Shown here: piece after piece, positions 1 through 64,000 of the stretch | Layout of the letters: the number at the start of each line of letters is the position of its first letter | Numbering within the stretch: the first letter of the stretch is position 1 | Assembly: GCF_001426925.1 (NCBI RefSeq) | Contig: NZ_LMFR01000024.1 | Coordinates: forward strand, 223,431-287,430 | Direction of reading: 5' to 3' | Origin: Microbacterium sp. Root53 | GTDB taxonomy: Bacteria; Actinomycetota; Actinomycetes; Actinomycetales; Microbacteriaceae | Length of the DNA stretch: 64,000 nucleotides | Translations under genes and position numbers: made by a program | The notes under the pieces: generated by a model | The model's input: the letters and a program-made list of their open reading frames with translations, nothing else | The model's database searches: none | Told to the model about the DNA's origin: nothing

Positions 1-14
1 CAAGCGGCACCCTT

Positions 15-118
15 GCGAGCGAGGAACGTCGCTTCGCTCCGTTCGGCAGCGCTTCGCGCTGCGGGGTCGCTTCGCTCCACGCTCGCTTCGCTCGCACGAC
101 CGTAGATGACCGGGGGTT
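15..118. repeat. Dispersed intergenic repeat, copy 1
   Basis: Positions 15-63 are identical over 49 bases to 51688-51736. A second shared block, 90-118, matches 51829-51857 with two differences. The two blocks are separated by different, GC-rich linkers in the two copies, so this is a composite element. The sequence is built of short GCTTCGCTC-like modules. No coding signal was seen. Confidence 0.75.
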
Positions 119-124
119 CTCCCC

Positions 125-371
125 GGTCGTTGAGCGGAGCGCAGCGGAGTCGAAACGGGCGCTCACCCTGTGGTCGTTGAGCGACGAGCGCCAGCGAGGA
201 GTCGAAACGGGCTGAGCGAGCGCAGCGAGTCGAAGCCGGACCCGCACCCGGTCGTTGAGCGGAGCGAAGCGGAGTCGAAACGGGCTGATCCCCACGGCTA
301 CCCCACACGCCGCTTCGCGGCGCGCGGGGCCCCTCGCCGCGTGGGCCCAGAGCGCAGCGAGTCGAAGCCGC
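125..371. repeat. Cluster of GTTGAGCG...CGAAAC repeats
   Basis: At least three copies of the motif GGTCGTTGAGCG-(N)-AGTCGAAACGGG lie at about 125-159, 172-211 and 250-284. Shortened GAGCGCAGCGAGTCGAAGCC copies lie at about 211-240 and 349-371. The same family recurs inverted at 17778-17815 and in tandem at 33889-33936. Together with the element at 15-118 this fills the 385-base stretch before surE, and no gene is visible here. Confidence 0.8.
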
Positions 372-385
372 CCCGCCCCACGGCT

Positions 386-1129
386 TCACCCCTCGTAGCC
401 GAGGTGGCGGTGCAAGACCGGCTCGATGCCCGTGAGCGTCGCGTAGCCGTCCGCGAGCAGCGCGGCATCCGTCCCCGGCTGCGGGACGTGCGGCAGGTCC
501 TCGACCGCGAGCCGGATGTGCTTGTGGCCGCGCTCGCTCAGCGTGGTCTGCACGATGCCGAACGGGGCCAGGGGCGCCTCGCGGATCCCGCGATGCTCGG
601 GCGCGTTCGGCACGTTGAGGTTGACCACGGAGCCCTTCTCCAGCGACATCAGGAACGGCAGTGCGTCGATCGCGGTCTGGGCGGCCGCGTCCCACTCGAA
701 CACCTCAGGGCGCATGCCGACGTCGAGCGACACCGCGAGCCCCCACGCGCCGTTCAGCCCGCCGGTCAGCGCCGCGCCGACCGTGCCCGAGTGCAGGATG
801 GCGCGCCCCACGTTCGCACCGTGGTTCACGCCCGACAGCACCAGATCGAACGTGTCGCCGAATGCCCCGTGGGCCGCGATCAGCGCGATCAGGCCCGGGC
901 CGCCGCGGACCGCGAACGCGGGGAGCTCCTCCAGCCCGTCGATCTCCCGGCGGTCCACGGCGATCCGGCCCTCCTCCTCGCCGGCGACGATGGACGCGCT
1001 GGCGCCGCTGGACTGCCGCTCGGGCGCCGCGATCGTCACGTCCAGACCGTGCTCGCGCGCGGCGCGCGCCAGCGCGTGCAGGCCGGGGGCGTCGATGCCG
1101 TCGTCGTTCGTGACCAGGGTGCGCGTCAT
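386..1129 (-). CDS. surE: 5'/3'-nucleotidase SurE
   Basis: Metal-dependent nucleoside monophosphate phosphatase of the SurE family, 247 residues, the normal length. The metal-binding NDDG lies at residues 8-11, the Ser/Gly-rich SSGASAS at 40-46 and the diagnostic SGVNHGANVG at 99-108. The ATG at 1127-1129 was chosen because the family begins a few residues before NDDG; a longer in-frame start exists but would add 92 Arg/Pro-rich residues without homology. The start overlaps the end of the upstream kinase gene by four bases (ATGA), so the two are translationally coupled and probably one operon. The role is nucleotide salvage or housecleaning in the cytoplasm. The gene ends in the repeat cluster at 125-371, and no hairpin-plus-U terminator is seen. 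Confidence 0.93.
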   Translation of the reverse strand: MTRTLVTNDDGIDAPGLHALARAAREHGLDVTIAAPERQSSGASASIVAGEEEGRIAVDRREIDGLEELPAFAVRGGPGLIALIAAHGAFGDTFDLVLSGVNHGANVGRAILHSGTVGAALTGGLNGAWGLAVSLDVGMRPEVFEWDAAAQTAIDALPFLMSLEKGSVVNLNVPNAPEHRGIREAPLAPFGIVQTTLSERGHKHIRLAVEDLPHVPQPGTDAALLADGYATLTGIEPVLHRHLGYEG

Positions 1130-2163
1130 GCGGGGTCCTCCGGCGCGGGCTCCTCGTGATGCGGGCGATGATCGGTCGGCTCGGCCAGCGCGGCGAGGCC
1201 GTCGGGGCTGACGCGGCCGTGGCTGTCGTCCGAGTCGTCGGCCGAGGGGCCCCGGAGCGCTCGCACCCGCACGCTGTCCCTCAGGCGCGCGATCGTCTCC
1301 TGCTCGCCCGTGCCGAGCCCGTGGCGGGTCACGTTGAGCGCGCCCGCCGCGGCTCCGGTCAGGATCGCCTCGCGCAGCGGCTCGCCGGCGGCCAGCCCCG
1401 CGCACACGCCGGCGGTGAGCGAGTCGCCGCCGCCCCGGGTGTCGGTCGTCTGCAGCGCGGGCGGCGTCACCTCGTGAACGGTGCGGCCGTCCAGCACCAG
1501 GAAAGGCCGGTCCGCGCGGGTCACGATCACGTCGCGCGCGCCGCGGTCCCGCAGGGCCTCCATGGCCGCGACGACCGAGCCGACGTCCTCGCCCTCCAGA
1601 AGCCCGTCCGCGCGCAGCTCCTCGTCGCTGACCTTCAGGAGGTCGACGCCGCCCTCGAGCGCCGCGGTCATCCGGTCGCCCGCGAGGTCGACGACGACGC
1701 GCACGTCGTTGGTCCGCAGATCGGCGGCCAGGCGCCGGTAGGTGTCCGCGGGCAGCGCGCCCTCGCCGTGGGGGCCGCTCAGGATCGTCAGCCCCGAGGC
1801 GATGCCCTCGCGCAGGGTCGCGCCGTACAGCTCGTCCAGCTCGTGGCGGCCGAGCGGATCCCCGTCCATCTCGGCGACCTCCGTGCGCTGCCCGTCGCGG
1901 CGGTCGTGCACGTACGCGGCGCCGCGGCCCGACCGCTCGACCGCGACCACGCGGAAGCCCTCGTCCTCGAGCAGGCGCTGCACCACGCGCCCGGTCTCCC
2001 CGGTGAGCGCGCAGCAGATCGTGACGCGCACACCCAGGCGGCGGAGCATCCGGCCCTGCCAGACCCCCTGGCCTCCGGCGTGGATGTGGATGTCGGGCCG
2101 CGCGTCCTGCTCCTCTATCGTGATCGTGAGCGCGGGTGACGGCGCGAAGATCGTGACGTCCAT
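1126..2163 (-). CDS. PfkB-family carbohydrate kinase (1-phosphofructokinase-like)
   Basis: Ribokinase/PfkB-fold sugar kinase of 345 residues. The N-terminal glycine motif is HAGGQG (28-33). The C-terminal signature GGGDS (244-248) contains the catalytic Asp247. The HAGGQGVWQGR block resembles the GGxGxN substrate loop of 1-phosphofructokinase/tagatose-6-phosphate kinase types, with the Asn replaced by Trp, so the substrate cannot be assigned. The last ~40 residues are acidic and His-rich and look like a low-complexity tail. It overlaps surE by four bases and is probably co-transcribed with it. No PTS or sugar operon surrounds it, so a fructose-uptake role is not supported by context. Confidence 0.82.
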   Translation of the reverse strand: MDVTIFAPSPALTITIEEQDARPDIHIHAGGQGVWQGRMLRRLGVRVTICCALTGETGRVVQRLLEDEGFRVVAVERSGRGAAYVHDRRDGQRTEVAEMDGDPLGRHELDELYGATLREGIASGLTILSGPHGEGALPADTYRRLAADLRTNDVRVVVDLAGDRMTAALEGGVDLLKVSDEELRADGLLEGEDVGSVVAAMEALRDRGARDVIVTRADRPFLVLDGRTVHEVTPPALQTTDTRGGGDSLTAGVCAGLAAGEPLREAILTGAAAGALNVTRHGLGTGEQETIARLRDSVRVRALRGPSADDSDDSHGRVSPDGLAALAEPTDHRPHHEEPAPEDPA

Positions 2164-2184
2164 ACGGCCGAGGCTAGAACGGCG

Positions 2185-2227
2185 GCGCCCGCGCGGTCAG
2201 CCCCTTGCGGGGCCGCCGCGCGGGCGC
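2185..2227 (-). terminator. Hairpin downstream of the oxygenase gene
   Basis: Perfect 12-bp inverted repeat GCGCCCGCGCGG (2185-2196) / CCGCGCGGGCGC (2216-2227) between the oxygenase stop and the kinase start. There is no U-tract, as is common in high-GC actinobacteria. It probably ends or attenuates transcription from the oxygenase gene. Confidence 0.55.
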
Positions 2228-2245
2228 TACCGATGACCGGGAGGA

Positions 2246-3277
2246 CTACGCCTTGGCGCGCGCCGCCAGGAGATCGGCGTGCCAGCGCTCCGCCACGTCG
2301 GGGTGGGCGCGGAGGCGGTACTTCAGGGCGTTCTCGCCGTACAGCGTGTGGATGGGGTTGCTCGGGTCGTCCTCGACGCCGCGCGCCAGGGCCGCCAGCT
2401 CGGCGGGCAGCTGCAGCGTCGGCATGTAGTCGTCCAGGCCCGGGTTGAAGAAGAACGGCACCGAGATGCGGTCCTCGGGGTACCGGGGCGACACGACGCG
2501 GTGGTTCGTCGCACGCAGGTAGCCCTGCGTGGCCGCCTCGAGCATCTCGCCGATGTTGACCACGAACGCGCCCGGCACCGGGGGAGCGTCGACCCAGTAG
2601 CGGTTGCCGTCCGCGTCCTCGCGCTCGACCTGCAGCCCGCCCCGGCCCGGCTCGATCCACAGGAGCGTGAGCACGCCGCCGTCCTTGTGCGCGCCGACGC
2701 CCTGCTGCGGCTCCGGCTCGGTCGATCCCGGGTACCGGACGATCTTGATGAGCGACGACGGGTCCTGGAACGCGCCGTCGAAGAAGTCCTCCTCGGCGCC
2801 GAGCGAGAGCGCCCAGGCGCGCAGCAGCCGGCGCGACACGTCCGACAGCCGGTCGTGCCACTCCTCGACGACCTCGCGCAGCTCGGGCAGGGCCTCGGGC
2901 CACAGGTTCGGGCCCGTCAGGCGCTGGTAGTCCGGTGCCTCGGGGTCGGTCACGACCTCGCGCTCGGGACCGATGTCGATCTGCTCGCGGAAGTCGACCT
3001 TGCCCTGCGTCAGCTCGCCGCCGAGCCGCGTGTAGCCGCGGAACTGGGGGCTCTTGATGTTCTCGATCGCGAGCTTCTGCTCCTCGGGGAGGGCGAAGAA
3101 CTCCCGCGCGACGCGGTGCAGGCGCGCCTCGAGCTCGGGAGAGACTCCCGTGCCGGTGAGGTAGAAGAACCCGACGTCCCGCGTCGCGGCGGCGAGCTCG
3201 TCGCGGAAGCGCGCGGCCGCTTCGTCGCCCGCGTCGAGCTGGGACATGTCGAGGATCGGCAGGTTGAGGTCGGTCAT
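2246..3277 (-). CDS. 2-oxoglutarate/Fe(II)-dependent oxygenase, isopenicillin N synthase family
   Basis: Non-haem iron oxygenase of 343 residues, with an N-terminal DIOX_N domain (about 5-120) and a C-terminal 2OG-FeII_Oxy domain (about 170-285). The iron triad is visible as His197-Lys-Asp199 and His259. Arg270-Ile-Ser272 is the RxS motif that binds the 2-oxoglutarate carboxylate. It belongs to the broad IPNS/flavonol-synthase-like group; bacterial members act on unknown or varied substrates, and there is no biosynthetic cluster here, so beta-lactam synthesis should not be inferred. It is monocistronic between a hairpin at 2185 and a 109-base gap before the acyltransferase gene. Confidence 0.9.
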   Translation of the reverse strand: MTDLNLPILDMSQLDAGDEAAARFRDELAAATRDVGFFYLTGTGVSPELEARLHRVAREFFALPEEQKLAIENIKSPQFRGYTRLGGELTQGKVDFREQIDIGPEREVVTDPEAPDYQRLTGPNLWPEALPELREVVEEWHDRLSDVSRRLLRAWALSLGAEEDFFDGAFQDPSSLIKIVRYPGSTEPEPQQGVGAHKDGGVLTLLWIEPGRGGLQVEREDADGNRYWVDAPPVPGAFVVNIGEMLEAATQGYLRATNHRVVSPRYPEDRISVPFFFNPGLDDYMPTLQLPAELAALARGVEDDPSNPIHTLYGENALKYRLRAHPDVAERWHADLLAARAKA

Positions 3278-3386
3278 GTCACCACGCTACGACGGTCGGG
3301 GGTCCGACGGATCCCCGCGGGCGGCACTGTTACGGCGGGGGCTCGCCGCGGGTGCTCGCGAGGGCCCTGTCGTCACATGGAGCGGG

Positions 3387-4526
3387 TCAGGACCGTGGCT
3401 CGGCGCGCGGGCGGCGCGATCCCGTCGGGTCGATCCCGCGGCCGGCCTGCGGCGTGATGCCGGGGTCGGCGAACAGCCACCGCGAGCGGGGTTCGATCAG
3501 CGGCCGGAACAGCCACCGCACGGGGCGCGACGCGAGCAGCAGCGTGATCGCGACCGACAGGATGCACACGAGCGGCAGCCACAGCCACGTCGGCTCGAGA
3601 TCGCGCAGCGCGCCGGACTCGCGGAACGGGTAGAGCACGAACGAGTGCAGCAGATAGATGTACATCGTGTACGTGCCGAAGCGCGTGAACCAGAAGCCGC
3701 CGCGCGGCACGAGCACGAAGAACGCCGCGCACAGGATGAGCGCCACCAGCATGAGCGCGAGCCGCACGCCGCCGGCCCACCACGGGGCGTCGCCGAGGAA
3801 GTGCGCGTAGTCCTGGTCGTAGAAGAGCCAGTTGCGCATGTCCATGGCCTCCCAGCCGGGAAGCCCCGCCCAGGCGGTCCACCCGGCGAGCGCGAACACC
3901 GCGAGCGCGGTCAGCCGCGCCCACCACGCCTTTCGCTCGAGCAGGCGCAGCCGGTCGACCACATCGTGCTCGCGCAGCCACCATCCCAGCGCGAAGAACG
4001 GAAGGAAGCCGAGCGTGCGCGACAGGGAGAACGTGCTGTCGACGTTCGGGAGGTAGCCGACGCCGATCGAGATCAGGACGGTCCACAGCAGCGGCCACCG
4101 CAGGAGCGCCAGGTAGGGGAGCACGAGGCGGAAGATGCCGAGCGCCAGCAGGAACCACAGCGTCCACGACGGCTGCGTCAGGTTCGGATCGGGGTCACCC
4201 TCGACCAGGCCCTTCGTGATCCACCACAGCGCCTCGAAGATGATGTACGGCACCAGGATGTCCGTGATGACGCGCGCCATCTGCCGCCGCGTGGGCGGGT
4301 CGGCCTTCGAGAAGTAGCCCGAGATGATCGCGAACGCGGGCATGTGGAACGCGTACACGACCAGATACAGGGCGTACGCGATGTCGGAGTCGTACGTCAG
4401 CCGCTGGATCGCGTGGCCCAGCACCACGAGCACGATGCACGCGAAGCGCGCGTTGTCCCAGTAGGGGACGCGTCGGCGCGGGCGGGGGACGGCCCCCGTC
4501 GTCGGGGCGTTCGGTGCCGAGCTCAT
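3387..4526 (-). CDS. Membrane acyltransferase (Acyltransferase_3/OafA-like)
   Basis: Integral membrane protein of 379 residues with about ten hydrophobic segments. The N-terminal signature YWDNARFACIVLVVLGHAIQ resembles fucose 4-O-acetylase/acyltransferase-3 proteins. The His in the GHA motif is the expected catalytic histidine of this superfamily. Such proteins acylate cell-surface sugars or peptidoglycan at the cytoplasmic membrane; the acceptor here is unknown. The ATG at 4526 was preferred over one 29 residues upstream because the extra residues are not hydrophobic and lie in the promoter region of the divergent monooxygenase gene. The C-terminus is a basic cytoplasmic tail. Confidence 0.85.
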   Translation of the reverse strand: MSSAPNAPTTGAVPRPRRRVPYWDNARFACIVLVVLGHAIQRLTYDSDIAYALYLVVYAFHMPAFAIISGYFSKADPPTRRQMARVITDILVPYIIFEALWWITKGLVEGDPDPNLTQPSWTLWFLLALGIFRLVLPYLALLRWPLLWTVLISIGVGYLPNVDSTFSLSRTLGFLPFFALGWWLREHDVVDRLRLLERKAWWARLTALAVFALAGWTAWAGLPGWEAMDMRNWLFYDQDYAHFLGDAPWWAGGVRLALMLVALILCAAFFVLVPRGGFWFTRFGTYTMYIYLLHSFVLYPFRESGALRDLEPTWLWLPLVCILSVAITLLLASRPVRWLFRPLIEPRSRWLFADPGITPQAGRGIDPTGSRRPRAEPRS

Positions 4527-4584
4527 CCCGATCACGCTACCGTCGCGGCGCGCGGCATGCGGGAATAGATCTGGCGATCGCGTG

Positions 4585-4614
4585 TTGAAGCGGGTATATT
4601 CAAGCGCATACAAA
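4585..4614 (+). promoter_or_regulatory. Candidate promoter with overlapping inverted repeat
   Basis: TTGAAG (4585-4590) and TACAAA (4609-4614), spaced 18 bases, resemble a sigma-70 promoter for the monooxygenase gene. TTGAA-N9-TTCAA (4585-4603) is an inverted repeat overlapping the -35 element, as expected of a repressor operator (MarR-like spacing). No regulator gene is adjacent, so this is inference. Confidence 0.4.
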
Positions 4615-4666
4615 TGCGGCCCACCCCACGCACCCGCCGAACGACGGGCAGATCGGAGATGAACAG

Positions 4667-5881
4667 ATGAGCCAGATGCAGTTCGGCATCTTCTCGGTCA
4701 GCGACATCACCGCCGACCCGACCACGGGCCACACGCCCAGCGAGGCGGAGCGCATCCGCGACATCGTCACGATCGCCAAGCACGCCGAGGAGGTCGGTCT
4801 CGACGTCTTCGCGCTCGGCGAGCACCACAACCCGCCGTTCTTCTCGTCGTCGCCCACGACGACGCTCGCGTACATCGGCGCGCAGACGACGGACCTCATC
4901 CTGTCGACCGCCACGACGCTCATCACCACGAACGACCCGGTGAAGATCGCCGAGGACTACGCGATGCTGCAGCACCTCACGGGCGGCCGCGTCGACCTCG
5001 TGATGGGCCGCGGCAACACCGGCCCGGTGTACCCCTGGTTCGGTCAGGACATCCGCCAGGGCCTGCCGCTCGCGATCGAGAACTACGCGCTGCTGCGCCG
5101 CCTCTGGGACGAGGACGTCGTCGACTGGGAGGGCAAGTTCCGCTCGCCGCTGCAGGGCTTCACGGCGACCCCCCGTCCGCTGGGCGGCGTGCCGCCGTTC
5201 GTGTGGCACGGATCCATCCGCACCCCGGAGATCGCCGAGCAGGCCGCGTACTACGGAGACGGCTTCTTCGCGAACAACATCTTCTGGCCCAAGGAGCACT
5301 ACCAGCGCCTGATCGCGCTGTACCGCCAGCGCTACGCGCACTACGGACACGGCACGCCCGAGCAGGCGATCGTGGGCCTCGGCGGCCAGGCGTTCATGGC
5401 CAAGAACTCGCAGGACGCGGTCAACGCCTTCCGTCCCTACTTCGACAACGCCCCGGTCTACGGCCACGGCCCGTCGATGGAGGACTTCATGGAGATGACG
5501 CCGCTCACCGTCGGCTCGCCGCAGCAGGTCATCGACCGCTACGCCGCGATGCGGGACTACTACGGCGACTACCAGCGCCAGCTGTTCCTGATAGACCACG
5601 CCGGCCTGCCGCTCAAGACCGTGCTCGAGCAGCTCGACCTGCTCGGCGGCGAGGTCGTCCCGGTGCTGCGCAGGGAGCTCGCGCAGAACCGTCCGGAGAG
5701 CGTGCCGGACGCGCCCACGCACGCCGCGCGCGTCAAGGCCGTCTACGGCGACGCCGCGCCCCGCGAGGCGCGGCCCACGTCGGCGGGCGGCAACAACCTG
5801 ACCGTCGGCGGTCCCTACCAGGACACCCCCGCCGCCGCCCCGAAGGCCGGCTCGGCCTTCGGCAGCGCCGCGACCCGCTGA
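4667..5881 (+). CDS. LLM-class FMN-dependent monooxygenase (CE1758-type)
   Basis: Luciferase-like flavin-dependent oxidoreductase of 404 residues with a (beta/alpha)8 bacterial luciferase domain over about residues 1-345. Recognisable blocks are GLDVFALGEHHNPPF and the TGGRVDLVMGRG loop that contacts FMN in this superfamily. The last ~55 residues are Ala/Pro/Gly-rich and probably disordered. The next gene, 29 bases downstream, encodes an FMN reductase, so the pair forms a two-component monooxygenase: the reductase supplies reduced FMN and this protein uses it with O2 to oxidise an unknown substrate. The pairing matches the CE1758/CE1759 families known from Corynebacterium. The start ATG follows an SD-like GGAGATGAACAG stretch. 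Confidence 0.9.
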   Translation: MSQMQFGIFSVSDITADPTTGHTPSEAERIRDIVTIAKHAEEVGLDVFALGEHHNPPFFSSSPTTTLAYIGAQTTDLILSTATTLITTNDPVKIAEDYAMLQHLTGGRVDLVMGRGNTGPVYPWFGQDIRQGLPLAIENYALLRRLWDEDVVDWEGKFRSPLQGFTATPRPLGGVPPFVWHGSIRTPEIAEQAAYYGDGFFANNIFWPKEHYQRLIALYRQRYAHYGHGTPEQAIVGLGGQAFMAKNSQDAVNAFRPYFDNAPVYGHGPSMEDFMEMTPLTVGSPQQVIDRYAAMRDYYGDYQRQLFLIDHAGLPLKTVLEQLDLLGGEVVPVLRRELAQNRPESVPDAPTHAARVKAVYGDAAPREARPTSAGGNNLTVGGPYQDTPAAAPKAGSAFGSAATR

Positions 5882-5910
5882 CCCCCCCGAGACCCCACAA
5901 GGAGATCGAC

Positions 5911-6558
5911 ATGACCGACACGCGCCGCATCGCCGTCGTCTCGGCGGGACTGTCCACGCCGTCGTCCACGCGGATGCTCGCCGACCGCCTCGCGGCCGCG
6001 ACCGTCGCCGAGCTCGACGAGCGCGGCATCACGGGCGAGGCCGAGGTGTTCGAGCTGCGCGACTACGCGCACGACATCACCAACAACCTGCTGGCCGGCT
6101 TCGCTCCGCCCGCGCTCGAGAAGATGCTCACCCAGGTCGCCACGGCCGACGCGCTGATCGTCGTGACGCCGATCTTCTCGACGAGCTACTCGGGGCTGTT
6201 CAAGTCGTTCATCGACATCCTCGACCGCGAGGCGCTGAGCGGCAAGCCGGTGCTGATCGGCGCGAACGCGGGCACGGCCCGGCACTCGCTCGCGATCGAC
6301 TACGCCATCCGCCCGCTGTTCGCCTACCTGCACGCCGAGCCGGTCTCGACGGGCGTGTTCGCGGCCTCGAGCGACTGGGGCGGCAAGGAGGACGAGGTCG
6401 CCCCGCTGAGCTCGCGCATCGAGCGCGGCGCGCGCGAGCTCGCCGAGGCCATCGCGGCCAAGCCCTCGCTCACCGAGGCCGACCCGTTCGACCCCGACAC
6501 CTACCTGGGCCAGGGCCGCTCGTTCGGCCACCTGCTGGGAGGCCTCGCGGGGGAGTGA
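5911..6558 (+). CDS. NAD(P)H:FMN reductase (CE1759-type)
   Basis: Flavodoxin-like NADPH-dependent FMN reductase of 215 residues. The N-terminal strand ends in a serine-rich phosphate-binding loop (SAGLSTPSSTRML), and the TPIFSTSYSGLFKSFID block is typical of the FMN_red family. It sits 29 bases after the monooxygenase gene with a strong AAGGAGAT ribosome-binding site at 5899-5906, so the two are one operon and one functional pair. The expected role is to supply FMNH2 to the partner monooxygenase in the cytoplasm. The operon ends at a perfect 15-bp hairpin. Confidence 0.9.
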   Translation: MTDTRRIAVVSAGLSTPSSTRMLADRLAAATVAELDERGITGEAEVFELRDYAHDITNNLLAGFAPPALEKMLTQVATADALIVVTPIFSTSYSGLFKSFIDILDREALSGKPVLIGANAGTARHSLAIDYAIRPLFAYLHAEPVSTGVFAASSDWGGKEDEVAPLSSRIERGARELAEAIAAKPSLTEADPFDPDTYLGQGRSFGHLLGGLAGE

Positions 6559-6570
6559 CCCGCACGATCG

Positions 6571-6600
6571 AAGGCCCGGACCGCGCGCGGTCCGGGCCTT
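6571..6600. terminator. Perfect palindromic terminator between convergent genes
   Basis: AAGGCCCGGACCGCG (6571-6585) is followed directly by its exact complement (6586-6600), giving a hairpin of up to 15 bp minus the loop. It lies between the FMN reductase and the convergent DedA gene and can serve both strands; the AA/TT ends give short U-tracts. Confidence 0.8.
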
Positions 6601-6602
6601 CG

Positions 6603-7190
6603 TCATGCGGCCGGGCGGATGCGCCCGATCGCGAAGTCGATCGTCCAGCCGACCGCGAGTGCGATGGCGATCGAGATGAGCACCGCCACGACGGCGCCGC
6701 CGGGCACGATGGAGGCGATCGCCGCGCCCACGAGCGCCTGGAACGCGGCCCAGGCCGTGGCGGCCACGGCGGCGATCGGCAGGTAGCGCACCGCAGGCAC
6801 GCCCGCGGCGCCCGCCGAGAGGTTGACCGCGAGCCGGCCGAACGGGATGAACCGCGCCGTGAACACCGCCGTGGCGGCGTGCGTGCGCAGGCGCGTCGAT
6901 GCCCAGTCCATCGCCTGCTGCGGCCGCGGGTGCTGCAGGACGCGCCACGTGCGCGGGTGCGGGAGCCGGCCGATCGTGTAGCACGACGCATCGCCCGCGA
7001 ACGCCGCGAGCGCCCCGATCAGGATCACCGACCACAGCGGCGGCAGCCCGCTCGCCGCCGCGACGCTGCCGAGGGCCGTCACGGCCACCTCGCCGGGGAC
7101 GACCACCAGGAACGCGTCGGCGAAGACCACCCCGGCGAGCACCGCGAGCGCCCAGGGGTTCGCCGCGAGCCCGACGATCATCGCGTCCAT
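6603..7190 (-). CDS. DedA/VTT-domain membrane protein
   Basis: Small polytopic membrane protein of 195 residues in the DedA/SNARE-associated (VTT) family, implicated in lipid scrambling or undecaprenyl-phosphate recycling. The sequence has an N-terminal re-entrant hydrophobic stretch with the acidic VPGE motif, then the conserved ARFIPFGRLAVNLSAG segment, whose FxxRF(I/V)P..R is the family signature, and two C-terminal transmembrane helices. The length is typical. It is monocistronic, with the start at 7190 and the stop next to the shared terminator at 6571-6600. The substrate is unknown. Confidence 0.88.
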   Translation of the reverse strand: MDAMIVGLAANPWALAVLAGVVFADAFLVVVPGEVAVTALGSVAAASGLPPLWSVILIGALAAFAGDASCYTIGRLPHPRTWRVLQHPRPQQAMDWASTRLRTHAATAVFTARFIPFGRLAVNLSAGAAGVPAVRYLPIAAVAATAWAAFQALVGAAIASIVPGGAVVAVLISIAIALAVGWTIDFAIGRIRPAA

Positions 7191-7371
7191 GACACGTGTG
7201 TACCCGACGCCGGTGAACGACCGGAGAACGCGCCCCGCTCATCGCCCGCGGGGCCGATCCGGTGACCGCCCGGGGGTGCGCCGGTGAAGGATGGGCAACT
7301 CCGGATGAACGCTCGGGGAACCCGGGCGTCCCCGGCCGTCTGCGACGGCCGCCGCGCGTCACCCTGGAAGC

Positions 7372-9336
7372 GTGAGAATCGCGCTGGTCGCAGAGTCCTT
7401 CCTGCCCCACATGAACGGGGTCACGCACTCCGTTCTGCAGATGATCCGTCACTTCGAGGCCCGCGGTCACGAGACCCTCGTCGTCGCCCCCGACGCGGGC
7501 GAGGCGGCCGAGCGGGCGCCGCACGGCCGCACAGAGCTGCTGCCCTCGGTGGCCATGCCGTCCTATCCGGACGTGCGCGTCGCCTACCCGACGACCGCGC
7601 GCCTGGCCCGCGTGCTGCGCGACTTCCACCCGGACGTCGTCCACCTCGCGTCCCCGTTCGCGCTCGGCTGGAAGGGTCAGGTCGCCGCCGACACGCTGCG
7701 CCTGCCCAGCGTCGCGGTCTACCAGACCGACGTGATCGCGTACGCCGAGCGCTACGGCCTGCCCGGCGCGGCGCCCCTCGCCTCGGCCCACGTGGCCCGG
7801 CTCCACAAGCGCGCCACGCTCACGCTCGCGCCGTCGTCCGCCTCGGAGGGGCAGCTGTCGGCGCTCGGCATCGACCGCCTGCGCCGCTGGGGTCGCGGCG
7901 TCGACGCCGAGCGGTTCCGCCCCGACCGCCGCAGCGAGAGCTGGCGCGCCCGCATCGCGCCCGGCGAGCTCCTGGTCGGCTACGTCGGCCGTCTCGCCGC
8001 CGAGAAGCAGGTCGAGGACCTGCGCGTGCTGACCGACCTGCCGGGCGTGCGGCTCGTGATCATCGGAGACGGACCCGAGCGCGAGCGCCTCGAGCGGCAG
8101 CTCCCCGGCGCCGTGTTCACGGGCTTCCTGGGCGGCGACCAGCTGGCCCGCGCGCTCGCGAGCCTCGACGTCTTCGTCCACCCGGGCGAGAGCGAGACCT
8201 TCTGTCAGACCGTGCAGGAGGCCCTGGCGAGCGGTGTGCCGGTGGTCGCGACCGGCCGCGGCGGCCCCGTCGATCTGGTCCGCTCCAGCGTCGACGGCTG
8301 GCTCTACCGGCCCGGCGACCTCGACGACCTGCGCGCGCGGGTGCTCGACCTCACGGGCGACGACGCCAAGCGCCGCTCCTTCGGCGAGGCCGCGCGCGAG
8401 AGCGTCGCCGAGCGCACCTGGGAGTCGCTCGGCGACCAGCTGCTCGGCTACTACCGCGAGGCCCAGCGGCTCCGGCCGATCGACGACGCCAGCCGCGCGC
8501 GCGGCCTCGCCCGGCCCGACTCCGTGCAGCCGCCGCAGGCGCGCGCGTGGAAGCGCTACGTCGCCCTGGGCGACTCGCTGACCGAGGGCCTGTGCGACAC
8601 GTCGCGCATGGAGAACGGCGAGTACCGCGGATGGGCGGACCGCCTCTCGACCATGCTCGCCCAGGGCCGCGGCCGGTTCCAGTACGCGAACCTCGCCGTG
8701 CGCAGCCGCCGCGTGCGCGACCTCGTCCACGAGCAGGCTCCCCAGGCGCTCGCGATGCGGCCCGACCTGGTCTCGGTGTTCATGGGCGCCAACGACCTCG
8801 TCGGCCACGGGGCCGATCCGCTGCGCCTCGCGGCGCACGTCGAGAAGGTGGTGCGCGACATCCGCGCGACCGGCGCAGACGTGCTGCTCGTGACGCCGTT
8901 GCTGCCCGACCGGCGCCCGGCGCGCATCTTCGCCCGGCGCTTCGCGCTCTACGCGGTCGAGCTGCGCCGCATCGCGGCCGAGACCGACTCGTACCTGCTC
9001 GACGCGGCCGCCCTGCCCGCGCTGGGGGACCGGTCGATGTATGCGGACGACAAGGTGCACCTCAGCTCGCGCGGGCACCGGTACCTCGCCTACCGCGCGG
9101 CGGAGGCGCTGGGCATCCCGGACGCGGAGGCGCTCGGCCGGCTCGACGACGCCCTGCACGGGTTCGACGCCGGCGAGGAGCCGGCGCCGCAGACCGACTG
9201 GCTGCGGGAGCATGCGCTGCCGTGGGTGTGGCGCCGCATGCGCGGCCGGACGGCGGGCGACGGCATGGTCTCCAAGCACGCCGACTACATCGTCATCCCG
9301 GGACGCAACGCGCCCAAGCGCAGCAAGCTCGGCTGA
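7372..9336 (+). CDS. Fusion: GT4 glycosyltransferase + SGNH/GDSL hydrolase
   Basis: One uninterrupted 654-residue frame carries two enzymes. Residues 1-~375 are a GT-B glycosyltransferase of family GT4, similar to actinobacterial MgtA/PimB-type mannosyltransferases. It starts RIALVAESFLPHMNGVT, has the GYVGRLAAEKQ donor-site strand and the ESETFCQTVQEA acidic (E-x7-E) motif. After a ~20-residue linker, residues 396-~600 are an SGNH hydrolase: block I GDSLTEG with Ser402, GANDL (block III), and Asp560-x-x-His563 in block V. The GTG start follows directly from the family N-terminus. Such modules are usually separate proteins. The fusion suggests glycosylation and (de)acylation of the same lipid or envelope glycan, but the substrate is not known. 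No signal peptide is present, so it acts in the cytoplasm or at the inner membrane face. Confidence 0.88.
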   Translation: MRIALVAESFLPHMNGVTHSVLQMIRHFEARGHETLVVAPDAGEAAERAPHGRTELLPSVAMPSYPDVRVAYPTTARLARVLRDFHPDVVHLASPFALGWKGQVAADTLRLPSVAVYQTDVIAYAERYGLPGAAPLASAHVARLHKRATLTLAPSSASEGQLSALGIDRLRRWGRGVDAERFRPDRRSESWRARIAPGELLVGYVGRLAAEKQVEDLRVLTDLPGVRLVIIGDGPERERLERQLPGAVFTGFLGGDQLARALASLDVFVHPGESETFCQTVQEALASGVPVVATGRGGPVDLVRSSVDGWLYRPGDLDDLRARVLDLTGDDAKRRSFGEAARESVAERTWESLGDQLLGYYREAQRLRPIDDASRARGLARPDSVQPPQARAWKRYVALGDSLTEGLCDTSRMENGEYRGWADRLSTMLAQGRGRFQYANLAVRSRRVRDLVHEQAPQALAMRPDLVSVFMGANDLVGHGADPLRLAAHVEKVVRDIRATGADVLLVTPLLPDRRPARIFARRFALYAVELRRIAAETDSYLLDAAALPALGDRSMYADDKVHLSSRGHRYLAYRAAEALGIPDAEALGRLDDALHGFDAGEEPAPQTDWLREHALPWVWRRMRGRTAGDGMVSKHADYIVIPGRNAPKRSKLG

Positions 9337-9351
9337 CGCGCGGGGGAGCGC

Positions 9352-9555
9352 CTACTCCTCGATGCCGCCGAGGCCGCGGGCCTCGTCGCGCTCGTCCTCG
9401 ACGAGCGGATCCGGCTCGTCCTCGACGCTCTCGTCGGGGTCGAGCGTGGGCGGCGGCAGCTCGAGCTCCGTCTCGTCGTCCAGGTCGACGATGCGCTCGT
9501 CGTCGGGGATGACGGGGCGCTCCTCATCGGGCAGCGGATCGCGGAAGTCGCTCAT
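9352..9555 (-). CDS. Small acidic protein, unknown function
   Basis: 67 residues beginning MSDFRDPLPDEERPVIPDDE. It is extremely acidic, with runs of Asp/Glu and Pro, no hydrophobic core, and is probably intrinsically disordered. It lies opposite in direction to its neighbours, with its start only ~40 bases from the pnp promoter, so it may be expressed divergently from it. The coherent composition (repeated PDDE, EDEPDP, EDERDEA blocks) supports a real gene, but no family was recognised. The stop (TAG) is 16 bases from the end of the convergent fusion gene. Confidence 0.65.
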   Translation of the reverse strand: MSDFRDPLPDEERPVIPDDERIVDLDDETELELPPPTLDPDESVEDEPDPLVEDERDEARGLGGIEE

Positions 9556-9596
9556 GGCGCCCACGATACGCGCGCCGCGCCGCCGGGCGACAGGGC

Positions 9597-9626
9597 CTGA
9601 CCGGATCGGGTTTCCGCTGGTAGGGT
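9597..9626 (+). promoter_or_regulatory. Candidate pnp promoter
   Basis: CTGACC (9597-9602) and TAGGGT (9621-9626) are 18 bases apart. This would start transcription near 9633 and give a leader of about 240 bases before pnp. Confidence 0.5.
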
Positions 9627-9664
9627 GGGAAAGGCTCTCCGAGCGGGAGCCGAACAATTCCATA

Positions 9665-9848
9665 CGTGAAGTAGGAGCAGGCTGGCAGGAAGCTGGTCCC
9701 CTGAAGTGGTCTCCCAGGCCCGGATCCCGGATCCGTCTCTGGTGGATTTCTCCTGGTGGCCAGCGCAGGCGAGCGTGAACGATGCGCCTTGAGCCCATAT
9801 CTGCCTGTTCCCTGCTCCTGACGTAGCTGCGCGGCGCTCTGCCGCGCA
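9665..9848 (+). ncRNA. Structured 5' leader of pnp, actino-pnp-like RNA
   Basis: Long-range pairing AGGAGCAGG (9673-9681) with CCTGCTCCT (9811-9819), extended by GCAGG/CCTGC around 9684 and 9802, encloses ~130 bases of internal structure. It is followed by a perfect 8-bp hairpin, TGCGCGGC (9828-9835) / GCCGCGCA (9841-9848). A conserved actinobacterial leader called actino-pnp is known upstream of PNPase genes and is thought to mediate autoregulation. Identity with that family is inferred from position and architecture and was not searched. Confidence 0.65.
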
Positions 9849-9870
9849 CAGACTGAAGGAGACAGACCTC

Positions 9871-12144
9871 TTGGAAGGTCCTGAAATCACCGCCGCCGAG
9901 GCCGTTCTCGACAACGGCCGCTTCGGCACCCGCACGATCCGCTTCGAGACCGGTCGTCTCGCGCAGCAGGCGCAGGGCGCCGTCGCCGCATACCTCGACG
10001 AGGAGACGATGCTCCTCTCGGCCACGAGCGCGAGCAAGCACCCGCGCGAGGGCTTCGACTTCTTCCCGCTGACCGTCGACGTCGAGGAGCGCTCGTACGC
10101 CGCCGGTAAGATCCCGGGCTCGTTCTTCCGCCGCGAGGGTCGCCCCTCGACGGAGGCCATCCTGGTCTGCCGCCTGATCGACCGGCCGCTGCGCCCGTCG
10201 TTCGTCGACGGCCTGCGCAACGAGATCCAGATCGTCGTCACGGTCCTCTCGATCGCGCCCGGCGAGTTCTACGACGCGCTCGCGATCAACGCCGCGTCGG
10301 CGTCGACCCAGATCTCGGGTCTGCCGTTCTCGGGCCCCATCGCGGGTGTGCGCCTGGCGCTCATCCCCGGCCAGGGCGAGAACGCCGACCAGTGGGTCGC
10401 GTTCCCGAACGCCGAGCTGCTCGAGTCGGCCGTCTTCGACCTCGTGGTCGCGGGACGCGTCGTCACGAAGGAGGACGGCTCCGAGGACGTCGCGATCATG
10501 ATGGTCGAGGCGGAGGCCACGGAGCACAGCTGGAACCTGATCAAGTCGGGCGCCACGAAGCCGAGCGAGGAGATCGTGGCCCAGGGCCTCGAGGCCTCGA
10601 AGCCCTTCATCAAGCAGCTCGTCGCCGCCCAGGCGGAGATGGCCGCGAAGTCGTCGAAGGAGCCGCTGGAGTTCCCGGTCTTCCCCGCCTACAGCGAGGA
10701 GACGTTCGCGTTCGTGAACGAGCGCGCCTACGACGAGCTGGCGAAGGTCTACCAGATCGCCGACAAGCAGACGCGTCAGGCCGCCGACGACGAGGTCAAG
10801 GACCGCGTCAAGGCCGAGCTGATCGAGAAGGTCGAGGCCGGCGAGCTGCCCGCCGCGGCCCCGCTCGAGTTCGCCGCCGCCTACAAGTCGGTCACCAAGA
10901 AGATCGTGCGCGGCCGCATCCTGACCGAGGGCGTCCGCATCGACGGCCGCGGTCTGGCCGACATCCGCCCGCTCGACGCCGAGGTGCAGGTCATCCCGCG
11001 CGTCCACGGCTCGGCGATCTTCCAGCGCGGCGAGACCCAGATCCTGGGCGTCACCACGCTGAACATGCTCAAGATGGAGCAGCAGATCGACTCGCTGTCG
11101 CCCACGACGAGCAAGCGGTACATGCACCACTACAACTTCCCGCCCTACTCGACCGGTGAGACCGGCCGCGTGGGCAGCCCGAAGCGTCGCGAGATCGGGC
11201 ACGGCTTCCTGGCCGAGCGCGCGCTCGTGCCGGTGCTGCCGAGCCGCGAGGAGTTCCCCTACGCGATCCGCCAGGTCTCGGAGGCGCTGGGCTCGAACGG
11301 CTCGACGTCGATGGGCTCGGTCTGCGCCTCGACGCTGTCGCTGCTGAACGCCGGTGTGCCGCTGCGCGCCTCGGTCGCCGGCATCGCCATGGGCCTGGTC
11401 TCGGACGAGGTCGACGGCCAGACGCGCTACGCCGCGCTGACCGACATCCTCGGCGCCGAGGACGCCCTGGGCGACATGGACTTCAAGGTCGCGGGCACGC
11501 GCGAGTTCGTCACGGCGATCCAGCTCGACACCAAGCTCGACGGCATCCCCTCGGAGGTGCTGGCCGGCGCGCTGACGCAGGCGAAGGACGCGCGTCTGCG
11601 CATCCTCGAGGTGCTCGACGCCGCGATCGACGCCCCGGACGAGATGGCGCCGACGGCTCCGCGCGTGATCAGCGTGCAGATCCCCGTCGACAAGATCGGC
11701 GAGCTGATCGGCCCCAAGGGCAAGACGATCAACGCGATCCAGGACGAGACCGGCGCGCAGATCTCGATCGAGGAGGACGGCACCGTCTACATCGGCGCGA
11801 CCGACGGCCCCTCGGCCGAGGCCGCCCGTGCCCAGGTGAACGCGATCGCCAACCCCACCAACCCGGAGGTCGGCGAGCAGTTCCTCGGCACGGTCGTGAA
11901 GATCATCCCGTCGGGCGCGTTCATCTCGCTGCTGCCCGGCAAGGACGGTCGCATGCACGTGACGCAGATCCGCAAGCTGAACGGCGGCAAGCGCGTCGAG
12001 AACATCGAGGACGTCGTGTCCGTGGGTCAGAAGATCCTCGTGCGCATCGCCGAGATCGACGACCGCGGCAAGATGGCCCTCGAGCCCGTCATCGACGAGA
12101 ACGAGGCGCAGGCCGAGCAGACCGAGGCTCCCGCCGAGGCCTGA
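9871..12144 (+). CDS. pnp: Polyribonucleotide nucleotidyltransferase (PNPase)
   Basis: 757-residue 3'-5' phosphorolytic exoribonuclease, full length for actinobacteria. Order: first RNase PH domain (about 20-150), helical domain, second RNase PH domain (about 345-575, with the [11 protein letters not shown] and [14 protein letters not shown] active-site segments), KH domain ([19 protein letters not shown]) and S1 domain ([21 protein letters not shown]). The start is TTG at 9871 with AAGGAG (9856-9861) in front. Translation at 9871 begins MEGPEI, which matches the family N-terminus, and no ATG is available nearby. It degrades mRNA and can add 3' tails. It is likely autoregulated through the structured leader and is followed by a strong terminator. 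Confidence 0.97.
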
Positions 12145-12157
12145 TCCGTCCGAGTCC

Positions 12158-12199
12158 GCGAACGCCCCGCTCATCCTCCGGATGGGCGGGGCGTTCCGC
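12158..12199 (+). terminator. Terminator of pnp
   Basis: AACGCCCCGCTCATCC (12161-12176) pairs with GGATGGGCGGGGCGTT (12180-12195) through a three-base loop, with one G-U pair. The 16-bp stem ends pnp transcription. Confidence 0.8.
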
Positions 12200-12359
12200 G
12201 TGGGGGACGTCCACCTGGCGCGATCCCACAAGCGCGTGACGAAAGCGTTATCGGCGCGGCGAGCGCGGGCGTCCGGGGCCTGGAATACGCTCGAAGCACA
12301 CGCCGATCGCTGGCGTGACACGGGCGCACCTCCCCGGTCGCCCGTGAGGGGGTGGGGGC

Positions 12360-13424
12360 ATGGACGAGGCACAGGCCGGCAGGGCCCGATCCGGTGACGG
12401 GTCGACTCCGCAGACGCCGCTCGCGGTCGCCCTCGAGCGCCCGGGAGTCGCCTCCGAGCACCCCTCGGCGCCGATCCCGGTGCAGGGCCCCTCGCTGGGC
12501 TCCTTCCTCCGCGAGACGCTCGGCGACACGGGCCTCGAGGTCTTCCCGCTCATGCTCGGCGGCGCCGAGTTCGGCTGGACCACCGACCAGGAGCGCGCGC
12601 ACGCGCTCCTCGACCACTTCGTCGCGGCGGGCGGCAACGCGGTGCACACCGCCGACTGCTACGCGGCCGGACGCAGCGAGCACATCATCGGGCGCTGGAT
12701 GGCCACGCGCCGCGTGCGCGACGACATCGTGCTGGCCGTGCGCGTCGGCGACCACCCCGACAACCCCGGACTGGGGTCGGTCAACCTGGTGCGCGCCGTG
12801 GAGGCGTCGCTGACGCGTCTCGGCACCGACCGGATCGACGTGCTGTACCTCGACGCGTCGGCCGAGCGGGTGCGGTCCATCGAGGACACGCTGGCGACCG
12901 CCGAGTGGCTGATCGAGGCCGGCAAGGTGCGGCACGTCGGCGCGTACGCGTTCACGGCCGAGCACCTCGTGGAGGCGCGCATCCTGGCGTCCGCGGGCTA
13001 CCCGCGCCTCGAGGCGCTCGACGTGCCCTACAACCTCATGAGGCGCCGCGAGTTCGAGGGCGACATCCGGCTCGTGGCCGGAGCGCAGGGCCTGGCCGTG
13101 ACGCCGTCTCACGCGCTCGAGCACGGGTTCCTTTCCGGCCGGCACCGCAGCCGCCGCGACATCACGACCCTGGCCCGCGGGCACCAGCTGGCCGAGTCCC
13201 TGAACCGCCGGGGCACGCGCGTGCTGAAGGCGCTCGACGCGATCTCGGCCGAGCTCGGGGTGCCGCATGCAGCGATCGCGATGGCCTGGCTGCTGGCCCA
13301 GCGCGGCGTGGTCGCGCCCATCGTGAACGCATACTCGCCGACGCACATCGACGAGCTCGTGCAGGGCGTCGGCGTGCGCCTCACCCGCGGCCACCTCTCC
13401 GACCTGACGAAGGCCGCCGAGTAG
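12360..13424 (+). CDS. Aldo/keto reductase-fold protein, probably non-catalytic
   Basis: 354 residues. Residues ~58-350 follow the aldo/keto reductase fold: MLGGAEFGWT, then EASLTRLGTDRID and EAGKVRHVGAYAFTAEHL. The usual tetrad is mostly lost. The DTADxY motif reads HTADCY, so Asp becomes His96 while Tyr101 stays. The TKxG lysine is Arg128 (LAVRVG). The catalytic His strand reads LYLDAS, placing Asp165. Only Tyr is conserved, so normal NADPH-dependent reduction is unlikely; a binding or regulatory role is possible. The first ~45 residues are low complexity, and the true start could be downstream. It stands alone between the pnp terminator and a phosphatase gene. Confidence 0.8.
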   Translation: MDEAQAGRARSGDGSTPQTPLAVALERPGVASEHPSAPIPVQGPSLGSFLRETLGDTGLEVFPLMLGGAEFGWTTDQERAHALLDHFVAAGGNAVHTADCYAAGRSEHIIGRWMATRRVRDDIVLAVRVGDHPDNPGLGSVNLVRAVEASLTRLGTDRIDVLYLDASAERVRSIEDTLATAEWLIEAGKVRHVGAYAFTAEHLVEARILASAGYPRLEALDVPYNLMRRREFEGDIRLVAGAQGLAVTPSHALEHGFLSGRHRSRRDITTLARGHQLAESLNRRGTRVLKALDAISAELGVPHAAIAMAWLLAQRGVVAPIVNAYSPTHIDELVQGVGVRLTRGHLSDLTKAAE

Positions 13425-13592
13425 ACCGGGCGTCCCGCTGTGTGACGCTTCCGTGACCGTCCTCGGCGCGCGTCGGACGCGTCACGTAGTGTGGGGGAGG
13501 ACCCCGCTTCGACGCCCCGCGTCATCCCGCGCGGTCCGATCAACGACAGACGACGGATACGCGAGCAGGACGAAGGACGGGGTGAGGCCGCG

Positions 13593-14195
13593 GTGGCGCA
13601 CTACATCTACCTCGTCCGGCATGGCGAGCAGCAGGATGCCGAGCACGGCATGGAGGACGGCCCGCTGTCGCCCCGCGGCCGGCGCCAGGCCGAGCTGATC
13701 GCGGACCGGCTCTCGGGCATCCCGTTCGACGCCGTGTGGCACTCGCCGCTCGTCCGCGCGACCGACACGGCCCGGATCATCGCGGAGCGCATGCCCGCCG
13801 TCGAGCCGCAGCCCCACGCGCTCCTGTTCGACTGCGTGCCCAGCGGCATGACCGAGGAGACGCCGGCCGTGTTCGAGCCGTTCTTCGGCGGCGTGACCGA
13901 GGCGCAGCTCGAGGCGGGCAAGGCGCAGATGGCCGACGCGGTCGGGGAGTTCCTGGTGCGCAAGCAGGGCGACGTCCACGAGCTGCTCATCACGCACAAC
14001 TTCGTGATCTCGTGGTTCGTGCGCGAGGTCCTCGAGGCGCCCGAGTGGCGCTGGATGACCCTCAACCAGGCCAACTGCGGCCTCACGGTCATCGGCCAGC
14101 GCCAGGGCCGCCCCTGGACCCTCCTCACGCACAACGACCAGGCGCACCTCCCGGTCGAGCTCCGCACGGGCCTCCCCGAGCCCTTCCCGTTCTGA
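13593..14195 (+). CDS. Histidine phosphatase (phosphoglycerate mutase-like)
   Basis: 200-residue branch-2 or -1 histidine phosphatase superfamily member. RHGEQ at 9-13 contains the phosphohistidine His10. The second core elements are WHSPLVRATDTA and the late THNFVISWFV histidine. Small actinobacterial members are often phosphatases of sugar phosphates or other metabolites, and the substrate cannot be told. The GTG at 13593 was chosen because MAHYIYLVRHGE is the family start and a GGTGAGG ribosome-binding site lies five bases upstream; the longer in-frame extension is Arg-rich and lies in the leader. A TAGTGT hexamer near 13486 may be the -10 element. Confidence 0.87.
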   Translation: MAHYIYLVRHGEQQDAEHGMEDGPLSPRGRRQAELIADRLSGIPFDAVWHSPLVRATDTARIIAERMPAVEPQPHALLFDCVPSGMTEETPAVFEPFFGGVTEAQLEAGKAQMADAVGEFLVRKQGDVHELLITHNFVISWFVREVLEAPEWRWMTLNQANCGLTVIGQRQGRPWTLLTHNDQAHLPVELRTGLPEPFPF

Positions 14196-14205
14196 TCCGG
14201 CGCGA

Positions 14206-14339
14206 GTCGTCGGACCGCCGGGCCGCTCGTCGGATCCGCGGGGCTGGTGTCGCCTCGTGAGCCTCAGGCGTGCACATCCGCCCCACCAACCCGACGAACG
14301 GACCATGCGATCCGACGACTGGGTGGCCCATCCGACGAC
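14206..14339. repeat. 20-bp-phased palindromic element, copy 1 (solo)
   Basis: Left arm: GTCGTCGGA at 14206 and CTCGTCGGA at 14226. Right arm: TCCGACGAC at 14311 and 14331. Each pair is spaced exactly 20 bases start to start. The central spacer is 76 bases here, against 54-55 in the other three copies, and contains GGGGCTGGTG, also found in the copy at 37616. It lies between convergent genes. Confidence 0.8.
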
Positions 14340-14347
14340 CGGGCGCG

Positions 14348-14989
14348 TCACCGGCGACGCGCGAGCACGAAGCCCTGCGGATGCCGCTCGTGGCCGCTCG
14401 GCGCGCGCCTGACGGTCTCGACGATGTCGAACCCGACGTGCTCGAACACCTCGGCCACCCGCGCGGGTTCGTGCAGGACGGCGTGCAGGGTCACGTCCTG
14501 GCCGTACGCGCCGGGCGATGTCCGCTCGCCCGTGCCGGCCTGGAACGCGAGCAGCACCGCCCCGCCGGGCGCCGTCCCACGGGCGAACTCCGCGGCGATC
14601 GCCGGGATCCCGGCGTCCGGCGTGTGGATGACGGCGTACCAGCACAGGATGCCGCGCACCGCGCCATCGGCGACCGGCAAAGCGCGCAGATCCGCGACGG
14701 CGAGCGGGACATCCGGATGCGACAGCTTGGCGTGCGCGAGCATCTCAGGCGACAGGTCGACACCGGTGAGCGTTGAGACGCCGCGCCCAGCGAGGTAGCC
14801 GAGCATCCGGCCCGTCCCGCAGCCCGCGTCGAGGACCGGCGCGTCACCCGGCGGCAACGACGCCACGAAGCGGCCGATCAGCGCGAGGTCCGCGTCCGAC
14901 TCCGCGCGCGTGTCGGGCAGCGCCGCGGCGTAGGCGTCGGCGACCGCAGCGTAGAGCCCGCGCGTGCGGGCCGTGTCGTCATGGCTCAC
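14348..14989 (-). CDS. Class I SAM-dependent methyltransferase
   Basis: 213-residue methyltransferase (Methyltransf_11/25-like). Motif I VLDAGCGTGRM is at about 53-63, the acidic end of strand 2 is LTGVDLSPEML, and later come PLAVADLRALP and the GGAVLLAFQAGTGE strand-5 region. The substrate is unknown; the family includes many small-molecule methylases. The GTG at 14989 was preferred because an AGGGAG ribosome-binding site lies nine bases before it and the residues TARTRGLYAAVADAY resemble family N-termini. A start eight residues upstream is possible. It ends beside the palindromic repeat at 14206-14339. Confidence 0.85.
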   Translation of the reverse strand: MSHDDTARTRGLYAAVADAYAAALPDTRAESDADLALIGRFVASLPPGDAPVLDAGCGTGRMLGYLAGRGVSTLTGVDLSPEMLAHAKLSHPDVPLAVADLRALPVADGAVRGILCWYAVIHTPDAGIPAIAAEFARGTAPGGAVLLAFQAGTGERTSPGAYGQDVTLHAVLHEPARVAEVFEHVGFDIVETVRRAPSGHERHPQGFVLARRR

Positions 14990-15027
14990 ACCGACTGTCT
15001 CCCTGCTTCGCACCGGGATCCCACGTT

Positions 15028-15059
15028 CTCAGGGCGCATCGGACGGATCCCGCCCTGAG
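15028..15059 (-). terminator. Terminator hairpin of the acetyltransferase gene
   Basis: CTCAGGGCG (15028-15036) / CGCCCTGAG (15051-15059) is a 9-bp perfect stem downstream of the minus-strand GNAT gene and before the methyltransferase start. Confidence 0.5.
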
Positions 15060-15091
15060 CAGCCGGGATCCCCTGAACTGGCGACGTGGCG

Positions 15092-15556
15092 TCACGCCAG
15101 CGGCTTGCCGTACCAGCGCGTGGCGTTGGGGTTGTCGTTGTAGGGGTCGATCGCGGTGAAGCCGGTGCGGGCGTAGAGCGCAGCGGCGGCCTCCAGCGTG
15201 TGATGGGTGTCGAGCACGAGCTCCCGCGCGTCCCAGCTGAGGGCGCGGCGCTCGAGCTCCTCGAGCAGCAGGCGACCGGCGCCCAGGCCGCGCGCGGCCG
15301 GGCGCATGAAGACGTGCTTGATCTCGAAGCGCGCGCCGTGCGGGCCGTCGGCGATGCGGCGGATCGCGCCGCACCCGATCAGGCCGCGCTCGTCGTGCTC
15401 GACGAGGAGCAGGACGCCGTCCGGCGGCGTGAACGCGTCGGCGGCGGGGAACGTCGGGCGGTACTCGCCGGGGAAGCCGGCCGCGCGCTCCGCGAAGTAC
15501 TCGACGATCAGCTCGTGGGCATCCGGATCGGCGGGGGAGGCGGCGCGGAATTCCAT
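15092..15556 (-). CDS. GNAT-family N-acetyltransferase
   Basis: 154-residue GCN5-related acetyltransferase. The acetyl-CoA-binding motif A reads VFMRPAARGLGAGRLLLEEL (R-x-x-G-x-G/A at residues ~87-106). The C-terminal motif B has YARTGFTAIDPYNDNPNATRW, close to the subgroup whose members end NPxAxxxYxK. The acceptor is unknown. The start is ATG at 15556; a GTG immediately before it is equally possible. The gene is divergent from dapB with a 70-base gap. Confidence 0.87.
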   Translation of the reverse strand: MEFRAASPADPDAHELIVEYFAERAAGFPGEYRPTFPAADAFTPPDGVLLLVEHDERGLIGCGAIRRIADGPHGARFEIKHVFMRPAARGLGAGRLLLEELERRALSWDARELVLDTHHTLEAAAALYARTGFTAIDPYNDNPNATRWYGKPLA

Positions 15557-15613
15557 CACGATCCGAGCCTATGCGTCACGGCGCGGCCCCGGACGCGGCG
15601 GTATGCGGGCCAA

Positions 15614-15619
15614 TAGGAT
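15614..15619 (+). promoter_or_regulatory. -10 hexamer of dapB, leaderless start
   Basis: TAGGAT ends seven bases before the dapB ATG. A transcript would begin at or next to the start codon, and no proper ribosome-binding site is needed. Confidence 0.5.
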
Positions 15620-15626
15620 GGAGCGC

Positions 15627-16433
15627 ATGACGACACGGATCGCCCTCGTCGGCGGCACCGGCAAGCTCGGGAGCATCATCCACGAGGTCATCGGCGAGCT
15701 CGACGGCTTCGAGGTCGTCTCGGTGCTCGGCTCGGGCAGCGACCTGGCCGAGCTCGACGGTGCGGACCTCGTGGTCGACGCGTCCACTCCGGCGGTCAGC
15801 ATCGACGTCGTCCGCGCCGCGATCGAGCGCGGCCTGAACGTGCTGGTCGGCACGAGCGGCTGGTCGGCCGAGCGCATCGCGCTCGTGCGCCCCCTCGTGG
15901 ACGCCGCCGGCACGGGCGCGGTGTTCATCCCGAACTTCTCGCTGGGCTCCGTGATCGGCAGCGCGATCGCCGCGGCCTCGGCGCGGTTCTTCCCGTTCGC
16001 CGAGATCGTCGAGGCGCACCGCGACACCAAGGTCGATTCGCCGAGCGGGACGGCCGTGCGCACGGCCGAGCTGATCACGGCTGCCCGCCGCGCCCCCGTC
16101 GAGGCCCCGCACGCCGACCAGCGCGCCCGCGGCCAGCAGGTCGCCAGCGTTCCCGTTCACTCGCTCCGCCGCCCCGGCGTGATCGCGCGCCAGGAGACGA
16201 TCCTGTCCGGCCCGGGCGAGGCGCTGTCGATCGTGCACGACACGACGGATCCCGCCGCCGCGTACGCGCCGGGCATCCGGATCGCGCTCGAGCACGCGGC
16301 CGACGTGCGCGGCGTCGTGATCGGTCTGGAGAGCTTCATCGACATCGGCTTCGGCGCGCCCCGCACGCTCGACGGCAAGCCCGTCGACGCGGGCACGGCG
16401 CCCGGCCAGGTCGCGCAGGCGACCAGCGCGTGA
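15627..16433 (+). CDS. dapB: 4-hydroxy-tetrahydrodipicolinate reductase
   Basis: 268-residue NAD(P)H-dependent reductase of lysine and diaminopimelate synthesis. The Rossmann motif VGGTGKLG lies at 8-15. The active-site segment EAHRDTKVDSPSGTA carries the proton-donor His and the lysine of the H-x-x-K-x-D-x-P-S-G-T signature, and PNFSLGSVIG precedes it. The end GLESFIDIGFGAPRTLDG is longer than in E. coli DapB. It acts after DapA (24405) in the same pathway. It overlaps the next gene by four bases (GTGA) and is co-transcribed with it. The family usually has HHxxK; here the first His is Ala (AHRDTK), leaving one His. Confidence 0.9.
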   Translation: MTTRIALVGGTGKLGSIIHEVIGELDGFEVVSVLGSGSDLAELDGADLVVDASTPAVSIDVVRAAIERGLNVLVGTSGWSAERIALVRPLVDAAGTGAVFIPNFSLGSVIGSAIAAASARFFPFAEIVEAHRDTKVDSPSGTAVRTAELITAARRAPVEAPHADQRARGQQVASVPVHSLRRPGVIARQETILSGPGEALSIVHDTTDPAAAYAPGIRIALEHAADVRGVVIGLESFIDIGFGAPRTLDGKPVDAGTAPGQVAQATSA

Positions 16434-16873
16434 GCGTCCGCATCGGCGTGGCCGTGATGGCCGCGCTTCTGGCGCTCTACATCGTGCTCATCGGATGGCG
16501 GGCCGCGCAGCTCGTGCAGACCGGGGAGCCCGTGGGCATCGCGATGGGCGTCGCGCTCATCGCCCTGCCGCTGATCGCGATCTGGGCCCTGGGGCGCGAG
16601 CTCTGGTTCGGCGTGCGCGCGGAGCAGCTGGCTCGTCGCCTGGAGGCCGAGGGCGGCCTTCCCGACGACGTGGTCGCCACGACCCCGAGCGGCCGCATCT
16701 CGCGCGCGGACGGCGACGCGCTGTTCCCGCGCTACCGCGCCGAGGTCGAGGCGGCGCCCGACGACTGGCGCGCGTGGTTCCGCCTCAGCCTGGCCTACGA
16801 CGCCGCGGGCGACCGTCGCCGGGCGCGCGGCGCCGCGCGCGAGGCCATCCGGCGCGAGGCGGCGACGCGCTGA
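16430..16873 (+). CDS. Small membrane-anchored TPR-like protein
   Basis: 147 residues. Two hydrophobic segments (about 5-20 and 36-55) form an N-terminal membrane anchor. It continues with a cytoplasmic stretch and a C-terminal helical pair, DDWRAWFRLSLAYDAAGDRR, which looks like one tetratricopeptide repeat. The GTG start overlaps the dapB stop by four bases, so translation is coupled to dapB. The function is unknown; conserved linkage with dapB is plausible but could not be checked. It ends five bases before a convergent gene. Confidence 0.75.
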   Translation: MSVRIGVAVMAALLALYIVLIGWRAAQLVQTGEPVGIAMGVALIALPLIAIWALGRELWFGVRAEQLARRLEAEGGLPDDVVATTPSGRISRADGDALFPRYRAEVEAAPDDWRAWFRLSLAYDAAGDRRRARGAAREAIRREAATR

Positions 16874-16877
16874 GCCG

Positions 16878-17762
16878 CTAGGCCGGGATCGCCGCGGCGA
16901 TCGCGTCCTCGACGGTCGGATGCCGGAACGCGAACCCGGATGTCCGCAGCGCGTCGGGGACGACGTGCGCGTCGGCCAGGAGCAGACCCTCGGCGGCATC
17001 CGCCCCGAGCGCCGCGCGCAGGGCGAGCGCGGGAGCGGGCACGACGAACGGCCGGTTCATCCGGACCGCCAGCGCGAAGCCCAGGTCGTTCGCCGTCGCG
17101 CGTGTCGGGCCGGCGAGATTCACCGGCCCGGTGAGCCCGGCGTCGATCACGTGCCGGATGGCCGCGATCTCGTCGTCGAGCGAGATCCACGGCCAGGCCT
17201 GCGTGCCGGGGCCGATCGGGCCGGACACGCCCGCGCGCGTGAGCGCGATCAGCGGCTTCAGCACGCCCTCGGCGTGCACCACGGGGGCGGTGCGCAGCAG
17301 CGCGACCCGGTCGCCGGCGATGCGCGCGGCGTTCTCCCACTCGACGCAGAGGGCGGCGAGGAACGTGTCGCCGGCGGGCGCCTCCTCCGTGAGCACCCGT
17401 CCCGGCGCGGAGCCGTAGTACCCGACGCCGCTGGCCGACACGAGCAGCGGGCGCTCACGGGCGGGCAGCGCCTCGATCGCCCGGGCGAGCGCGCGCGTCG
17501 GCGTGAGTCGCGACCACACCAGTTCGCTGCGGTAGCGGCGCGTCCACGGCAGGCGGCCGATGCTCGCGCCGTTGAGCCCCACGACCGCGTCGGCGCCGGC
17601 GAGGACCGCGGGGTCGAGCGGATGGCCGTCCAGCCAGCGCACCTCGTCCGGGCCCGCGGGATCCCGGCGCACGAGCCGCGTGACTCGCGCGCCGTCGTGC
17701 TCCAGAGACGAGACGAGGGCGCGCCCGATCAGACCGGACGCGCCCCCGACGACGACGTGCAT
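16878..17762 (-). CDS. TIGR01777-type NAD-dependent epimerase/dehydratase-like protein
   Basis: 294-residue extended-SDR family protein. The N-terminal NAD-binding motif GGASGLIG is at 6-13. A central SASGVGYYGS segment holds the YYG characteristic of the TIGR01777/YfcH (SulA-like) family. The C-terminal domain, with HVVPDALRTSGFAFRHPTVEDAI, corresponds to DUF1731. Its role in vivo is undefined despite older links to cell-division inhibition, and no catalytic activity should be assumed. The gene is preceded on its strand by a repeat (17778-17815) and converges on the TPR-like gene. Confidence 0.88.
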   Translation of the reverse strand: MHVVVGGASGLIGRALVSSLEHDGARVTRLVRRDPAGPDEVRWLDGHPLDPAVLAGADAVVGLNGASIGRLPWTRRYRSELVWSRLTPTRALARAIEALPARERPLLVSASGVGYYGSAPGRVLTEEAPAGDTFLAALCVEWENAARIAGDRVALLRTAPVVHAEGVLKPLIALTRAGVSGPIGPGTQAWPWISLDDEIAAIRHVIDAGLTGPVNLAGPTRATANDLGFALAVRMNRPFVVPAPALALRAALGADAAEGLLLADAHVVPDALRTSGFAFRHPTVEDAIAAAIPA

Positions 17763-17777
17763 CAGGCCAGCGTCTGC

Positions 17778-17815
17778 GTTTCGACTCGTCGCTGCGCTCC
17801 TCGCTCAACGACCGG
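17778..17815. repeat. GTTGAGCG...CGAAAC family repeat, inverted copy
   Basis: The sequence GTTTCGACTCGTC...CGCTCAACGACCGG is the complement of the repeats clustered at 125-284. It fills most of the 63-base gap between the epimerase-like and OsmC genes. Confidence 0.8.
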
Positions 17816-17825
17816 AAGCGGCTTG

Positions 17826-18248
17826 CTACGCAAGCGTCGCCTCCAGAGTGATGTCGACGCCCGCGAGCGCCTGCGAGACCGGGCAGCCCGACTTGGCGCC
17901 CTCCGCGATCTCCTGGAACTTGGCGGCGTCGAGGCCGGGGACGACCGCGTTGACGTTGAGGTGGCTGCCGGTGATGCCGGTGCCCGGCTTGAACGTGACC
18001 GAGGCGGTCGTGTCGAGCTTCTCGGGCGGGGTGCCGTTCTGCGCCAGAGCGTGCGACAGCGCCATGCTGAAGCAGGAGGCGTGCGCGGCGGCGATGAGCT
18101 CCTCGGGCGTGGTGGTCGAGTCCGAGCCCTCGGAACGCGCCTTCCAGTTCACGGGGAACGATCCGATCCCGGATCCGAACGAGACGGTCCCGGATCCCTC
18201 CATCAGGCTTCCGGTCCAGGCGGTGGTGGCTTCGCTCGTGACGGTCAT
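17826..18248 (-). CDS. OsmC/Ohr-family thiol peroxidase
   Basis: 140-residue OsmC-type peroxiredoxin. The two redox cysteines are Cys59 in AAHASCFSMAL and Cys122 in KSGCPVSQAL, the family pattern. It has the N-terminal GSGTVSFGSG strands and the TTPEELIAAAHASC helix. It reduces organic hydroperoxides or fatty-acid peroxides in the cytoplasm using lipoyl or thiol donors. Neighbouring DUF4395 and thioredoxin-like genes on the same strand make a loose redox group, but ~70 bases separate it from them and the operon is uncertain. The Ohr branch usually has its own OhrR regulator, and none is present here. Confidence 0.92.
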   Translation of the reverse strand: MTVTSEATTAWTGSLMEGSGTVSFGSGIGSFPVNWKARSEGSDSTTTPEELIAAAHASCFSMALSHALAQNGTPPEKLDTTASVTFKPGTGITGSHLNVNAVVPGLDAAKFQEIAEGAKSGCPVSQALAGVDITLEATLA

Positions 18249-18316
18249 GACGTCCTCCGAATCGGTGCGGTTGCGGTCGCGGCCAGCCTATCGACGCCCC
18301 GCGCCGACGTCACGGG

Positions 18317-18877
18317 TCATACGGCCCGGGAGCGTCCGATCAGGCGGGCCCGCTGCAGCAGCAGGTAGATCTGGCAGCCGAGGCAGAAGCCGAACGCCGC
18401 GTTCAGGAACGCGGCGATCAGCGCAGCTGCGGCCGCGATCACGAGCGCCCACGGCACGCCGGCGGCGTGCAGGATGAGTCCCGCGCCCGTGACACACAGG
18501 CCCACGCCCTGCGCGAACCGCGGCGGGCGGGGGTCCTCGAGCTCGGCGGGCGGCGCCAGGTGCGGCCGCACGAGGTGGCGGAACACGACGCCCCACGGCG
18601 CGGTGCGGGGCGAGACGACGGCCCACAGGAACAGGGCGGCGATGACGACCAGCAGGATGAACGCGGGATCGGCGAGGTGCCGCCACGGCGCGAGACCGGG
18701 ATGGAACGCCGCGCCGGTGAGCGGCTGGTACGCGAACCAGCCGAAGCTGACGGGTTCGCTGACCCGCGGCGACGTGCCCACCAGCGCGAGGTACGTCGCG
18801 ACCGCGAGCAGCACGGTCGTGATGGCGGCCGCGAAGCGCGGTCCGCGCGGGTCGATTCCGGCGGGTGACTCAGACAC
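18317..18877 (-). CDS. DUF4395 membrane protein
   Basis: 186-residue protein with four hydrophobic segments (about 17-35, 70-88, 125-145 and 148-175). The start reads IDPRGPRFAAAITTVLL and the motif FGFCLGCQIYLLLQR near the C-terminus contains the paired CxxC of DUF4395 proteins. DUF4395 genes are often next to thioredoxin genes, as here, where it overlaps the upstream thioredoxin-like gene by eight bases. It may be a membrane partner in thiol transfer; that is inference from linkage and the membrane-located CxxC. Confidence 0.85.
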   Translation of the reverse strand: MSESPAGIDPRGPRFAAAITTVLLAVATYLALVGTSPRVSEPVSFGWFAYQPLTGAAFHPGLAPWRHLADPAFILLVVIAALFLWAVVSPRTAPWGVVFRHLVRPHLAPPAELEDPRPPRFAQGVGLCVTGAGLILHAAGVPWALVIAAAAALIAAFLNAAFGFCLGCQIYLLLQRARLIGRSRAV

Positions 18878-19319
18878 GGGCGTCCTCCTCGAGGCGGTCG
18901 AGCTCGGCGATCACGTCGTCGCGGCGCGGGGCGCCGCCGATGCGGCCGCGGACCGCGCCGCGTCCGTCGACGATCAGGGTGGTGGGGGTCTGCAGCACGC
19001 CGTAGTGGCGGGCGACGTGCGGGCGCTGCGTGAGGTCGACGTCCACGTGCGTCACGCCGGGGCGCTCGTCCGCGACGGCGCCCAGCAGCCGGCGCGCGGC
19101 CGGGCAGCGCGTGCAGTACTCCGTGCTGAACTGCAGCAGGGTCGCGGTGTCGCCGAACGCGACATCCGCCGGATCCAGCCCCAGGGAGTGCGCCGACACG
19201 TGCGCGATGTCGTGCGCGCGGTGCCGCACGCGGCCCTCGCGGCGGCGGAGCAGCACGCCGATCGCGGTCGCGACCGCGAGCACGGCCGCGAGCACGGCGA
19301 AGGCGGTGATCGGGTCCAC
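18870..19319 (-). CDS. Membrane-anchored thioredoxin-like protein
   Basis: 149 residues. One N-terminal transmembrane helix (about 5-24) is followed by a basic stop-transfer segment (RRREGR) and a thioredoxin fold. The redox motif is Cys69-Thr-Arg-Cys72 (TEYCTRCPAA) instead of WCGPC, and the cis-Pro loop is QTPTTLIVDGRG. The fold faces the cytoplasm if the helix follows the positive-inside rule. It starts with GTG at 19319 and overlaps the DUF4395 gene, indicating translational coupling. It probably delivers or removes disulfides for the DUF4395 partner; substrates are unknown. Confidence 0.86.
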   Translation of the reverse strand: MDPITAFAVLAAVLAVATAIGVLLRRREGRVRHRAHDIAHVSAHSLGLDPADVAFGDTATLLQFSTEYCTRCPAARRLLGAVADERPGVTHVDVDLTQRPHVARHYGVLQTPTTLIVDGRGAVRGRIGGAPRRDDVIAELDRLEEDARV

Positions 19320-19382
19320 GCGGGAAGGCTAACGCGGACCGGCACGGGCGCGTCCCGCCGGCGACGCACGCGGTAACAGGAC

Positions 19383-19414
19383 GGGGCCGGATCGCCCTCC
19401 GGCGATCCGGCCCC
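19383..19414 (-). terminator. Terminator of the phytase-like/GDPD gene
   Basis: GGGGCCGGATCGCC (19383-19396) and GGCGATCCGGCCCC (19401-19414) form a perfect 14-bp stem with a CTCC loop. It lies 15 bases after the stop of the gene ending at 19429. Confidence 0.8.
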
Positions 19415-19428
19415 GCGTTCTGGGTGCG

Positions 19429-21720
19429 TCAGCCCGCGACGGTCGCGGCGGCGATGTCGGGGTTGTCGCTGAACAGGCCGTCGATGCCGGCGTCGAGGAA
19501 CGCCCGGATCTCGCCGGCCAGGTCACCGGCCGCGTTCGGGTCGCTGCTCGAGCGGAAGTCCGCCGCGAGGAAGCGGTTCTCGACGCGGAACGTCCACGCG
19601 TGGACGTCGAGGCCCGCCGCGTGGGCGTCGTCGACGACCGGGCTCGGCGCCGACAGCGTGCCGTCGGCGTTGCGCGGGATGATCACGTTCTTCTCCGCGC
19701 CGATCCCGTCGGCGTACGTCGCGATCTCGGCCAGACCCTCGGGCGTCACGAGGTCGGCGTAGGTGCGCGGGTCGCCCGCGGCGGCCAGGTCGTACGGCGC
19801 GCCCGAGCTGCTGATGAGCTGCGCGAGCGTGACGTCGGTCTGCTCGTCCAGGTCCCGCAGGTTGCCGGTCTCGAAGCTCTGCAGGATGACCGGGGCCTCG
19901 GCGTCATCCAGCTCGTTGCGCTGCAGCTGGGCCACGAGCGGCTCCTCGAGCGACAGGCCGATCGAGTCGAAGTACGTCGGGTGCTTCGTCTCGGGGTAGA
20001 CGCCGACCGGGCGGCCGTCGCAGGTCAGCGAGCGGCGCGCCAGGTCCATGACCTCGTCCAGGGTCGGGATGAGGTAGAGGCCGTCGAACGCGGCGCTCTG
20101 CGGGCGCACGTCGGGCAGGCGCTCCTCGGCGCGGAGCGTGCGCAGCTCGGCGAGCGTGAAGTCCTCCGTGAACCAGCCCGTCACCGCGACGCCGTCGATC
20201 GTCTTCGTGGTGCGTCGGTCGGCGAACTCGGGTCGGCTGGCGACATCCGTCGTCCCGCCGATCTCGTTCTCGTGGCGGGCGACGAGCACGCCGTCCTTCG
20301 TCGCGACGACGTCCGGCTCGATGAACTCGGCGCACTGCGTGATGGCCGTCTCGTACGCCGCGAGCGTGTGCTCGGGGCGGTAGCCGCTGGCGCCGCGGTG
20401 GGCCACGACGGTCACGGCGTCGGCCTTCGAGACGGTGCGCTCGAGGTCGACGATCGCGAACTCCGTGTCATCCGGCGTGCCCGTGTTGCGCGCGTCGTTG
20501 CCGGGATAGTTGTTGTCGTTGCCGATCAGCAGCGTTCCGTCCTGGAGCTGCAGCACGGTCTCGAACGACTGCACGGGCAGCGAGTAGGTGTCGCCGAGGC
20601 CGTAGCCCTCGCCCGCGTCGATGCCGTGCGGGTTGTCGATCCGGAGCGCGTCGAGCACGAGGGTCTTGCGGAGGTTGCCCTCGGCGTCCGTGCGCTTCAG
20701 GTCGACGCGGTAGACGCGCTTGATGACCGACTGCGCGCCCTCGAAGTCGTCGCGCTCGATGAGCAGCAGCTCGCCGTTCGGGGTCGCGAAGGCGTCGCCG
20801 ATCACGTCCGTGGCCTGGTCGGACTGGTACGACCACGTGCGGCCGGTGTACGCGCCGGTGCGGGTGTCGAACTGGTGGATCACGCGGCGGCGCTGGTCCT
20901 CGTCGGCGAGGTAGGCGCCCTCGAGCACGGGGTAGAGGTAGCGGCCGTCCTGCGAGCCGGCCATGGCTTCGAAGCCGCGGCTCGCGGCGACCGTGGGCTG
21001 CTCGCCCGGCGCGAGGTAGGGGCTCTGCGGCGACGCGGCGCCCTCGAGCGGGAACGGCTTCTCGAGCAGCGTGCCGTCGGCGTCGAAGTGCAGCAGGAAC
21101 GGGCCGAACTCCTCGCCGACCCAGAACGTGCCGTCCTTGGCCCGCACGACCGACTCGATGTCGAAGTCGGCGCCGGTCAGCAGGCGCTCGTCGGTGTCCT
21201 CGTTCACGATCGGGAAGTCGAGCACGTCGTTGCGGTCGTTGTACTCGATGAACGACTCGATCTCGATCTCGCCCGCGCCGCCCTCGGCCGTCTGCCAGGC
21301 CGGGCGCACCAGGTAGTTGCGCAGCAGGAAGTCGGCCGAGTTGCCCTTCGAGCCGAATCCGTTGTCGGGCTGCGCCCAGAACGTCCCGTCGCCGTTGTCC
21401 ACCATGGCCGAGAAGCCCGGGATGACCTGGCCGTCGAACGGGCCTCTGCGCCCGTTGTTCGGCGTCACCGCGGCACCCGAGTCGGGGCCCGGGGCGAGGA
21501 AGTCGGCCGACAGCGTCGCGCGGGCGACCAGCGTCGGGACGGTCGTCGCAGCGGCGTGCGCCGGCGGGGTGCCGCCCGATGCGGCGGGCGCGGTCTGCGC
21601 GACGGCGGGCGCCGGCACGAGGGCCGCGATGAGGGCGGTGGCTGTCAGTGCGGTGAGCGCGGCGGGCGTTGCGAGCCGGCGGCGCGGGGGGAGGGATGTC
21701 ACGTCGCCCAGCGTGGTCAC
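19429..21720 (-). CDS. Secreted fusion: phytase-like esterase + glycerophosphodiester phosphodiesterase
   Basis: 763 residues. An N-terminal signal peptide (basic PPRRR start, hydrophobic [19 protein letters not shown], likely cut after AVA or AQT near 40) leads to an 'esterase-like activity of phytase' beta-propeller domain (about 65-430: [43 protein letters not shown]). Then comes a GDPD domain from about 435. Its catalytic start [19 protein letters not shown] has the H-R and E of the family, and [17 protein letters not shown] supplies the metal acidic residues and second His. It probably hydrolyses extracellular phosphodiesters for phosphate and glycerol scavenging. The start is GTG at 21720, with an alternative GTG six codons in. 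It is monocistronic with a strong terminator. Confidence 0.88.
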
Positions 21721-21827
21721 GCCGGGCGACGCGCCGTCGACCGGCGGGTGAACGAGGGGAGAACTCCACGCCCGCGCGCGCCGTCGCGGATCGCCGTGCG
21801 GCTGATCCGGATGTCCCTCGCCCGGGC

Positions 21828-21833
21828 TACCCT
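21828..21833 (+). promoter_or_regulatory. -10 hexamer of thyA, leaderless start
   Basis: TACCCT ends six bases before the GTG of thyA, so transcription would begin at the start codon. Confidence 0.45.
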
Positions 21834-21839
21834 GATCAC

Positions 21840-22649
21840 GTGAGCCAGGCGATCCCGACCCCCTATGAGGACCTGCTGCGCGACGTGCTCGAGCACGGCA
21901 CGCACAAGGACGACCGGACGGGCACGGGGACGACCAGCGTGTTCGGCCGCCAGCTGCGCTGCGATCTCTCGCAGAGCTTCCCCCTGATCACCACCAAGCG
22001 CGTGCACTTCAAGTCGGTCGCGCTGGAGCTGCTGTGGTTCCTGCGCGGCGACTCCAACGTGCGGTGGCTGCAGGAGCGCGGCGTCACGATCTGGGACGAA
22101 TGGGCCGACGCCGAGGGCGAACTCGGGCCCGTGTACGGCGTGCAGTGGCGGTCCTGGCCGACGCCGAGCGGCGAGCAGATCGACCAGATCCAGCAGGCGG
22201 TCGACCAGATCCGGACGAACCCCGACTCGCGGCGCATCCTGGTGTCGGCGTGGAACCCGGCGGACATCCCCGACATGGCGCTCGCGCCGTGCCATGCGAT
22301 GTTCCAGTTCTACGTCGCCGACGGGAAGCTGTCGTGCCAGCTCTACCAGCGCAGCGCCGACATGTTCCTCGGCGTGCCGTTCAACATCGCGTCGTACGCG
22401 CTCCTGACGCTCATGATGGCGCAGCAGACCGGTCTCGAGCCCGGCGAGTTCGTGTGGACCGGCGGCGACTGCCACATCTACGACAACCACCGCGAGCAGG
22501 TCGCCGAGCAGCTCTCGCGCGAGCCCTACCCGTACCCGACGCTCGAGATCACGCGGAAGCCCGCGTCGATCTTCGAGTACGAGTTCGAGGACTTCGCGCT
22601 GCACGACTACCAGCACCACCCGCCGATCCGCGGCGCGGTCGCGGTCTGA
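21840..22649 (+). CDS. thyA: Thymidylate synthase
   Basis: 269-residue folate-dependent thymidylate synthase converting dUMP to dTMP with methylene-THF. The catalytic Cys151 lies in [12 protein letters not shown], the dUMP-binding segment is [23 protein letters not shown], and it ends with the conserved [11 protein letters not shown]. The GTG at 21840 gives the normal N-terminus ([23 protein letters not shown]); upstream in-frame sequence overlaps the neighbouring divergent gene's signal region and is not homologous. It is followed without gap (TGATG) by folA, which regenerates THF from its product DHF. Confidence 0.97.
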
Positions 22650-23152
22650 TGCCGATCCGGGCGGTCTGGGCACAGGCGTCCACGGGCGCGATCGGCGCCC
22701 AGGGCGGCATGCCGTGGGATCTGCCGGAGGACCTGGCGTTCTTCAAGCGCGCCACGAGCGGATGCCCCGTGCTGATGGGCCGCCGCACCTGGCAGTCCTT
22801 CCCCGAGCGCTTCCGCCCGCTGCCGGATCGCCCCAACATCGTCATCACGCGCGACGAGGGCTTCGAGGCCCCCGGCGCCCAGGTCGTCCACTCGCTCGAC
22901 GACGCCCTGGAGGAGGCCGCCAAGCTCGACGACGAGGTGTGGGTCATCGGGGGAGCGGAGATCTACCGCCAGGCCATGCCGCTGCTCGACGAGCTCTGGG
23001 TCACGCGCATCGACCTCGACGTCGAGGGCGACGCCTACGCGCCCGAGATCGACGACTCGTGGCACCTCGTCCGCTCCGACCCGGCAGACGGCGGCTGGCA
23101 CACCAGCCGCACCGGCACCCGCTATCGCTTCGAGGTCCTCCGCCGCTCCTGA
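22649..23152 (+). CDS. folA: Dihydrofolate reductase
   Basis: 167-residue DHFR. The N-terminal AVWAQASTGAIGAQGGMPWDLPEDL segment includes the substrate-site Asp, followed by the NADPH motif MGRRTWQSFP and VWVIGGAEIYRQAMP. It starts at an ATG sharing one base with the thyA stop codon (TGATG), so the two are translated together and act in one cycle. The length is typical of trimethoprim-sensitive chromosomal enzymes. No terminator is seen; the gene runs into the palindromic element at 23165. Confidence 0.96.
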   Translation: MPIRAVWAQASTGAIGAQGGMPWDLPEDLAFFKRATSGCPVLMGRRTWQSFPERFRPLPDRPNIVITRDEGFEAPGAQVVHSLDDALEEAAKLDDEVWVIGGAEIYRQAMPLLDELWVTRIDLDVEGDAYAPEIDDSWHLVRSDPADGGWHTSRTGTRYRFEVLRRS

Positions 23153-23164
23153 CCCCCGCGTGCG

Positions 23165-23276
23165 GTCGTCGGGGCCGCCGCGCAGTCGTCGGATGAGTGG
23201 TGCGGCTGATGCGGATGAGGTCGCTGACGTCACTCAAGCATCACTGCTCCGACGACCGAGCAGCGCATCCGACGAG
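23165..23276. repeat. 20-bp-phased palindromic element, copy 2 (upstream of the AbiEi/nuclease-like gene)
   Basis: Left arm: GTCGTCGGG at 23165 and GTCGTCGGA at 23185. Right arm: TCCGACGAC at 23248 and TCCGACGAG at 23268. The spacing within each pair is 20 bases and the spacer is 54 bases. The spacer part CACTCAAGCATCAC matches CACTCCCGCATCAC in the copy at 37616. Confidence 0.8.
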
Positions 23277-23392
23277 TGGGCTGGGGCGACCGGATCGCCA
23301 TGGCTCGCTCACAACCACCCGACTCGTGCGGACCCTCCCCAAACGGACGCCGGAGCCGCCTGCGGCCACGGGCGAGGCGCCACCGTCGGGGC

Positions 23393-24265
23393 ATGTTCAT
23401 CGACGAGATCGCGGCCAGGATGGCGCGGACGGACGGAGTCGCCAGAGCCGCGGACCTGCTGGCGGCGGGTGCCCGTCGCTCGGACCTGCGGCGGTGCTGT
23501 GCGGCAGGTCAGCTCCACCGCCTCCGCGAAGGCGTGTACGCACTGCCGACCGCCCTCGAGGATGTCCGCACGGCCGCCGTGCACGGCGGGGCGCTCGCCT
23601 GCGTCTCCGCCCTTCGTCGGCACGGCGTCTGGGTCCTCGACGCCGATGGCGTGCACGTGTGGCTCGGCGGCAAGGGGCGGCGGCACGCCCACCCGCAGTG
23701 CGCGTGCGTCGGGCATTGGGACGCCGGCGCGGCGCGGCCCGGGGTGGTCTCCGTCGCGCGCGCCCTCGTGCAGCTCGCCGGATGCCAGGGCGCCGAGGCA
23801 TTCTTCGTCGCCTACGAGTCCGCTTGGCGCCTGGGCAAGCTGACCGGGCGGGCTCGTGCCTGGATCCGCGATCATCTGGACGCGGGGATGCGGTACCTCG
23901 TGGACATCGCTCGGCCGGATGCCGACAGCGGTCTCGAATCGCTCGTGCGGCTGCGGCTCGGTCGGCTCGGAATCTCCTTGCGGGCGCAGGTGCCGATCGA
24001 AGGCGTCGGAACCGTCGACTTCATCCTGGACGGACGGATCATCCTGGAGGTCGACGGCCGCGAGAACCACGATGGCGAGTCGAAGCGGCACAGGGATCTC
24101 GGTCGCGACGCCCGCGCACTGGCGCTCGGGTACATCCCGCTCCGATTCGACTACGCGCAGGTGCTGTACGAGTGGTCGATCGTCGAGGCGGCGATCCTGG
24201 GCGCACGCGAGACGCTCGGTCGTCGGAGCCTCCGCCCAGTCGTCGGAGCGACGCGACGCGTGTGA
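23393..24265 (+). CDS. AbiEi-like winged-helix protein with DUF559/PD-(D/E)XK nuclease-like domain
   Basis: 290 residues. Residues ~14-50 form a winged-helix segment like AbiEi antitoxin N-termini (ADLLAAGARRSDLRRCCAAG...LREGVYALP). Residues ~180-265 resemble the DUF559/Vsr-like fold: Glu182, then VDFILDGRIILEVDGREN with Asp209, Glu219 and Asp221 as candidate metal ligands. This architecture is common in actinobacteria as orphan genes. No toxin (AbiEii) partner lies on either side, so a toxin-antitoxin role is not supported. The gene is boxed by two inverted copies of the palindromic element; the downstream copy overlaps the last ~16 codons. The ATG at 23393 starts the conserved part; a 39-residue Arg-rich upstream extension was rejected. 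No ribosome-binding site is obvious. Confidence 0.75.
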   Translation: MFIDEIAARMARTDGVARAADLLAAGARRSDLRRCCAAGQLHRLREGVYALPTALEDVRTAAVHGGALACVSALRRHGVWVLDADGVHVWLGGKGRRHAHPQCACVGHWDAGAARPGVVSVARALVQLAGCQGAEAFFVAYESAWRLGKLTGRARAWIRDHLDAGMRYLVDIARPDADSGLESLVRLRLGRLGISLRAQVPIEGVGTVDFILDGRIILEVDGRENHDGESKRHRDLGRDARALALGYIPLRFDYAQVLYEWSIVEAAILGARETLGRRSLRPVVGATRRV

Positions 24266-24330
24266 TTCCTGGCGCCTGGTCCGTCACGAGCGCCCCACAA
24301 CTCCGACGACTGCGCGCGTGATCCGACGAC
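24219..24330. repeat. 20-bp-phased palindromic element, copy 3 (3' end of the AbiEi/nuclease-like gene)
   Basis: Left arm: GTCGTCGGA at 24219 and 24239, inside the coding sequence. Right arm: TCCGACGAC at 24302 and 24322. Both spacings are 20 bases and the spacer is 54 bases. Its spacer aligns better with the reverse complement of copy 2 than with copy 2 itself, so the gene lies between inverted copies. Confidence 0.8.
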
Positions 24331-24392
24331 TGCGCGCACCGCGCGCACCCGCGCGGCAACCCGCGCGCGTGAGTCACCCAGCCCGCGCGCGA

Positions 24393-24398
24393 TAGCCT
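24393..24398 (+). promoter_or_regulatory. -10 hexamer of dapA, leaderless start
   Basis: TAGCCT ends six bases before the dapA ATG. The intervening GGAGCC is too close to act as a normal ribosome-binding site. Confidence 0.45.
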
Positions 24399-24404
24399 GG
24401 AGCC

Positions 24405-25382
24405 ATGACGCACTCGGGCAACCCCTTCGGACAGGTGCTCGTCGCGCTCGTCACTCCGATGACGGCCGACGGCGAGGTCGACTGGCCCGCCGTCGAGAAG
24501 CACATCGACGACGTGATCGTGTCGGGCGCCGACGGGATCGTCGTCACCGGCACGACGGGCGAGACCTCGACGCTCACGGACCCCGAGAAGATCCGCCTCG
24601 TGGAGGTCGGCAAGGACGTCGCCGCGGGCCGCGCCAAGATCATCACGGGCGGCGGCTCGAACGAGACCGCGCACGCGATCGAGCTCTACCAGAAGAGCGA
24701 GAAGGCCGGCGCCGACGGCATCATGATCGTCACGCCGTACTACAACAAGCCCACCCAGGCGGGCATCCTGACGCACTTCCGGCTGGTCGCGGATGCGACG
24801 GATCTGCCGGTCATCCTGTACGACATCCCGGGCCGCACCGGCGTGCCGATCAAGTACGAGACCATGCTGCGCCTCGCGAAGCACCCGAACATCCTCGCGG
24901 TGAAGGACGCCAAGGGCGACTTCAGCGAGGTCAGCCGCGTGCTCAACCAGACCGACCTGATGTACTTCTCGGGCGACGACGCCAACGTGCTGCCGCACCT
25001 CGCGATCGGCGCCACGGGCCTGATCGGCGTGACGGCCAACATCGCCGCCGCGCCGTACCGCGTGATCGTCGACGCGGTGAACCGCGGCGACCTGGCCGCG
25101 GCCACCGAGCAGCACAAGAAGCTCGAGCCGCTCGTCCGCGCCGTTATGACGCACGTCCCGGGCACGGTCTCGACGAAGTACATCCTGCACGGCCTCGGCC
25201 GCATCTCCAGCCCGCGCGTGCGCCTGCCGCTCGTGGGCCCGGAGGAGTGGGAGGCCGCCATCATCGAGGACGAGCTCGCCCTCGTGAAGGACGTCGACGG
25301 CGTCGACTTCTCCAACTTCCGCCCCGACCGCAACGCGGCCGCCGGCGGCGCCCTGCCCAAGGTGCCGGGCACCACGCGCTGA
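24405..25382 (+). CDS. dapA: 4-hydroxy-tetrahydrodipicolinate synthase
   Basis: 325-residue Schiff-base aldolase condensing pyruvate with aspartate semialdehyde, the first committed step to diaminopimelate and lysine. The TIM barrel has the VTGTTGETSTLT pyruvate-binding loop, the YNKPTQAG segment with the catalytic Tyr, VILYDIPGRTG, and the Schiff-base lysine in ILAVKDAKGD (about residue 167). It is ~25 residues longer than E. coli DapA at the C-terminus, as usual in actinobacteria, with a poorly conserved Ala/Gly tail. rnj follows after 118 bases, an arrangement common in actinobacteria. Confidence 0.97.
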   Translation: MTHSGNPFGQVLVALVTPMTADGEVDWPAVEKHIDDVIVSGADGIVVTGTTGETSTLTDPEKIRLVEVGKDVAAGRAKIITGGGSNETAHAIELYQKSEKAGADGIMIVTPYYNKPTQAGILTHFRLVADATDLPVILYDIPGRTGVPIKYETMLRLAKHPNILAVKDAKGDFSEVSRVLNQTDLMYFSGDDANVLPHLAIGATGLIGVTANIAAAPYRVIVDAVNRGDLAAATEQHKKLEPLVRAVMTHVPGTVSTKYILHGLGRISSPRVRLPLVGPEEWEAAIIEDELALVKDVDGVDFSNFRPDRNAAAGGALPKVPGTTR

Positions 25383-25500
25383 CGCGCCCACGGATCTCCC
25401 GCGGCCGAGAAGGCCGCACAGCACAACACAACAACGAATCCGGATGCCCCGCGGGCGTCCGGAAGGGCCCGCGCGAGCGGCGCCCGCGAAAGGCGGACCC

Positions 25501-27177
25501 ATGTCCACTCCGGTCTACGATCCCCCCGCTGTCGCGCCCGGCACGCTGCGCGTGACCCCGCTCGGCGGCCTCGGCGAGGTCGGCCGCAACATGACCACGT
25601 ACGAGTTCGACGGCAAGATCCTGATCATCGACTGCGGCGTGCTGTTCCCCGAGGAGCACCAGCCCGGCGTCGACCTGATCCTGCCCGACTTCGAGCCCAT
25701 CAAGGGGCGCCTCGACGACATCGTCGGCGTGGTCCTCACGCACGGCCACGAGGACCACATCGGCGCCGTCCCGTACCTGCTCAAGCTGCGTCAGGACATT
25801 CCGCTGATCGGCTCGGCCCTCACGCTCGCGCTCGTCGAGGCCAAGCTCAAGGAGCACCGGATCAAGCCGCTCCTGACGGTGGTCAAGGAGGACGAGAGCT
25901 GGGACATCGGCCCGTTCGACCTGGAGTTCGTGGCGGTCAACCACTCGATCCCCGACGCGCTCGCGGTCGCGGTCCGCACGCCGGCCGGCCTCGTGCTCCA
26001 CACGGGCGACTTCAAGATGGACCAGCTGCCGCTGGACGGCCGGATCACCGACCTGCGCGCGTTCGCACGGCTCGGCGAGGAGGGCGTGGACCTGTTCCTG
26101 CCCGATTCGACCAACGCCGACGTGCCCGGCTTCACGCCCACCGAGCGCGCGATCGGCCCGGTCATCGACCAGGTGATCTCCAAGACCCCCGGCCGGGTGA
26201 TCGTGGCGAGCTTCTCGAGCCACGTGCACCGCGTGCAGCAGGTGCTGGACGCCGCAGCCGCCAACGGCCGCCGCGTCGCCCTGCTGGGGCGCAGCATGGT
26301 GCGCAACATGACGATCGCCGCCGAGCTCGGCTACCTGAAGGTGCCGGACGGCGTGCTGGTCGACTACAAGAAGGCCAAGGACATCCCGGACGACCAGATC
26401 GTCTACATGTCGACCGGGTCGCAGGGCGAGCCGATGGCCGTGCTGAGCCGCATGGCCAACCTCGACCACGCGATCGAGCCGGGCGAGGGCGACACCGTGA
26501 TCCTCGCCTCGAGCCAGATCCCGGGGAACGAGACGTCGATCTACCGCGTGATCGACGGGCTCACCAAGCTCGGCGCGAACGTCGTCCACAAGTCCAACGC
26601 GAAGGTCCACGTCTCGGGTCACGCGGCGGCGGGCGAGCTGCTCTACTGCTACAACATCCTCAAGCCCAAGAACGTGCTCCCGGTGCACGGCGAGTACCGG
26701 CACCTGATGGCGAACGCCAAGCTCGCGCAGGACACGGGCATCCCGGAGGAGCGCACCATCATCGGCGAGAACGGCACGGTGGTCGACCTGAAGGACGGCG
26801 TCGCGCGCGTCGCCGGGCAGCTCGACCTCGGCTTCGTCTACGTCGACGGATCGACCGTGGGGGAGATCACGGACGCGGACCTCAAGGACCGCCGCACGCT
26901 CGGCGAGGAGGGCTTCGTCTCGGTCATCGTCGTGGTCGACGCCGCGACCGGCCGGATCATCACGGGCCCCGAGATCCACGCGCGGGGCATCGCCGAGGAC
27001 GACGCGGTGTTCGAGGCCGTCAAGCCGAAGATCGCCAAGGCGCTCGAGGAGGCAGCGGCGTCGGGGGTGCGCGACAACCACGCCCTGTCGCAGACCGTGC
27101 GCCGCACGATCGGCCGCTGGGTGAACCAGTCGCTGCGCCGCCGGCCTATGATCGTCCCCCTCGTCATCGAGGCCTGA
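25501..27177 (+). CDS. rnj: Ribonuclease J
   Basis: 558-residue metallo-beta-lactamase/beta-CASP ribonuclease with endonuclease and 5'-exonuclease activity in RNA decay and rRNA maturation. The metal motif is HGHEDH at residues 81-86; further ligands lie around LHTGDFKMD and the beta-CASP region (SSHVHRVQQVLDAA). The SGHAAAGEL...PVHGEYRHL end holds the last His ligands, and a C-terminal dimerisation domain follows. The ATG at 25501 follows an AAAGGCGG site. The 118-base leader contains a GGATGCCC...GGGCGTCC hairpin (25440-25459) that might be a self-processing site; this is speculative. Confidence 0.96.
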   Translation: MSTPVYDPPAVAPGTLRVTPLGGLGEVGRNMTTYEFDGKILIIDCGVLFPEEHQPGVDLILPDFEPIKGRLDDIVGVVLTHGHEDHIGAVPYLLKLRQDIPLIGSALTLALVEAKLKEHRIKPLLTVVKEDESWDIGPFDLEFVAVNHSIPDALAVAVRTPAGLVLHTGDFKMDQLPLDGRITDLRAFARLGEEGVDLFLPDSTNADVPGFTPTERAIGPVIDQVISKTPGRVIVASFSSHVHRVQQVLDAAAANGRRVALLGRSMVRNMTIAAELGYLKVPDGVLVDYKKAKDIPDDQIVYMSTGSQGEPMAVLSRMANLDHAIEPGEGDTVILASSQIPGNETSIYRVIDGLTKLGANVVHKSNAKVHVSGHAAAGELLYCYNILKPKNVLPVHGEYRHLMANAKLAQDTGIPEERTIIGENGTVVDLKDGVARVAGQLDLGFVYVDGSTVGEITDADLKDRRTLGEEGFVSVIVVVDAATGRIITGPEIHARGIAEDDAVFEAVKPKIAKALEEAAASGVRDNHALSQTVRRTIGRWVNQSLRRRPMIVPLVIEA

Positions 27178-27187
27178 GCCGCGCAGG

Positions 27188-28018
27188 ATGACCGCTCGGT
27201 CGCTCGCGGAGGTCGCCCCCGGCGTGTTCGTCGCCGAGTCGGAGATCTGGGCGTCGAACACCGCGGTGGTGGTCGACCGCTCCGGATCGGCCCTGATCGT
27301 CGACCCCGGGATCACGACGGCCGAGCTCGACGGGCTCGTCGCGGCGATCCGCGCGCGCGGCTGGCGGGTCGCGGCGGGCGCGGCGACGCACCCGCACTGG
27401 GACCACGTGCTGTGGCACCCGGACCTGGGCGAGGTGCCCCGGTTCGCGACCGCGCGCGCCGTCGCGGTGATGGCGGGCGACCGCGGGCGCTCGTGGGCCG
27501 AGGCCGCCCAGGCCGCGCCCGGGCTCGAGGAGGAGCTGTTCGGCGTGCTCGCGGCGCTGCCGGACGAGGCGGACGAGCTTCCGCCGCCTGCGCCGTCGGG
27601 GATCGCGGTGCTGCGGCACGACGCCCACGTCCCCGGCCACCTCGCCCTCGCGGTGGGGGAGGCCCTGCTGGTCGGCGACATGCTCTCGCAGCGCGAGGTC
27701 CCGCTGCTCGACGTCGGCCATGCCGGCGAGGACCGCGAGCCGCCGTCCGATCCGGTCGGCGACTACCGCGCGGCGCTCGATCTGCTCGAATCCTCGGCCG
27801 CGCGGCGCGGCACGCGGGTGATCGTCCCCGGCCACGGGCCGGTCACGCGGGGCTCCGAGGCGATCGCCGTGCTGTTCGCCCGCGATCGCGCCTATCTCGA
27901 CGCGCTCGAGCGCGAGGCCGCGGGCGGGGAGCCCACCACCGACGCGCGGCTGGCGGACGAGTGGGTCGCGCAGCAGCACGCCGCCCACGTGGCGCGCCTG
28001 CGGGCCCTCGCCGGCTGA
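27188..28018 (+). CDS. MBL-fold metallo-hydrolase
   Basis: 276-residue metallo-beta-lactamase-fold hydrolase. The zinc motif is His68-x-His70-x-Asp72-His73 (THPHWDH). The later ligands are His in VPGHLALAV, Asp in VGDMLSQREV and His in VPGHGPVTRG. Substrates of this generic group include thioesters, glyoxalase-II-type products and lactones, and no subgroup could be assigned. It starts ten bases after rnj stops, so it is probably the second gene of an rnj operon. The C-terminal ~60 residues are helical. Confidence 0.87.
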   Translation: MTARSLAEVAPGVFVAESEIWASNTAVVVDRSGSALIVDPGITTAELDGLVAAIRARGWRVAAGAATHPHWDHVLWHPDLGEVPRFATARAVAVMAGDRGRSWAEAAQAAPGLEEELFGVLAALPDEADELPPPAPSGIAVLRHDAHVPGHLALAVGEALLVGDMLSQREVPLLDVGHAGEDREPPSDPVGDYRAALDLLESSAARRGTRVIVPGHGPVTRGSEAIAVLFARDRAYLDALEREAAGGEPTTDARLADEWVAQQHAAHVARLRALAG

Positions 28019-28084
28019 GCCGCCCAGCCCCGCGGATCCGCGGCATCCACGGCGTCGCTCCCGCGGGATGTCGGCCCCCGCGCG

Positions 28085-28090
28085 TACCGT
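28085..28090 (+). promoter_or_regulatory. -10 hexamer of ftsK, leaderless start
   Basis: TACCGT ends six bases before the ftsK ATG. The GGAGG in between is only one base from ATG, too close for a Shine-Dalgarno. Confidence 0.45.
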
Positions 28091-28096
28091 GGAGGC

Positions 28097-30859
28097 ATGC
28101 CACGCACGCCCGCCGCGTCCAAGACCTCCGGCAGCAGGAGCCGGGCGGCCTCGAAGAACGAGGCCGCGAACGGCTCGCGCGCGCGCAAGAAGCCGGATCC
28201 GGCCCCCAAGCCCTACTTCGAGGCCTCCGACCGGCCTCCGGTGGCCGTGCGCGCCTGGAACGGCCTCGGTCACGCGGTCGGCGGCCTGTTCCGGGCGTTC
28301 GGCCTCGAGGCGCTCGAGAAGGATCAGCGCCGCGACGGATTCCCGCTGCTGGTCGTGCTCCTCGCGGTGGCGGGCGCCGTCACCGAGTGGTTCTTCATCG
28401 GCAACGAGGTCGCCGCGAACATCAGCGCCTACACCTTCGGCGGGCTGATCGGCCGCACGGCGTTCGTCTTCCCGGTCGCCCTGCTGCTGCTGGCCGGCTG
28501 GCTGTTCCGGCACCCGTCGTCCGTGCACGACAACGGCCGGATCGGCATCGGCTTCGCGCTCCTCACGCTCACGGTCGCCGGCTTCTGCCACGTCGCCGGC
28601 GAGCGCCCGCAGCCCTCGCTCGGGATGCCCGCCCTCAGCCAGGCGGGCGGGCTGTTCGGGTGGATGGTCGGGGAGCCGCTCGCGCTGCTGCTCACCGACA
28701 TCGGCGCGTACGTCGCGCTGTCGCTGCTCGCCGCGCTCAGCGTCCTGATCATCACCAAGACGCCGCCGAACCGCATCGGCCAGCGCCTGGGTGACCTGTA
28801 CGCCTGGATGTTCGGCGCCGAGCGCCCCGAGCCCGGCGACAAGGCCGACCCGGCGGCCACCGCCGCGACCGAGGTGCTGCCGCAGGACGACGCCGAGGCC
28901 GCGCTGCCGTGGTGGCGCCGCAACAAGTCCGGCCGCGAGGAGGACCCGGATGTCGTCGACTCGCCCCAGGACCTGACGGAGCTGCTGACCGAGCAGCGCG
29001 ACGGCGGCTACGACAAGGCGATCGTCGTCGCGGATCCCGAGCCCGAGCCCGACTCGGCCACCGCCGTGCTCAGCTCGCTCAGCGGCCTGACCGGCGGTCT
29101 CGCCGAGCGCGGCTCGACCGGGCTCGTGGGCGACGGCGACGACTCCGACACGGGCGAGCTGCCGGGCCTGATCGGCTTCGGAACGGACGGCCCGGGCGCG
29201 CGCGGCCCGCAGCCGCCGGCCGCGCCGTACGTGCTGCCCTCGCCCGCGTCGCTGTCGGCGGGCCCGCCGTCCGTGGCGCGCAGCGAGGCCAACGACCGCG
29301 TCGTCGAGCAGCTCACGCGCGTGCTCGCCGAGTTCAAGGTCGAGGCGAAGGTCACGGGCTTCTCGCGCGGCCCGACCGTCACGCAGTACGAGATCGAGCT
29401 CGCGCCCGGCGTGCGCGTCGAGCGGATCACGCAGCTTCAGAGCAACATCTCGTACGCTGTCGCGTCGAACGACGTGCGCATCCTCGCGCCGATCCCCGGC
29501 AAGAGCGCGATCGGCATCGAGATCCCCAACACGGACCGCGAGACGGTCGCACTCGGCGACGTGCTGCGCTCGGCCGCCGCGCAGAAGTCGAGCCACCCGC
29601 TCACGGTCGGCGTGGGCAAGGACGTGGGCGGCGGCTTCGTCGTCGCGAACCTCGCCAAGATGCCGCACCTGCTCGTGGCCGGCTCGACCGGCTCCGGGAA
29701 GTCGAGCTTCATCAACTCGATGATCACGAGCATCCTCATGCGGGCGAAGCCCAGCGAGGTGCGCATGGTGCTCGTCGACCCCAAGCGCGTGGAGCTCACG
29801 AACTACGCGGGCGTTCCGCACCTCATCACGCCCATCATCACGAACCCCAAGAAGGCGGCCGAGGCGCTGCAGTGGGTCGTGAAGGAGATGGACATGCGGT
29901 ACGACGACCTCGCGTCGTTCGGCTTCCGCCACGTCGACGACTTCAACGCGGCCCTCGCCCGCGGCGAGGTGGAGGTGCCGGCGGGCAGCGAGCGCGTGCT
30001 CAAGCCTTACCCCTACCTGCTGGTCGTGGTCGACGAGCTCGCGGACCTGATGATGGTCGCGCCGCGCGACGTCGAGGACTCGATCGTCCGCATCACCCAG
30101 CTCGCGCGCGCGGCCGGCATCCACCTCGTGCTCGCCACGCAGCGCCCGTCGGTGAACGTCGTGACGGGCCTGATCAAGGCCAATGTGCCGTCGCGCCTGG
30201 CGTTCGCCGTGACGAGCGTGACCGACAGCCGCGTCATCCTCGACGAGGGCGGCGCCGACAAGCTGATCGGCCAGGGTGACGCGCTGTTCTCGCCCATGGG
30301 CTCCTCGAAGGCGATCCGCGTGCAGGGCGCGTGGGTCACCGAGGAGGAGATCGACCGCGTCGTCAAGCACGTCACGGGCCAGGCCCGGCCCGAGTACCGC
30401 GCGGATGTCGCGGAGGCCATCGAGTCCAAGAAGAAGGAGATCGACGAGGACATCGGCGACGACCTCGAGGTGCTCCTCGCCGCGGCCGAGCTGGTCGTCA
30501 CGAGCCAGTTCGGGTCGACCTCGATGCTGCAGCGCAAGCTGCGCGTGGGCTTCGCGAAGGCGGGGCGCCTCATGGACCTGCTCGAATCCCGCGAGATCGT
30601 CGGGCCCTCCGAGGGCTCCAAGGCGCGTGACGTGCTGGTGACGCCGGAGCAGCTCCCCGAGGTGCTGGCGCGCATCAAGGGCGAGGAGCCGCCCGCGCGG
30701 ACCGCACCGGCCGCCGCCGCGGCCGAGGCGCCGGCGACCGAGGACGGCTACGGCGACGACCGCTACGGCGAGGACCCGATCGAGGCGCAGTTCCAGGGAT
30801 ATCCGGTGGAGGACGACGAGGGCGACGAGGACGCCTGGCAGCTGACCGGGCGAGACTGA
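28097..30859 (+). CDS. ftsK: DNA translocase FtsK
   Basis: 920-residue septum-located DNA pump that clears chromosome termini during division. A basic N-terminal tail (1-~50) leads to about four transmembrane helices (about 80-220), an acidic linker (about 235-385), the alpha/beta RecA-like motor (Walker [10 protein letters not shown] at 529-537; Walker [14 protein letters not shown]) and the C-terminal gamma winged helix that reads KOPS sites (about 790-850, [21 protein letters not shown]). It is followed by pgsA within five bases. The ftsK-pgsA-cinA-clgR-recA order is standard in actinobacteria. Confidence 0.97.
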
Positions 30860-30863
30860 TCCC

Positions 30864-31439
30864 ATGACGATCCCCCGGCAGCTGCCCAACGCGATCACGA
30901 GCGCGCGCATCCCGCTCGCGATCCTCTTCGTGATCCTGCTCGTGATGGGCGGGCGCCTCGGCGCCGACGACCTCGCGCTGCGCTGGATCGCCGCCGTCCT
31001 CTTCGTGGTCGGCATCTCGACGGACTGGGTGGACGGCTACCTCGCGCGCCGCCACGACATCGTGACCGACCTGGGCAAGCTCCTCGACCCGATCGCGGAC
31101 AAGCTCCTCACCGGCGCCGGCTTCATCGGGCTCGCGATCCTCGGCGAGGTGCCCTGGTGGATGGTGATCGTGATGCTGATCCGCGAGTGGGGGATCACGA
31201 TCCACCGCCTGGTCATCGCGAACGAGCACGTGGTCGCGGCCGCGTGGATGGGCAAGGTCAAGACCCTCGTGCAGGCCGTCGCCCTCTCGTGGGCGCTGCT
31301 CCCGATCTGGCTGCTGATCGGCGTCGAGCCGTTCAGCATCGTCACGCTGGTGCTGATGTGGCTCGCTGTCATCCTGACGATCGCGAGCGGGATCGACTAC
31401 GTGGTCGCGCAGGTGCGGGGAGCGCGGGCGGCGCGATGA
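30864..31439 (+). CDS. pgsA: CDP-diacylglycerol-glycerol-3-phosphate 3-phosphatidyltransferase
   Basis: 191-residue integral membrane enzyme of phosphatidylglycerol synthesis. The CDP-alcohol phosphotransferase signature D-G-x2-A-R-x8-G-x3-D-x3-D is complete in DGYLARRHDIVTDLGKLLDP (with the last Asp just after). Its start QLPNAITSARIPLAILFVI and the conserved VKTLVQ segment are typical of PgsA. About six transmembrane helices are visible. It begins five bases after ftsK and overlaps cinA by four bases (ATGA), so it sits inside one operon. Confidence 0.95.
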   Translation: MTIPRQLPNAITSARIPLAILFVILLVMGGRLGADDLALRWIAAVLFVVGISTDWVDGYLARRHDIVTDLGKLLDPIADKLLTGAGFIGLAILGEVPWWMVIVMLIREWGITIHRLVIANEHVVAAAWMGKVKTLVQAVALSWALLPIWLLIGVEPFSIVTLVLMWLAVILTIASGIDYVVAQVRGARAAR

Positions 31440-31915
31440 CCGTCGAGGCCGGCCTGCTCTCGCTGCTGCGCGAACGCGGCTGGTCGCTCGGGGTGGCCGA
31501 GTCGCTGACGGGCGGGCTCGTGGTGGCGTCGCTCGTGTCGGTCCCCGGCGCCTCGCTGACGCTGCGCGGGGGAGTGGTCGCGTACGACAGCGCGATCAAG
31601 ACCTCGCTGCTCGGCGTCGACGCCGGTCTTCTCCGCGCGCACGGCGCGGTGGATCCCGAGGTCGCGCGGCAGATGGCGGACGGCGTGCGGCACGCGCTCG
31701 CGGTGGGCGGCCGCGACGCCGACATGGGCATCTCGACGACCGGGATCGCGGGGCCGGACTCGCCCGACGGGCAGCCCGTGGGCACGGTCCACATCGGCGT
31801 CTCGATCCCGTCGGGCACGTTCGTGACCTCGCACGTGTTCGAGGGGGACCGCGCCGCCATCCGGGAGGCGGCGCGCGTGCGGGCCCTGGAGGACGCGTTC
31901 GACGCGCTGTCGTGA
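31436..31915 (+). CDS. cinA: CinA C-terminal domain protein (nicotinamide-nucleotide amidase-like)
   Basis: 159-residue stand-alone CinA_C domain, related to PncC, which deamidates NMN to NaMN. Family blocks are VAESLTGGLVVASLVSVPGAS, GGVVAYDSAIKTSLLGV, GVRHALA and STTGIAGPDSPDGQPVGTV. The N-terminal COG1058 domain of full CinA is absent, as in most actinobacterial homologues at this locus. The start overlaps pgsA by four bases. Position between pgsA and the ClgR-type regulator is conserved in the group. Amidase activity is inferred from family only. Confidence 0.9.
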   Translation: MTVEAGLLSLLRERGWSLGVAESLTGGLVVASLVSVPGASLTLRGGVVAYDSAIKTSLLGVDAGLLRAHGAVDPEVARQMADGVRHALAVGGRDADMGISTTGIAGPDSPDGQPVGTVHIGVSIPSGTFVTSHVFEGDRAAIREAARVRALEDAFDALS

Positions 31916-31979
31916 TGCTTTCGTGTGTTTCGATGACGTGAATCTTGGGGATTTCCCATCCCGCATTCAGTGCCCGGGA

Positions 31980-32011
31980 TTAGATTGGCCGCGACGGTGT
32001 TGTACTGTTAT
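31980..32011 (+). promoter_or_regulatory. Possible promoter of the clgR-like gene
   Basis: TTAGAT (31980-31985) and TACTGT (32003-32008), 17 bases apart, with the AT-richer TGTTGTACTGTTATG around the -10, mark the 131-base gap before the regulator gene. A GAGGAGGGGG ribosome-binding site follows at 32032-32041. I could not identify a convincing ClgR operator. Confidence 0.35.
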
Positions 32012-32046
32012 GCACCCGTCGGGAAAGCAGTGAGGAGGGGGCCGCG

Positions 32047-32355
32047 ATGATCCTGGTTCGTCAAGAGATCGGCGACGTGCTGCGAGACATGCGTCAGCAG
32101 AAGGGCCAGACCCTCCGTCAGGTCGCCAGCAGGGCGAGCGTCGCGCTCGGCTACCTCAGCGAGGTGGAGCGCGGGCAGAAGGAGGCGTCGAGCGAGATCC
32201 TCGCGTCGGTGGCTGAGGCCCTCGACGTTCCGATCTCGTCGATCATGCGCGAGGTGGGCGACCGCATCGCCGTGCTCGAGGGCGTGCAGCCGTTCCCGGA
32301 TGTCGTTCCGGACGACCTCGTCGCCGAGGTCGGCACCGAGCTGTCGCTGCGCTGA
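32047..32355 (+). CDS. clgR: XRE-family regulator, ClgR-type
   Basis: 102-residue helix-turn-helix protein. The HTH covers residues ~8-62 (GDVLRDMRQQKGQTLRQVAS, then RASVALGYLSEVERGQKEAS). The sequence ALGYLSEVERGQKEASSEIL is the hallmark of actinobacterial ClgR/PopR activators, which control clp protease genes and stress proteolysis. The location after ftsK-pgsA-cinA and before DUF3046-recA supports the assignment. A short C-terminal tail ends VGTELSLR; in some relatives the tail is a degradation signal. The gene has its own upstream gap and a strong ribosome-binding site. Confidence 0.87.
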   Translation: MILVRQEIGDVLRDMRQQKGQTLRQVASRASVALGYLSEVERGQKEASSEILASVAEALDVPISSIMREVGDRIAVLEGVQPFPDVVPDDLVAEVGTELSLR

Positions 32356-32362
32356 GCGCTCG

Positions 32363-32581
32363 ATGAGGCGCAGCGAGTTCCTGCGCGCGGTCGACGAGGA
32401 GTTCGGCGCGCGCGGCGCGTCGCTGCTCAGCGATCTCGTGCTGCCCGGCATCGGCCGGACGGCCGATCAGGCCTTGGACGACGGGGTGCCGCCGCGCGAG
32501 ATCTGGCTCGCGCTGTGCGCCGAGACCGACGTGCCCGCCAGCCGCCGCTACGGCGCGGGCCGGCTCGAGCCGCGGCGCTGA
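32363..32581 (+). CDS. DUF3046 protein
   Basis: 72-residue small protein, MRRSEFLRAVDEEFGARGAS... with the conserved VLPGIGRTADQALDDGVPPREIWLALCAETDVP. DUF3046 proteins are found almost only in actinobacteria, directly upstream of recA, as here. The function is unknown. The gene begins seven bases after the clgR-like stop and is likely co-transcribed with it. An SOS-box-like sequence begins 39 bases after its stop. Confidence 0.9.
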   Translation: MRRSEFLRAVDEEFGARGASLLSDLVLPGIGRTADQALDDGVPPREIWLALCAETDVPASRRYGAGRLEPRR

Positions 32582-32619
32582 GAGCGTTCGAAGAGCGGAT
32601 GCACGCCTTCGGCGTGTCC

Positions 32620-32635
32620 TCGAAGATCCGTTCGA
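32620..32635 (+). promoter_or_regulatory. SOS box (LexA site) upstream of recA
   Basis: TCGAAGATCCGTTCGA matches the actinobacterial LexA consensus TCGAAC-N4-GTTCGA at 11 of 12 fixed positions. A TAGTGT hexamer at 32644-32649 is a plausible -10, placing the box over the -35 region. Confidence 0.85.
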
Positions 32636-32832
32636 GATCGGCGTAGTGTCGTCCCCAGGTGGCACATGCCGCTCATCTGCTCCCCGGGACGGGGGCGCCG
32701 GACTCGATGTCGGTGGCCCTGCCTAGCGTGGCAGGTGGCACTTGAGCCACGCGCCTTGTCGCAGACCCCGCACGCCCGGGCGGGGCGCGACAGCCTACAG
32801 GCGACGGACACACGAGCACGAAGGAGCAGGTC
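32636..32832 (+). promoter_or_regulatory. Long recA leader
   Basis: The ~180-base untranslated region before recA contains a second possible -10 (TAGCGT at about 32724) and small hairpins such as GTGGC-ACTTGA-GCCAC (32735-32750). A GAAGGAGCAGG ribosome-binding site precedes the ATG. A second, damage-independent recA promoter is known in mycobacteria; whether one exists here is not shown. Confidence 0.35.
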
Positions 32833-33888
<1,056 letters not shown>

Positions 33889-33936
33889 TGTTTCGGCGTC
33901 GCTCAACAACCGTGTTTCGGCGTCGCTCAACAACCG
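33889..33936. repeat. Two perfect tandem 24-base repeats between recA and recX
   Basis: TGTTTCGGCGTCGCTCAACAACCG is repeated exactly at 33889-33912 and 33913-33936. In reverse it reads GTTGTTGAGCGACGCCGAAACA, a variant of the GTTGAGCG...CGAAAC family seen at 125-284 and 17778. Confidence 0.85.
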
Positions 33937-33945
33937 GGGTGAACC

Positions 33946-34710
33946 ATGGCGACTGACGGGGGCGAGGAGGAGCGCCTCGCCCCCGTCATCCCCCTCTTCG
34001 GGGGAGGCGCGGCGCCCGTCGAGCCCGCGGCTCCGGCCGGGGGCGGCGAGGCCGCCGCGGACGATCCGACGGGCGAGGGATGGCACACGACGTGGCGCGA
34101 CCTCGGCTCGCGGCCCGGCGACCGAAGGCCTGCGCCCGTGAAGCCGCTCGAGGTCAAGAAATCGGGCGGCGTGCGCTTCGTGGAGCTCCCGGAGGACGAG
34201 GAACCCGCCGAGCCGGATGCCGGCGCGCTGCGCGAGCAGGCCGAGGACCGGCTGATCAAGGCGCTGCGGCGCCGGTCGCTGTCGATCTCGGAGGCCCGCG
34301 CGAAGCTGCGCGAGAGCGAGCTCGACGTCGACGCGATCGACGAGATCGTCGATCGGCTCGTCCGGCTCGGTGCGCTCGACGACGCGGCCCTCGCGGATCA
34401 GCTGGTGTACGCAGGGGTGGAGCGCAAGAACCAGGGGCGCCGCGCGATCGCCCAGAGCCTCGCCGCGCGGGGCATCGATCGCGCCGTGATCGACCAGGCG
34501 CTGGCCGAGCTGCCCGACGACGACTTCGAGCGCGCCCTCGAGTACGCGCGCGGCAAGGCCCCCCAGCTGCTGCGCTACGACGACGACACGGCGCTGCGGC
34601 GCCTGGCCGGGCAGCTCGCCCGCCGCGGTTACGGCGGCCTGGCGATGTCGGCGGCGCGCGCCGCGCTGGATGAGGCCAGGCGTCCGCGCTCGTCGGTGCG
34701 GTTCGACTGA
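33946..34710 (+). CDS. recX: RecX regulatory protein
   Basis: 254-residue inhibitor of RecA filament growth. The conserved RecX helical repeats occupy about residues 95-250 (EDRLIKALRRRSLSISEARAKL; RLVRLGALDDAALADQLV; KNQGRRAIAQSLAARGI; LARRGYG). The first ~90 residues are an acidic, Pro/Gly-rich extension (MATDGGEEERLAPVIPLFGG) that is longer than in most bacteria but usual in Microbacteriaceae. Downstream of recA, it should be induced with it. A hairpin at 34721-34742 follows. Confidence 0.93.
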   Translation: MATDGGEEERLAPVIPLFGGGAAPVEPAAPAGGGEAAADDPTGEGWHTTWRDLGSRPGDRRPAPVKPLEVKKSGGVRFVELPEDEEPAEPDAGALREQAEDRLIKALRRRSLSISEARAKLRESELDVDAIDEIVDRLVRLGALDDAALADQLVYAGVERKNQGRRAIAQSLAARGIDRAVIDQALAELPDDDFERALEYARGKAPQLLRYDDDTALRRLAGQLARRGYGGLAMSAARAALDEARRPRSSVRFD

Positions 34711-34720
34711 GCACCGCCGC

Positions 34721-34742
34721 GGGCCCGTGCGCTCCCGGGCCC
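34721..34742 (+). terminator. Hairpin after recX
   Basis: GGGCCCG (34721-34727) pairs with CGGGCCC (34736-34742). It separates the recA-recX unit from miaB, which has its own TAGAAT -10 hexamer at 34761-34766. Confidence 0.45.
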
Positions 34743-34775
34743 CACCGGGGCAGCGAAACGTAGAATGAGCAGGCC

Positions 34776-36323
34776 ATGACTACCCCTTCCAGCGCCCCCA
34801 CTCTGATCGAGCCCTCGCCCGCCGCCGTCACCGCCGACGGCCGGCCGCGCTCGTACGAGGTGCGCACCTTCGGCTGCCAGATGAACGTGCACGACTCGGA
34901 GCGGCTCGCCGGCTCCCTCGAGAGCGCGGGTTACGTGCGGGCGGCCGACGGCGAGGACGCCGACGTCGTGATCATCAACACGTGCGCGGTGCGCGACAAC
35001 GCGGCCGGCAAGCTCTACGGCACCCTCGGCCACCTCAAGTCCCGCAAGGACAAGCACGACGGCATGCAGATCGCCGTCGGCGGCTGCCTCGCGCAGATGG
35101 ACAAGGAGACCGTGCAGCGCAAGGCACCGTGGGTCGACGTCGTGTTCGGCACCCACAACATGGGGTCGCTGCCCAGCCTGCTCGAGCGGGCCCGCCACAA
35201 CGGCGAGGCCGAGCTGGAGATCCTCGAGTCGCTCGAGACCTTCCCCTCGACGCTCCCCACCAAGCGCGACTCCGTCTACAGCGGCTGGGTCTCGATCTCC
35301 GTCGGCTGCAACAACACCTGCACGTTCTGCATCGTGCCGAGCCTCCGGGGCAGGGAGAAGGACCGCCGGCCCGGCGACATCCTGAACGAGATCCGCCTGC
35401 TCGTCGAGGACGGCGCGATCGAGGTCACACTGCTCGGCCAGAACGTCAACTCGTACGGCGTCGAGTTCGGTGACCGCCAGGCGTTCGGCAAGCTGCTGCG
35501 CGCCGCGGGTGAGATCGAGGGCCTCGAGCGCATCCGCTTCACGAGCCCGCACCCCGCCGCGTTCACGGACGACGTGATCGAAGCGATGGCCGAGACCCCG
35601 GCCGTCATGCCGCAGCTCCACATGCCGCTGCAGTCGGGCAGCGACACGATCCTGCGCGCCATGCGGAGGTCGTACCGCAGCGCCAAGTTCCTCGGCATCC
35701 TCGACCGCGTGCGCGAGCGCATCCCGCACGCCGCGATCACGACCGACATCATCGTGGGGTTCCCCGGCGAGACCGACGAGGACTTCGAGGACACGCTGCG
35801 CGTCGTCGAGCAGGCGCGCTTCGCCAGCGCGTTCACGTTCCAGTACTCGATCCGCGAGGGCACGCCCGCCGCGACCATGCCCGACCAGGTGCCGAAGCAC
35901 GTCGTGCAGGAGCGCTACGACCGGCTGATCGCGCTGCAGCAGCGCATCACGCTGGAGGAGAATCAGAAGCAGCTCGGCCGCTCGCTCGAGGTGCTCGTGT
36001 CGACCGGTGAGGGCAAGAAGGACGCCGAGACCCACCGCCTGACGGGCCGCGCCGAGGACAACCGCCTCGTGCACTTCGAGGTCCCCGCGGGCTCGCCGCT
36101 GCCGCGGCCGGGCGACGTCGTCACGGTCGAGGTCACCCACGCGGCCCCGTCGCACCTGCTCGCGGACTCGAAGGACGGCGCCCCGCTGCGTATCCGCCGC
36201 ACGCGCGCGGGCGACGCCTGGGACCGCTCGCAGGCGGAGTCCTGCGGTGTGCCGACGCCCGGCTCGACCACGGCCGCCGGCGCCGTGAAGCTCGGCCTGC
36301 CCACCCTCCGCGTGGGCGTGTGA
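34776..36323 (+). CDS. miaB: tRNA-2-methylthio-N6-dimethylallyladenosine synthase
   Basis: 515-residue radical-SAM methylthiotransferase acting on i6A37 of tRNA. The N-terminal UPF0004 domain begins [15 protein letters not shown] and has three Cys for the auxiliary cluster (GCQ, NTCAVR, GGCLAQ). The radical-SAM motif is Cys178-x3-Cys182-x2-Cys185 (CNNTCTFC). A TRAM domain lies near 395-460. The last ~50 residues are a basic/acidic tail beyond TRAM. It overlaps miaA by four bases; miaA makes the i6A substrate, so the pair forms one pathway and operon. Confidence 0.96.
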
Positions 36324-37246
36324 CCCCGAGGCTCTTCGCGATCGTCGGGGCCACGGGCACCGGCAAGAGCGACCTGTCGCTGGATCTCGCCGAAGCCCTG
36401 GCCGCCCGCGGCGCGGGGGCCGAGGTGGTCAACGCCGACGCCATGCAGCTCTACCGCGGCATGGACATCGGGACGGCGAAGGTGCCGGCTTCCGAGCGGC
36501 GGGGCATCCCGCATCATCTGTTCGACGTGCTCGACGTGACCGAGGACGCCGCGGTCGCCCGCTACCAGGACGACGCGCGGGCCGCGATCGACGACATCCT
36601 CGCGCGCGGCCGTCACGCGATCCTCGTGGGCGGATCGGGGCTGTACGTGTCGAGCGTGCTGTTCGACTTCCGCTTCCCGCCGCGCGACGAGGCGCTGCGT
36701 GCGGCGCTCGAGGCCGAGCTCGAGCGCGACGGCGCCGGTGCGCTGTACGCGAGGCTTCGGGCGCAGGACCCGGCGACCGCGGCGCGGGTGGACCCCCGCA
36801 ACGGGCGGCGGGTCGTCCGGGCGCTCGAGATCCTCGCGCTGGGGGAGGCGACCCATGGGGCCACGCTGCCGGAGGAGCCCGTGCCCTGGCGACCCGCGAG
36901 CGTGGTGGGCCTGCGGATGGAGCGGGCCGCGCTGATCGAGCGTCTCGACCGCCGCGTCGAGCGGATGTGGGCCCACGGCATGCTGGACGAGACCGCGCGC
37001 CTGCGCGAGCAGGGCCTCGAGCGGGGGCGGACCGCGTCCCGGGCGATCGGCTACGCGCAGGCGCTGGCGCAGCTGCGGGGCGAGCTCACCGAGGCCGAGG
37101 CGATCGCCGAGACCCAGGCGCTCACGCGGCGGTACGCGCGGCGCCAGGTGTCGTGGTTCAAGCGCTACGCGCCGGCCGCCGGGCTCGAGGTCGCGTGGTC
37201 CGACGCCGGCTCGACCGACGCCGAGGCGCTCGCGGCCCGGGCCTGA
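36320..37246 (+). CDS. miaA: tRNA dimethylallyltransferase
   Basis: 308-residue enzyme transferring the dimethylallyl group to A37 of UNN-decoding tRNAs. The P-loop GATGTGKS is at 10-17, the [18 protein letters not shown] block holds the catalytic Asp, and the later [15 protein letters not shown] and [14 protein letters not shown] are diagnostic. It starts with GTG inside the miaB stop (GTGTGA), giving coupled translation. A broken acetyltransferase gene follows at 37286. Confidence 0.96.
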
Positions 37247-37285
37247 CCCGTCGCGGATGTCCGAGGCCCGTGGCAGGGTCGGCGC

Positions 37286-37593
37286 ATGGAGATCCTGCTG
37301 CGGGACGTGGCGCCGTGGCCGGCAGCATCGTGGCGTGGGACGCGGACGACGGCCGCCGCTTCACCGGGTACTGGCTCGGTCGCGGCTTCTGGGGGAGGGG
37401 CGTCGGCTCCGCCGCCATGCGCGCGTTCCTCGAGCGCGAGCGGGGCCGCCCGCTGTACGCCGATCCGCACGAGGGCAACACGGCGTCGTGCCGTCTGCTC
37501 GAGCGATGCGGGTTCGTGCGCGAGGGCACCGACGGCGAATACGCGGTGTACGTGCTCCGCCCGAGACAGTGCGGGTCGCGGGTCACCGGCTGA
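37286..37593 (+). pseudogene. GNAT acetyltransferase remnant (internal deletion with frameshift)
   Basis: The start MEILLRDV is a typical GNAT N-terminus at 37286, but that frame turns to Arg/Ala/Ser noise within a few codons. From about 37317, a different frame reads VAGSIVAWDADDGRRFTGYW, then GRGFWGRGVGSAAMRAFLE with the acetyl-CoA motif, NTASCRLLERCGFVREGTDG, and stops at 37593. The N-terminal half domain (roughly 50-60 codons) is missing at the join near 37310-37318. This is best read as a deletion that also shifted frame. Sequencing error alone would not explain the missing segment. The palindromic repeat copy at 37616 lies just downstream. Confidence 0.72.
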
Positions 37594-37615
37594 TCCCGGA
37601 CGACTGAGCCGCTCG

Positions 37616-37728
37616 GTCGTCGGATCGGCCGCTCGGTTGCCGGATCGGAGGGGCTGGTGCCCACTCGAGCGCGCGCATCAGCCACTCCCGCATCACGGAT
37701 CCGACGACTGAGCATCGGACTCGACGGC
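37616..37728. repeat. 20-bp-phased palindromic element, copy 4 (solo)
   Basis: Left arm: GTCGTCGGA at 37616 and GTTGCCGGA at 37636. Right arm: TCCGACGAC at 37700 and the degenerate CTCGACGGC at 37720. Spacing is 20 bases in both arms and the spacer is 55 bases. It lies between the GNAT remnant and dapF. Confidence 0.75.
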
Positions 37729-37770
37729 CGAGTCGCGGCGCGACCCGCGCCGCCTCCCACCGCCCGCGAA

Positions 37771-37776
37771 TAGACT
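37771..37776 (+). promoter_or_regulatory. -10 hexamer of dapF, leaderless start
   Basis: TAGACT ends six bases before the dapF ATG, so the predicted transcript starts at the initiation codon. Confidence 0.5.
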
Positions 37777-37782
37777 GGTGCG

Positions 37783-38661
37783 ATGACGGAGATCGCCTTC
37801 ACCAAGGGCCACGGCACGGGCAACGACTTCGTGATCGTCGCCGACCCCGAGGGCGAGCTCGACCTCACCGACGCCCAGGTCGCCGCGCTGTGCGACCGCC
37901 GCTTCGGGATCGGCGGCGACGGTCTGCTGCGCGTCGTCCGGTCCGCGCGCATCCCCGAGGGCGCCGCGGCGCTCGCCGAGGAGCCCGAGGCCGGGTGGTT
38001 CATGGACTACCGCAACGCGGACGGCTCCAAGGCCGAGATGTGCGGCAACGGCGTGCGCGTGTTCGCGCATTACCTGCTCGAGGCCGGCCTGGCCGAGCTC
38101 CCCGCCGGCTCGACCCTGCCCATCGGCACCCGCGCCGGCGTCCGCGACGTGATGCGCAGCGAGACGGGCTACCAGGTGGACCTCGGCCGCTGGCGCGCCG
38201 AGCCGGGCGACCCTCTCGTCCGCGCGAAGGGCCTGGGCGTCGCGCGTCCCGGCCTCGGCATCGACGTCGGCAACCCGCACGTGGTGGTCGCCCTCGCGTC
38301 CGACGAGGAGCTCGAGGGCCTGGACCTCACCGATCGCCCCGCGATCGAGCCGGAGCCGCCGCACGGGGCGAACGTCGAGTTCGTCGTGCCGCGGGAGCCG
38401 CTCGTGAAGGACGGCGTCGGCCGGGTGCGCATGCGCGTCTTCGAGCGCGGCGTGGGCGAGACGCTCAGCTGCGGCACGGGCGTCGCCGCCACGGCGCTGG
38501 CCGTGCGCGACTGGGCGGGCGCGAACGCGCCCGACCACTGGCGAGTCGAGGTGCCCGGCGGCACGCTCGGCGTCCGGATGTTCCCCGCCGAGGACGGCGA
38601 GCACGTGTCGCTGTCCGGCCCCGCCGTGCTCGTGTACACCGGCACCGTCTCGCTCGCCTGA
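37783..38661 (+). CDS. dapF: Diaminopimelate epimerase
   Basis: 292-residue cofactor-independent racemase converting LL- to meso-diaminopimelate. The two catalytic cysteines are Cys87 ([11 protein letters not shown]) and Cys230 ([13 protein letters not shown]). The start [14 protein letters not shown] is characteristic. meso-DAP feeds lysine, and also peptidoglycan if the organism uses it in the cross-bridge (some Microbacteriaceae use diaminobutyrate or ornithine instead). Together with dapB and dapA in this window it covers three steps of the pathway. It is followed by a MobA-like gene after 11 bases. Confidence 0.96.
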
Positions 38662-38672
38662 CCGGACCGCGG

Positions 38673-39263
38673 ATGGAGGCGCCGGCGCTGCGAGGGATCG
38701 TCCTCGCGGGCGGCCGCTCGTCACGGCTCGGCGGCCGCCACAAGCCCGCCATCGAGGTGGGCGGCGAGCCGATCGTGGCGCGCGTGGTGCGCGCGCTGCG
38801 GGCGATCGACGCCGAGCCCGTCGTGGTGGGCGACCCGGCCGGGGTGCCCGCCGGCGTCGCCGTCGTGCGCGAGGAGCCGCCGTTCGCGGGCCCTCTCGCC
38901 GCGATCGCCGCGGGGCTGGGGGCCCTGCCGCCCGCCGACGGGGTCGTGCTGGTGCTCGGCGGTGACATGCCGTTCGTGACCCCCGATGCGCTGCGGCGGC
39001 TGGCGTCGGCCGCGCCCGGCGCGGTGGCCCTGGCGGTCGATCCGTCCGGCCGGGACCAGCCGCTGTGCGCCGCATGGGACGAGCGTGTGCTGCGCGCCCG
39101 GGCCGCCGCCGTCGGCGATCCTCGTGACCGGCCCCTGCGCGCGCTCCTCGAGACCGTGGGCGACGCCATCCGCATCCCGCTGCCGGCCGCCGAGCTGGCC
39201 GACGTGGACACGCCGGAGGACCTGCGGCGCCTCGGCGCCGGTGATCAGACCCCGGGCAGCTGA
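38673..39263 (+). CDS. MobA-like nucleotidyltransferase
   Basis: 196-residue NTP-transferase of the MobA family. The nucleotide-binding start GIVLAGGRSSRLGGRHKPAI has the G-G-x-S-x-R-x-G-x-x-K signature. The Mg-binding Asp is in VLGGDMPFVTPD, followed by DQPLCAAWDE and a PLRALLE segment. The likely activity is molybdenum-cofactor guanylyl- or cytidylyltransfer, but no other molybdenum genes are nearby, so another nucleotide transfer is possible. It ends 19 bases inside the convergent methyltransferase gene. Confidence 0.82.
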   Translation: MEAPALRGIVLAGGRSSRLGGRHKPAIEVGGEPIVARVVRALRAIDAEPVVVGDPAGVPAGVAVVREEPPFAGPLAAIAAGLGALPPADGVVLVLGGDMPFVTPDALRRLASAAPGAVALAVDPSGRDQPLCAAWDERVLRARAAAVGDPRDRPLRALLETVGDAIRIPLPAAELADVDTPEDLRRLGAGDQTPGS

Positions 39264-39889
39264 AGCGGCTCGGTGCGCGGCGTGCCGTGGCGGCGCACCT
39301 TCAGCACGCGGTATCCCTTGCCGGTCGCGGTGCGGTAGACGCTGTAGCCGTCGTCGAACGTCGAGGCCAGCCAGCGCTGCAGCGAGTCGGATCCCAGATC
39401 GCGCTTGACGACCAGGTACGCGTCGCTGCGCTCGGCGAGCCGCGGGATCCACGTCTCCATGAGCTCGTGCAGCACCGACTTGCCGACCCGGATGGGCGGA
39501 TTGGAGCGGATGGTGCGGAACGAGACCTCCGCGGGAACATCCTCGGGAAGCACGGCGTTGACGTTCTCGAGCCCCAGGGAGGCCGCGTTGCGGCGGACGA
39601 GGTCCAGGGCGCGCTCGTTCACGTCGACCGCCCAGATCCGGGCGTGCGGCGAGGCGAGGGCCATGCTGAGGGCGATCGGTCCCCAGCCGCATCCGAGGTC
39701 GAGGAAGTCGCCGCCGGAGGGAGGCTCCGGGGCGTTCGCGAGCAGCACCGCCGTCCCGGCATCGAGTCGTTCGGGACTGAACACACCGGCTGCTGTGGTC
39801 AGCTCCACGGTGCGTCCCGCGAGGGGCACGCGGATGCGTCGGAGGTTCTCGGCACTGGTGGGACTCGCAGAGAAGTAGTGGTCCACCAT
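39245..39889 (-). CDS. RsmC-like class I methyltransferase
   Basis: 214-residue SAM-dependent methyltransferase (MTS family) resembling the catalytic half of RsmC, which makes m2G1207 in 16S rRNA. Motif I FLDLGCGWGPIALSMAL and motif IV TIRSNPPIRVGK (NPP typical of exocyclic amine methylases) are present. The start MVDHYFSASPTSAENLRRIRV is typical of short actinobacterial homologues that lack the N-terminal half. The 3' end overlaps the convergent MobA-like gene by 19 bases. It is divergent from hflX. Confidence 0.87.
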   Translation of the reverse strand: MVDHYFSASPTSAENLRRIRVPLAGRTVELTTAAGVFSPERLDAGTAVLLANAPEPPSGGDFLDLGCGWGPIALSMALASPHARIWAVDVNERALDLVRRNAASLGLENVNAVLPEDVPAEVSFRTIRSNPPIRVGKSVLHELMETWIPRLAERSDAYLVVKRDLGSDSLQRWLASTFDDGYSVYRTATGKGYRVLKVRRHGTPRTEPLQLPGV

Positions 39890-39985
39890 AGGGGGCCAGC
39901 GTACCGGAGGAGCGGGCGGCCCGGGAGTGCCCGGACGTGCTCGTCCGGTGCCGAGGGGCCCATGGCCGCGCGGGGCGCGGGAGAA

Positions 39986-39991
39986 TAGGCT
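39986..39991 (+). promoter_or_regulatory. -10 hexamer of hflX
   Basis: TAGGCT within GAATAGGCTGGA is a plausible -10. The leader would be about 48 bases and holds a GACGAAAGG ribosome-binding site before the ATG at 40046. Confidence 0.4.
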
Positions 39992-40045
39992 GGAGAGCTC
40001 GATACGCGGCAGGCGCCGCGCATCGGCTCGCGACGAAAGGCATGG

Positions 40046-41581
40046 ATGACTGACACCACCACACCAGATCCCGACACCGACGGCGTCGTCGGTCAGGCAG
40101 AGCCGGATCTGGTGGATCGCGTGCTCTCGCGCGCCGAGGCGCGCACCGGGGCACGGGTCTTCGGAGCCGCGCAGGCGCTGCAGGATGCGACCACGACCGG
40201 CGAGGGCACGGCGGACGGCGAGCAGTGGGATCGCGAGGAGCGCGCGGCGCTGCGTCGCGTCGGCGGCCTCTCGACCGAGCTCGAGGACGTCACCGAGGTC
40301 GAGTACCGGCAGCTCCGGCTCGAGAACGTCGTGCTCGTGGGCGTGTACTCGCAGGGCTCGCTGACCGACGCGGAGAACTCGCTGCGCGAGCTCGCGGCGC
40401 TCGCCGAGACCGCTGGCGCCGTGGTGCTGGACGGCGTGCTCCAGCGGCGCCCGCACCCGGACCCCGCGACGTACATCGGTCGCGGCAAGGCCGACGAGCT
40501 CAAGGACATCGTCGCGGCCGTGGGAGCCGACACCGTGATCGCCGACACGGAACTCGCACCCAGCCAGCGGCGCGCGCTCGAGGACGTCGTCAAGGTCAAG
40601 GTGATCGACCGCACCACGGTGATCCTCGACATCTTCAGCCAGCACGCCAAGAGCCGCGAGGGCAAGGCTCAGGTCGAGCTCGCGCAGCTCGAGTACCTGC
40701 TGCCGCGCCTGCGCGGCTGGGGTGACTCGATGAGCCGCCAGGCGGGTGGCCAGGTCGGCGCCGGCGGCGCGGGCATGGGCTCGCGCGGTCCCGGTGAGAC
40801 GAAGATCGAGCTCGACCGCCGTCGCATCCGCACGCGCATGGCGCAGCTGCGCCGGCAGATCCGCGACTTCGCGCCCGCGCGCGAGGCGAAGCGGGGCGAG
40901 CGTAAGCGCAACACGATCCCCTCGGTCGCGATCGCCGGCTACACCAACGCCGGCAAGTCGAGCCTGCTGAACCGGCTCACCAGCGCCGGGGTCCTGGTCG
41001 AGAACGCGCTGTTCGCGACCCTCGACGCCACGGTGCGGCGGTCCGAGACCTCGGACGGCCGCGTCTACACGATCGCCGACACGGTCGGCTTCGTGCGCAA
41101 CCTGCCGCACCAGCTCGTGGAGGCGTTCCGTTCGACCCTCGAGGAGGTGGCCGACGCCGACGTCATCCTGCACGTCGTCGACGCGCATCACCCCGACCCG
41201 GCCGGGCAGCTGCAGACCGTCCGCGACGTGATGGGCGACGTGGGCGCGCGCGACATCCACGAGATCGTCGTCTTCAACAAGGCCGATCTCGTGGACGACG
41301 ACACGCGCCTCGTCCTGCGGGGCCTCGAGCCGAACGCGGTCTTCGTGTCCTCGCGCAGCGGCGAGGGCATCGACGAGCTGCGCGCGGCCATCGAGGCGGC
41401 GCTGCCAATGCCCGAGGTCGAGATCCGCGCGCTCGTCCCGTACGACCGCGGCGAGCTGATCTCGGCCATCCACGAGCAGGGGCACCTTCTCGAGCGCTCG
41501 CACGAGGAGGGCGGCACGCTGGTGCACGCCCACGTGTCCGAGCGCCTCGCCGCGGCGCTCGAGCCCTTCCGCGTGGCCTGA
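40046..41581 (+). CDS. hflX: GTPase HflX
   Basis: 511-residue ribosome-associated GTPase that splits stalled or hibernating 70S ribosomes under stress. The N-terminal HflX domain includes the GRGKADELK...ELAPSQRRALED region, then the Gly-rich GQVGAGGAGMGSRGPGETK hinge. The G domain has G1 GYTNAGKSS (about 298-306), G2 FATLDATVR, G3 DTVGFVRNLP and G4 NKADLV. The N-terminal ~60 residues are acidic and variable. GNAT follows three bases after its stop, so the two are probably co-transcribed. Confidence 0.96.
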   Translation: MTDTTTPDPDTDGVVGQAEPDLVDRVLSRAEARTGARVFGAAQALQDATTTGEGTADGEQWDREERAALRRVGGLSTELEDVTEVEYRQLRLENVVLVGVYSQGSLTDAENSLRELAALAETAGAVVLDGVLQRRPHPDPATYIGRGKADELKDIVAAVGADTVIADTELAPSQRRALEDVVKVKVIDRTTVILDIFSQHAKSREGKAQVELAQLEYLLPRLRGWGDSMSRQAGGQVGAGGAGMGSRGPGETKIELDRRRIRTRMAQLRRQIRDFAPAREAKRGERKRNTIPSVAIAGYTNAGKSSLLNRLTSAGVLVENALFATLDATVRRSETSDGRVYTIADTVGFVRNLPHQLVEAFRSTLEEVADADVILHVVDAHHPDPAGQLQTVRDVMGDVGARDIHEIVVFNKADLVDDDTRLVLRGLEPNAVFVSSRSGEGIDELRAAIEAALPMPEVEIRALVPYDRGELISAIHEQGHLLERSHEEGGTLVHAHVSERLAAALEPFRVA

Positions 41582-41583
41582 GC

Positions 41584-42180
41584 ATGCGGATCCGGCCGTA
41601 CGCAGCCGCCGACCGCGACGCCGTCGCGGAGATCTGCCTGCGCACGGCCGACTACGGCGGGGACGCCACGGGCGTGCTCGAGGACGACGGGCTGTGGGCG
41701 GACGTGTGGGCGCTGCCGTACGTGTCCCGCCACCCGGACCTGGCCTTCGTGCTCGAGGACGAGGGCCGCGTGATCGGGTACGTGGTCGGCACGGACGACA
41801 CCGACGCCTTCGAGGAGTGGTTCCGGGTCGACTGGTGGCCGTCGCGCACCGAGGGACGCGCGCGACCCGAGCGGGAGCGAACGCGCCAGGAGGGCATCCT
41901 GCTCTACGCCTACGGACGCCGGCCGGGCGCGGAGCCGTACGCCGCGGCGGGCTACCCCGCGCACCTGCACATCGACCTGCTGCCCGAGGCCCAGGGGCGG
42001 GGGTGGGGGCGCCGGCTCATCGAGGCGCTGGTCGCCGAGCTGCGCCGCCGCGGCGTGCCGGGGCTGCACCTGACCGCCGCGACCCGGAACGCCGGCGCAC
42101 TGGCGTTCTACGACCGCGTCGGGTTCTCGCGCCTGCCCTCGCACGAGGGGGTCCAGGCGTTCGGGATGCGACTGGGTTGA
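41584..42180 (+). CDS. GNAT-family acetyltransferase
   Basis: 198-residue GCN5-type acetyltransferase of the group related to the C-terminal domain of human OGA: IRPYAAADRDAVAEICLRTADYGGDAT at the start, LHIDLLPEAQGRGWGRRLIEALVA as motif A with Q-x-x-G-x-G, and TRNAGALAFYDRVGFSRLPS as motif B. A central insertion (about 85-120, EWFRVDWWPSRTEGRARPER) is typical of this subgroup. The acceptor is unknown. It is placed three bases after hflX and converges on the S9 peptidase gene. Confidence 0.87.
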   Translation: MRIRPYAAADRDAVAEICLRTADYGGDATGVLEDDGLWADVWALPYVSRHPDLAFVLEDEGRVIGYVVGTDDTDAFEEWFRVDWWPSRTEGRARPERERTRQEGILLYAYGRRPGAEPYAAAGYPAHLHIDLLPEAQGRGWGRRLIEALVAELRRRGVPGLHLTAATRNAGALAFYDRVGFSRLPSHEGVQAFGMRLG

Positions 42181-42187
42181 CCCGGAG

Positions 42188-44143
42188 TCAGTCCAGGTCG
42201 ATCGGCGGCACCCCGGGGGTCTCGAACCCGAGGATCGCGCCCAGGAAGGCCAGCTCGGCCTCGAACGCGCGCACGAGCGTCTCCGCCTGCCGGAAGCCAT
42301 GCGACTCGCCCTCGAACAGCAGGTACTTGTGCGGCACGCCGTTGGCCGCCAGCGCGTCGCGCAGCGCCTCGGACTGCGACGGCGGCACCACCGGGTCGTC
42401 GGCGCCCTGCAGGATGAGCAGCGGCGTCCGCAGCGTCTCGGGCCGCGACAGGGGCGAGCGGCTGACGTACAGCGGCTCGGCCTGGGGGAGCGGGCCGACG
42501 AGGCCGTCGAGGTACCGCGCCTCGAAGTCGTGCGTGTCGTCGGCCAGCCGCCGCAGGTCCGCGACGCCGTAGCGGCTGATGCCGGCGGCGAACACGTCGG
42601 TGTCGGCGACCGCGCACAGCACGGTCCAGCCGCCGGCCGAGCCGCCCTTGATCGCGATCCGGGCGGGATCCGCCAGACCCGCCGCCGCGAGCCCCCGCGC
42701 GGCGGCGGCCGTGTCGGCGACGTCGACGATGCCCCAGCGGCCGCGCAGCCGCTCGCGGTACGCGCGGCCGTAGCCGGTCGATCCGCCGTAGTTCACGTCG
42801 AGAACGCCGATGCCGCGGCTCGTGAAGTACGCGACCGCGAGCGAGAGCTCGCCCGACGCGTGCGCGGTCGGCCCGCCGTGCACGAGCACGAGGTACGGAG
42901 GCAGCTCGCCCTCGGGAGCGGTCGCATCCGGGTTGGTCGGAGGGTACGCGAACGCGTGGACGTCGCCGTCCGGACCCTCGAAGGTCACGGCGCGGGAGGT
43001 CGGCATCCATTCAGGGGCGAGCGCCGAGACCCCGCCCCGCAGCGCGGTGAGCGTGCGCGCGTCGACGTCCAGGAGCCAGAGGCCTCCGGGGACGCGGATG
43101 CCGGCGCCCGTGAGCAGGACGCGGGAGCCCTGTGCGTCCCGCACGAGCACCCCGCCGGTGAGCGAGGTCTCCAGGCCGTCCACCGCGCCGCACGTCGGAT
43201 CGATCACGATGAGCTCGTCGGCGCCGTGCGTGCGCACCGCGACGATCCGGCCGTCGTCGAGCGCCGCGAACCAGCGGGTCGCGAGGTTCCACAGCGGTCC
43301 GCCCGTGTCGGCGTCGGCGGGGTAGATCGGCTCCGGGCCGGTCGCGGCGAGGCCGTCGAACCGCACCCAGTGGAGGTTCCAGCGGCCCTCGGGGTCGGCG
43401 GTGAACATGAGCTCGTCGTCGCCGGTCCACTCGGGCTGCAGCGCCGAGATCCCGCCGTCCTCCGTGCGGCCCCCCGCGACCACCACGTGCTCCGACACGC
43501 GCCCGTCGGGGCCGATCCGGCCCACGCGCAGCTCGGAGGCGTCCCACGGCATGTCCGGGTGGTCCCACGCGATCCAGGCGAGTCGGTCGCCGCGCGGCGC
43601 CGGGTACGCGAGGAAGTCCGAACCGGCCACCACGCTGAGGATCGCCTCGGGATCGTCGGCCGCGGAGCCGTCGAGCGGGATCACGACGATATCGCGCACG
43701 GGGGAGCGGTCGCCGGCGTGTGTCTCGCGCACGGCCCACAGCCGGCCCCCGCCGTCGGGACCGGCGGCGAACGTGAGGTCGCCGAAGCTCATCCCGAGGC
43801 CCGCCGGCGTGAGGGGCTCGGGCGCGCCGCCCACGGTCAACCGGTGCACGCGCTGATCCGAGCCCTCCACGAAAAGCAGCTCGGAGGCCGGCGTGACGGT
43901 CCACGCACCGCCGCCGTACTCGTGCACGCGCGAGCGCGCGTTCCAGGGCGCCGGCAGCAGCGCCTCGGGCTCGTCGTCCGTGAGCCGGAAGACCGCGGTG
44001 CGCCCCCGCTCCGACGGCACGCTCTCGCTCCACCAGATCTCGTCGCCCACGAAGCGCGCGCCGTCCAGGCGAGGCGAGCCTCCGGCGATGTCGGCTGCCG
44101 CGATCGGCGAGGGCCAGGATCCGTATGGGAGCGTCTGTGCCAT
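42188..44143 (-). CDS. S9 family prolyl oligopeptidase-type peptidase
   Basis: 651-residue cytoplasmic serine peptidase with an N-terminal beta-propeller (about 1-385) and C-terminal alpha/beta-hydrolase domain. The nucleophile is near Ser502 in IKGGSAGGWT, the acid in LQGADDPVVPPSQSE, and the His in EGESHGFRQAE. The oxyanion strand is YLVLVHGGPTAHASG, and the conserved VLDVNYGGSTGYGRAYRERL block identifies the S9C/acylaminoacyl-peptidase-like group. No signal peptide is present. Substrates are probably short peptides or N-blocked peptides. It is monocistronic. Confidence 0.93.
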   Translation of the reverse strand: MAQTLPYGSWPSPIAAADIAGGSPRLDGARFVGDEIWWSESVPSERGRTAVFRLTDDEPEALLPAPWNARSRVHEYGGGAWTVTPASELLFVEGSDQRVHRLTVGGAPEPLTPAGLGMSFGDLTFAAGPDGGGRLWAVRETHAGDRSPVRDIVVIPLDGSAADDPEAILSVVAGSDFLAYPAPRGDRLAWIAWDHPDMPWDASELRVGRIGPDGRVSEHVVVAGGRTEDGGISALQPEWTGDDELMFTADPEGRWNLHWVRFDGLAATGPEPIYPADADTGGPLWNLATRWFAALDDGRIVAVRTHGADELIVIDPTCGAVDGLETSLTGGVLVRDAQGSRVLLTGAGIRVPGGLWLLDVDARTLTALRGGVSALAPEWMPTSRAVTFEGPDGDVHAFAYPPTNPDATAPEGELPPYLVLVHGGPTAHASGELSLAVAYFTSRGIGVLDVNYGGSTGYGRAYRERLRGRWGIVDVADTAAAARGLAAAGLADPARIAIKGGSAGGWTVLCAVADTDVFAAGISRYGVADLRRLADDTHDFEARYLDGLVGPLPQAEPLYVSRSPLSRPETLRTPLLILQGADDPVVPPSQSEALRDALAANGVPHKYLLFEGESHGFRQAETLVRAFEAELAFLGAILGFETPGVPPIDLD

Positions 44144-44173
44144 GCCCCCACGCTATCGGGGAGCCCGCGGAGG

Positions 44174-44893
44174 TCAGACCGCGCGCATCACCGCGACGAC
44201 CTTGCCCAGCACGACCGCCTCGTCGCCGAGGATCGGCTCGAACGCGGAGTTGCGCGGCAGGAGCCACGTGTGGCCGTCGCGCTGCCGGAAGACCTTGACC
44301 GTGGCCTCGCCGTCGAGCATGGCCGCGACGATGTCGCCGTTCTCCGCCGTGTTCTGCACGCGCACGACCACCCAGTCGCCGTCGCAGATCGCGGCGTCGA
44401 TCATGGACTCGCCCGAGACCTTCAGCATGAACAGCTCGCCCTTGCCGACCAGCTGGCGGGGGAGCGGGAAGATCTCCTCGACCTGCTGATCGGCCGTGAT
44501 CGGCACGCCCGCCGCGATGCGGCCGACGAGCGGCACCATGGCGGCGTCGCCGACCGTGGGCATGCCCGCGTCGAGGTTCTCCGCCGACTGGCCGGGGAGG
44601 TCGATCAGCACCTCCATCGCACGCGTCTTGCCGGGGTCGCGGCGCAGGTAGCCGCTCAGCTCGAGCTGCCCCAGCTGATGCGTGACGCTCGAGAGCGACT
44701 TGAGGCCGACCGCGTCGCCGATCTCGCGCATCGTGGGCGGGTAGCCCTTGGTCTGGATCGAGCGCTGGATGACCTCGAGGATGGCCAGCTGCTTGTCGCT
44801 GAGGCTCTTGCGGCGCCGCGTGCGGGGCTTCTCGTCGGCCGCGGCCGACTGTCCGGCGTCGAGGTCCGACGTGCTGGTGTCGACGGCGCTCAT
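44174..44893 (-). CDS. lexA: LexA repressor
   Basis: 239-residue SOS repressor and self-cleaving peptidase. The winged HTH covers about 30-95 ([41 protein letters not shown]). The cleavage bond is Ala128-Gly129 (RIAAGVP). The catalytic dyad is Ser163 (GESMID) and Lys200 (ATVKVF). A 25-residue N-terminal extension before the HTH is common in actinobacteria. It is divergent from the LysM gene across a 264-base region with SOS-box-like sites, so it is autoregulated and controls its neighbour and recA. Confidence 0.97.
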
Positions 44894-44982
44894 GTCCCGT
44901 GCTCCTTCGCTCCGACATCCGATGTCGGTGGCCCGTGGTGGAGTGTGCTTCATCGAAACGGTATCCGAGACCCACGCGGATC

Positions 44983-44998
44983 CGGAAGATCTGTTCGA
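44983..44998 (-). promoter_or_regulatory. SOS-box-like site in the lexA promoter
   Basis: On the minus strand it reads TCGAACAGATCTTCCG: one perfect TCGAAC half site and one degenerate half (9 of 12 fixed positions). A TACCGT hexamer near 44963-44958 on the same strand could be the lexA -10, with the box over the -35. Confidence 0.55.
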
Positions 44999-45027
44999 GC
45001 GTGTCGCGTGACATCTCGGACCGGTTT

Positions 45028-45072
45028 TCGAAGAAGACGTTGACAGATTCGAATCTTCGAAGATAGATTCGG
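45028..45072 (+). promoter_or_regulatory. Strong promoter with overlapping SOS-box-like sites for the LysM gene
   Basis: TTGACA (45040-45045) and TAGATT (45064-45069) are 18 bases apart, the best sigma-70 match in the window. TCGAAGATAGATTCGG (45057-45072) covers the -10 and fits the LexA consensus at 9-10 of 12 fixed positions. TTCGAATCTTCGAA (45048-45061) fills the spacer. This suggests tight LexA repression. Confidence 0.65.
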
Positions 45073-45157
45073 AACAGAGCTTCGCATCCGGCCCTCCCGG
45101 CCGAGTGCCGGATGCGAAGCCTCTCCGATCCTCTCGAGGAAGCTGAAGGAGCCGCAG

Positions 45158-45568
45158 ATGACCACCGTGAGCATCACCGCCTACCAGGCCCCGGTCCGCC
45201 CCGCCCGTGCCCTCCGCACCGAGCGCGCCGTCCGCGTGGCGCCGGCGACGCGGCTGCGGCTCACGCGCCGCGGTCGTCGCGTGCTGGCCGCCCTCGCCGC
45301 GGCTCCGGTCGCCGCGGGCCTGGCCCTCGCCGTCATCAGCGGCGGAGGCGCCCTCGCGTCGCGCGAGGACGGCGCACCCGCCGGCACGTTCGACACCGTG
45401 ACGGTCATGGCGGGCGACTCGCTCTGGTCGATCGCGGAGGAGATCGCTCCGGCCGCGGACCCGCGCGACGTGGTGGACGCGATCGTCGCGCTGAACCAGC
45501 TGCAGAGCTCGTCGGTCGCCGCCGGAGAGCGGCTCGCGATCCCGGCGGAGTACTCCTCGGCCCGCTGA
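45158..45568 (+). CDS. LysM-domain membrane protein, probable SOS cell-division inhibitor (DivS/ChiZ-like)
   Basis: 136 residues. A basic cytoplasmic N-terminus ([15 protein letters not shown]) leads to one transmembrane helix (about 47-66) and an external LysM domain (about 80-130, [18 protein letters not shown]...[18 protein letters not shown]). Being divergent from lexA with LexA-like operators, it matches the position and build of Corynebacterium DivS and mycobacterial Rv2719c/ChiZ, which block septation after DNA damage. Homology to those is by architecture and synteny; they are not conserved in sequence. An AAGGAG ribosome-binding site lies ten bases before the ATG. Confidence 0.82.
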
Positions 45569-45598
45569 CGGACGAGAGGCCACCCGTCCGAGCGGCCC

Positions 45599-45604
45599 TA
45601 GCAT
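45599..45604 (+). promoter_or_regulatory. -10 hexamer of hisC, leaderless start
   Basis: TAGCAT ends seven bases before the GTG start of hisC. Confidence 0.45.
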
Positions 45605-45611
45605 TGAGAGG

Positions 45612-46694
45612 GTGACGGTCACTCTCGACGAACTGCCGATCCGCGACGACCTGCGCGGGCAGAAGCCCTACGGGGCACCTCAGGCGCCTCTCCCCGTGGC
45701 ACTCAACGTCAACGAGAACACGCATCCCGTGCCGGCCGAGGTCGCGGACGACATCGCCGACGCGGTGGCCCAGGCTCTGCGCAACGTCAACCGCTACCCG
45801 GATCGCGAGTTCACCGAGCTCCGGCAGGGCTTCGCGCAGTACCTCGGCCACGGCCTCGACGAGAGCCGGATCTGGGCCGGCAACGGCTCGAACGAGGTGC
45901 TGCAGCACGTGCTGCAGGCGTTCGCGGGTCCCGGGCGCTCGGCGTTCGGCTTCGAGCCCACCTACTCCATGTACCGGCTCCTCACACGGGGCGTCGGGTC
46001 CGAGTGGATCGGCGGCACGCGCGGCCACGACTACACGATCGACCCGGAGGACGCGGCCCGCCAGGTGGCGGAGGCGCGGCCCGATGTCGTGTTCCTGTGC
46101 GCCCCCAACAACCCCACTGGCACGCCGCTGTCGCTCGACGTGGTCGAGGCCGTGTACGACGCGACAGACGGCATCGTGGTGGTGGACGAGGCGTACCAGG
46201 AGTTCGCGCCGCACGAGTCGCCCTCGGCGCTGACGCTGCTGGGCGGGCGCCCCCGCCTCGCGGTCTCGCGCACCATGAGCAAGGCGTTCGCCTTCGCCGG
46301 CGCCCGCGTGGGCTATCTCGCGGCCGATCCGGTGCTGATCGACGCGCTGCGCCTGGTCCGTCTCCCGTACCACCTCAGCGCGCTGACGCAGGCGGCCGCG
46401 ACCGCGGCTCTGCGGCACTCCGACACCATGCTGCGGATGGTCGACGAGATCGTCGTGCAGCGGGACCGGATGTCGGCGACGCTCGAGGCGCTCGGCTACC
46501 GCGCGTACGAGTCGTGGACGAACTTCGTGCTGTTCGGCGGCGTCTCCGACCCCGCCGCGACGTGGCAGGCGCTGTACGACCGAGGCGTGCTCATCCGCGA
46601 CATCGGCATCCCCGGCCACCTGCGGGTCACGGCCGGCACCGAGGAGGAGACCACGGCGTTCCTGGAGGCCCTGGCCGAGCTGGGCCGTCGCTGA
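45612..46694 (+). CDS. hisC: Histidinol-phosphate aminotransferase
   Basis: 360-residue PLP enzyme of histidine synthesis, converting imidazole-acetol phosphate to histidinol phosphate. The PLP lysine is Lys224 in [28 protein letters not shown] and [10 protein letters not shown] give the Asn and Asp contacts, and the start [21 protein letters not shown] is typical of actinobacterial HisC. The start is GTG at 45612. A strong hairpin (46706-46739) follows, and hisB has its own promoter, so hisC can be expressed separately. hisD is not seen in the window. Confidence 0.95.
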
Positions 46695-46705
46695 GCGGAG
46701 GCCGT

Positions 46706-46739
46706 GCGCGGTCGCCGCGCGGTCCGGCGGCGACCGCGC
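46706..46739 (+). terminator. Hairpin between hisC and hisB
   Basis: GCGCGGTCGCCGC (46706-46718) and GCGGCGACCGCGC (46727-46739) make a perfect 13-bp stem with an 8-base loop. Full or partial termination after hisC is likely. Confidence 0.65.
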
Positions 46740-46745
46740 CCCGAC

Positions 46746-46751
46746 TAGACT
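46746..46751 (+). promoter_or_regulatory. -10 hexamer of hisB, leaderless start
   Basis: TAGACT ends seven bases before the hisB ATG, right after the hisC hairpin. Confidence 0.5.
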
Positions 46752-46758
46752 CGCGGGC

Positions 46759-47364
46759 ATGACGACTGCCCGAATCGCACGCCGCACCCGCTCCACCAGC
46801 GAGTCGAGCGTCGAGCTGGAGCTGAACCTCGACGGCACCGGCCGCAGCACCATCTCGACCGGCGTGCCGTTCTTCGACCACATGCTGACGGCGTTCGCGA
46901 AGCACTCGCTGACCGATCTCACGGTGACCGCGACGGGCGACACCCACATCGACGCCCACCACTCGGTCGAGGACATCTCGATCGTGCTGGGCCAGGCGAT
47001 CCGCGAGGCCCTCGGCGACAAGTCGGGCATCTCGCGCTACGGCGACGCCCTCGTGCCGTTGGACGAGGCGCTCGCGCAGGCCGTCGTCGACATCTCCGGC
47101 CGGCCGTTCCTCGTGCACGAGGGCGAGCCCGCCGGCTTCGAGCTCCACCTGATCGGCGGTCACTTCACCGGGTCGCTCGTGCGCCACACGTTCGAGGCGC
47201 TCGCATTCAACGCGGGCCTCACGATGCACGTGCGCGTCATCTCGGGCCGCGATCCGCACCACATCGCCGAGGCCGAGTACAAGGCGCTCGCGCGCGCGTT
47301 CCGCCAGGCGAAGGCGCTCGATCCGCTGGTCGAGGGCATCCCGTCGACCAAGGGAGCCCTGTGA
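46759..47364 (+). CDS. hisB: Imidazoleglycerol-phosphate dehydratase
   Basis: 201-residue monofunctional dehydratase of histidine synthesis. Manganese-site motifs are present: [31 protein letters not shown] (the HHxxE repeat) and the C-terminal [23 protein letters not shown]. The E. coli phosphatase domain is absent, as in other actinobacteria. It overlaps hisH by four bases and starts the hisB-hisH-priA unit. Confidence 0.97.
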
Positions 47365-48047
47365 GCGAGGCGAACACCCCCGACGACGCCGTGCGCGAGG
47401 GCGACAAGCCCGTCGTCGCGGTCCTGGACTACGGCTCCGGGAACATCCACTCCGCCGTCAAGGCCCTGCAGTCGGCGGGAGCGGACGTGCGGCTCACGCG
47501 CGACCGCGGCCTGATCCTCGACGCGGACGGCCTGCTCGTCCCCGGCGTCGGCGCCTTCCGGGCCGTCATGGAGCAGCTGCGGTCCGTGCGGGGTCCCGAG
47601 CTCATCGAGCGCCGCCTGGCGGGCGGACGGCCCGTGCTGGGCATCTGCGTCGGCATGCAGGTGCTGTTCGAGCACGGCATCGAGCGGGGCGTCGACACGG
47701 AGGGCCTCGGCGAGTGGCCCGGCGTGGTCGAGGAGCTCAAGGCGCCCGTCGTGCCGCACATGGGCTGGAACACGGTGGAGGCGGGGGAGGGCTCGCGCCT
47801 GTTCCGCGGGCTCGAGGACGAGCGCTTCTACTTCGTGCACTCGTTCGCCGCGCAGGAGTGGACGCTCGACGTCCAGCCGCCCTTCCCGCAGCCGGTCCTG
47901 ACCTGGGCGGAGCACGGCGGCCGCTTCCTCGCGGCCGTCGAGAACGGGCCCCTCTCGGCCACCCAGTTCCACCCCGAGAAGTCGGGGGAGGCGGGCATCC
48001 GCCTGCTGCGGAATTGGATCGACGGCCTCCGCGGGGCTAACCTCTGA
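47361..48047 (+). CDS. hisH: Imidazole glycerol phosphate synthase, glutamine amidotransferase subunit
   Basis: 228-residue class I glutaminase supplying ammonia to HisF. The nucleophile is Cys96 in [14 protein letters not shown]; the His-Glu pair is in TQFHPEKSG. The start [18 protein letters not shown] is diagnostic, and 15-20 extra residues precede it. It overlaps hisB by four bases. HisF, its partner, is not in this window. priA follows after 58 bases. Confidence 0.96.
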
Positions 48048-48105
48048 GATCGTGCCCGCGACGGGAGATTCCCGGCGCTCGCGGATCCGAAGCACATTGG
48101 GAGCT

Positions 48106-48852
48106 ATGAACGACTTCGCGTCCACCCCCGGACTGATCCTGCTGCCCGCTGTCGACGTCGCCGACGGCAAGGCCGTCCGCCTGACCCAGGGCGCCGCCGG
48201 CACCGAGACCGACTACGGCGACCCCATCGAGGCGGCCGAGAACTGGGCCAAGCAGGGTGCCGAGTGGATCCACCTGGTCGACCTGGACGCGGCGTTCGGC
48301 CGCGGCAGCAACGCGGGCGTCCTGCGCAAGGTGATCAAGCACCTGCGCGGCGTGAACGTCGAGCTGTCGGGCGGCATCCGCGACGACGCCTCGCTCGAGG
48401 CGGCCCTCGAGAGCGGCGCGCAGCGCATCAACCTCGGCACCGCGGCGCTCGAGAACCCCGAGTGGACCGCGTCGGTCATCGGCCGCTACGGCGACGCGAT
48501 CGCCGTCGGCCTGGACGTGCGCGGCACGACGCTCGCGGCGCGCGGCTGGACGCAGGAGGGCGGCGACCTCTGGGACGTGCTGGAGCGCCTCGAGGAGGCC
48601 GGCTGCAGCCGCTACGTCGTGACCGACGTCACGAAGGACGGCACGCTGCGCGGGCCGAACCTCGACCTCCTGCGCGAGATCACGGCGCGCACCCCGAAGC
48701 CCATCGTGGCGTCTGGCGGCGTCTCGAGCCTCGACGACATCGCGGCGCTGCGTCGCCTGGTGCCGAACGGCGTCGAGGGCGCGATCGTGGGCAAGGCCCT
48801 CTACGCGGGCGCGTTCACGCTCGCCGAGGCGCTGGATGTCGCGGCCGACTGA
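48106..48852 (+). CDS. priA: Phosphoribosyl isomerase A (HisA/TrpF bifunctional)
   Basis: 248-residue TIM-barrel isomerase. The first phosphate/acid site is [15 protein letters not shown] with the catalytic Asp; [14 protein letters not shown] carries the second Asp region, and [12 protein letters not shown] and [11 protein letters not shown] bind the two phosphates. In actinobacteria lacking trpF, this enzyme (PriA) isomerises both ProFAR and phosphoribosyl anthranilate. Bifunctionality is inferred from lineage; no trpF is visible in the window to test it. It overlaps the SseB-like gene by 17 bases. Confidence 0.92.
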
Positions 48853-49603
48853 CCGCGCAGACTCCGCCGGCGTCCCGTGGGAGGGACGTCACTTCGAGGC
48901 GAACCCCCACGCGTCCGACGACGGCTCCGCCGACCCCGCGCTGCTCGCGGCGCTGACCGCCTTCCGCGCGGGTGACGGGGATCAGGTCGCGGTCGTCGAC
49001 GCGCTGCGTCGCGCGCGCGTGCTGATTCCGCTGGTGGCAGAGAAGGGCGACGAGGGCGTCGGCGCGCACGGGCTTGTGGTGGACAAGACGCAGGAGCTCT
49101 CGATCGTCACGGTCGCCGCGCCGGACGGCCGCAGCGTGCTGCCGGTGTTCAGCTCCGTCGAGGCGCTGGGTCGCTGGGACGCGAAGGCCCGTCCGATCCC
49201 CGTCGAGGCGGTGCGCGCGGCGCTGGCCGCGTCGGCAGAGCACACGGACCTGATGGTGCTGGACCCCACGTCCGACACGGAGTTCGTCGTCCGCCGCCCG
49301 GCCGTCTGGGCGATCGCGCAGGGCGAGCCGTGGACCCCCAGCTTCGCCGACCCCGACGTCTTCCTCGGCCTGCAGGAGAGCATCGCGGGCGAGCTCGCCG
49401 TGCTCGACCTCGAGGTGGAGCCGGGAGACCCGACCGCGCGGCTGCAGGGGCCCGAGCTCGTGGTGCGGCTCACGCTCATGTCCGGGCTGGACCGGACCGA
49501 GCTCGACGCCGTGCTGGCTCGCCTGGCGCGCCGCTGGTCGACCGACGACCGCGTGGCGACCCTCGTCGACTCGCTCGCGGTCAAGCTCGCGAGCACTGAG
49601 TAG
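48836..49603 (+). CDS. SseB-family protein
   Basis: 255-residue protein with an SseB N-terminal domain (about 30-140). The domain has [50 protein letters not shown], and [23 protein letters not shown]. The C-terminal ~90 residues carry a second, less conserved alpha/beta region. The function of the family in actinobacteria is unknown. The ATG lies inside the last codons of priA (17-base overlap), so it is co-translated with the histidine genes, although no role in histidine synthesis is known. Confidence 0.85.
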
Positions 49604-49624
49604 CCGCCGCGGGGCGGGTGCCGG

Positions 49625-50035
49625 TCAGACGACCGGGCCCGTCCACTTCTCGCCGGGGCCCTTGCCCAGCTCGTCCGGGATGGTCGAGATCTCGCGGAAG
49701 CGCAGCTGCAGGGACCGCAGGCCGTCGCGGATGGGGCGCGCGTGCATGTCGCTGATCTCGGGGGCGGCGGCGGTCACGAGGCCGGCGAGCGCGTTGATGA
49801 GCTTGCGCGCCTCGTCGAGGTCGATGTCGGCGTCGGCGTCGGGGGAGTCCGCGAGGCCGAGCTTGACGGCGGCCGCGCTCATGAGGTGGACGCAGGCCGA
49901 GCCGATGACCTCGACGGCCGCGACGTCCGCGATGTCCCGCACGGCCGAGGTGTCGGCCGCGGCGCGGTCCTGCTCCTCCCAGCGCGCCTCGCGCTGGGCG
50001 TCGAAGGAGTGGGTGTGGCCGGGGTTGGTGCTCAT
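49625..50035 (-). CDS. DUF1844 protein
   Basis: 136 residues. The DUF1844 core (about 35-100) reads VRDIADVAAVEVIGSACVHLMSAAAVKLGL and DEARKLINALAGLV, which is helical. The N-terminus is His/Asp/Glu-rich. The family is widespread in actinobacteria, usually next to infC, and has no known function. It is divergent from the infC leader; the start codon lies ~15 bases from the infC -10 hexamer, so the two promoters overlap. It converges on the SseB gene. Confidence 0.88.
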   Translation of the reverse strand: MSTNPGHTHSFDAQREARWEEQDRAAADTSAVRDIADVAAVEVIGSACVHLMSAAAVKLGLADSPDADADIDLDEARKLINALAGLVTAAAPEISDMHARPIRDGLRSLQLRFREISTIPDELGKGPGEKWTGPVV

Positions 50036-50049
50036 GTGCCGCTCTCTGC

Positions 50050-50301
50050 TAGACTTTCCCGGGCTCCGGACCTTCTCGCATGAGAAGCCGGACGAAAGAG
50101 GATTCACTTCCCACCCGCGCTTGCCGTCATAAGGCTACCGGGTCATGCACTCCCTCGCGTTCGCGCGAGTGTTCCAGGCCGCCGCGGCATGCCTGGTCGG
50201 GTGAGGCCGACGTGTGACGTCTGCCGGGTGGATGCTGAGTCTCTCTCCCGCCCGTGGCACGAAAACGTCGTCACGGTGGCCTCAGTCACCCACCCAAGGA
50301 G
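50050..50301 (+). promoter_or_regulatory. Promoter and ~240-base leader of the infC operon
   Basis: TAGACT (50050-50055) is the likely -10. The leader contains a CTCGCG-TTCG-CGCGAG hairpin (50155-50170) and a possible 19-codon ORF (50145-50204) starting [10 protein letters not shown]. It ends with a perfect AAGGAG (50296-50301) six bases before the ATC start. IF3/L20 operons are autoregulated through leaders in other bacteria; here the mechanism is inference. Confidence 0.5.
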
Positions 50302-50307
50302 TTCCGC

Positions 50308-50907
50308 ATCAGCGATCCCCGTACCAACGAGCGCATCCGCGTGCCCGAGGTCCGACTCGTCGGCCCGAACGGCGAGCAGATCGGCGTCGTCCGCATCGAG
50401 GCCGCCCTCCGCCTGGCGCAGGAGGCCGATCTCGACCTCGTCGAGGTGGCCCCCAACTCGAAGCCTCCCGTCGTCAAGATCATGGACTACGGGAAGTTCA
50501 AGTACGAGGCCGCGCAGAAGGCCAAGGAGGCCCGTCGCAATCAGGCCAACACGGTCCTCAAGGAGGTCCGGTTCCGCCTGAAGATCGACGAACACGACTA
50601 CGAGACCAAGCGCAAGCGCGCGGAGGGCTTCCTGAAGTCGGGTGACAAGGTGAAGGCCATGATCCTGTTCCGCGGTCGCGAACAGTCGCGCCCCGAGCAG
50701 GGCGTTCGCCTGCTGAAGAAGTTCGCGGACGACGTCGCCGAGTTCGGCACCGTCGAGTCCAACCCCAAGGTGGACGGCCGGAACATGGTGATGGTCATCG
50801 CGCCGCACAAGAACAAGTCCGAGGTCAAGACCGAGCAGAACGCGCAGCGCGCGGCCACCAAGGCCGCGGCGCGCGAGGCGAAGGCGCAGGCCCCGGCCGC
50901 GGAGTGA
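50308..50907 (+). CDS. infC: Translation initiation factor IF-3
   Basis: 199-residue IF3. The N-domain is [20 protein letters not shown]; the [23 protein letters not shown] linker and the C-domain with [12 protein letters not shown] follow. The start is placed at ATC (50308) because AAGGAG lies exactly six bases before it and the protein then begins [14 protein letters not shown], as in mycobacterial infC, which also starts with ATC. IF3 itself discriminates against such codons, giving autoregulation. A GTG 18 codons upstream is in frame but has no family similarity. The C-terminal ~25 residues form a Lys/Ala-rich tail. Confidence 0.94.
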
Positions 50908-50981
50908 TCCGCCCCACAGACTCCCGCTCCGGCGGGTGCACACAACGTCGCCCCGAGGGGCGCATCACGAAGGAAGAGAAG

Positions 50982-51176
50982 ATGCCGAAGCAGAAGACCC
51001 ACTCGGGCAGCAAGAAGCGCTTCAAGATCACCGGCAGCGGCAAGATCAAGAAGCAGCAGGCGGGCATGCGCCACAACCTCGAGTCCAAGTCGAGCCGTCG
51101 CACGCGCCGTCTCAACCAGGACCAGGTCATCTCGGGCAACGACCTCAAGCAGGTCAAGAAGCTCCTCGGTCGCTGA
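50982..51176 (+). CDS. rpmI: 50S ribosomal protein L35
   Basis: 64-residue, strongly basic ribosomal protein. It starts [20 protein letters not shown] and continues with [21 protein letters not shown], matching bL35. It sits 74 bases after infC and 29 bases before rplT in the universal infC-rpmI-rplT order. A GGAAGAG site precedes the ATG. Confidence 0.98.
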
Positions 51177-51205
51177 CGCGAACATCCCGTTAGGAAGAAT
51201 GAAGA

Positions 51206-51592
51206 ATGGCTAGAGTCAAGCGGGCAGTCAACGCCCAGAAGAAGCGTCGCGTCATCCTCGAGCGCGCCTCGGGTTACCGTGGCCAGCGTTCGCGCCTGTA
51301 CCGCAAGGCGAAGGAGCAGGTCACCCACTCGCTCGTCTACGCGTACCGCGACCGTCGTAAGCGCAAGGGCGACTTCCGTCGCCTGTGGATCCAGCGCATC
51401 AACGCCGCCGCGCGTCAGAACGGCATCACCTACAACCGCTTCATCCAGGGCCTCGGCCTCGCGGGCGTGCAGGTGGACCGTCGCATCCTGGCCGAGCTCG
51501 CCGTGAACGAGCCCGCCACGTTCGCCTCGCTCGTCGCGACCGCCAAGGCCGCGCTGCCCAGCGACGTGAACGCGCCCAAGTCGGCTGCGTAA
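51206..51592 (+). CDS. rplT: 50S ribosomal protein L20
   Basis: 128-residue ribosomal protein bL20: [39 protein letters not shown], and [20 protein letters not shown]. It binds early in 50S assembly and is the autogenous repressor of the infC operon in several phyla. A short Lys/Ala/Pro tail ([11 protein letters not shown]) extends it. It is followed by the best rho-independent terminator of the window. Confidence 0.98.
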
Positions 51593-51606
51593 GCACCCTT
51601 CTCGCG

Positions 51607-51641
51607 AGAGGGCGTCCCTTCGGGGCGCCCTCTTGTTTTTT
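51607..51641 (+). terminator. Rho-independent terminator of infC-rpmI-rplT
   Basis: AGAGGGCGTCCC / GGGCGCCCTCT pairs around a TTCG tetraloop, followed by TTGTTTTTT (51633-51641). Confidence 0.92.
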
Positions 51642-51687
51642 CAGAAGCGGTCGCACGCTCGCGCTGGCGCTGGCGCGCCGGACACTC

Positions 51688-51857
51688 GCGAGCGAGGAAC
51701 GTCGCTTCGCTCCGTTCGGCAGCGCTTCGCGCTGCGTTTGGCCGCTTCGCGGCACGCTCGCTGGGCCCCCGGCGCAGAGGCTCCGGCCGTCGCGAATGCG
51801 ACGGTCGGAGAAGCGCACGGGGACGCTCGCACGACCGTCGATGACCCGGGGTTGCTG
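51688..51857. repeat. Dispersed intergenic repeat, copy 2
   Basis: 51688-51736 is identical to 15-63 and 51829-51857 matches 90-118 with two changes. The middle differs and contains GGCTCCGGCCGTCGCGAATGCGACGGTCGGAG, a hairpin (CCGTCGC/GCGACGG). This occupies most of the 433-base gene-free stretch 51593-52025; the rest is the rplT terminator and, from about 51860, unremarkable GC-rich sequence. Confidence 0.75.
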
Positions 51858-52013
51858 CCGGCTCTCACTCTCACCGGTGGTCCGAGCGGAGGGACGGAGC
51901 GGGGGCGTGACGCGGGTCATCCAGGCCCCTGCGGGTCGCTGCGTGTTCCCCGAGGTGACGTGCGCGCGGCGCGCGCGTCACCTGCGCTTCATGTCGGTAT
52001 GCCTGCGCGGCCA

Positions 52014-52019
52014 TAGACT
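52014..52019 (+). promoter_or_regulatory. -10 hexamer of the TrmH-family gene, leaderless start
   Basis: TAGACT ends six bases before the GTG start at 52026. Confidence 0.5.
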
Positions 52020-52025
52020 GTCGAC

Positions 52026-52826
52026 GTGCTGGAGAATCCGCGGTCGCCGCGCGTGAGGGCCGTCGCCAAGCTGGCCAAGCGCAACGCGCGCAAGGAGACC
52101 GGGCTGTTTCTCCTGGAGGGGCCGCAGGCGGTGCGCGAGGCGCTCGCCTTCCGGCCCGAGACCCTCGTCGAGCTGTTCGCCACGCCCACCGCCCTCGAGC
52201 GGCACCAGGACGTCCGCACGCTGCTGACAGATGAGGGCCTGCACGCGCAGTTCGTCTCGGAGGCCGTGCTCGAGGCGATGGCCGACACCGTGACGCCGCA
52301 GGGCTTCGTCGCGGTCGCCCGGCAGAACCCCACGGCCGTGAAGGACATCTTCGCCGAGGGGCCGCGTCTCATCGCGATCTGCGAGGAGGTGCGCGACCCG
52401 GGCAACCTGGGCACGATCATCCGCGCCGCCGACGCCGCCGGCGCCGACGCCGTCGTGCTCACGGGGCGCACGGTCGATCCGTACAACCCGAAGGTCGTTC
52501 GCTCCACGACCGGATCGCTCTTCCACCTGCCGGTCGCGGTCGGGGGCGAGCTCGAGGACATCGTCGAGCGCGCCCATGCCGCCGGGCTCACGGTGCTCGC
52601 GGCCGATGTGAAGGGCGACGACCTGCTCGCCGCGCGCGCCGAGGGGCTCCTCGCGCGCCCGACGGCCTGGCTGTTCGGCAACGAGGCGCACGGGCTCGAG
52701 GACGCCGCGCTGGGCCTCGCGGATCGCGCGCTGAAGCTGCCGATCTTCGGTCGCGCGGAGTCGCTGAACCTCGCCACGGCCGCCAGCGTGTGCCTCTACG
52801 AGAGCGCCTTCGCGCAGCGCGCCTGA
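52026..52826 (+). CDS. TrmH/SpoU-family RNA 2'-O-methyltransferase
   Basis: 266-residue RNA ribose methyltransferase. The N-terminal L30e-like substrate-binding domain (about 20-105) has [17 protein letters not shown]. The SPOUT knot follows: motif 1 [16 protein letters not shown], motif 2 [10 protein letters not shown] and motif 3 [20 protein letters not shown]. It probably modifies rRNA or tRNA; orthologues beside pheS/rplT are common in actinobacteria. The start is GTG. It is separated from gluA by 139 bases. Confidence 0.93.
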
Positions 52827-52952
52827 GCCGCCGTCGGAGCCCGCGACATACCCGGACTGGCGGCTGACCGGGATATTCCGATTCGCGCACACGGCCTGTT
52901 ACAAGTCGGTAAAGCGCCGCTCCGCCTGCTGGCCGGGCTCCGCACGACGGCC

Positions 52953-52958
52953 TAGGGT
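52953..52958 (+). promoter_or_regulatory. -10 hexamer of gluA (or part of its ribosome-binding site)
   Basis: TAGGGT ends seven bases before the ATG at 52966. The overlapping AGGGTG could instead be a Shine-Dalgarno six bases from ATG, so the reading is ambiguous. Confidence 0.4.
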
Positions 52959-52965
52959 GAATCGC

Positions 52966-53706
52966 ATGACTGAGCCCCTCGTCGTCGTCAAGGACGTGCA
53001 GAAGCACTATGGCGACTTCCACGCGCTGAAGGACATCGACCTCACGGTCGGCAAGGGCGAGGTCGTCGTCGTGATCGGCCCGTCGGGGTCCGGCAAGTCG
53101 ACGCTGTGCCGGACGATCAACCGCCTCGAGACGATCACGAGCGGCACCATCACGATCGACGGCAGGGAGCTGCCCAAGGAGGGCAAGGGGCTCGCCGAGC
53201 TGCGCGCGGACGTCGGCATGGTGTTCCAGTCGTTCAACCTGTTCGCCCACCTGACGATCCTCGAGAACGTCACGCTCGGCCCGATCAAGGTGCGCGGCCT
53301 GAGCAAGGCCGAGGCCGAGAAGCAGGCCAAGGCGCTGCTGGACCGCGTCGGCGTGGGGCACCAGGCGGCCAAGCTCCCGGCCCAGCTGTCGGGCGGCCAG
53401 CAGCAGCGCGTCGCGATCGCGCGAGCCCTGGCGATGAAGCCGAAGGTCATGCTCTTCGACGAGCCCACCAGCGCGCTCGACCCCGAGATGATCAACGAGG
53501 TGCTCGACGTCATGGTGTCGCTCGCCAAGGAGGGCATGACGATGATCGTCGTGACCCACGAGATGGGCTTCGCGCGCAAGGCGGCGAACCGCGTCGTGTT
53601 CATGGCCGACGGGCAGATCGTCGAGGAGGCGACGCCCGAGGAGTTCTTCACCAACCCGAAGAGCGATCGCGCGAAGGACTTCCTCTCGAAGCTCATCACG
53701 CACTGA
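52966..53706 (+). CDS. gluA: Glutamate/polar amino-acid ABC transporter ATPase
   Basis: 246-residue ATPase of a PAAT-type importer. Walker [11 protein letters not shown]-loop [12 protein letters not shown], signature LSGGQQQR, Walker [16 protein letters not shown] and H-loop [10 protein letters not shown] are all present. The order ATPase, binding protein and two permeases is that of gluABCD of Corynebacterium. The ATG at 52966 is preferred over an in-frame GTG three codons earlier. It feeds energy to the two permeases at 54735 and 55388. Confidence 0.94.
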
Positions 53707-53764
53707 CCCGCCGTCGCGCGAAGCCGCGCGACGATGAGGAACCACCCCACCAAGGAGGAATCAC

Positions 53765-54655
53765 ATGCGCAAGTCCCGGATCTTCACGGGCGCCGGCATC
53801 GGCCTGACGGCCCTGCTCGCGCTCACCGCGTACAACAGCGGATCGCCCACCGACCCCGGCGCAGGCGAGGGGGACGGCGGCGACGCCCTCTGGGAGGTCG
53901 CGACCGACGTCCAGCTCGAGGGAAGCCCGACGTTCGACCGCATGTCGGAGGCCGGCGAGGTCGTCATCGGCGTCAAGGCGGACCAGCCGGGCCTCGGCTA
54001 CGAGGACCCCGTGACCGGCGAGCGCACCGGCTTCGACGTGGACATCGCGCGCTGGATCGCGGCGTCGCTGGGCTTCGGCGAGGACCAGATCCAGTTCGAG
54101 ACCATCCCGTCGGCCAACCGCGAGCAGGAGCTCATCAACGGGAACATCGACTACTACGTCGGCACCTACTCGATGACGCCGGCGCGCGACGAGGTCATCG
54201 ACTTCGCCGGGCCGTACTTCATCACGGGCCAGGGCCTCCTGGTCGCGGCCGACGACGACTCGATCAACGGCCCCGAGGACCTCGAGGGCAAGGTCACCTG
54301 CTCCGTCACGGGCTCCACCCCGCTGCAGCGCATCCGCGAGGAGTACAGCGGCGAGGTCACCGAGCGCCAGACCTACTCGGAGTGCGTCGAGCAGCTCAAG
54401 GCCGGCCAGGTGGACGCGATCACGACCGACGAGGCGATCCTCGCCGGCTACGTCGCGCTCGAGCCGGAGGAGCTCAAGCTCACGGGCGAGATCTTCAGCG
54501 AGGAGCGCTACGGCGTCGGCATCGCCGACGGCGACACGGCGCTCAAGGACCACATCAACTCCCTCTTCACGGAGGGCGGCGACGTCTGGAACGCGCTGTT
54601 CGAGAAGCACCTCGCGCCCGCCGGCGTCGAGGCGACTCAGCCCGCCGTCGACTGA
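53765..54655 (+). CDS. gluB: Glutamate ABC transporter substrate-binding protein
   Basis: 296-residue SBP_bac_3 protein. The N-terminus is a lipoprotein-like signal (MRKSRIFTGAGIGLTALLAL), but the lipobox reads LTA-Tyr23-NSGS where Cys is expected; codon 53831-53833 is TAC, one G-to-A change from TGC. If real, the protein could not be lipid-anchored and might be released or kept by an uncleaved signal. The ligand domain is normal: GEVVIGVKADQPGLGY, GFDVDIARWIAASLGF, YYVGTYSMTPARDEVIDFAGPYF. An AAGGAGG ribosome-binding site precedes the ATG. Confidence 0.93.
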   Translation: MRKSRIFTGAGIGLTALLALTAYNSGSPTDPGAGEGDGGDALWEVATDVQLEGSPTFDRMSEAGEVVIGVKADQPGLGYEDPVTGERTGFDVDIARWIAASLGFGEDQIQFETIPSANREQELINGNIDYYVGTYSMTPARDEVIDFAGPYFITGQGLLVAADDDSINGPEDLEGKVTCSVTGSTPLQRIREEYSGEVTERQTYSECVEQLKAGQVDAITTDEAILAGYVALEPEELKLTGEIFSEERYGVGIADGDTALKDHINSLFTEGGDVWNALFEKHLAPAGVEATQPAVD

Positions 54656-54664
54656 CGGCACCCG

Positions 54665-54695
54665 CCCGGGACGGCCGCGCGACGGCCGTCCCGGG
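54665..54695 (+). terminator. Intra-operon hairpin after gluB
   Basis: CCCGGGACGGCCG (54665-54677) / CGGCCGTCCCGGG (54683-54695), a perfect 13-bp stem, sits between the binding-protein and permease genes. It probably lowers permease expression or protects the gluB mRNA 3' end. Confidence 0.6.
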
Positions 54696-54734
54696 CCCTG
54701 ATCCTTCCCATCCGACGCGCGCGAAAGGAGCGGC

Positions 54735-55391
54735 ATGGGCGTCATCACCGACAACCTCGACCTGTGGGGCGAGGCGCTGCTCGGCACGCTGCAGCTGTTC
54801 TTCGGCGGCGGTCTCGTCGCGCTGATCCTGGGCACCATCGTGGGCGCGATGCGCGTCTCGCCGGTGCCGATCGCGCGCGCCGTCGGCACGTTCTACGTCA
54901 ACACCATCCGGAACACGCCGCTCACGCTCGTGTTCTTCGGCTTCGCGTTCGCGCTCCCGCCGCTGATCGAGGTCCGTGCGAGCGGCCCCGCGGCGATGGG
55001 CTTCGCGATCGCGGCGCTGGGCGTGTACACCGCGACGTACGTGGCGGAGACGATCCGCTCCGGCATCAACACCGTGCCCGTGGGGCAGGCCGAGGCGGCA
55101 CGCGCGATCGGGCTGACCTTCGGTCAGGTCATGAGCCTGGTCGTGCTGCCGCAGGCGTTCCGCTCGGTCATCCCGCCCATGATGAGCGTGTTCATCGCGC
55201 TGCTGAAGAACACGACCGTCGCGGCGGGCTTCTCGGTCCTGAACCTCGGATCGATGCGCGACTGGCTGAGCGAGCGCGGCGAGAACCAGCTGCTCGTGAT
55301 CGTGTGGGTGATGGTGATCTTCGTGGCCCTGGTGATGCTGCTCTCGTGGGCGCAGCGCAACCTCGAGAAGCGTTGGACGGTGGCACGATGA
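54735..55391 (+). CDS. gluC: Glutamate ABC transporter permease
   Basis: 218-residue HisM-type permease with about five transmembrane helices. The EAA loop, EAARAIGLTFGQVMSLVVLPQAFRS, contacts the ATPase. The start GEALLGTLQLFFGGGLVALILG is typical of GluC. AAAGGAG precedes the ATG. It overlaps gluD by four bases (ATGA), and both form the heterodimeric membrane channel. Confidence 0.93.
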   Translation: MGVITDNLDLWGEALLGTLQLFFGGGLVALILGTIVGAMRVSPVPIARAVGTFYVNTIRNTPLTLVFFGFAFALPPLIEVRASGPAAMGFAIAALGVYTATYVAETIRSGINTVPVGQAEAARAIGLTFGQVMSLVVLPQAFRSVIPPMMSVFIALLKNTTVAAGFSVLNLGSMRDWLSERGENQLLVIVWVMVIFVALVMLLSWAQRNLEKRWTVAR

Positions 55392-56314
55392 GCGGCAGCG
55401 TTCTGTACGACGTCCCGGGCCCCCGGGCGATCATCCGCAACCGGATCATCGGCATCCTGACGATCGTCGTCGTCCTCGGGATCATCGCCTTCTTCGTGTG
55501 GCGCCTGTTCGCCACGGGCCAGTTCGCCGCCTCGAAGTGGGAGGCGTTCAGCTACACGCGCATCTGGGAGCAGATCGCGATCGGCCTGTGGAACACGGTC
55601 AGCGCCTTCGCGCTCGCGGCCGTCGGCGCCCTGGCCGTCGGGTTCGTGCTCGCGATCGGCCGCCTGTCCGATCACGCCTGGGTGCGCTGGCCCGTCACGG
55701 CCGTGGTCGAGTTCCTCCGCGCCGTGCCCGTCCTGGTCATGATGTTCCTGCTGTACTACGGCCTGCCCGTGATCGGCATCCGGATGCCGAGCTACTGGGT
55801 CGTCGTGATCGCGCTCGTCGCGTACAACGGCTCGGTGCTGGCCGAGGTCATCCGCGCCGGCGTCGAGGCGCTGCCGCGCGGTCAGCGCGAGGCCGGCTAC
55901 GCGATCGGTCTGCGCAAGTCGGGCGTGATGCGCCTGATCCTGCTTCCCCAGGCGGTGCGGGCGATGATGCCCGTCATCCTGTCGCAGCTCGTCGTGACGC
56001 TCAAGGACACCGCGCTCGGCTTCATCATCACGTACGAGGAGCTGCTGTTCTTCGCCAAGCGCCTCGGCGCCGCCGCGACGCTCGACTCGCCGATCATCCA
56101 GTCCACGATCGTCGTGGGCGCGATCTACATCGGGCTCTGCCTGCTGCTGTCGGGCGCCGCGCGCCTGGTGGAGAAGCGGATGCAGAAGTCGCCGCGCGTG
56201 CGCGCCGCGCAGGAGGCCATCGCGCCGCGCCTGCACGAGGGCACCGACACCGAGGTGATCGCGGCGCAGGACCTGGCGCACCTGGACGACGTGGCGAAGG
56301 CCGACGGTCGCTGA
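55388..56314 (+). CDS. gluD: Glutamate ABC transporter permease
   Basis: 308-residue second permease. An extra N-terminal helix (NRIIGILTIVVVLGIIAFFV) precedes the common permease core starting IGLWNTVSAFALAAVGAL. The EAA loop is REAGYAIGLRKSGVMRLILLPQAVRAM. The last ~50 residues are a cytoplasmic acidic tail, as in Corynebacterium GluD. Its ATG overlaps the gluC stop. A hairpin at 56323-56344 ends the operon. Confidence 0.93.
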   Translation: MSGSVLYDVPGPRAIIRNRIIGILTIVVVLGIIAFFVWRLFATGQFAASKWEAFSYTRIWEQIAIGLWNTVSAFALAAVGALAVGFVLAIGRLSDHAWVRWPVTAVVEFLRAVPVLVMMFLLYYGLPVIGIRMPSYWVVVIALVAYNGSVLAEVIRAGVEALPRGQREAGYAIGLRKSGVMRLILLPQAVRAMMPVILSQLVVTLKDTALGFIITYEELLFFAKRLGAAATLDSPIIQSTIVVGAIYIGLCLLLSGAARLVEKRMQKSPRVRAAQEAIAPRLHEGTDTEVIAAQDLAHLDDVAKADGR

Positions 56315-56322
56315 TCCCGCGA

Positions 56323-56344
56323 GCCGCGCCCCCAGGGGCGCGGC
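56323..56344 (+). terminator. Terminator hairpin of gluABCD
   Basis: GCCGCGCCCC (56323-56332) and GGGGCGCGGC (56335-56344) are perfect complements around CA, between gluD and pheS. Confidence 0.6.
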
Positions 56345-56366
56345 ACGGGCGGCATCCGGCCGCGGA

Positions 56367-56372
56367 TAGACT
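56367..56372 (+). promoter_or_regulatory. -10 hexamer of pheS, leaderless start
   Basis: TAGACT lies eight bases before the GTG start of pheS. No T-box or Phe leader peptide is visible. Confidence 0.45.
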
Positions 56373-56380
56373 CGGTTCTC

Positions 56381-57421
56381 GTGCCTGACGTTCCCGAGAT
56401 CACCCCTGAGGCGGTGGAGGCTGCGGTCGCGGACGCGCTGGCGGCGATCGCCGCGGCCCCCGACACCGCGGCCCTGAAGGCCGCCCGATCGGCGCACGCG
56501 GGGGAGGGATCCCCGCTGGCCGCGCTCAACGCGCAGATGCGCCACGTCCCCAACGACCGCAAGGCGGAGTTCGGCAAGCTGGTCGGCGGCGCGCGCGGAC
56601 GCGTCAACCAGGCGCTCGCGGCCCGCGAGGCGGAGCTCGCCGAGGCCGAGACCGCCGCGCGCCTCGAGGCGGAGCGCATCGACATCACGGCGGTCGCCTC
56701 GCGCACCCGCGTGGGCGCGCGCCACCCCATGAGCGTCCTGCAGGAGCAGATCAGCGACGTGTTCGTCGGCATGGGCTGGGAGATCGCGGAGGGCCCCGAG
56801 CTCGAGCACGAGTGGTTCAACTTCGACGCGCTCAACTTCGACGAGGACCACCCGGCGCGTCAGATGCAGGACACGTTCTTCGTGGATCCCGTCGCACGCC
56901 ACCTCGTGATGCGCACGCACACCAGCCCCGTGCAGGTGCGGTCGATGCTCGAGCGCGACCTGCCGATCTACGTGCTGTGCCCCGGTCGCGTGTACCGGAC
57001 CGACGAGTTCGACGCCACGCACCTGCCGGTGTTCACGCAGGCCGAGGGCCTCGTGGTCGACAAGGGCATCACGATGGCGCACCTGAAGGGCACGCTCGAC
57101 CACATCGCCAAGGCGCTGTTCGGCGAGGAGGCCAAGACGCGCCTGCGCACCAACTACTTCCCGTTCACGGAGCCGTCGGCCGAGTTCGACCTGTGGCACC
57201 CGACCTTCAAGGGCGGCGCGCGCTGGATCGAGTGGGGCGGCTGCGGCATGGTCAACCCCAACGTGCTGCGCGCGGCCGGCATCGACCCCGAGGTGTACTC
57301 GGGCTTCGCGTTCGGGATCGGGATCGAGCGGGCCCTGATGTTCCGCTCGGACGTGCAGGACATGCGCGACATGGCCGAGGGCGATGTCCGCTTCAGCGAG
57401 CAGTTCGGGATGGTGGTGTGA
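56381..57421 (+). CDS. pheS: Phenylalanine-tRNA ligase alpha subunit
   Basis: 346-residue class II synthetase subunit. An N-terminal coiled coil for tRNA binding (about 1-95) is followed by the catalytic core: HPMSVLQEQISDVFVGMGWE (motif 1), RTHTSPVQVRSML, CPGRVYRTDEFDATHLPVF (motif 2), WIEWGGCGMVNPNVL and GFAFGIGIERALMFR (motif 3). The start is GTG. The stop shares one base with the pheT ATG. Confidence 0.97.
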   Translation: MPDVPEITPEAVEAAVADALAAIAAAPDTAALKAARSAHAGEGSPLAALNAQMRHVPNDRKAEFGKLVGGARGRVNQALAAREAELAEAETAARLEAERIDITAVASRTRVGARHPMSVLQEQISDVFVGMGWEIAEGPELEHEWFNFDALNFDEDHPARQMQDTFFVDPVARHLVMRTHTSPVQVRSMLERDLPIYVLCPGRVYRTDEFDATHLPVFTQAEGLVVDKGITMAHLKGTLDHIAKALFGEEAKTRLRTNYFPFTEPSAEFDLWHPTFKGGARWIEWGGCGMVNPNVLRAAGIDPEVYSGFAFGIGIERALMFRSDVQDMRDMAEGDVRFSEQFGMVV

Positions 57422-59913
57422 TGCGCGTCCCGCTTTCGTGGCTGCGTGAGTACGTGGACGTCCCCGCAGGGGCGACGCCCGAGGACGTCCTCGCGGCGCT
57501 CGTGTCGGTCGGCTTCGAGGAGGAGGAGGTCATCCGCTTCGAGCTGACCGGCCCCGTCGTCGTCGGCCGCGTGGTCTCCTTCGAGGAGGAGCCGCAGAAG
57601 AACGGCAAGACCATCCGCTGGTGCCAGGTCGACGTCGGCGAGCCCGAGCCGCGCGGCATCGTGTGCGGTGCGTCGAACTTCTTCGAGGGCGACAAGGTCG
57701 TGGTGTCGCTGCCCGGCGCCGTGCTTCCCGGCCCGTTCGCGATCTCGGCGCGCAAGACGTACGGGCACGTCTCTGACGGCATGATCGCGTCGGCGCGCGA
57801 GCTGGGCCTCGGCGACGAGCACAACGGCATCCTGCGACTCGCCGAGCTCGGACTCGACCCCGAGCCCGGCACGGACGCGATCGCGCTCCTGGGCCTCGAC
57901 GACGTCGCGGTCGACGTGAACGTCACCCCCGACCGCGGCTACGCCATGTCGATCCGCGGCATCGCGCGGGAGTACGCCCACGCGACCGGAGCGGACTTCC
58001 GCGACCCCGCGCAGCTGGCGTCGATCGGATCCGGCACCGGGTTCCCGGTCGTCGTCGACGACCGGGCGCCGATCCGCGGCCGCAACGGCGTCACGGAGTT
58101 CGTGACGCGCGCAGTGCGCGGCGTCGACCCGTCGCGGCCGACCCCGCCGTGGATGGTCGCCCGCCTGACGCTCGCAGGCATCCGCTCGATCTCGCTGCTG
58201 GTCGACATCACGAACTACGTGATGCTCGAGCTCGGCGGCCCGATCCACGGCTACGACCTGAACAGGCTCACGGGCGGGATCACCGTGCGTCGCGCGACCG
58301 AGGGCGAGACCCTCGAGACGCTCGACGGCCAGGTGCGCAAGCTCTCCACCGAGGACCTCCTGATCACCGACGACTCGGGCCCCATCGGCCTGGCCGGCGT
58401 GATGGGCGGCGCCCACACCGAGATCGGCGACGACACGACCGACGTGCTGATCGAGGCGGCGGTGTTCGACACCGTGTCGATCGCGCGCACGGCGCGCCGC
58501 CACAAGCTGCCCAGCGAGGCGTCGCGCCGGTTCGAGCGCGGCGTCGACCCGCTGCTGCCGGCCGCGTCGGCGCAGCGCGTGGTCGACCTCATGGTCGAGC
58601 TGGGCGGCGGAACGGCCGACGAGCTCGGCAGCGCCCTCGGCGCGACGTACGCGCCCGAGGCGATCGCACTGCCCGCCGGTTTCGTCCAGCGCCTCGTGGG
58701 CGTGGACTACACCGCGGCCCGCATCGCCGAGACGCTGACGATGATCGGCTGCGAGGTCGTGGAGACCGCGGACGGATGGAGCGTCACTGCGCCGTCGTGG
58801 CGACCGGACCTCACCGACAAGTGGACGCTCGCCGAGGAGGTGGCGCGCATCGACGGGGTCGACAAGATCCCGTCCGTCCTGCCGACCCCGCCGTCCGGCC
58901 GCGGCCTCACGCCGGCGCAGCAGGGGCGTCGCCGCGTGGCGAACGCGCTCGCGGCGACCGGGTTCGTCGAGACGCCGTCGTTCCCGTTCACGACCGAGGA
59001 GCAGAACGACCTGCACGGCTCGGCGTCGGGCGAGCACCTGCCCAGCGTGCGCCTCGCGAACCCGCTGGACGGCCAGGCGCCGTTCCTGCGCCGATCGCTC
59101 GTCCCGGGGCTGCTGCAGACCGCGCACCGCAACGTGGCGCGCGGGCTCACCGACCTGGCGCTGTACGAGATCGGGGCGGTGTTCCTGCCGAAGCCGGGCG
59201 TGGAGTACGGCACGCCGAGCGTGCCGCCGCTCGCGGTGCGCCCCGACGCCGAGACGCTCGCGCGCCTGGACGCGTCCATCCCGCCGCAGCCGCGCCACGT
59301 GGCGCTGCTGCTGGCCGGCGCGGTCGCGCCCAAGCAGCCGGGTCGCGAGGCCGAGGCCGCGGGCCTCGAGGTGGCACTCGACGCGGTCCGCGTCATCGCG
59401 GCCGCCGCGGGCGTCGAGATCGAGGTCGCGCAGGGCCGTCGCGCGGCGCTGCACCCGGGCCGCACCGGCGTGCTCACGGTCGGCGGCGCCGAGGTCGGCT
59501 ACGTCGGCGAGCTGCTGCCGCAGGTGGCCGAGGACGCCGACCTGCACGGCCGCGTCACGGTGGCCGAGCTCGACCTCGACGCGCTGCTGACGCTCGCGGG
59601 CGAGCGCGTGACGGTCGCCTCGCTGTCCACGTTCCCCGCGGCCACGCAGGACGTGTCGCTCGTGGTCGACGCCGCGCTGCCGGCCGGCGAGCTGCGCCGC
59701 ACGCTCGTGGAGGGAGCGGGCGAGCTGCTCGAGGGCGTGCGCCTGGTCGACGACTACCGAGGCCAGGGCATCCCGGAGGGCCGCAAGAGCCTGACCTTCG
59801 CGCTGCGCTTCCGCGCGCCCGACCGCACCCTCACGGCCGCGGAGGCCACCGAGGCCAAGCTCGCGGGCGTCGCGCTCGCGGCCGAGCGCCACGGCGCCGC
59901 CCTCCGCGAGTAG
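57421..59913 (+). CDS. pheT: Phenylalanine-tRNA ligase beta subunit
   Basis: 830-residue beta subunit. Order: N-terminal B1 and tRNA-binding B2 domains (about 40-150, with EEEPQKNGKTIRWCQVDVG), B3/B4 editing domain (about 210-390), B5 (about 405-475), the B6/B7 catalytic-like domain, and the C-terminal FDX-ACB anticodon-binding domain (about 735-828, ATQDVSLVVDAALPAGELR and YRGQGIPEGRKSLTFALRFR). It overlaps pheS by one base (TGATG). It ends 38 bases before a large palindromic repeat that can act as its terminator. Confidence 0.97.
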   Translation: MRVPLSWLREYVDVPAGATPEDVLAALVSVGFEEEEVIRFELTGPVVVGRVVSFEEEPQKNGKTIRWCQVDVGEPEPRGIVCGASNFFEGDKVVVSLPGAVLPGPFAISARKTYGHVSDGMIASARELGLGDEHNGILRLAELGLDPEPGTDAIALLGLDDVAVDVNVTPDRGYAMSIRGIAREYAHATGADFRDPAQLASIGSGTGFPVVVDDRAPIRGRNGVTEFVTRAVRGVDPSRPTPPWMVARLTLAGIRSISLLVDITNYVMLELGGPIHGYDLNRLTGGITVRRATEGETLETLDGQVRKLSTEDLLITDDSGPIGLAGVMGGAHTEIGDDTTDVLIEAAVFDTVSIARTARRHKLPSEASRRFERGVDPLLPAASAQRVVDLMVELGGGTADELGSALGATYAPEAIALPAGFVQRLVGVDYTAARIAETLTMIGCEVVETADGWSVTAPSWRPDLTDKWTLAEEVARIDGVDKIPSVLPTPPSGRGLTPAQQGRRRVANALAATGFVETPSFPFTTEEQNDLHGSASGEHLPSVRLANPLDGQAPFLRRSLVPGLLQTAHRNVARGLTDLALYEIGAVFLPKPGVEYGTPSVPPLAVRPDAETLARLDASIPPQPRHVALLLAGAVAPKQPGREAEAAGLEVALDAVRVIAAAAGVEIEVAQGRRAALHPGRTGVLTVGGAEVGYVGELLPQVAEDADLHGRVTVAELDLDALLTLAGERVTVASLSTFPAATQDVSLVVDAALPAGELRRTLVEGAGELLEGVRLVDDYRGQGIPEGRKSLTFALRFRAPDRTLTAAEATEAKLAGVALAAERHGAALRE

Positions 59914-59950
59914 CTCCGCGCCGCCTCGCGCCGCCGCGCCATCCGCGAGA

Positions 59951-60026
59951 CGGCAACTCCGCGCCGAGACTGCAGTGGATCGCTGCAGTCTCGGCGCGGA
60001 GCTGCTTGGTCAGCGCGGAGTTGCGG
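59951..60026. repeat. 76-bp palindromic repeat, 3' boundary of the nuclease-like gene
   Basis: Contains a perfect 19-bp inverted repeat: CTCCGCGCCGAGACTGCAG (59957-59975) / complement (59983-60001). Its outer part GCGCGGAGTTGCGG (60013-60026) mirrors CGGCAACTCCGCGC. The reverse complement aligns without gaps to 61107-61182 (about 55 of 76 positions by eye). The stop codon of the minus-strand gene (60010-60012) lies inside it. It can also terminate pheT. Confidence 0.8.
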
Positions 60027-60996
60027 TCCGGCCGCGGGGAGGATCGATTGCCGCAGGCAGCGTCAGCAACGGTGCCGCCACACGGGGCCGCTCCGGTCGT
60101 AAGCCGCTCGCCCGGAGCGCGGCGTCGAGCGCATCCGGATCGCGAGCCTCGCCCCATCCCCACCGGGCGACGCCGTCGCAGCCGCGACGCAGGATGTCCT
60201 CGCGTCGCTTCTCCTCCCGCAGGCGTGCGCGTCCGCTCTCGCCGTCGTACTTGAGATCGCCGTCGGCCTCGCCGATCCGACGCTGAGCGCGCCAGTACAT
60301 GTCGACGCGGAACACGTCGCCGGCAGAGGTGCGGAACACCACCTGAAGCTCCGGTGCGGGGTACCCGAGCCATTCGATGCCCGCGCGGCTGATCGACTCG
60401 AGACTGCTCTCCGCGAGCGGAGTGGCGCGGGTGAGCGGCCATCGCGCGGCGGCGCGTCCGCGTGCGCTCGTCCTCAGCTCGTTCAGCTCGAGCAGGTGAC
60501 CGGCATCCAGTGCGGGCGTGAGTCGCAGCAGCGCGTCGGCCGTCATCAGGCCGAGCGCGGGATGTCGGTGGCGCGCGATGTCGACCGCCGTGTCGGCGGG
60601 CGCGACGAACGCGATCCCGTCCATCCGGACGATCTCGCGCTGGTCGGTCGATACGTGGGTCCGCACCTGGCCGACCAGCCGGGAGGTGCCGTCGGCGCTC
60701 AGCACGTGGATCTCCGTCGGCTCGCCGACGATCGGCAGGCCCGTGAGCACGGCCGCCGATTCGAGCGCGAACACGGCACCGGGGCGCAGCAGCGCATGCG
60801 CGTGAACCCGGGCCAGGTATCGGTCCCACGGCGGGAGCAGGTCCCAGAGCGCCTTCGGTGCGTAGACGCCGAGCGCCACGCGATGCAGCTCGCCCCGGCG
60901 CTCGGCGACGTCGAGGCGGAAGGCGGCGTCTCCAGGCCGCATCAGCGGCACCGGACACGGTCGGATGGTGACAATCTCGGGCAGCGCGATCGACAT
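60010..60996 (-). CDS. AbiEi-like/PD-(D/E)XK nuclease-like protein
   Basis: 328 residues. The first ~50 residues suggest a winged helix (AERRGELHRVALGVYAP). Residues ~65-140 hold the AbiEi-like HAHALLRPGAVFALESAAVLTGLPI and RTHVSTDQREIVRMDGIAF. The C-terminal part has the nuclease-like pattern Glu200 (SSLES), Asp232 (RVDMYW), then GEADGDLKYDG with Glu243, Asp245/247 and Lys249. It shares this layout but little sequence with the gene at 23393. No toxin partner flanks it. It is enclosed by two inverted copies of a 76-bp repeat; the downstream copy supplies the last residues and stop. The ATG at 60996 (MSIALPEIV) is preferred; another lies six codons upstream. Confidence 0.73.
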   Translation of the reverse strand: MSIALPEIVTIRPCPVPLMRPGDAAFRLDVAERRGELHRVALGVYAPKALWDLLPPWDRYLARVHAHALLRPGAVFALESAAVLTGLPIVGEPTEIHVLSADGTSRLVGQVRTHVSTDQREIVRMDGIAFVAPADTAVDIARHRHPALGLMTADALLRLTPALDAGHLLELNELRTSARGRAAARWPLTRATPLAESSLESISRAGIEWLGYPAPELQVVFRTSAGDVFRVDMYWRAQRRIGEADGDLKYDGESGRARLREEKRREDILRRGCDGVARWGWGEARDPDALDAALRASGLRPERPRVAAPLLTLPAAIDPPRGRTATPR

Positions 60997-61106
60997 GGCG
61001 GCACGCTCCCGCACCCTGCCGTCGCGTGTCGGACGTCACGATCCGATCGGAGCGGATCCCGACGGATCCGGATCTGTGGACGAACGACCGAGGCGCGCCG
61101 GCGACA

Positions 61107-61182
61107 ATGCAACCGCGCGCCGAAACATCAACGCCGCGCCGAAACCGCAGCGCACCACTGCGCTTTCAGCGCGGCGTTGCTG
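61107..61182. repeat. 76-bp palindromic repeat, 5' boundary of the nuclease-like gene
   Basis: Inverted relative to 59951-60026 and of equal length. It holds the imperfect palindrome AACGCCGCGCCGAAACCGCA...TTTCAGCGCGGCGTT (61127-61178). It lies 110 bases upstream of the gene start and next to the pcm stop. Confidence 0.75.
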
Positions 61183-61201
61183 TCTCGCAGCCGCGCCGCG
61201 C

Positions 61202-61873
61202 TCAGCGCAGGCCGTGCTCGCCGCGGAGGGGGACGAAGCGGACGGCGCCGAGGTCGTCGCGGTCGTACTCGTCGCCGCGGCGGATGAGGCGGATCAGCTG
61301 CTGCCACCCGAGGCCGCGCTCTAGCGGCATCACGATGCGGCCGCCGTCCGCGAGCTGGTCGAGCCATGGGGCGGGGATCTCGGGGCCCGCGGCCGCGGCG
61401 AGGATCGCGTCGAACGGCGCGGCGTCCGCCAGCGCCAGCGTCCCGTCGCCGGAGGCGACCCGCACGCGCTCGAATCCCGCCGCGTCGAGCGCGCGCCGCG
61501 CGGTCGCGGCCAGCTCCGCCACGTACTCGATCGACCACACCTCGGCGCCCATCGCGGCGTAGACGGCGGCCGCGTACCCCGAGCCGGTGCCGACGTCGAG
61601 CACGCGGTCGCCGGGGGAGATCCGCCCGGCCTCGGCCGTCAGCGCGACGATGTACGGCTGCGAGATCGTCTGGCCGTGCTCGATCGGCAGCGGCGAGTCG
61701 GAGTACGCGTCGCGCGCGAGGTGCTCCGGCACGAACCGCTCCCGCGGCACGCGGTCCATGGCATCGAGCACCCGGCGGTCGCGGATGCCCCGCGCCTCCA
61801 GATGCCACTCGATCATCTCCCGGCGCCGCTGGCGGAGCAGGGCGTCGAGACCGGATCCGGCTGCCTCGCCCAT
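61202..61873 (-). CDS. pcm: Protein-L-isoaspartate O-methyltransferase
   Basis: 223-residue repair methyltransferase acting on isoaspartyl residues in aged proteins. The substrate segment AYSDSPLPIEHGQTISQPYIV, motif I RVLDVGTGSGYAAAVYAAMG, SIEYVAELAATARRAL and PFDAILAAAAGPEIPAPWLDQL are typical. Usual PCMT starts differ, and the N-terminal helix DALLRQRRREMIEWHLEARGI supports the ATG at 61873. The last ~35 residues are shorter than in E. coli. The gene is divergent from the argC leader; its start is about 45 bases from the leader ORF. Confidence 0.92.
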   Translation of the reverse strand: MGEAAGSGLDALLRQRRREMIEWHLEARGIRDRRVLDAMDRVPRERFVPEHLARDAYSDSPLPIEHGQTISQPYIVALTAEAGRISPGDRVLDVGTGSGYAAAVYAAMGAEVWSIEYVAELAATARRALDAAGFERVRVASGDGTLALADAAPFDAILAAAAGPEIPAPWLDQLADGGRIVMPLERGLGWQQLIRLIRRGDEYDRDDLGAVRFVPLRGEHGLR

Positions 61874-61906
61874 GGCCCCACGGTACGTCGGCCGCCGGCG
61901 TTCTGC

Positions 61907-61912
61907 TACGCT
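61907..61912 (+). promoter_or_regulatory. -10 hexamer upstream of the arginine-rich leader ORF
   Basis: TACGCT ends six bases before the ATG at 61919, the same spacing as the leaderless genes of this window. No clear -35 was found. Confidence 0.35.
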
Positions 61913-61918
61913 CGCGGC

Positions 61919-62023
61919 ATGTCCGCCGGCGCCCTCGTCCCGATGCTCGCTCCGAGCATCGACGTGCGCCGACGTCCGCGTGGCCGCCGAATCTCGGCGA
62001 CGCCGCGAAGCTCCCGCGCCTGA
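61919..62023 (+). CDS. Possible arginine-rich leader peptide upstream of argC
   Basis: 34 codons: MSAGALVPMLAPSIDV, then a stretch holding eight Arg in the last 18 codons (RRRPRGRR, TPR, SSRA). It would be translated from a leaderless mRNA. An 8-bp hairpin GATGCTCG-CTC-CGAGCATC (61942-61960) lies just before the Arg run. CGGCGACGCC (61995-62004), inside the Arg/stop region, can pair with GGCGTCGCCG (62058-62067) upstream of argC. The layout resembles a ribosome-mediated attenuator for arginine genes. High GC makes Arg codons common by chance, so this is a hypothesis. Confidence 0.4.
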   Translation: MSAGALVPMLAPSIDVRRRPRGRRISATPRSSRA

Positions 62024-62091
62024 CGGCCCGGTCGAGCGGCCTGGGATCCAGGTCAGTGGCGTCGCCGTCAACGGCCCTCGCTCACGGACAA

Positions 62092-62097
62092 TAAGGT
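62092..62097 (+). promoter_or_regulatory. -10 hexamer of argC, leaderless start
   Basis: TAAGGT ends seven bases before the argC ATG. If used, argC also has an mRNA independent of the upstream leader. Confidence 0.45.
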
Positions 62098-62104
62098 GGA
62101 ACCC

Positions 62105-63154
62105 ATGACCCTTTCGGTCGCCGTCTCCGGCGCTTCTGGCTATGCGGGCGGCGAGCTGCTCCGTCTGCTCGCCGATCATCCCGACGTCGAGATCCGCACC
62201 GTGACCGCGCACTCCAACGCCGGTCAGCCGCTCATCGAGCACCAGCCTCACCTGCGATCCCTCGCGCACCTGACGCTGCAGGACACGACCCCCGAGATCC
62301 TCTCCGGGCACGACGTGGTGTTCCTCGCGCTGCCGCACGGTCAGTCCGGGCAGTACACGGATGCGCTCACCGACGTCTCGCTCGTGATCGACTGCGGCGC
62401 GGATCACCGCCTCACGGGGAAGGACGACTGGGACGCCTTCTACGGCGGCGACTTCCACGAGCCGTGGACCTACGGCGTGCCGGAGCTGCCGATCGGCGGC
62501 GGCGCGAAGCAGCGCGAGCGCCTCGTGGGCGCCACCCGCATCGCCGCGCCGGGCTGCAACGCCTCGACGGTGGCGCTGAGCCTGGCTCCGGGCGTCGCGG
62601 CGGGCGTGATCGCGGCGGACGACATCGTCAGCGTGCTGGCGGTCGGCCCGTCGGGCGCGGGCAAGAGCCTCAAGACCAACCTGCTCGCGAGCGAGATCCT
62701 CGGATCCGCGAACCCGTACGCCGTCGGCGGCACGCACCGCCACATCCCCGAGATCGCGCAGTCGCTGCGCGCGGCGGGCGCGATCGGCGACGTCCGGATC
62801 TCCTTCACCCCCGTGATCGTGCCGATGGCCCGCGGCATCCTGGCGACCAGCACGGCCCCGATCGCCGAGGGCGTGTCCGCGGCGCAGGTGCGCCAGGCGT
62901 GGGAGGCGGCGTACGGCGACGAGACGTTCGTGCAGCTGCTGCCGGAGGGGCGGATGCCGCGCACGGCCGACGTGATCGGCGCCAACACGGCGCTGATGGG
63001 CCTCGCGGTCGACGAGGCGGCCGGCCGCGTGGTGGTCGTCACCGCGGTCGACAACCTGACCAAGGGCACGGCTGGCGCCGCCATCCAGTCGATGAACATC
63101 GCGCTCGGCCTCCCCGAGGGCCGCGCGCTCAGCGTGAACGGAGTGGCGCCGTGA
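62105..63154 (+). CDS. argC: N-acetyl-gamma-glutamyl-phosphate reductase
   Basis: 349-residue NADPH-dependent reductase, third step of arginine synthesis. The Rossmann start [22 protein letters not shown], catalytic Cys151 in [13 protein letters not shown], the THRHIPEI segment with the active-site His, and [21 protein letters not shown] are all present. The ATG at 62105 lies three codons after another possible GTG. It overlaps argJ by four bases (GTGA). Arginine-dependent control is likely; an ArgR box was not clearly identified. Confidence 0.96.
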
Positions 63155-64000
63155 GTGTGACCGCAGCCAAGGGCTTCGAGGCGGCGGGCGTCGCCGTGGG
63201 GCTGAAGTCGACCGGAGCGAAGGATGTCGCCGTGGTCGTGAACCGCGGTCCGCTCAAGACGGGCGCCGCGGTGTTCACCACGAACCGCGCCAAGGCCAAC
63301 CCGATCCTGTGGTCGCAGCAGGCGATCGCGGACGGCGTGGTCGAGGCCGTGGTTCTGAACTCCGGAGGGGCCAACTGCTTCACGGGTGAGTTCGGCTTCC
63401 AGACCACGCACCAGACGGCCGAGAAGGCCGCCGAGCTGCTCGGCGTCAGCGCGGCCGACGTGCTCGTGTGCTCGACCGGCCTGATCGGCTCGGGCGACGA
63501 CGTCTTCCGCGCCAAGGTGCTCGAGGGCACGACGCAGGGCGTCGCCGCGCTCAGCTCCGCCGGCGGAGACGACGCGGCCGCCGCGATCATGACCACCGAC
63601 ACAGTGCCGAAGACCGCCGTGCGCAGCGCCGACGGCTGGACGATCGGCGGCATGGCCAAGGGCGCGGGCATGCTGGCGCCGGGCCTGGCCACGATGCTCG
63701 TGGTCATCACGACCGACGCCGTGCTGGACGCGGCCGCGGCCGACGCGCACCTGCGCGCCGCGACCCGCGTGAGCTTCGACCGCCTCGACTCCGACGGCTG
63801 CATGTCGACGAACGACCAGGTCACGCTGCTGGCGAGCGGCGCGAGCGGCGTCGAGCCGGACGAGACCGCGTTCCGGGAGGCGCTGATCGACCTGTGCCGC
63901 GAGCTGTCGCAGAAGCTGCAGGACGACGCCGAGGGCGCCAGCCACGCCATCACCATCGAGGTCGTCGGCGCCGCGAGCGAGGACGACGCGGTCGAGGTCG
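63151..64000 (+). CDS. argJ: Glutamate N-acetyltransferase / amino-acid acetyltransferase, partial
   Basis: The first 283 codons of ArgJ; the gene runs off the window. ArgJ transfers acetyl from N-acetylornithine to glutamate (and may use acetyl-CoA), then self-cleaves. The cleavage site is Ala-Thr181 in [10 protein letters not shown]. Other family blocks are [37 protein letters not shown] and [11 protein letters not shown]. The GTG start overlaps the argC stop by four bases. The expected next genes, argB and argD, lie beyond 64000. Confidence 0.95.

Follow-up and report, generated by a model that had tools for sequence, protein, structure and literature searches.

Nuclease genes flanked by lineage-specific symmetrical elements in Microbacterium: a possible REPIN/RAYT-like system with an unrelated enzyme

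In the soil bacteria of the genus Microbacterium, most genes that encode AbiEi-EDxHD/Vsr-type proteins sit between two short symmetrical elements whose arm is specific to the gene lineage. Further copies of the cognate element stand alone at other, mostly intergenic, places in the genome that carries the gene. On balance, we favour reading this arrangement as a two-part REPIN/RAYT-like system with an unrelated enzyme, in which the enzyme would bind, cut or spread its elements. The origin and persistence of bacterial short palindromic repeats are tied mainly to HUH RAYTs, and for some repeat families no enzyme is known. The pattern described here looks as if the elements were maintained or spread by this enzyme, a role ascribed elsewhere to a quite different enzyme family. 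If this reading is true, the genus contains another, unrelated class of enzyme with numerous naturally diversified enzyme/element pairs, and the REP lifestyle has evolved more than once.

The starting point was a stretch of 64,000 nucleotides from Microbacterium sp. Root53, hereafter the window (Table 1). An earlier note, made from the sequence alone, had described an orphan gene with a winged helix and a DUF559-type nuclease part. An open reading frame of 290 codons with an ATG start indeed lies at that place. At E <= 1, the Pfam matches of its product are restricted to DUF559 (E=6e-6, over the family cut-off), AbiEi_4 (E=8e-5, 23.1 bits, slightly below the cut-off of 25) and REase_MTES_1575. 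NCBIfam profiles gave no match to the protein, and the AbiEi models of PADLOC cover its N-terminus (best E=3.9e-9). The absence of a toxin partner is likewise borne out, as no toxin gene (AbiEii/DUF1814) adjoins the gene and its direct neighbours encode DHFR and DHDPS.

Table 1. Features of the window, with positions counted from its first letter
Feature	Position	Strand	Description
dfrA (Pfam DHFR_1), left neighbour of cassette	22649..23152	+	dihydrofolate reductase gene, context
Upstream box	23165..23276	.	palindromic element made of two 9-bp units repeating every 20 bp, in inverted arrangement around its centre
Boxed nuclease gene, 290 aa	23393..24265	+	AbiEi-like winged helix/middle domain 1-174; Vsr/EDxHD/DUF559-type nuclease 176-277
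Downstream box	24219..24330	.	same palindromic element as the upstream box; overlaps the last codons of the boxed gene
dapA (Pfam DHDPS), right neighbour	24405..25382	+	dihydrodipicolinate synthase gene, context
Solo element	14206..14339	.	between convergent His_Phos_1 and methyltransferase genes; additional right-hand unit
Solo element	37616..37728	.	upstream of dapF

An AlphaFold2 model of the protein, built from 85 sequences, is confident (pLDDT 94.9, pTM 0.90), and AbiEi and Vsr/EDxHD folds together account for its length. Among the structure matches listed for this model, residues 1-174 align with the S. agalactiae AbiEi antitoxin 6y8q (Z 7.9, 161 residues). Residues 176-277 resemble the EDxHD homing endonuclease I-Bth0305I (3r3p; Z 9.3, 96 residues, rmsd 2.5), the endonuclease-like protein 3hrl (Z 9.4, also found by sequence profile with E=0.0024) and Vsr (1vsr; Z 7.4). 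The predicted structure agrees with the Vsr/PD-(D/E)XK-type enzyme fold that had been proposed, and the nuclease part is modelled as an EDxHD/Vsr-type fold with conserved acidic residues and a histidine. Nine nuclease-type residues (E182, D209, E219, D221, H226, R232, D235, R238 and D239) are invariant in all 85 aligned sequences, the window's included, as are H108 and C131. This alignment leaves out homologues with an in-frame stop (L049, L083, L090 and L109).

The two boxes and the two solo elements of the window share the pattern GTCGTCGGA-N11-GTCGTCGGA...inverted. At no more than three mismatches, the window contains 8 half-sites versus 0.65 expected, a number reached in 0 of 100 shuffles. 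The count over the whole genome (2.91 Mb, 26 contigs), which the earlier note had proposed, returned 12 half-sites at no more than two mismatches and none in the control. In total, the genome holds the two boxes, about five solo elements (14206 and 37616 in the window, C1:309977, C12 near 11.7 kb and C24 near 197.5 kb) and one chance-like hit (C12:388010); its elements measure 112-134 bp. Of the note's description of two inverted copies around the gene, the copies stand, but their inverted orientation is barely defined because each element is itself symmetrical (match score 23.5 direct, 19.5 inverted). The downstream box begins at 24219 within the gene and therefore encodes its last codons, as had been stated. 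Both solo copies exist as well, although the copy at 14206 is longer than described (134 bp), with an extra unit in its right arm.

The gene family is present in 95 of 99 Microbacterium genomes, the window's own counted, and 74 of the 80 homologue loci with names bear the name Microbacterium. Among the named loci fetched, the nearest homologue belongs to M. marinilacus (79% identical), which has kept both boxes at the same locus with an arm of the same kind. Five orthologues adjoining dapA have boxes whose arms differ from the window's or agree with them in part. Beyond these dapA-adjoining orthologues, flanks were sampled from 60 close members, 20 distant ones and 80 named loci. Boxing was scored by a four-way arm test, which seeks one 11-mer and its reverse complement on either side of the gene and sums the mismatches as T. 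This test was used in place of Smith-Waterman flank matching, which was inflated by conserved neighbours and missed short-armed pairs. The arm tests were run without L101 (cut by a contig end), L108 (a run of N), loci with short flanks and duplicate proteins.

Of the 153 distinct homologues, 113 lie within a matched element pair at T<=4 and 69 still do so at T<=2. The corresponding values are 4.0% and 0.1% for cross-pairs below 50% protein identity, and 1/60 and 0/60 for control flanks (30 dapA and 30 dapF genes). The earlier note had named the lack of flanking copies in most relatives as evidence against its hypothesis, and this did not hold. At T<=4, 40 of the 153 homologue loci fail the test. 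When 19 loci failing the first test were re-inspected by eye, most proved to be boxed by weaker pairs. Among distant members of the genus (<=37% identity), 10 of 20 carry matched pairs at T<=4 versus 4.4% of cross-pairs. In other genera of the family Microbacteriaceae, two of 11 homologues are clearly boxed (L210, L211) and the rest weakly or not.

A matching downstream element is absent in six inspected homologues (L031, L032, L037, L038, L039 and L060). The upstream palindrome is strong and of GGGGGCCGACAC type in L031, L037, L038 and L039, and has another sequence in L032; the downstream partner is missing in all five, which perhaps form a lineage that has lost its downstream box. At L421 (G048), the boxes (about 1275-1419 and 2400-2472) contain up to six tandem TTCGGGAGG-like units at 18-bp spacing, and box size therefore appears able to grow by unit duplication.

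Sharing of arms follows protein identity. At T<=2, arms are shared in 0.2% of 4238 locus pairs below 45% protein identity, in 6.6% at 60-65%, in 41% of 80 pairs at 70-80% and in 59% of 27 pairs above 80%. Over all pairs, arm sharing and identity correlate weakly by rank (Mantel rho 0.099, reached in 0/999 permutations). These sequence comparisons show gene lineages with arm sequences of their own, arm and protein diverging together. That species other than the window's carry other arm sequences is a REPIN/RAYT-like signature. Columns 94-95, 76-77, 46 and 30 of the window protein were among the best at tracking a shared arm and are candidate DNA-reading positions; this choice is exploratory, because the pairs are not independent.

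Scattered copies were sought with six arm patterns, own included, in 99 genomes. Half-sites inside boxes were left out of the Fisher tables. Cognate genomes and box matches were assigned by hand; the boxed arm of G005 lies one base off the pattern, and those of G058 and G073 are close variants. The own double motif GTCGTCGGA, taken exactly, occurs more than once in just one of the 99 genomes scanned, the window's; seven other genomes have a single half-site each, and the reversed control gave one hit (G057). Counting this motif over the genus as a refutation was dropped, since the flanks of orthologues carry other arm sequences.

Two other arms give the clearest association. The pattern GCACAACGGCGG-N8-14-CGACACGCCG occurs as 112 half-sites in 11 of 99 genomes (reversed control 0), and all seven genomes with at least two half-sites off boxes have a gene boxed by the arm or a close variant (p=8e-9). 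Three more carriers have fewer half-sites, and G063 and G098 hold one half-site each without a cognate. For AACTGCAAGGG-N8-14-CGACACGCCG, the 42 half-sites fall in 4 of 99 genomes (control 0), namely G081, G046 and G037, as predicted beforehand, and G080, whose gene is boxed by the arm too. All four genomes with at least two half-sites off boxes carry a gene boxed by it (p=2.7e-7). The doubled TGCACGACC motif yields 11 half-sites in 4 of 99 genomes (control 0; p=0.0018). Its cognate gene is present in three of the four, of which G034 has the motif only as boxes; the fourth, G087, contains a single half-site and no cognate. Exact half-sites outside boxes are absent from G034, G093 and G006, in which a boxed gene is present.

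The GCACAACTTCGGA arm behaves more loosely. Its 83 hits (control 0; p=0.0009) are spread over 14 of the 99 genomes, with the highest numbers in the two predicted genomes, G029 (46) and G078 (10). Among the seven genomes with at least two hits off boxes, however, four (G001, G071, G096 and G077) have no intact cognate among their listed homologues. Inspection of all listed homologues found no cognate in G001, G096 and G077, and G071 retains a decayed homologue near a one-mismatch GCACAACTTCGGA half-site. The expectation of an arm restricted to G029, G078 and possibly also G083 and G014 failed, given its occurrence in 14 genomes and its absence from G083. Fragmented homologues, apparently decaying genes, were seen at G071:C1:753818-754505 and G018:C6:560529-561343.

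Solo elements of TTCGGGAGG type lie upstream of dapA in G018 and G048, and elsewhere in G004, G014 and G064. Genes boxed by this arm type were found in G048 and G004 (the latter gene with one in-frame stop), and one homologue in G064 has a one-sided upstream element of the type. No cognate was found in G018 among all listed homologues, or in G014 among the four of six homologues inspected. The TTCGGGAGG scan pattern matched 4 of 99 genomes and misses the solo copies of G018 and G048. The idea that element-rich genomes always carry an orthologue, taken as a gene boxed by the arm, holds for two arms (7/7 and 4/4) and not for GCACAACTTCGGA, with 3/7. A copy number independent of the gene, the outcome that would have spoken against the earlier note, was not found, as these two arms multiply off the gene only where a gene boxed by the arm was found. 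Together with the boxed homologues, this link lends support to the REPIN/RAYT-like pattern suggested at the outset.

The elements have a consistent anatomy. In searches open to about 57-105 bp, elements of the first (GCACAACGGCGG) arm measure 81-84 bp in 29/29 cases, those of the GCACAACTTCGGA arm 81-83 bp in 14/15 and those of the AACTGCAAGGG arm 76-77 bp in 20/20. Single genomes, searched in windows of 80-86, 80-85 and 74-79 bp, agree: 26 elements of G097 measure 82-84 bp, 19 of G029 82-83 bp, 16 of G081 76-77 bp and 14 of G037 76 bp. Each side has two conserved blocks, the outer arm and, some 20 bp closer to the centre, an inner arm; the spacers vary. Spacer complementarity compared with shuffled partners is 0.28 vs 0.33, 0.43 vs 0.43 and 0.30 vs 0.43 in three arm families. 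For these families, a near-fixed length with non-complementary spacers suggests double-stranded binding sites and not maintained hairpins.

Genomic placement was assessed for 80 half-site loci with a home-made, approximate codon-bias gene finder. These loci include some from genomes without a cognate, and several represent the two halves of one element. They comprise 39 convergent, 25 tandem and 6 divergent positions, 5 inside a predicted gene and 5 undetermined; control gaps of at least 80 bp were convergent in 63, tandem in 115 and divergent in 30 of 208 cases. As few half-sites lie between divergent genes (6/80), most are not shared promoter operators.

Several observations suggest mobility. 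Among the 30 best-matching dapA loci, judged by eye, four have an intact gene, two a broken one, two a solo element of another arm and 22 neither. Upstream of dapA, L173 (G035) and L195 (G044) are broken remains of the same gene at the orthologous place. The comparison of empty and filled sites that the earlier note had proposed could be made at the dfrA-dapA site, which is cassette-free in G089: thyA, dfrA and dapA are contiguous there, with a 48-bp gap that contains no element either. Upstream of dapF, no element was seen by eye in the 29 relatives displayed, some of which show isolated near-matches to the unit. Two G081 elements separated by 6.4 kb are 0.93 alike in the core and 0.51 in the flanks. 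Such empty sites and a scattered near-copy would fit elements that move. Tandem arrays occur with a period of 152-168 bp. Scattered copies within a genome mostly have unlike spacers (median core identity 0.58-0.64), and recent copying is therefore rare, or the copies are old.

A working mechanism can be outlined from known relatives. AbiEi and Rv2827c bind inverted repeats, which AbiEi antitoxins do in their own promoters (reported in part of PMC7319586), and I-Bth0305I dimerises on a target near 60 bp (reported in part of PMC3943268). The simplest model therefore places two or four protein copies on a symmetrical element about 80 bp long. In this symmetrical dimer or tetramer, the AbiEi-like part would bind the arms, whose two blocks on each side are separated by about 20 bp, or two helical turns. 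The bound protein would set two nuclease domains over the unconserved element centre. A controlled nick or cut at the centre, followed by host repair, could then lead to the element being copied, converted or tandemly amplified. Free double-strand breaking is not expected where intact cognate sites lie beside an intact nuclease gene; with both coexisting, the enzyme must nick, act conditionally or target a special DNA form. The gene would serve in trans a small population of non-autonomous elements and probably control its own expression through the upstream box as well, as AbiEi antitoxins do through inverted repeats.

The fuller proposal, to which we give about an even chance, is that AbiEi-EDxHD/Vsr nucleases form a second, independently evolved REP-type enzyme class. 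They would be sequence-specific, kept in place by descent, and would maintain and spread fixed-length, four-block symmetrical elements as double-stranded DNA. Re-matching of enzyme and arm would have produced dozens of mutually orthogonal pairs in one genus.

Other readings account for parts of these data. The elements could be host-useful sites, kept by selection for regulation, chromosome organisation or insulation of convergent genes and bound by a protein without mobility, whose nuclease fold would serve another purpose or be structural. Conserved arms, free spacers and near-fixed geometry do resemble selected binding sites, and the repeat binding of AbiEi antitoxins (PMC7319586, in part) points the same way. 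We nevertheless consider this rather unlikely in view of the scarcity of divergent loci, the lack of an obvious regulatory reason for a downstream box, the lineage-specific sites (dapF, dapA) and the invariant nuclease residues. If the elements were hairpin terminators or other RNA structures and the gene a bystander, the good RNA folding of the own-genome elements (z -1.8 to -5.6 in 7 copies, with centres paired in some) and the many elements between convergent genes would find an explanation. Yet in the three other arm families the self-complementarity of spacers and centres does not exceed that of shuffled partners, Rfam models have no match in 22500-25000, matched pairs are lacking around control genes, and ordinary terminators are not expected to match the arm of one particular gene. 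We give this explanation hardly any credence.

There are two further interpretations. In a homing-type cassette, the element would be the target, the box-gene-box arrangement a gene inserted by break repair and the solo copies unoccupied targets. A homing endonuclease, I-Bth0305I, is among the closest nuclease folds and dimerises on a long target (PMC3943268, in part), and the dfrA-dapA site has been found empty. Homing should, however, fill the elements elsewhere, whereas the homologues fetched show one gene per arm alongside up to tens of half-sites, and the element is missing from the empty site of G089; this makes homing quite improbable. A derivative of a defence or toxin-antitoxin system would combine antitoxin-like and nuclease parts in one polypeptide, restrained by chromosomal self sites. 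The fit of the PADLOC AbiEi models and the intact nuclease residues agree with such an origin, but the window gene has no adjoining partner toxin and we know of no defence gene with such boxes, and we regard this origin as very unlikely.

The REPIN/RAYT-like reading that we prefer rests on shared organisation. In both systems, a gene is bordered by palindromes that are also scattered, extragenic and tandemly clustered, and enzyme and repeat diverge together (described in parts of PMC3116915 and PMC8266576). The REPIN/RAYT (REPtron, TnpA-REP) enzyme is a HUH tyrosine transposase related to IS200/IS605 TnpA, whereas an AbiEi/EDxHD-Vsr-type protein is found here. The Microbacterium system is not a REPIN/RAYT member, because its enzyme is unrelated and the defining HUH tyrosine transposase is missing. 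It also differs in its low copy numbers and in the lack of a GTAG tag at the element ends inspected. Classical REPs are hairpins; in three arm families studied here, the element consists of four blocks that keep a fixed distance and whose spacers do not pair, while the inverted arms of the own-genome copies fold well.

Relations to the known families that the two parts resemble are similarly partial. The N-terminal half resembles the AbiEi antitoxin of type IV toxin-antitoxin systems, but the window gene has no adjoining toxin, carries a fused nuclease domain and has cognate repeats that flank it and recur at other sites of the genome. With I-Bth0305I and Vsr it shares the nuclease fold, which makes a long symmetrical target plausible; the AbiEi-type DNA-binding half and the many unoccupied elements alongside one gene set it apart. 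CGTC REPs, which part of PMC3733652 describes as sequences that "apparently lack a dedicated transposase", are likewise repeated palindromes whose enzyme is not known. They are tagged short stem-loops of other bacteria, and the relation is one of resemblance only. AbiEi/DUF559 genes with cognate repeats are undescribed among the open full-text matches listed, a scope that leaves most subscription journals outside, and "DUF559" and "AbiEi" never occur together in one paper of the open full-text literature.

The system would offer a testable role for a large group of AbiEi-like and DUF559-domain genes without known function. Its matched and mismatched enzyme/element pairs within one genus would form a ready series for the study of DNA recognition, and possibly a set of long-site nucleases.

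Two further repeats were noted in the window. A 39-bp repeat, CCCGGTCGTTGAGCGGAGCG...GTCGAAACGGGC, occurs at 122-160 and 247-285, is distinct from the boxes and is 97% identical between the neighbouring copies. A 60-bp repeat at 4-63 and 51677-51736 is 93% identical over a distance of 51.7 kb and possibly represents another interspersed repeat family.
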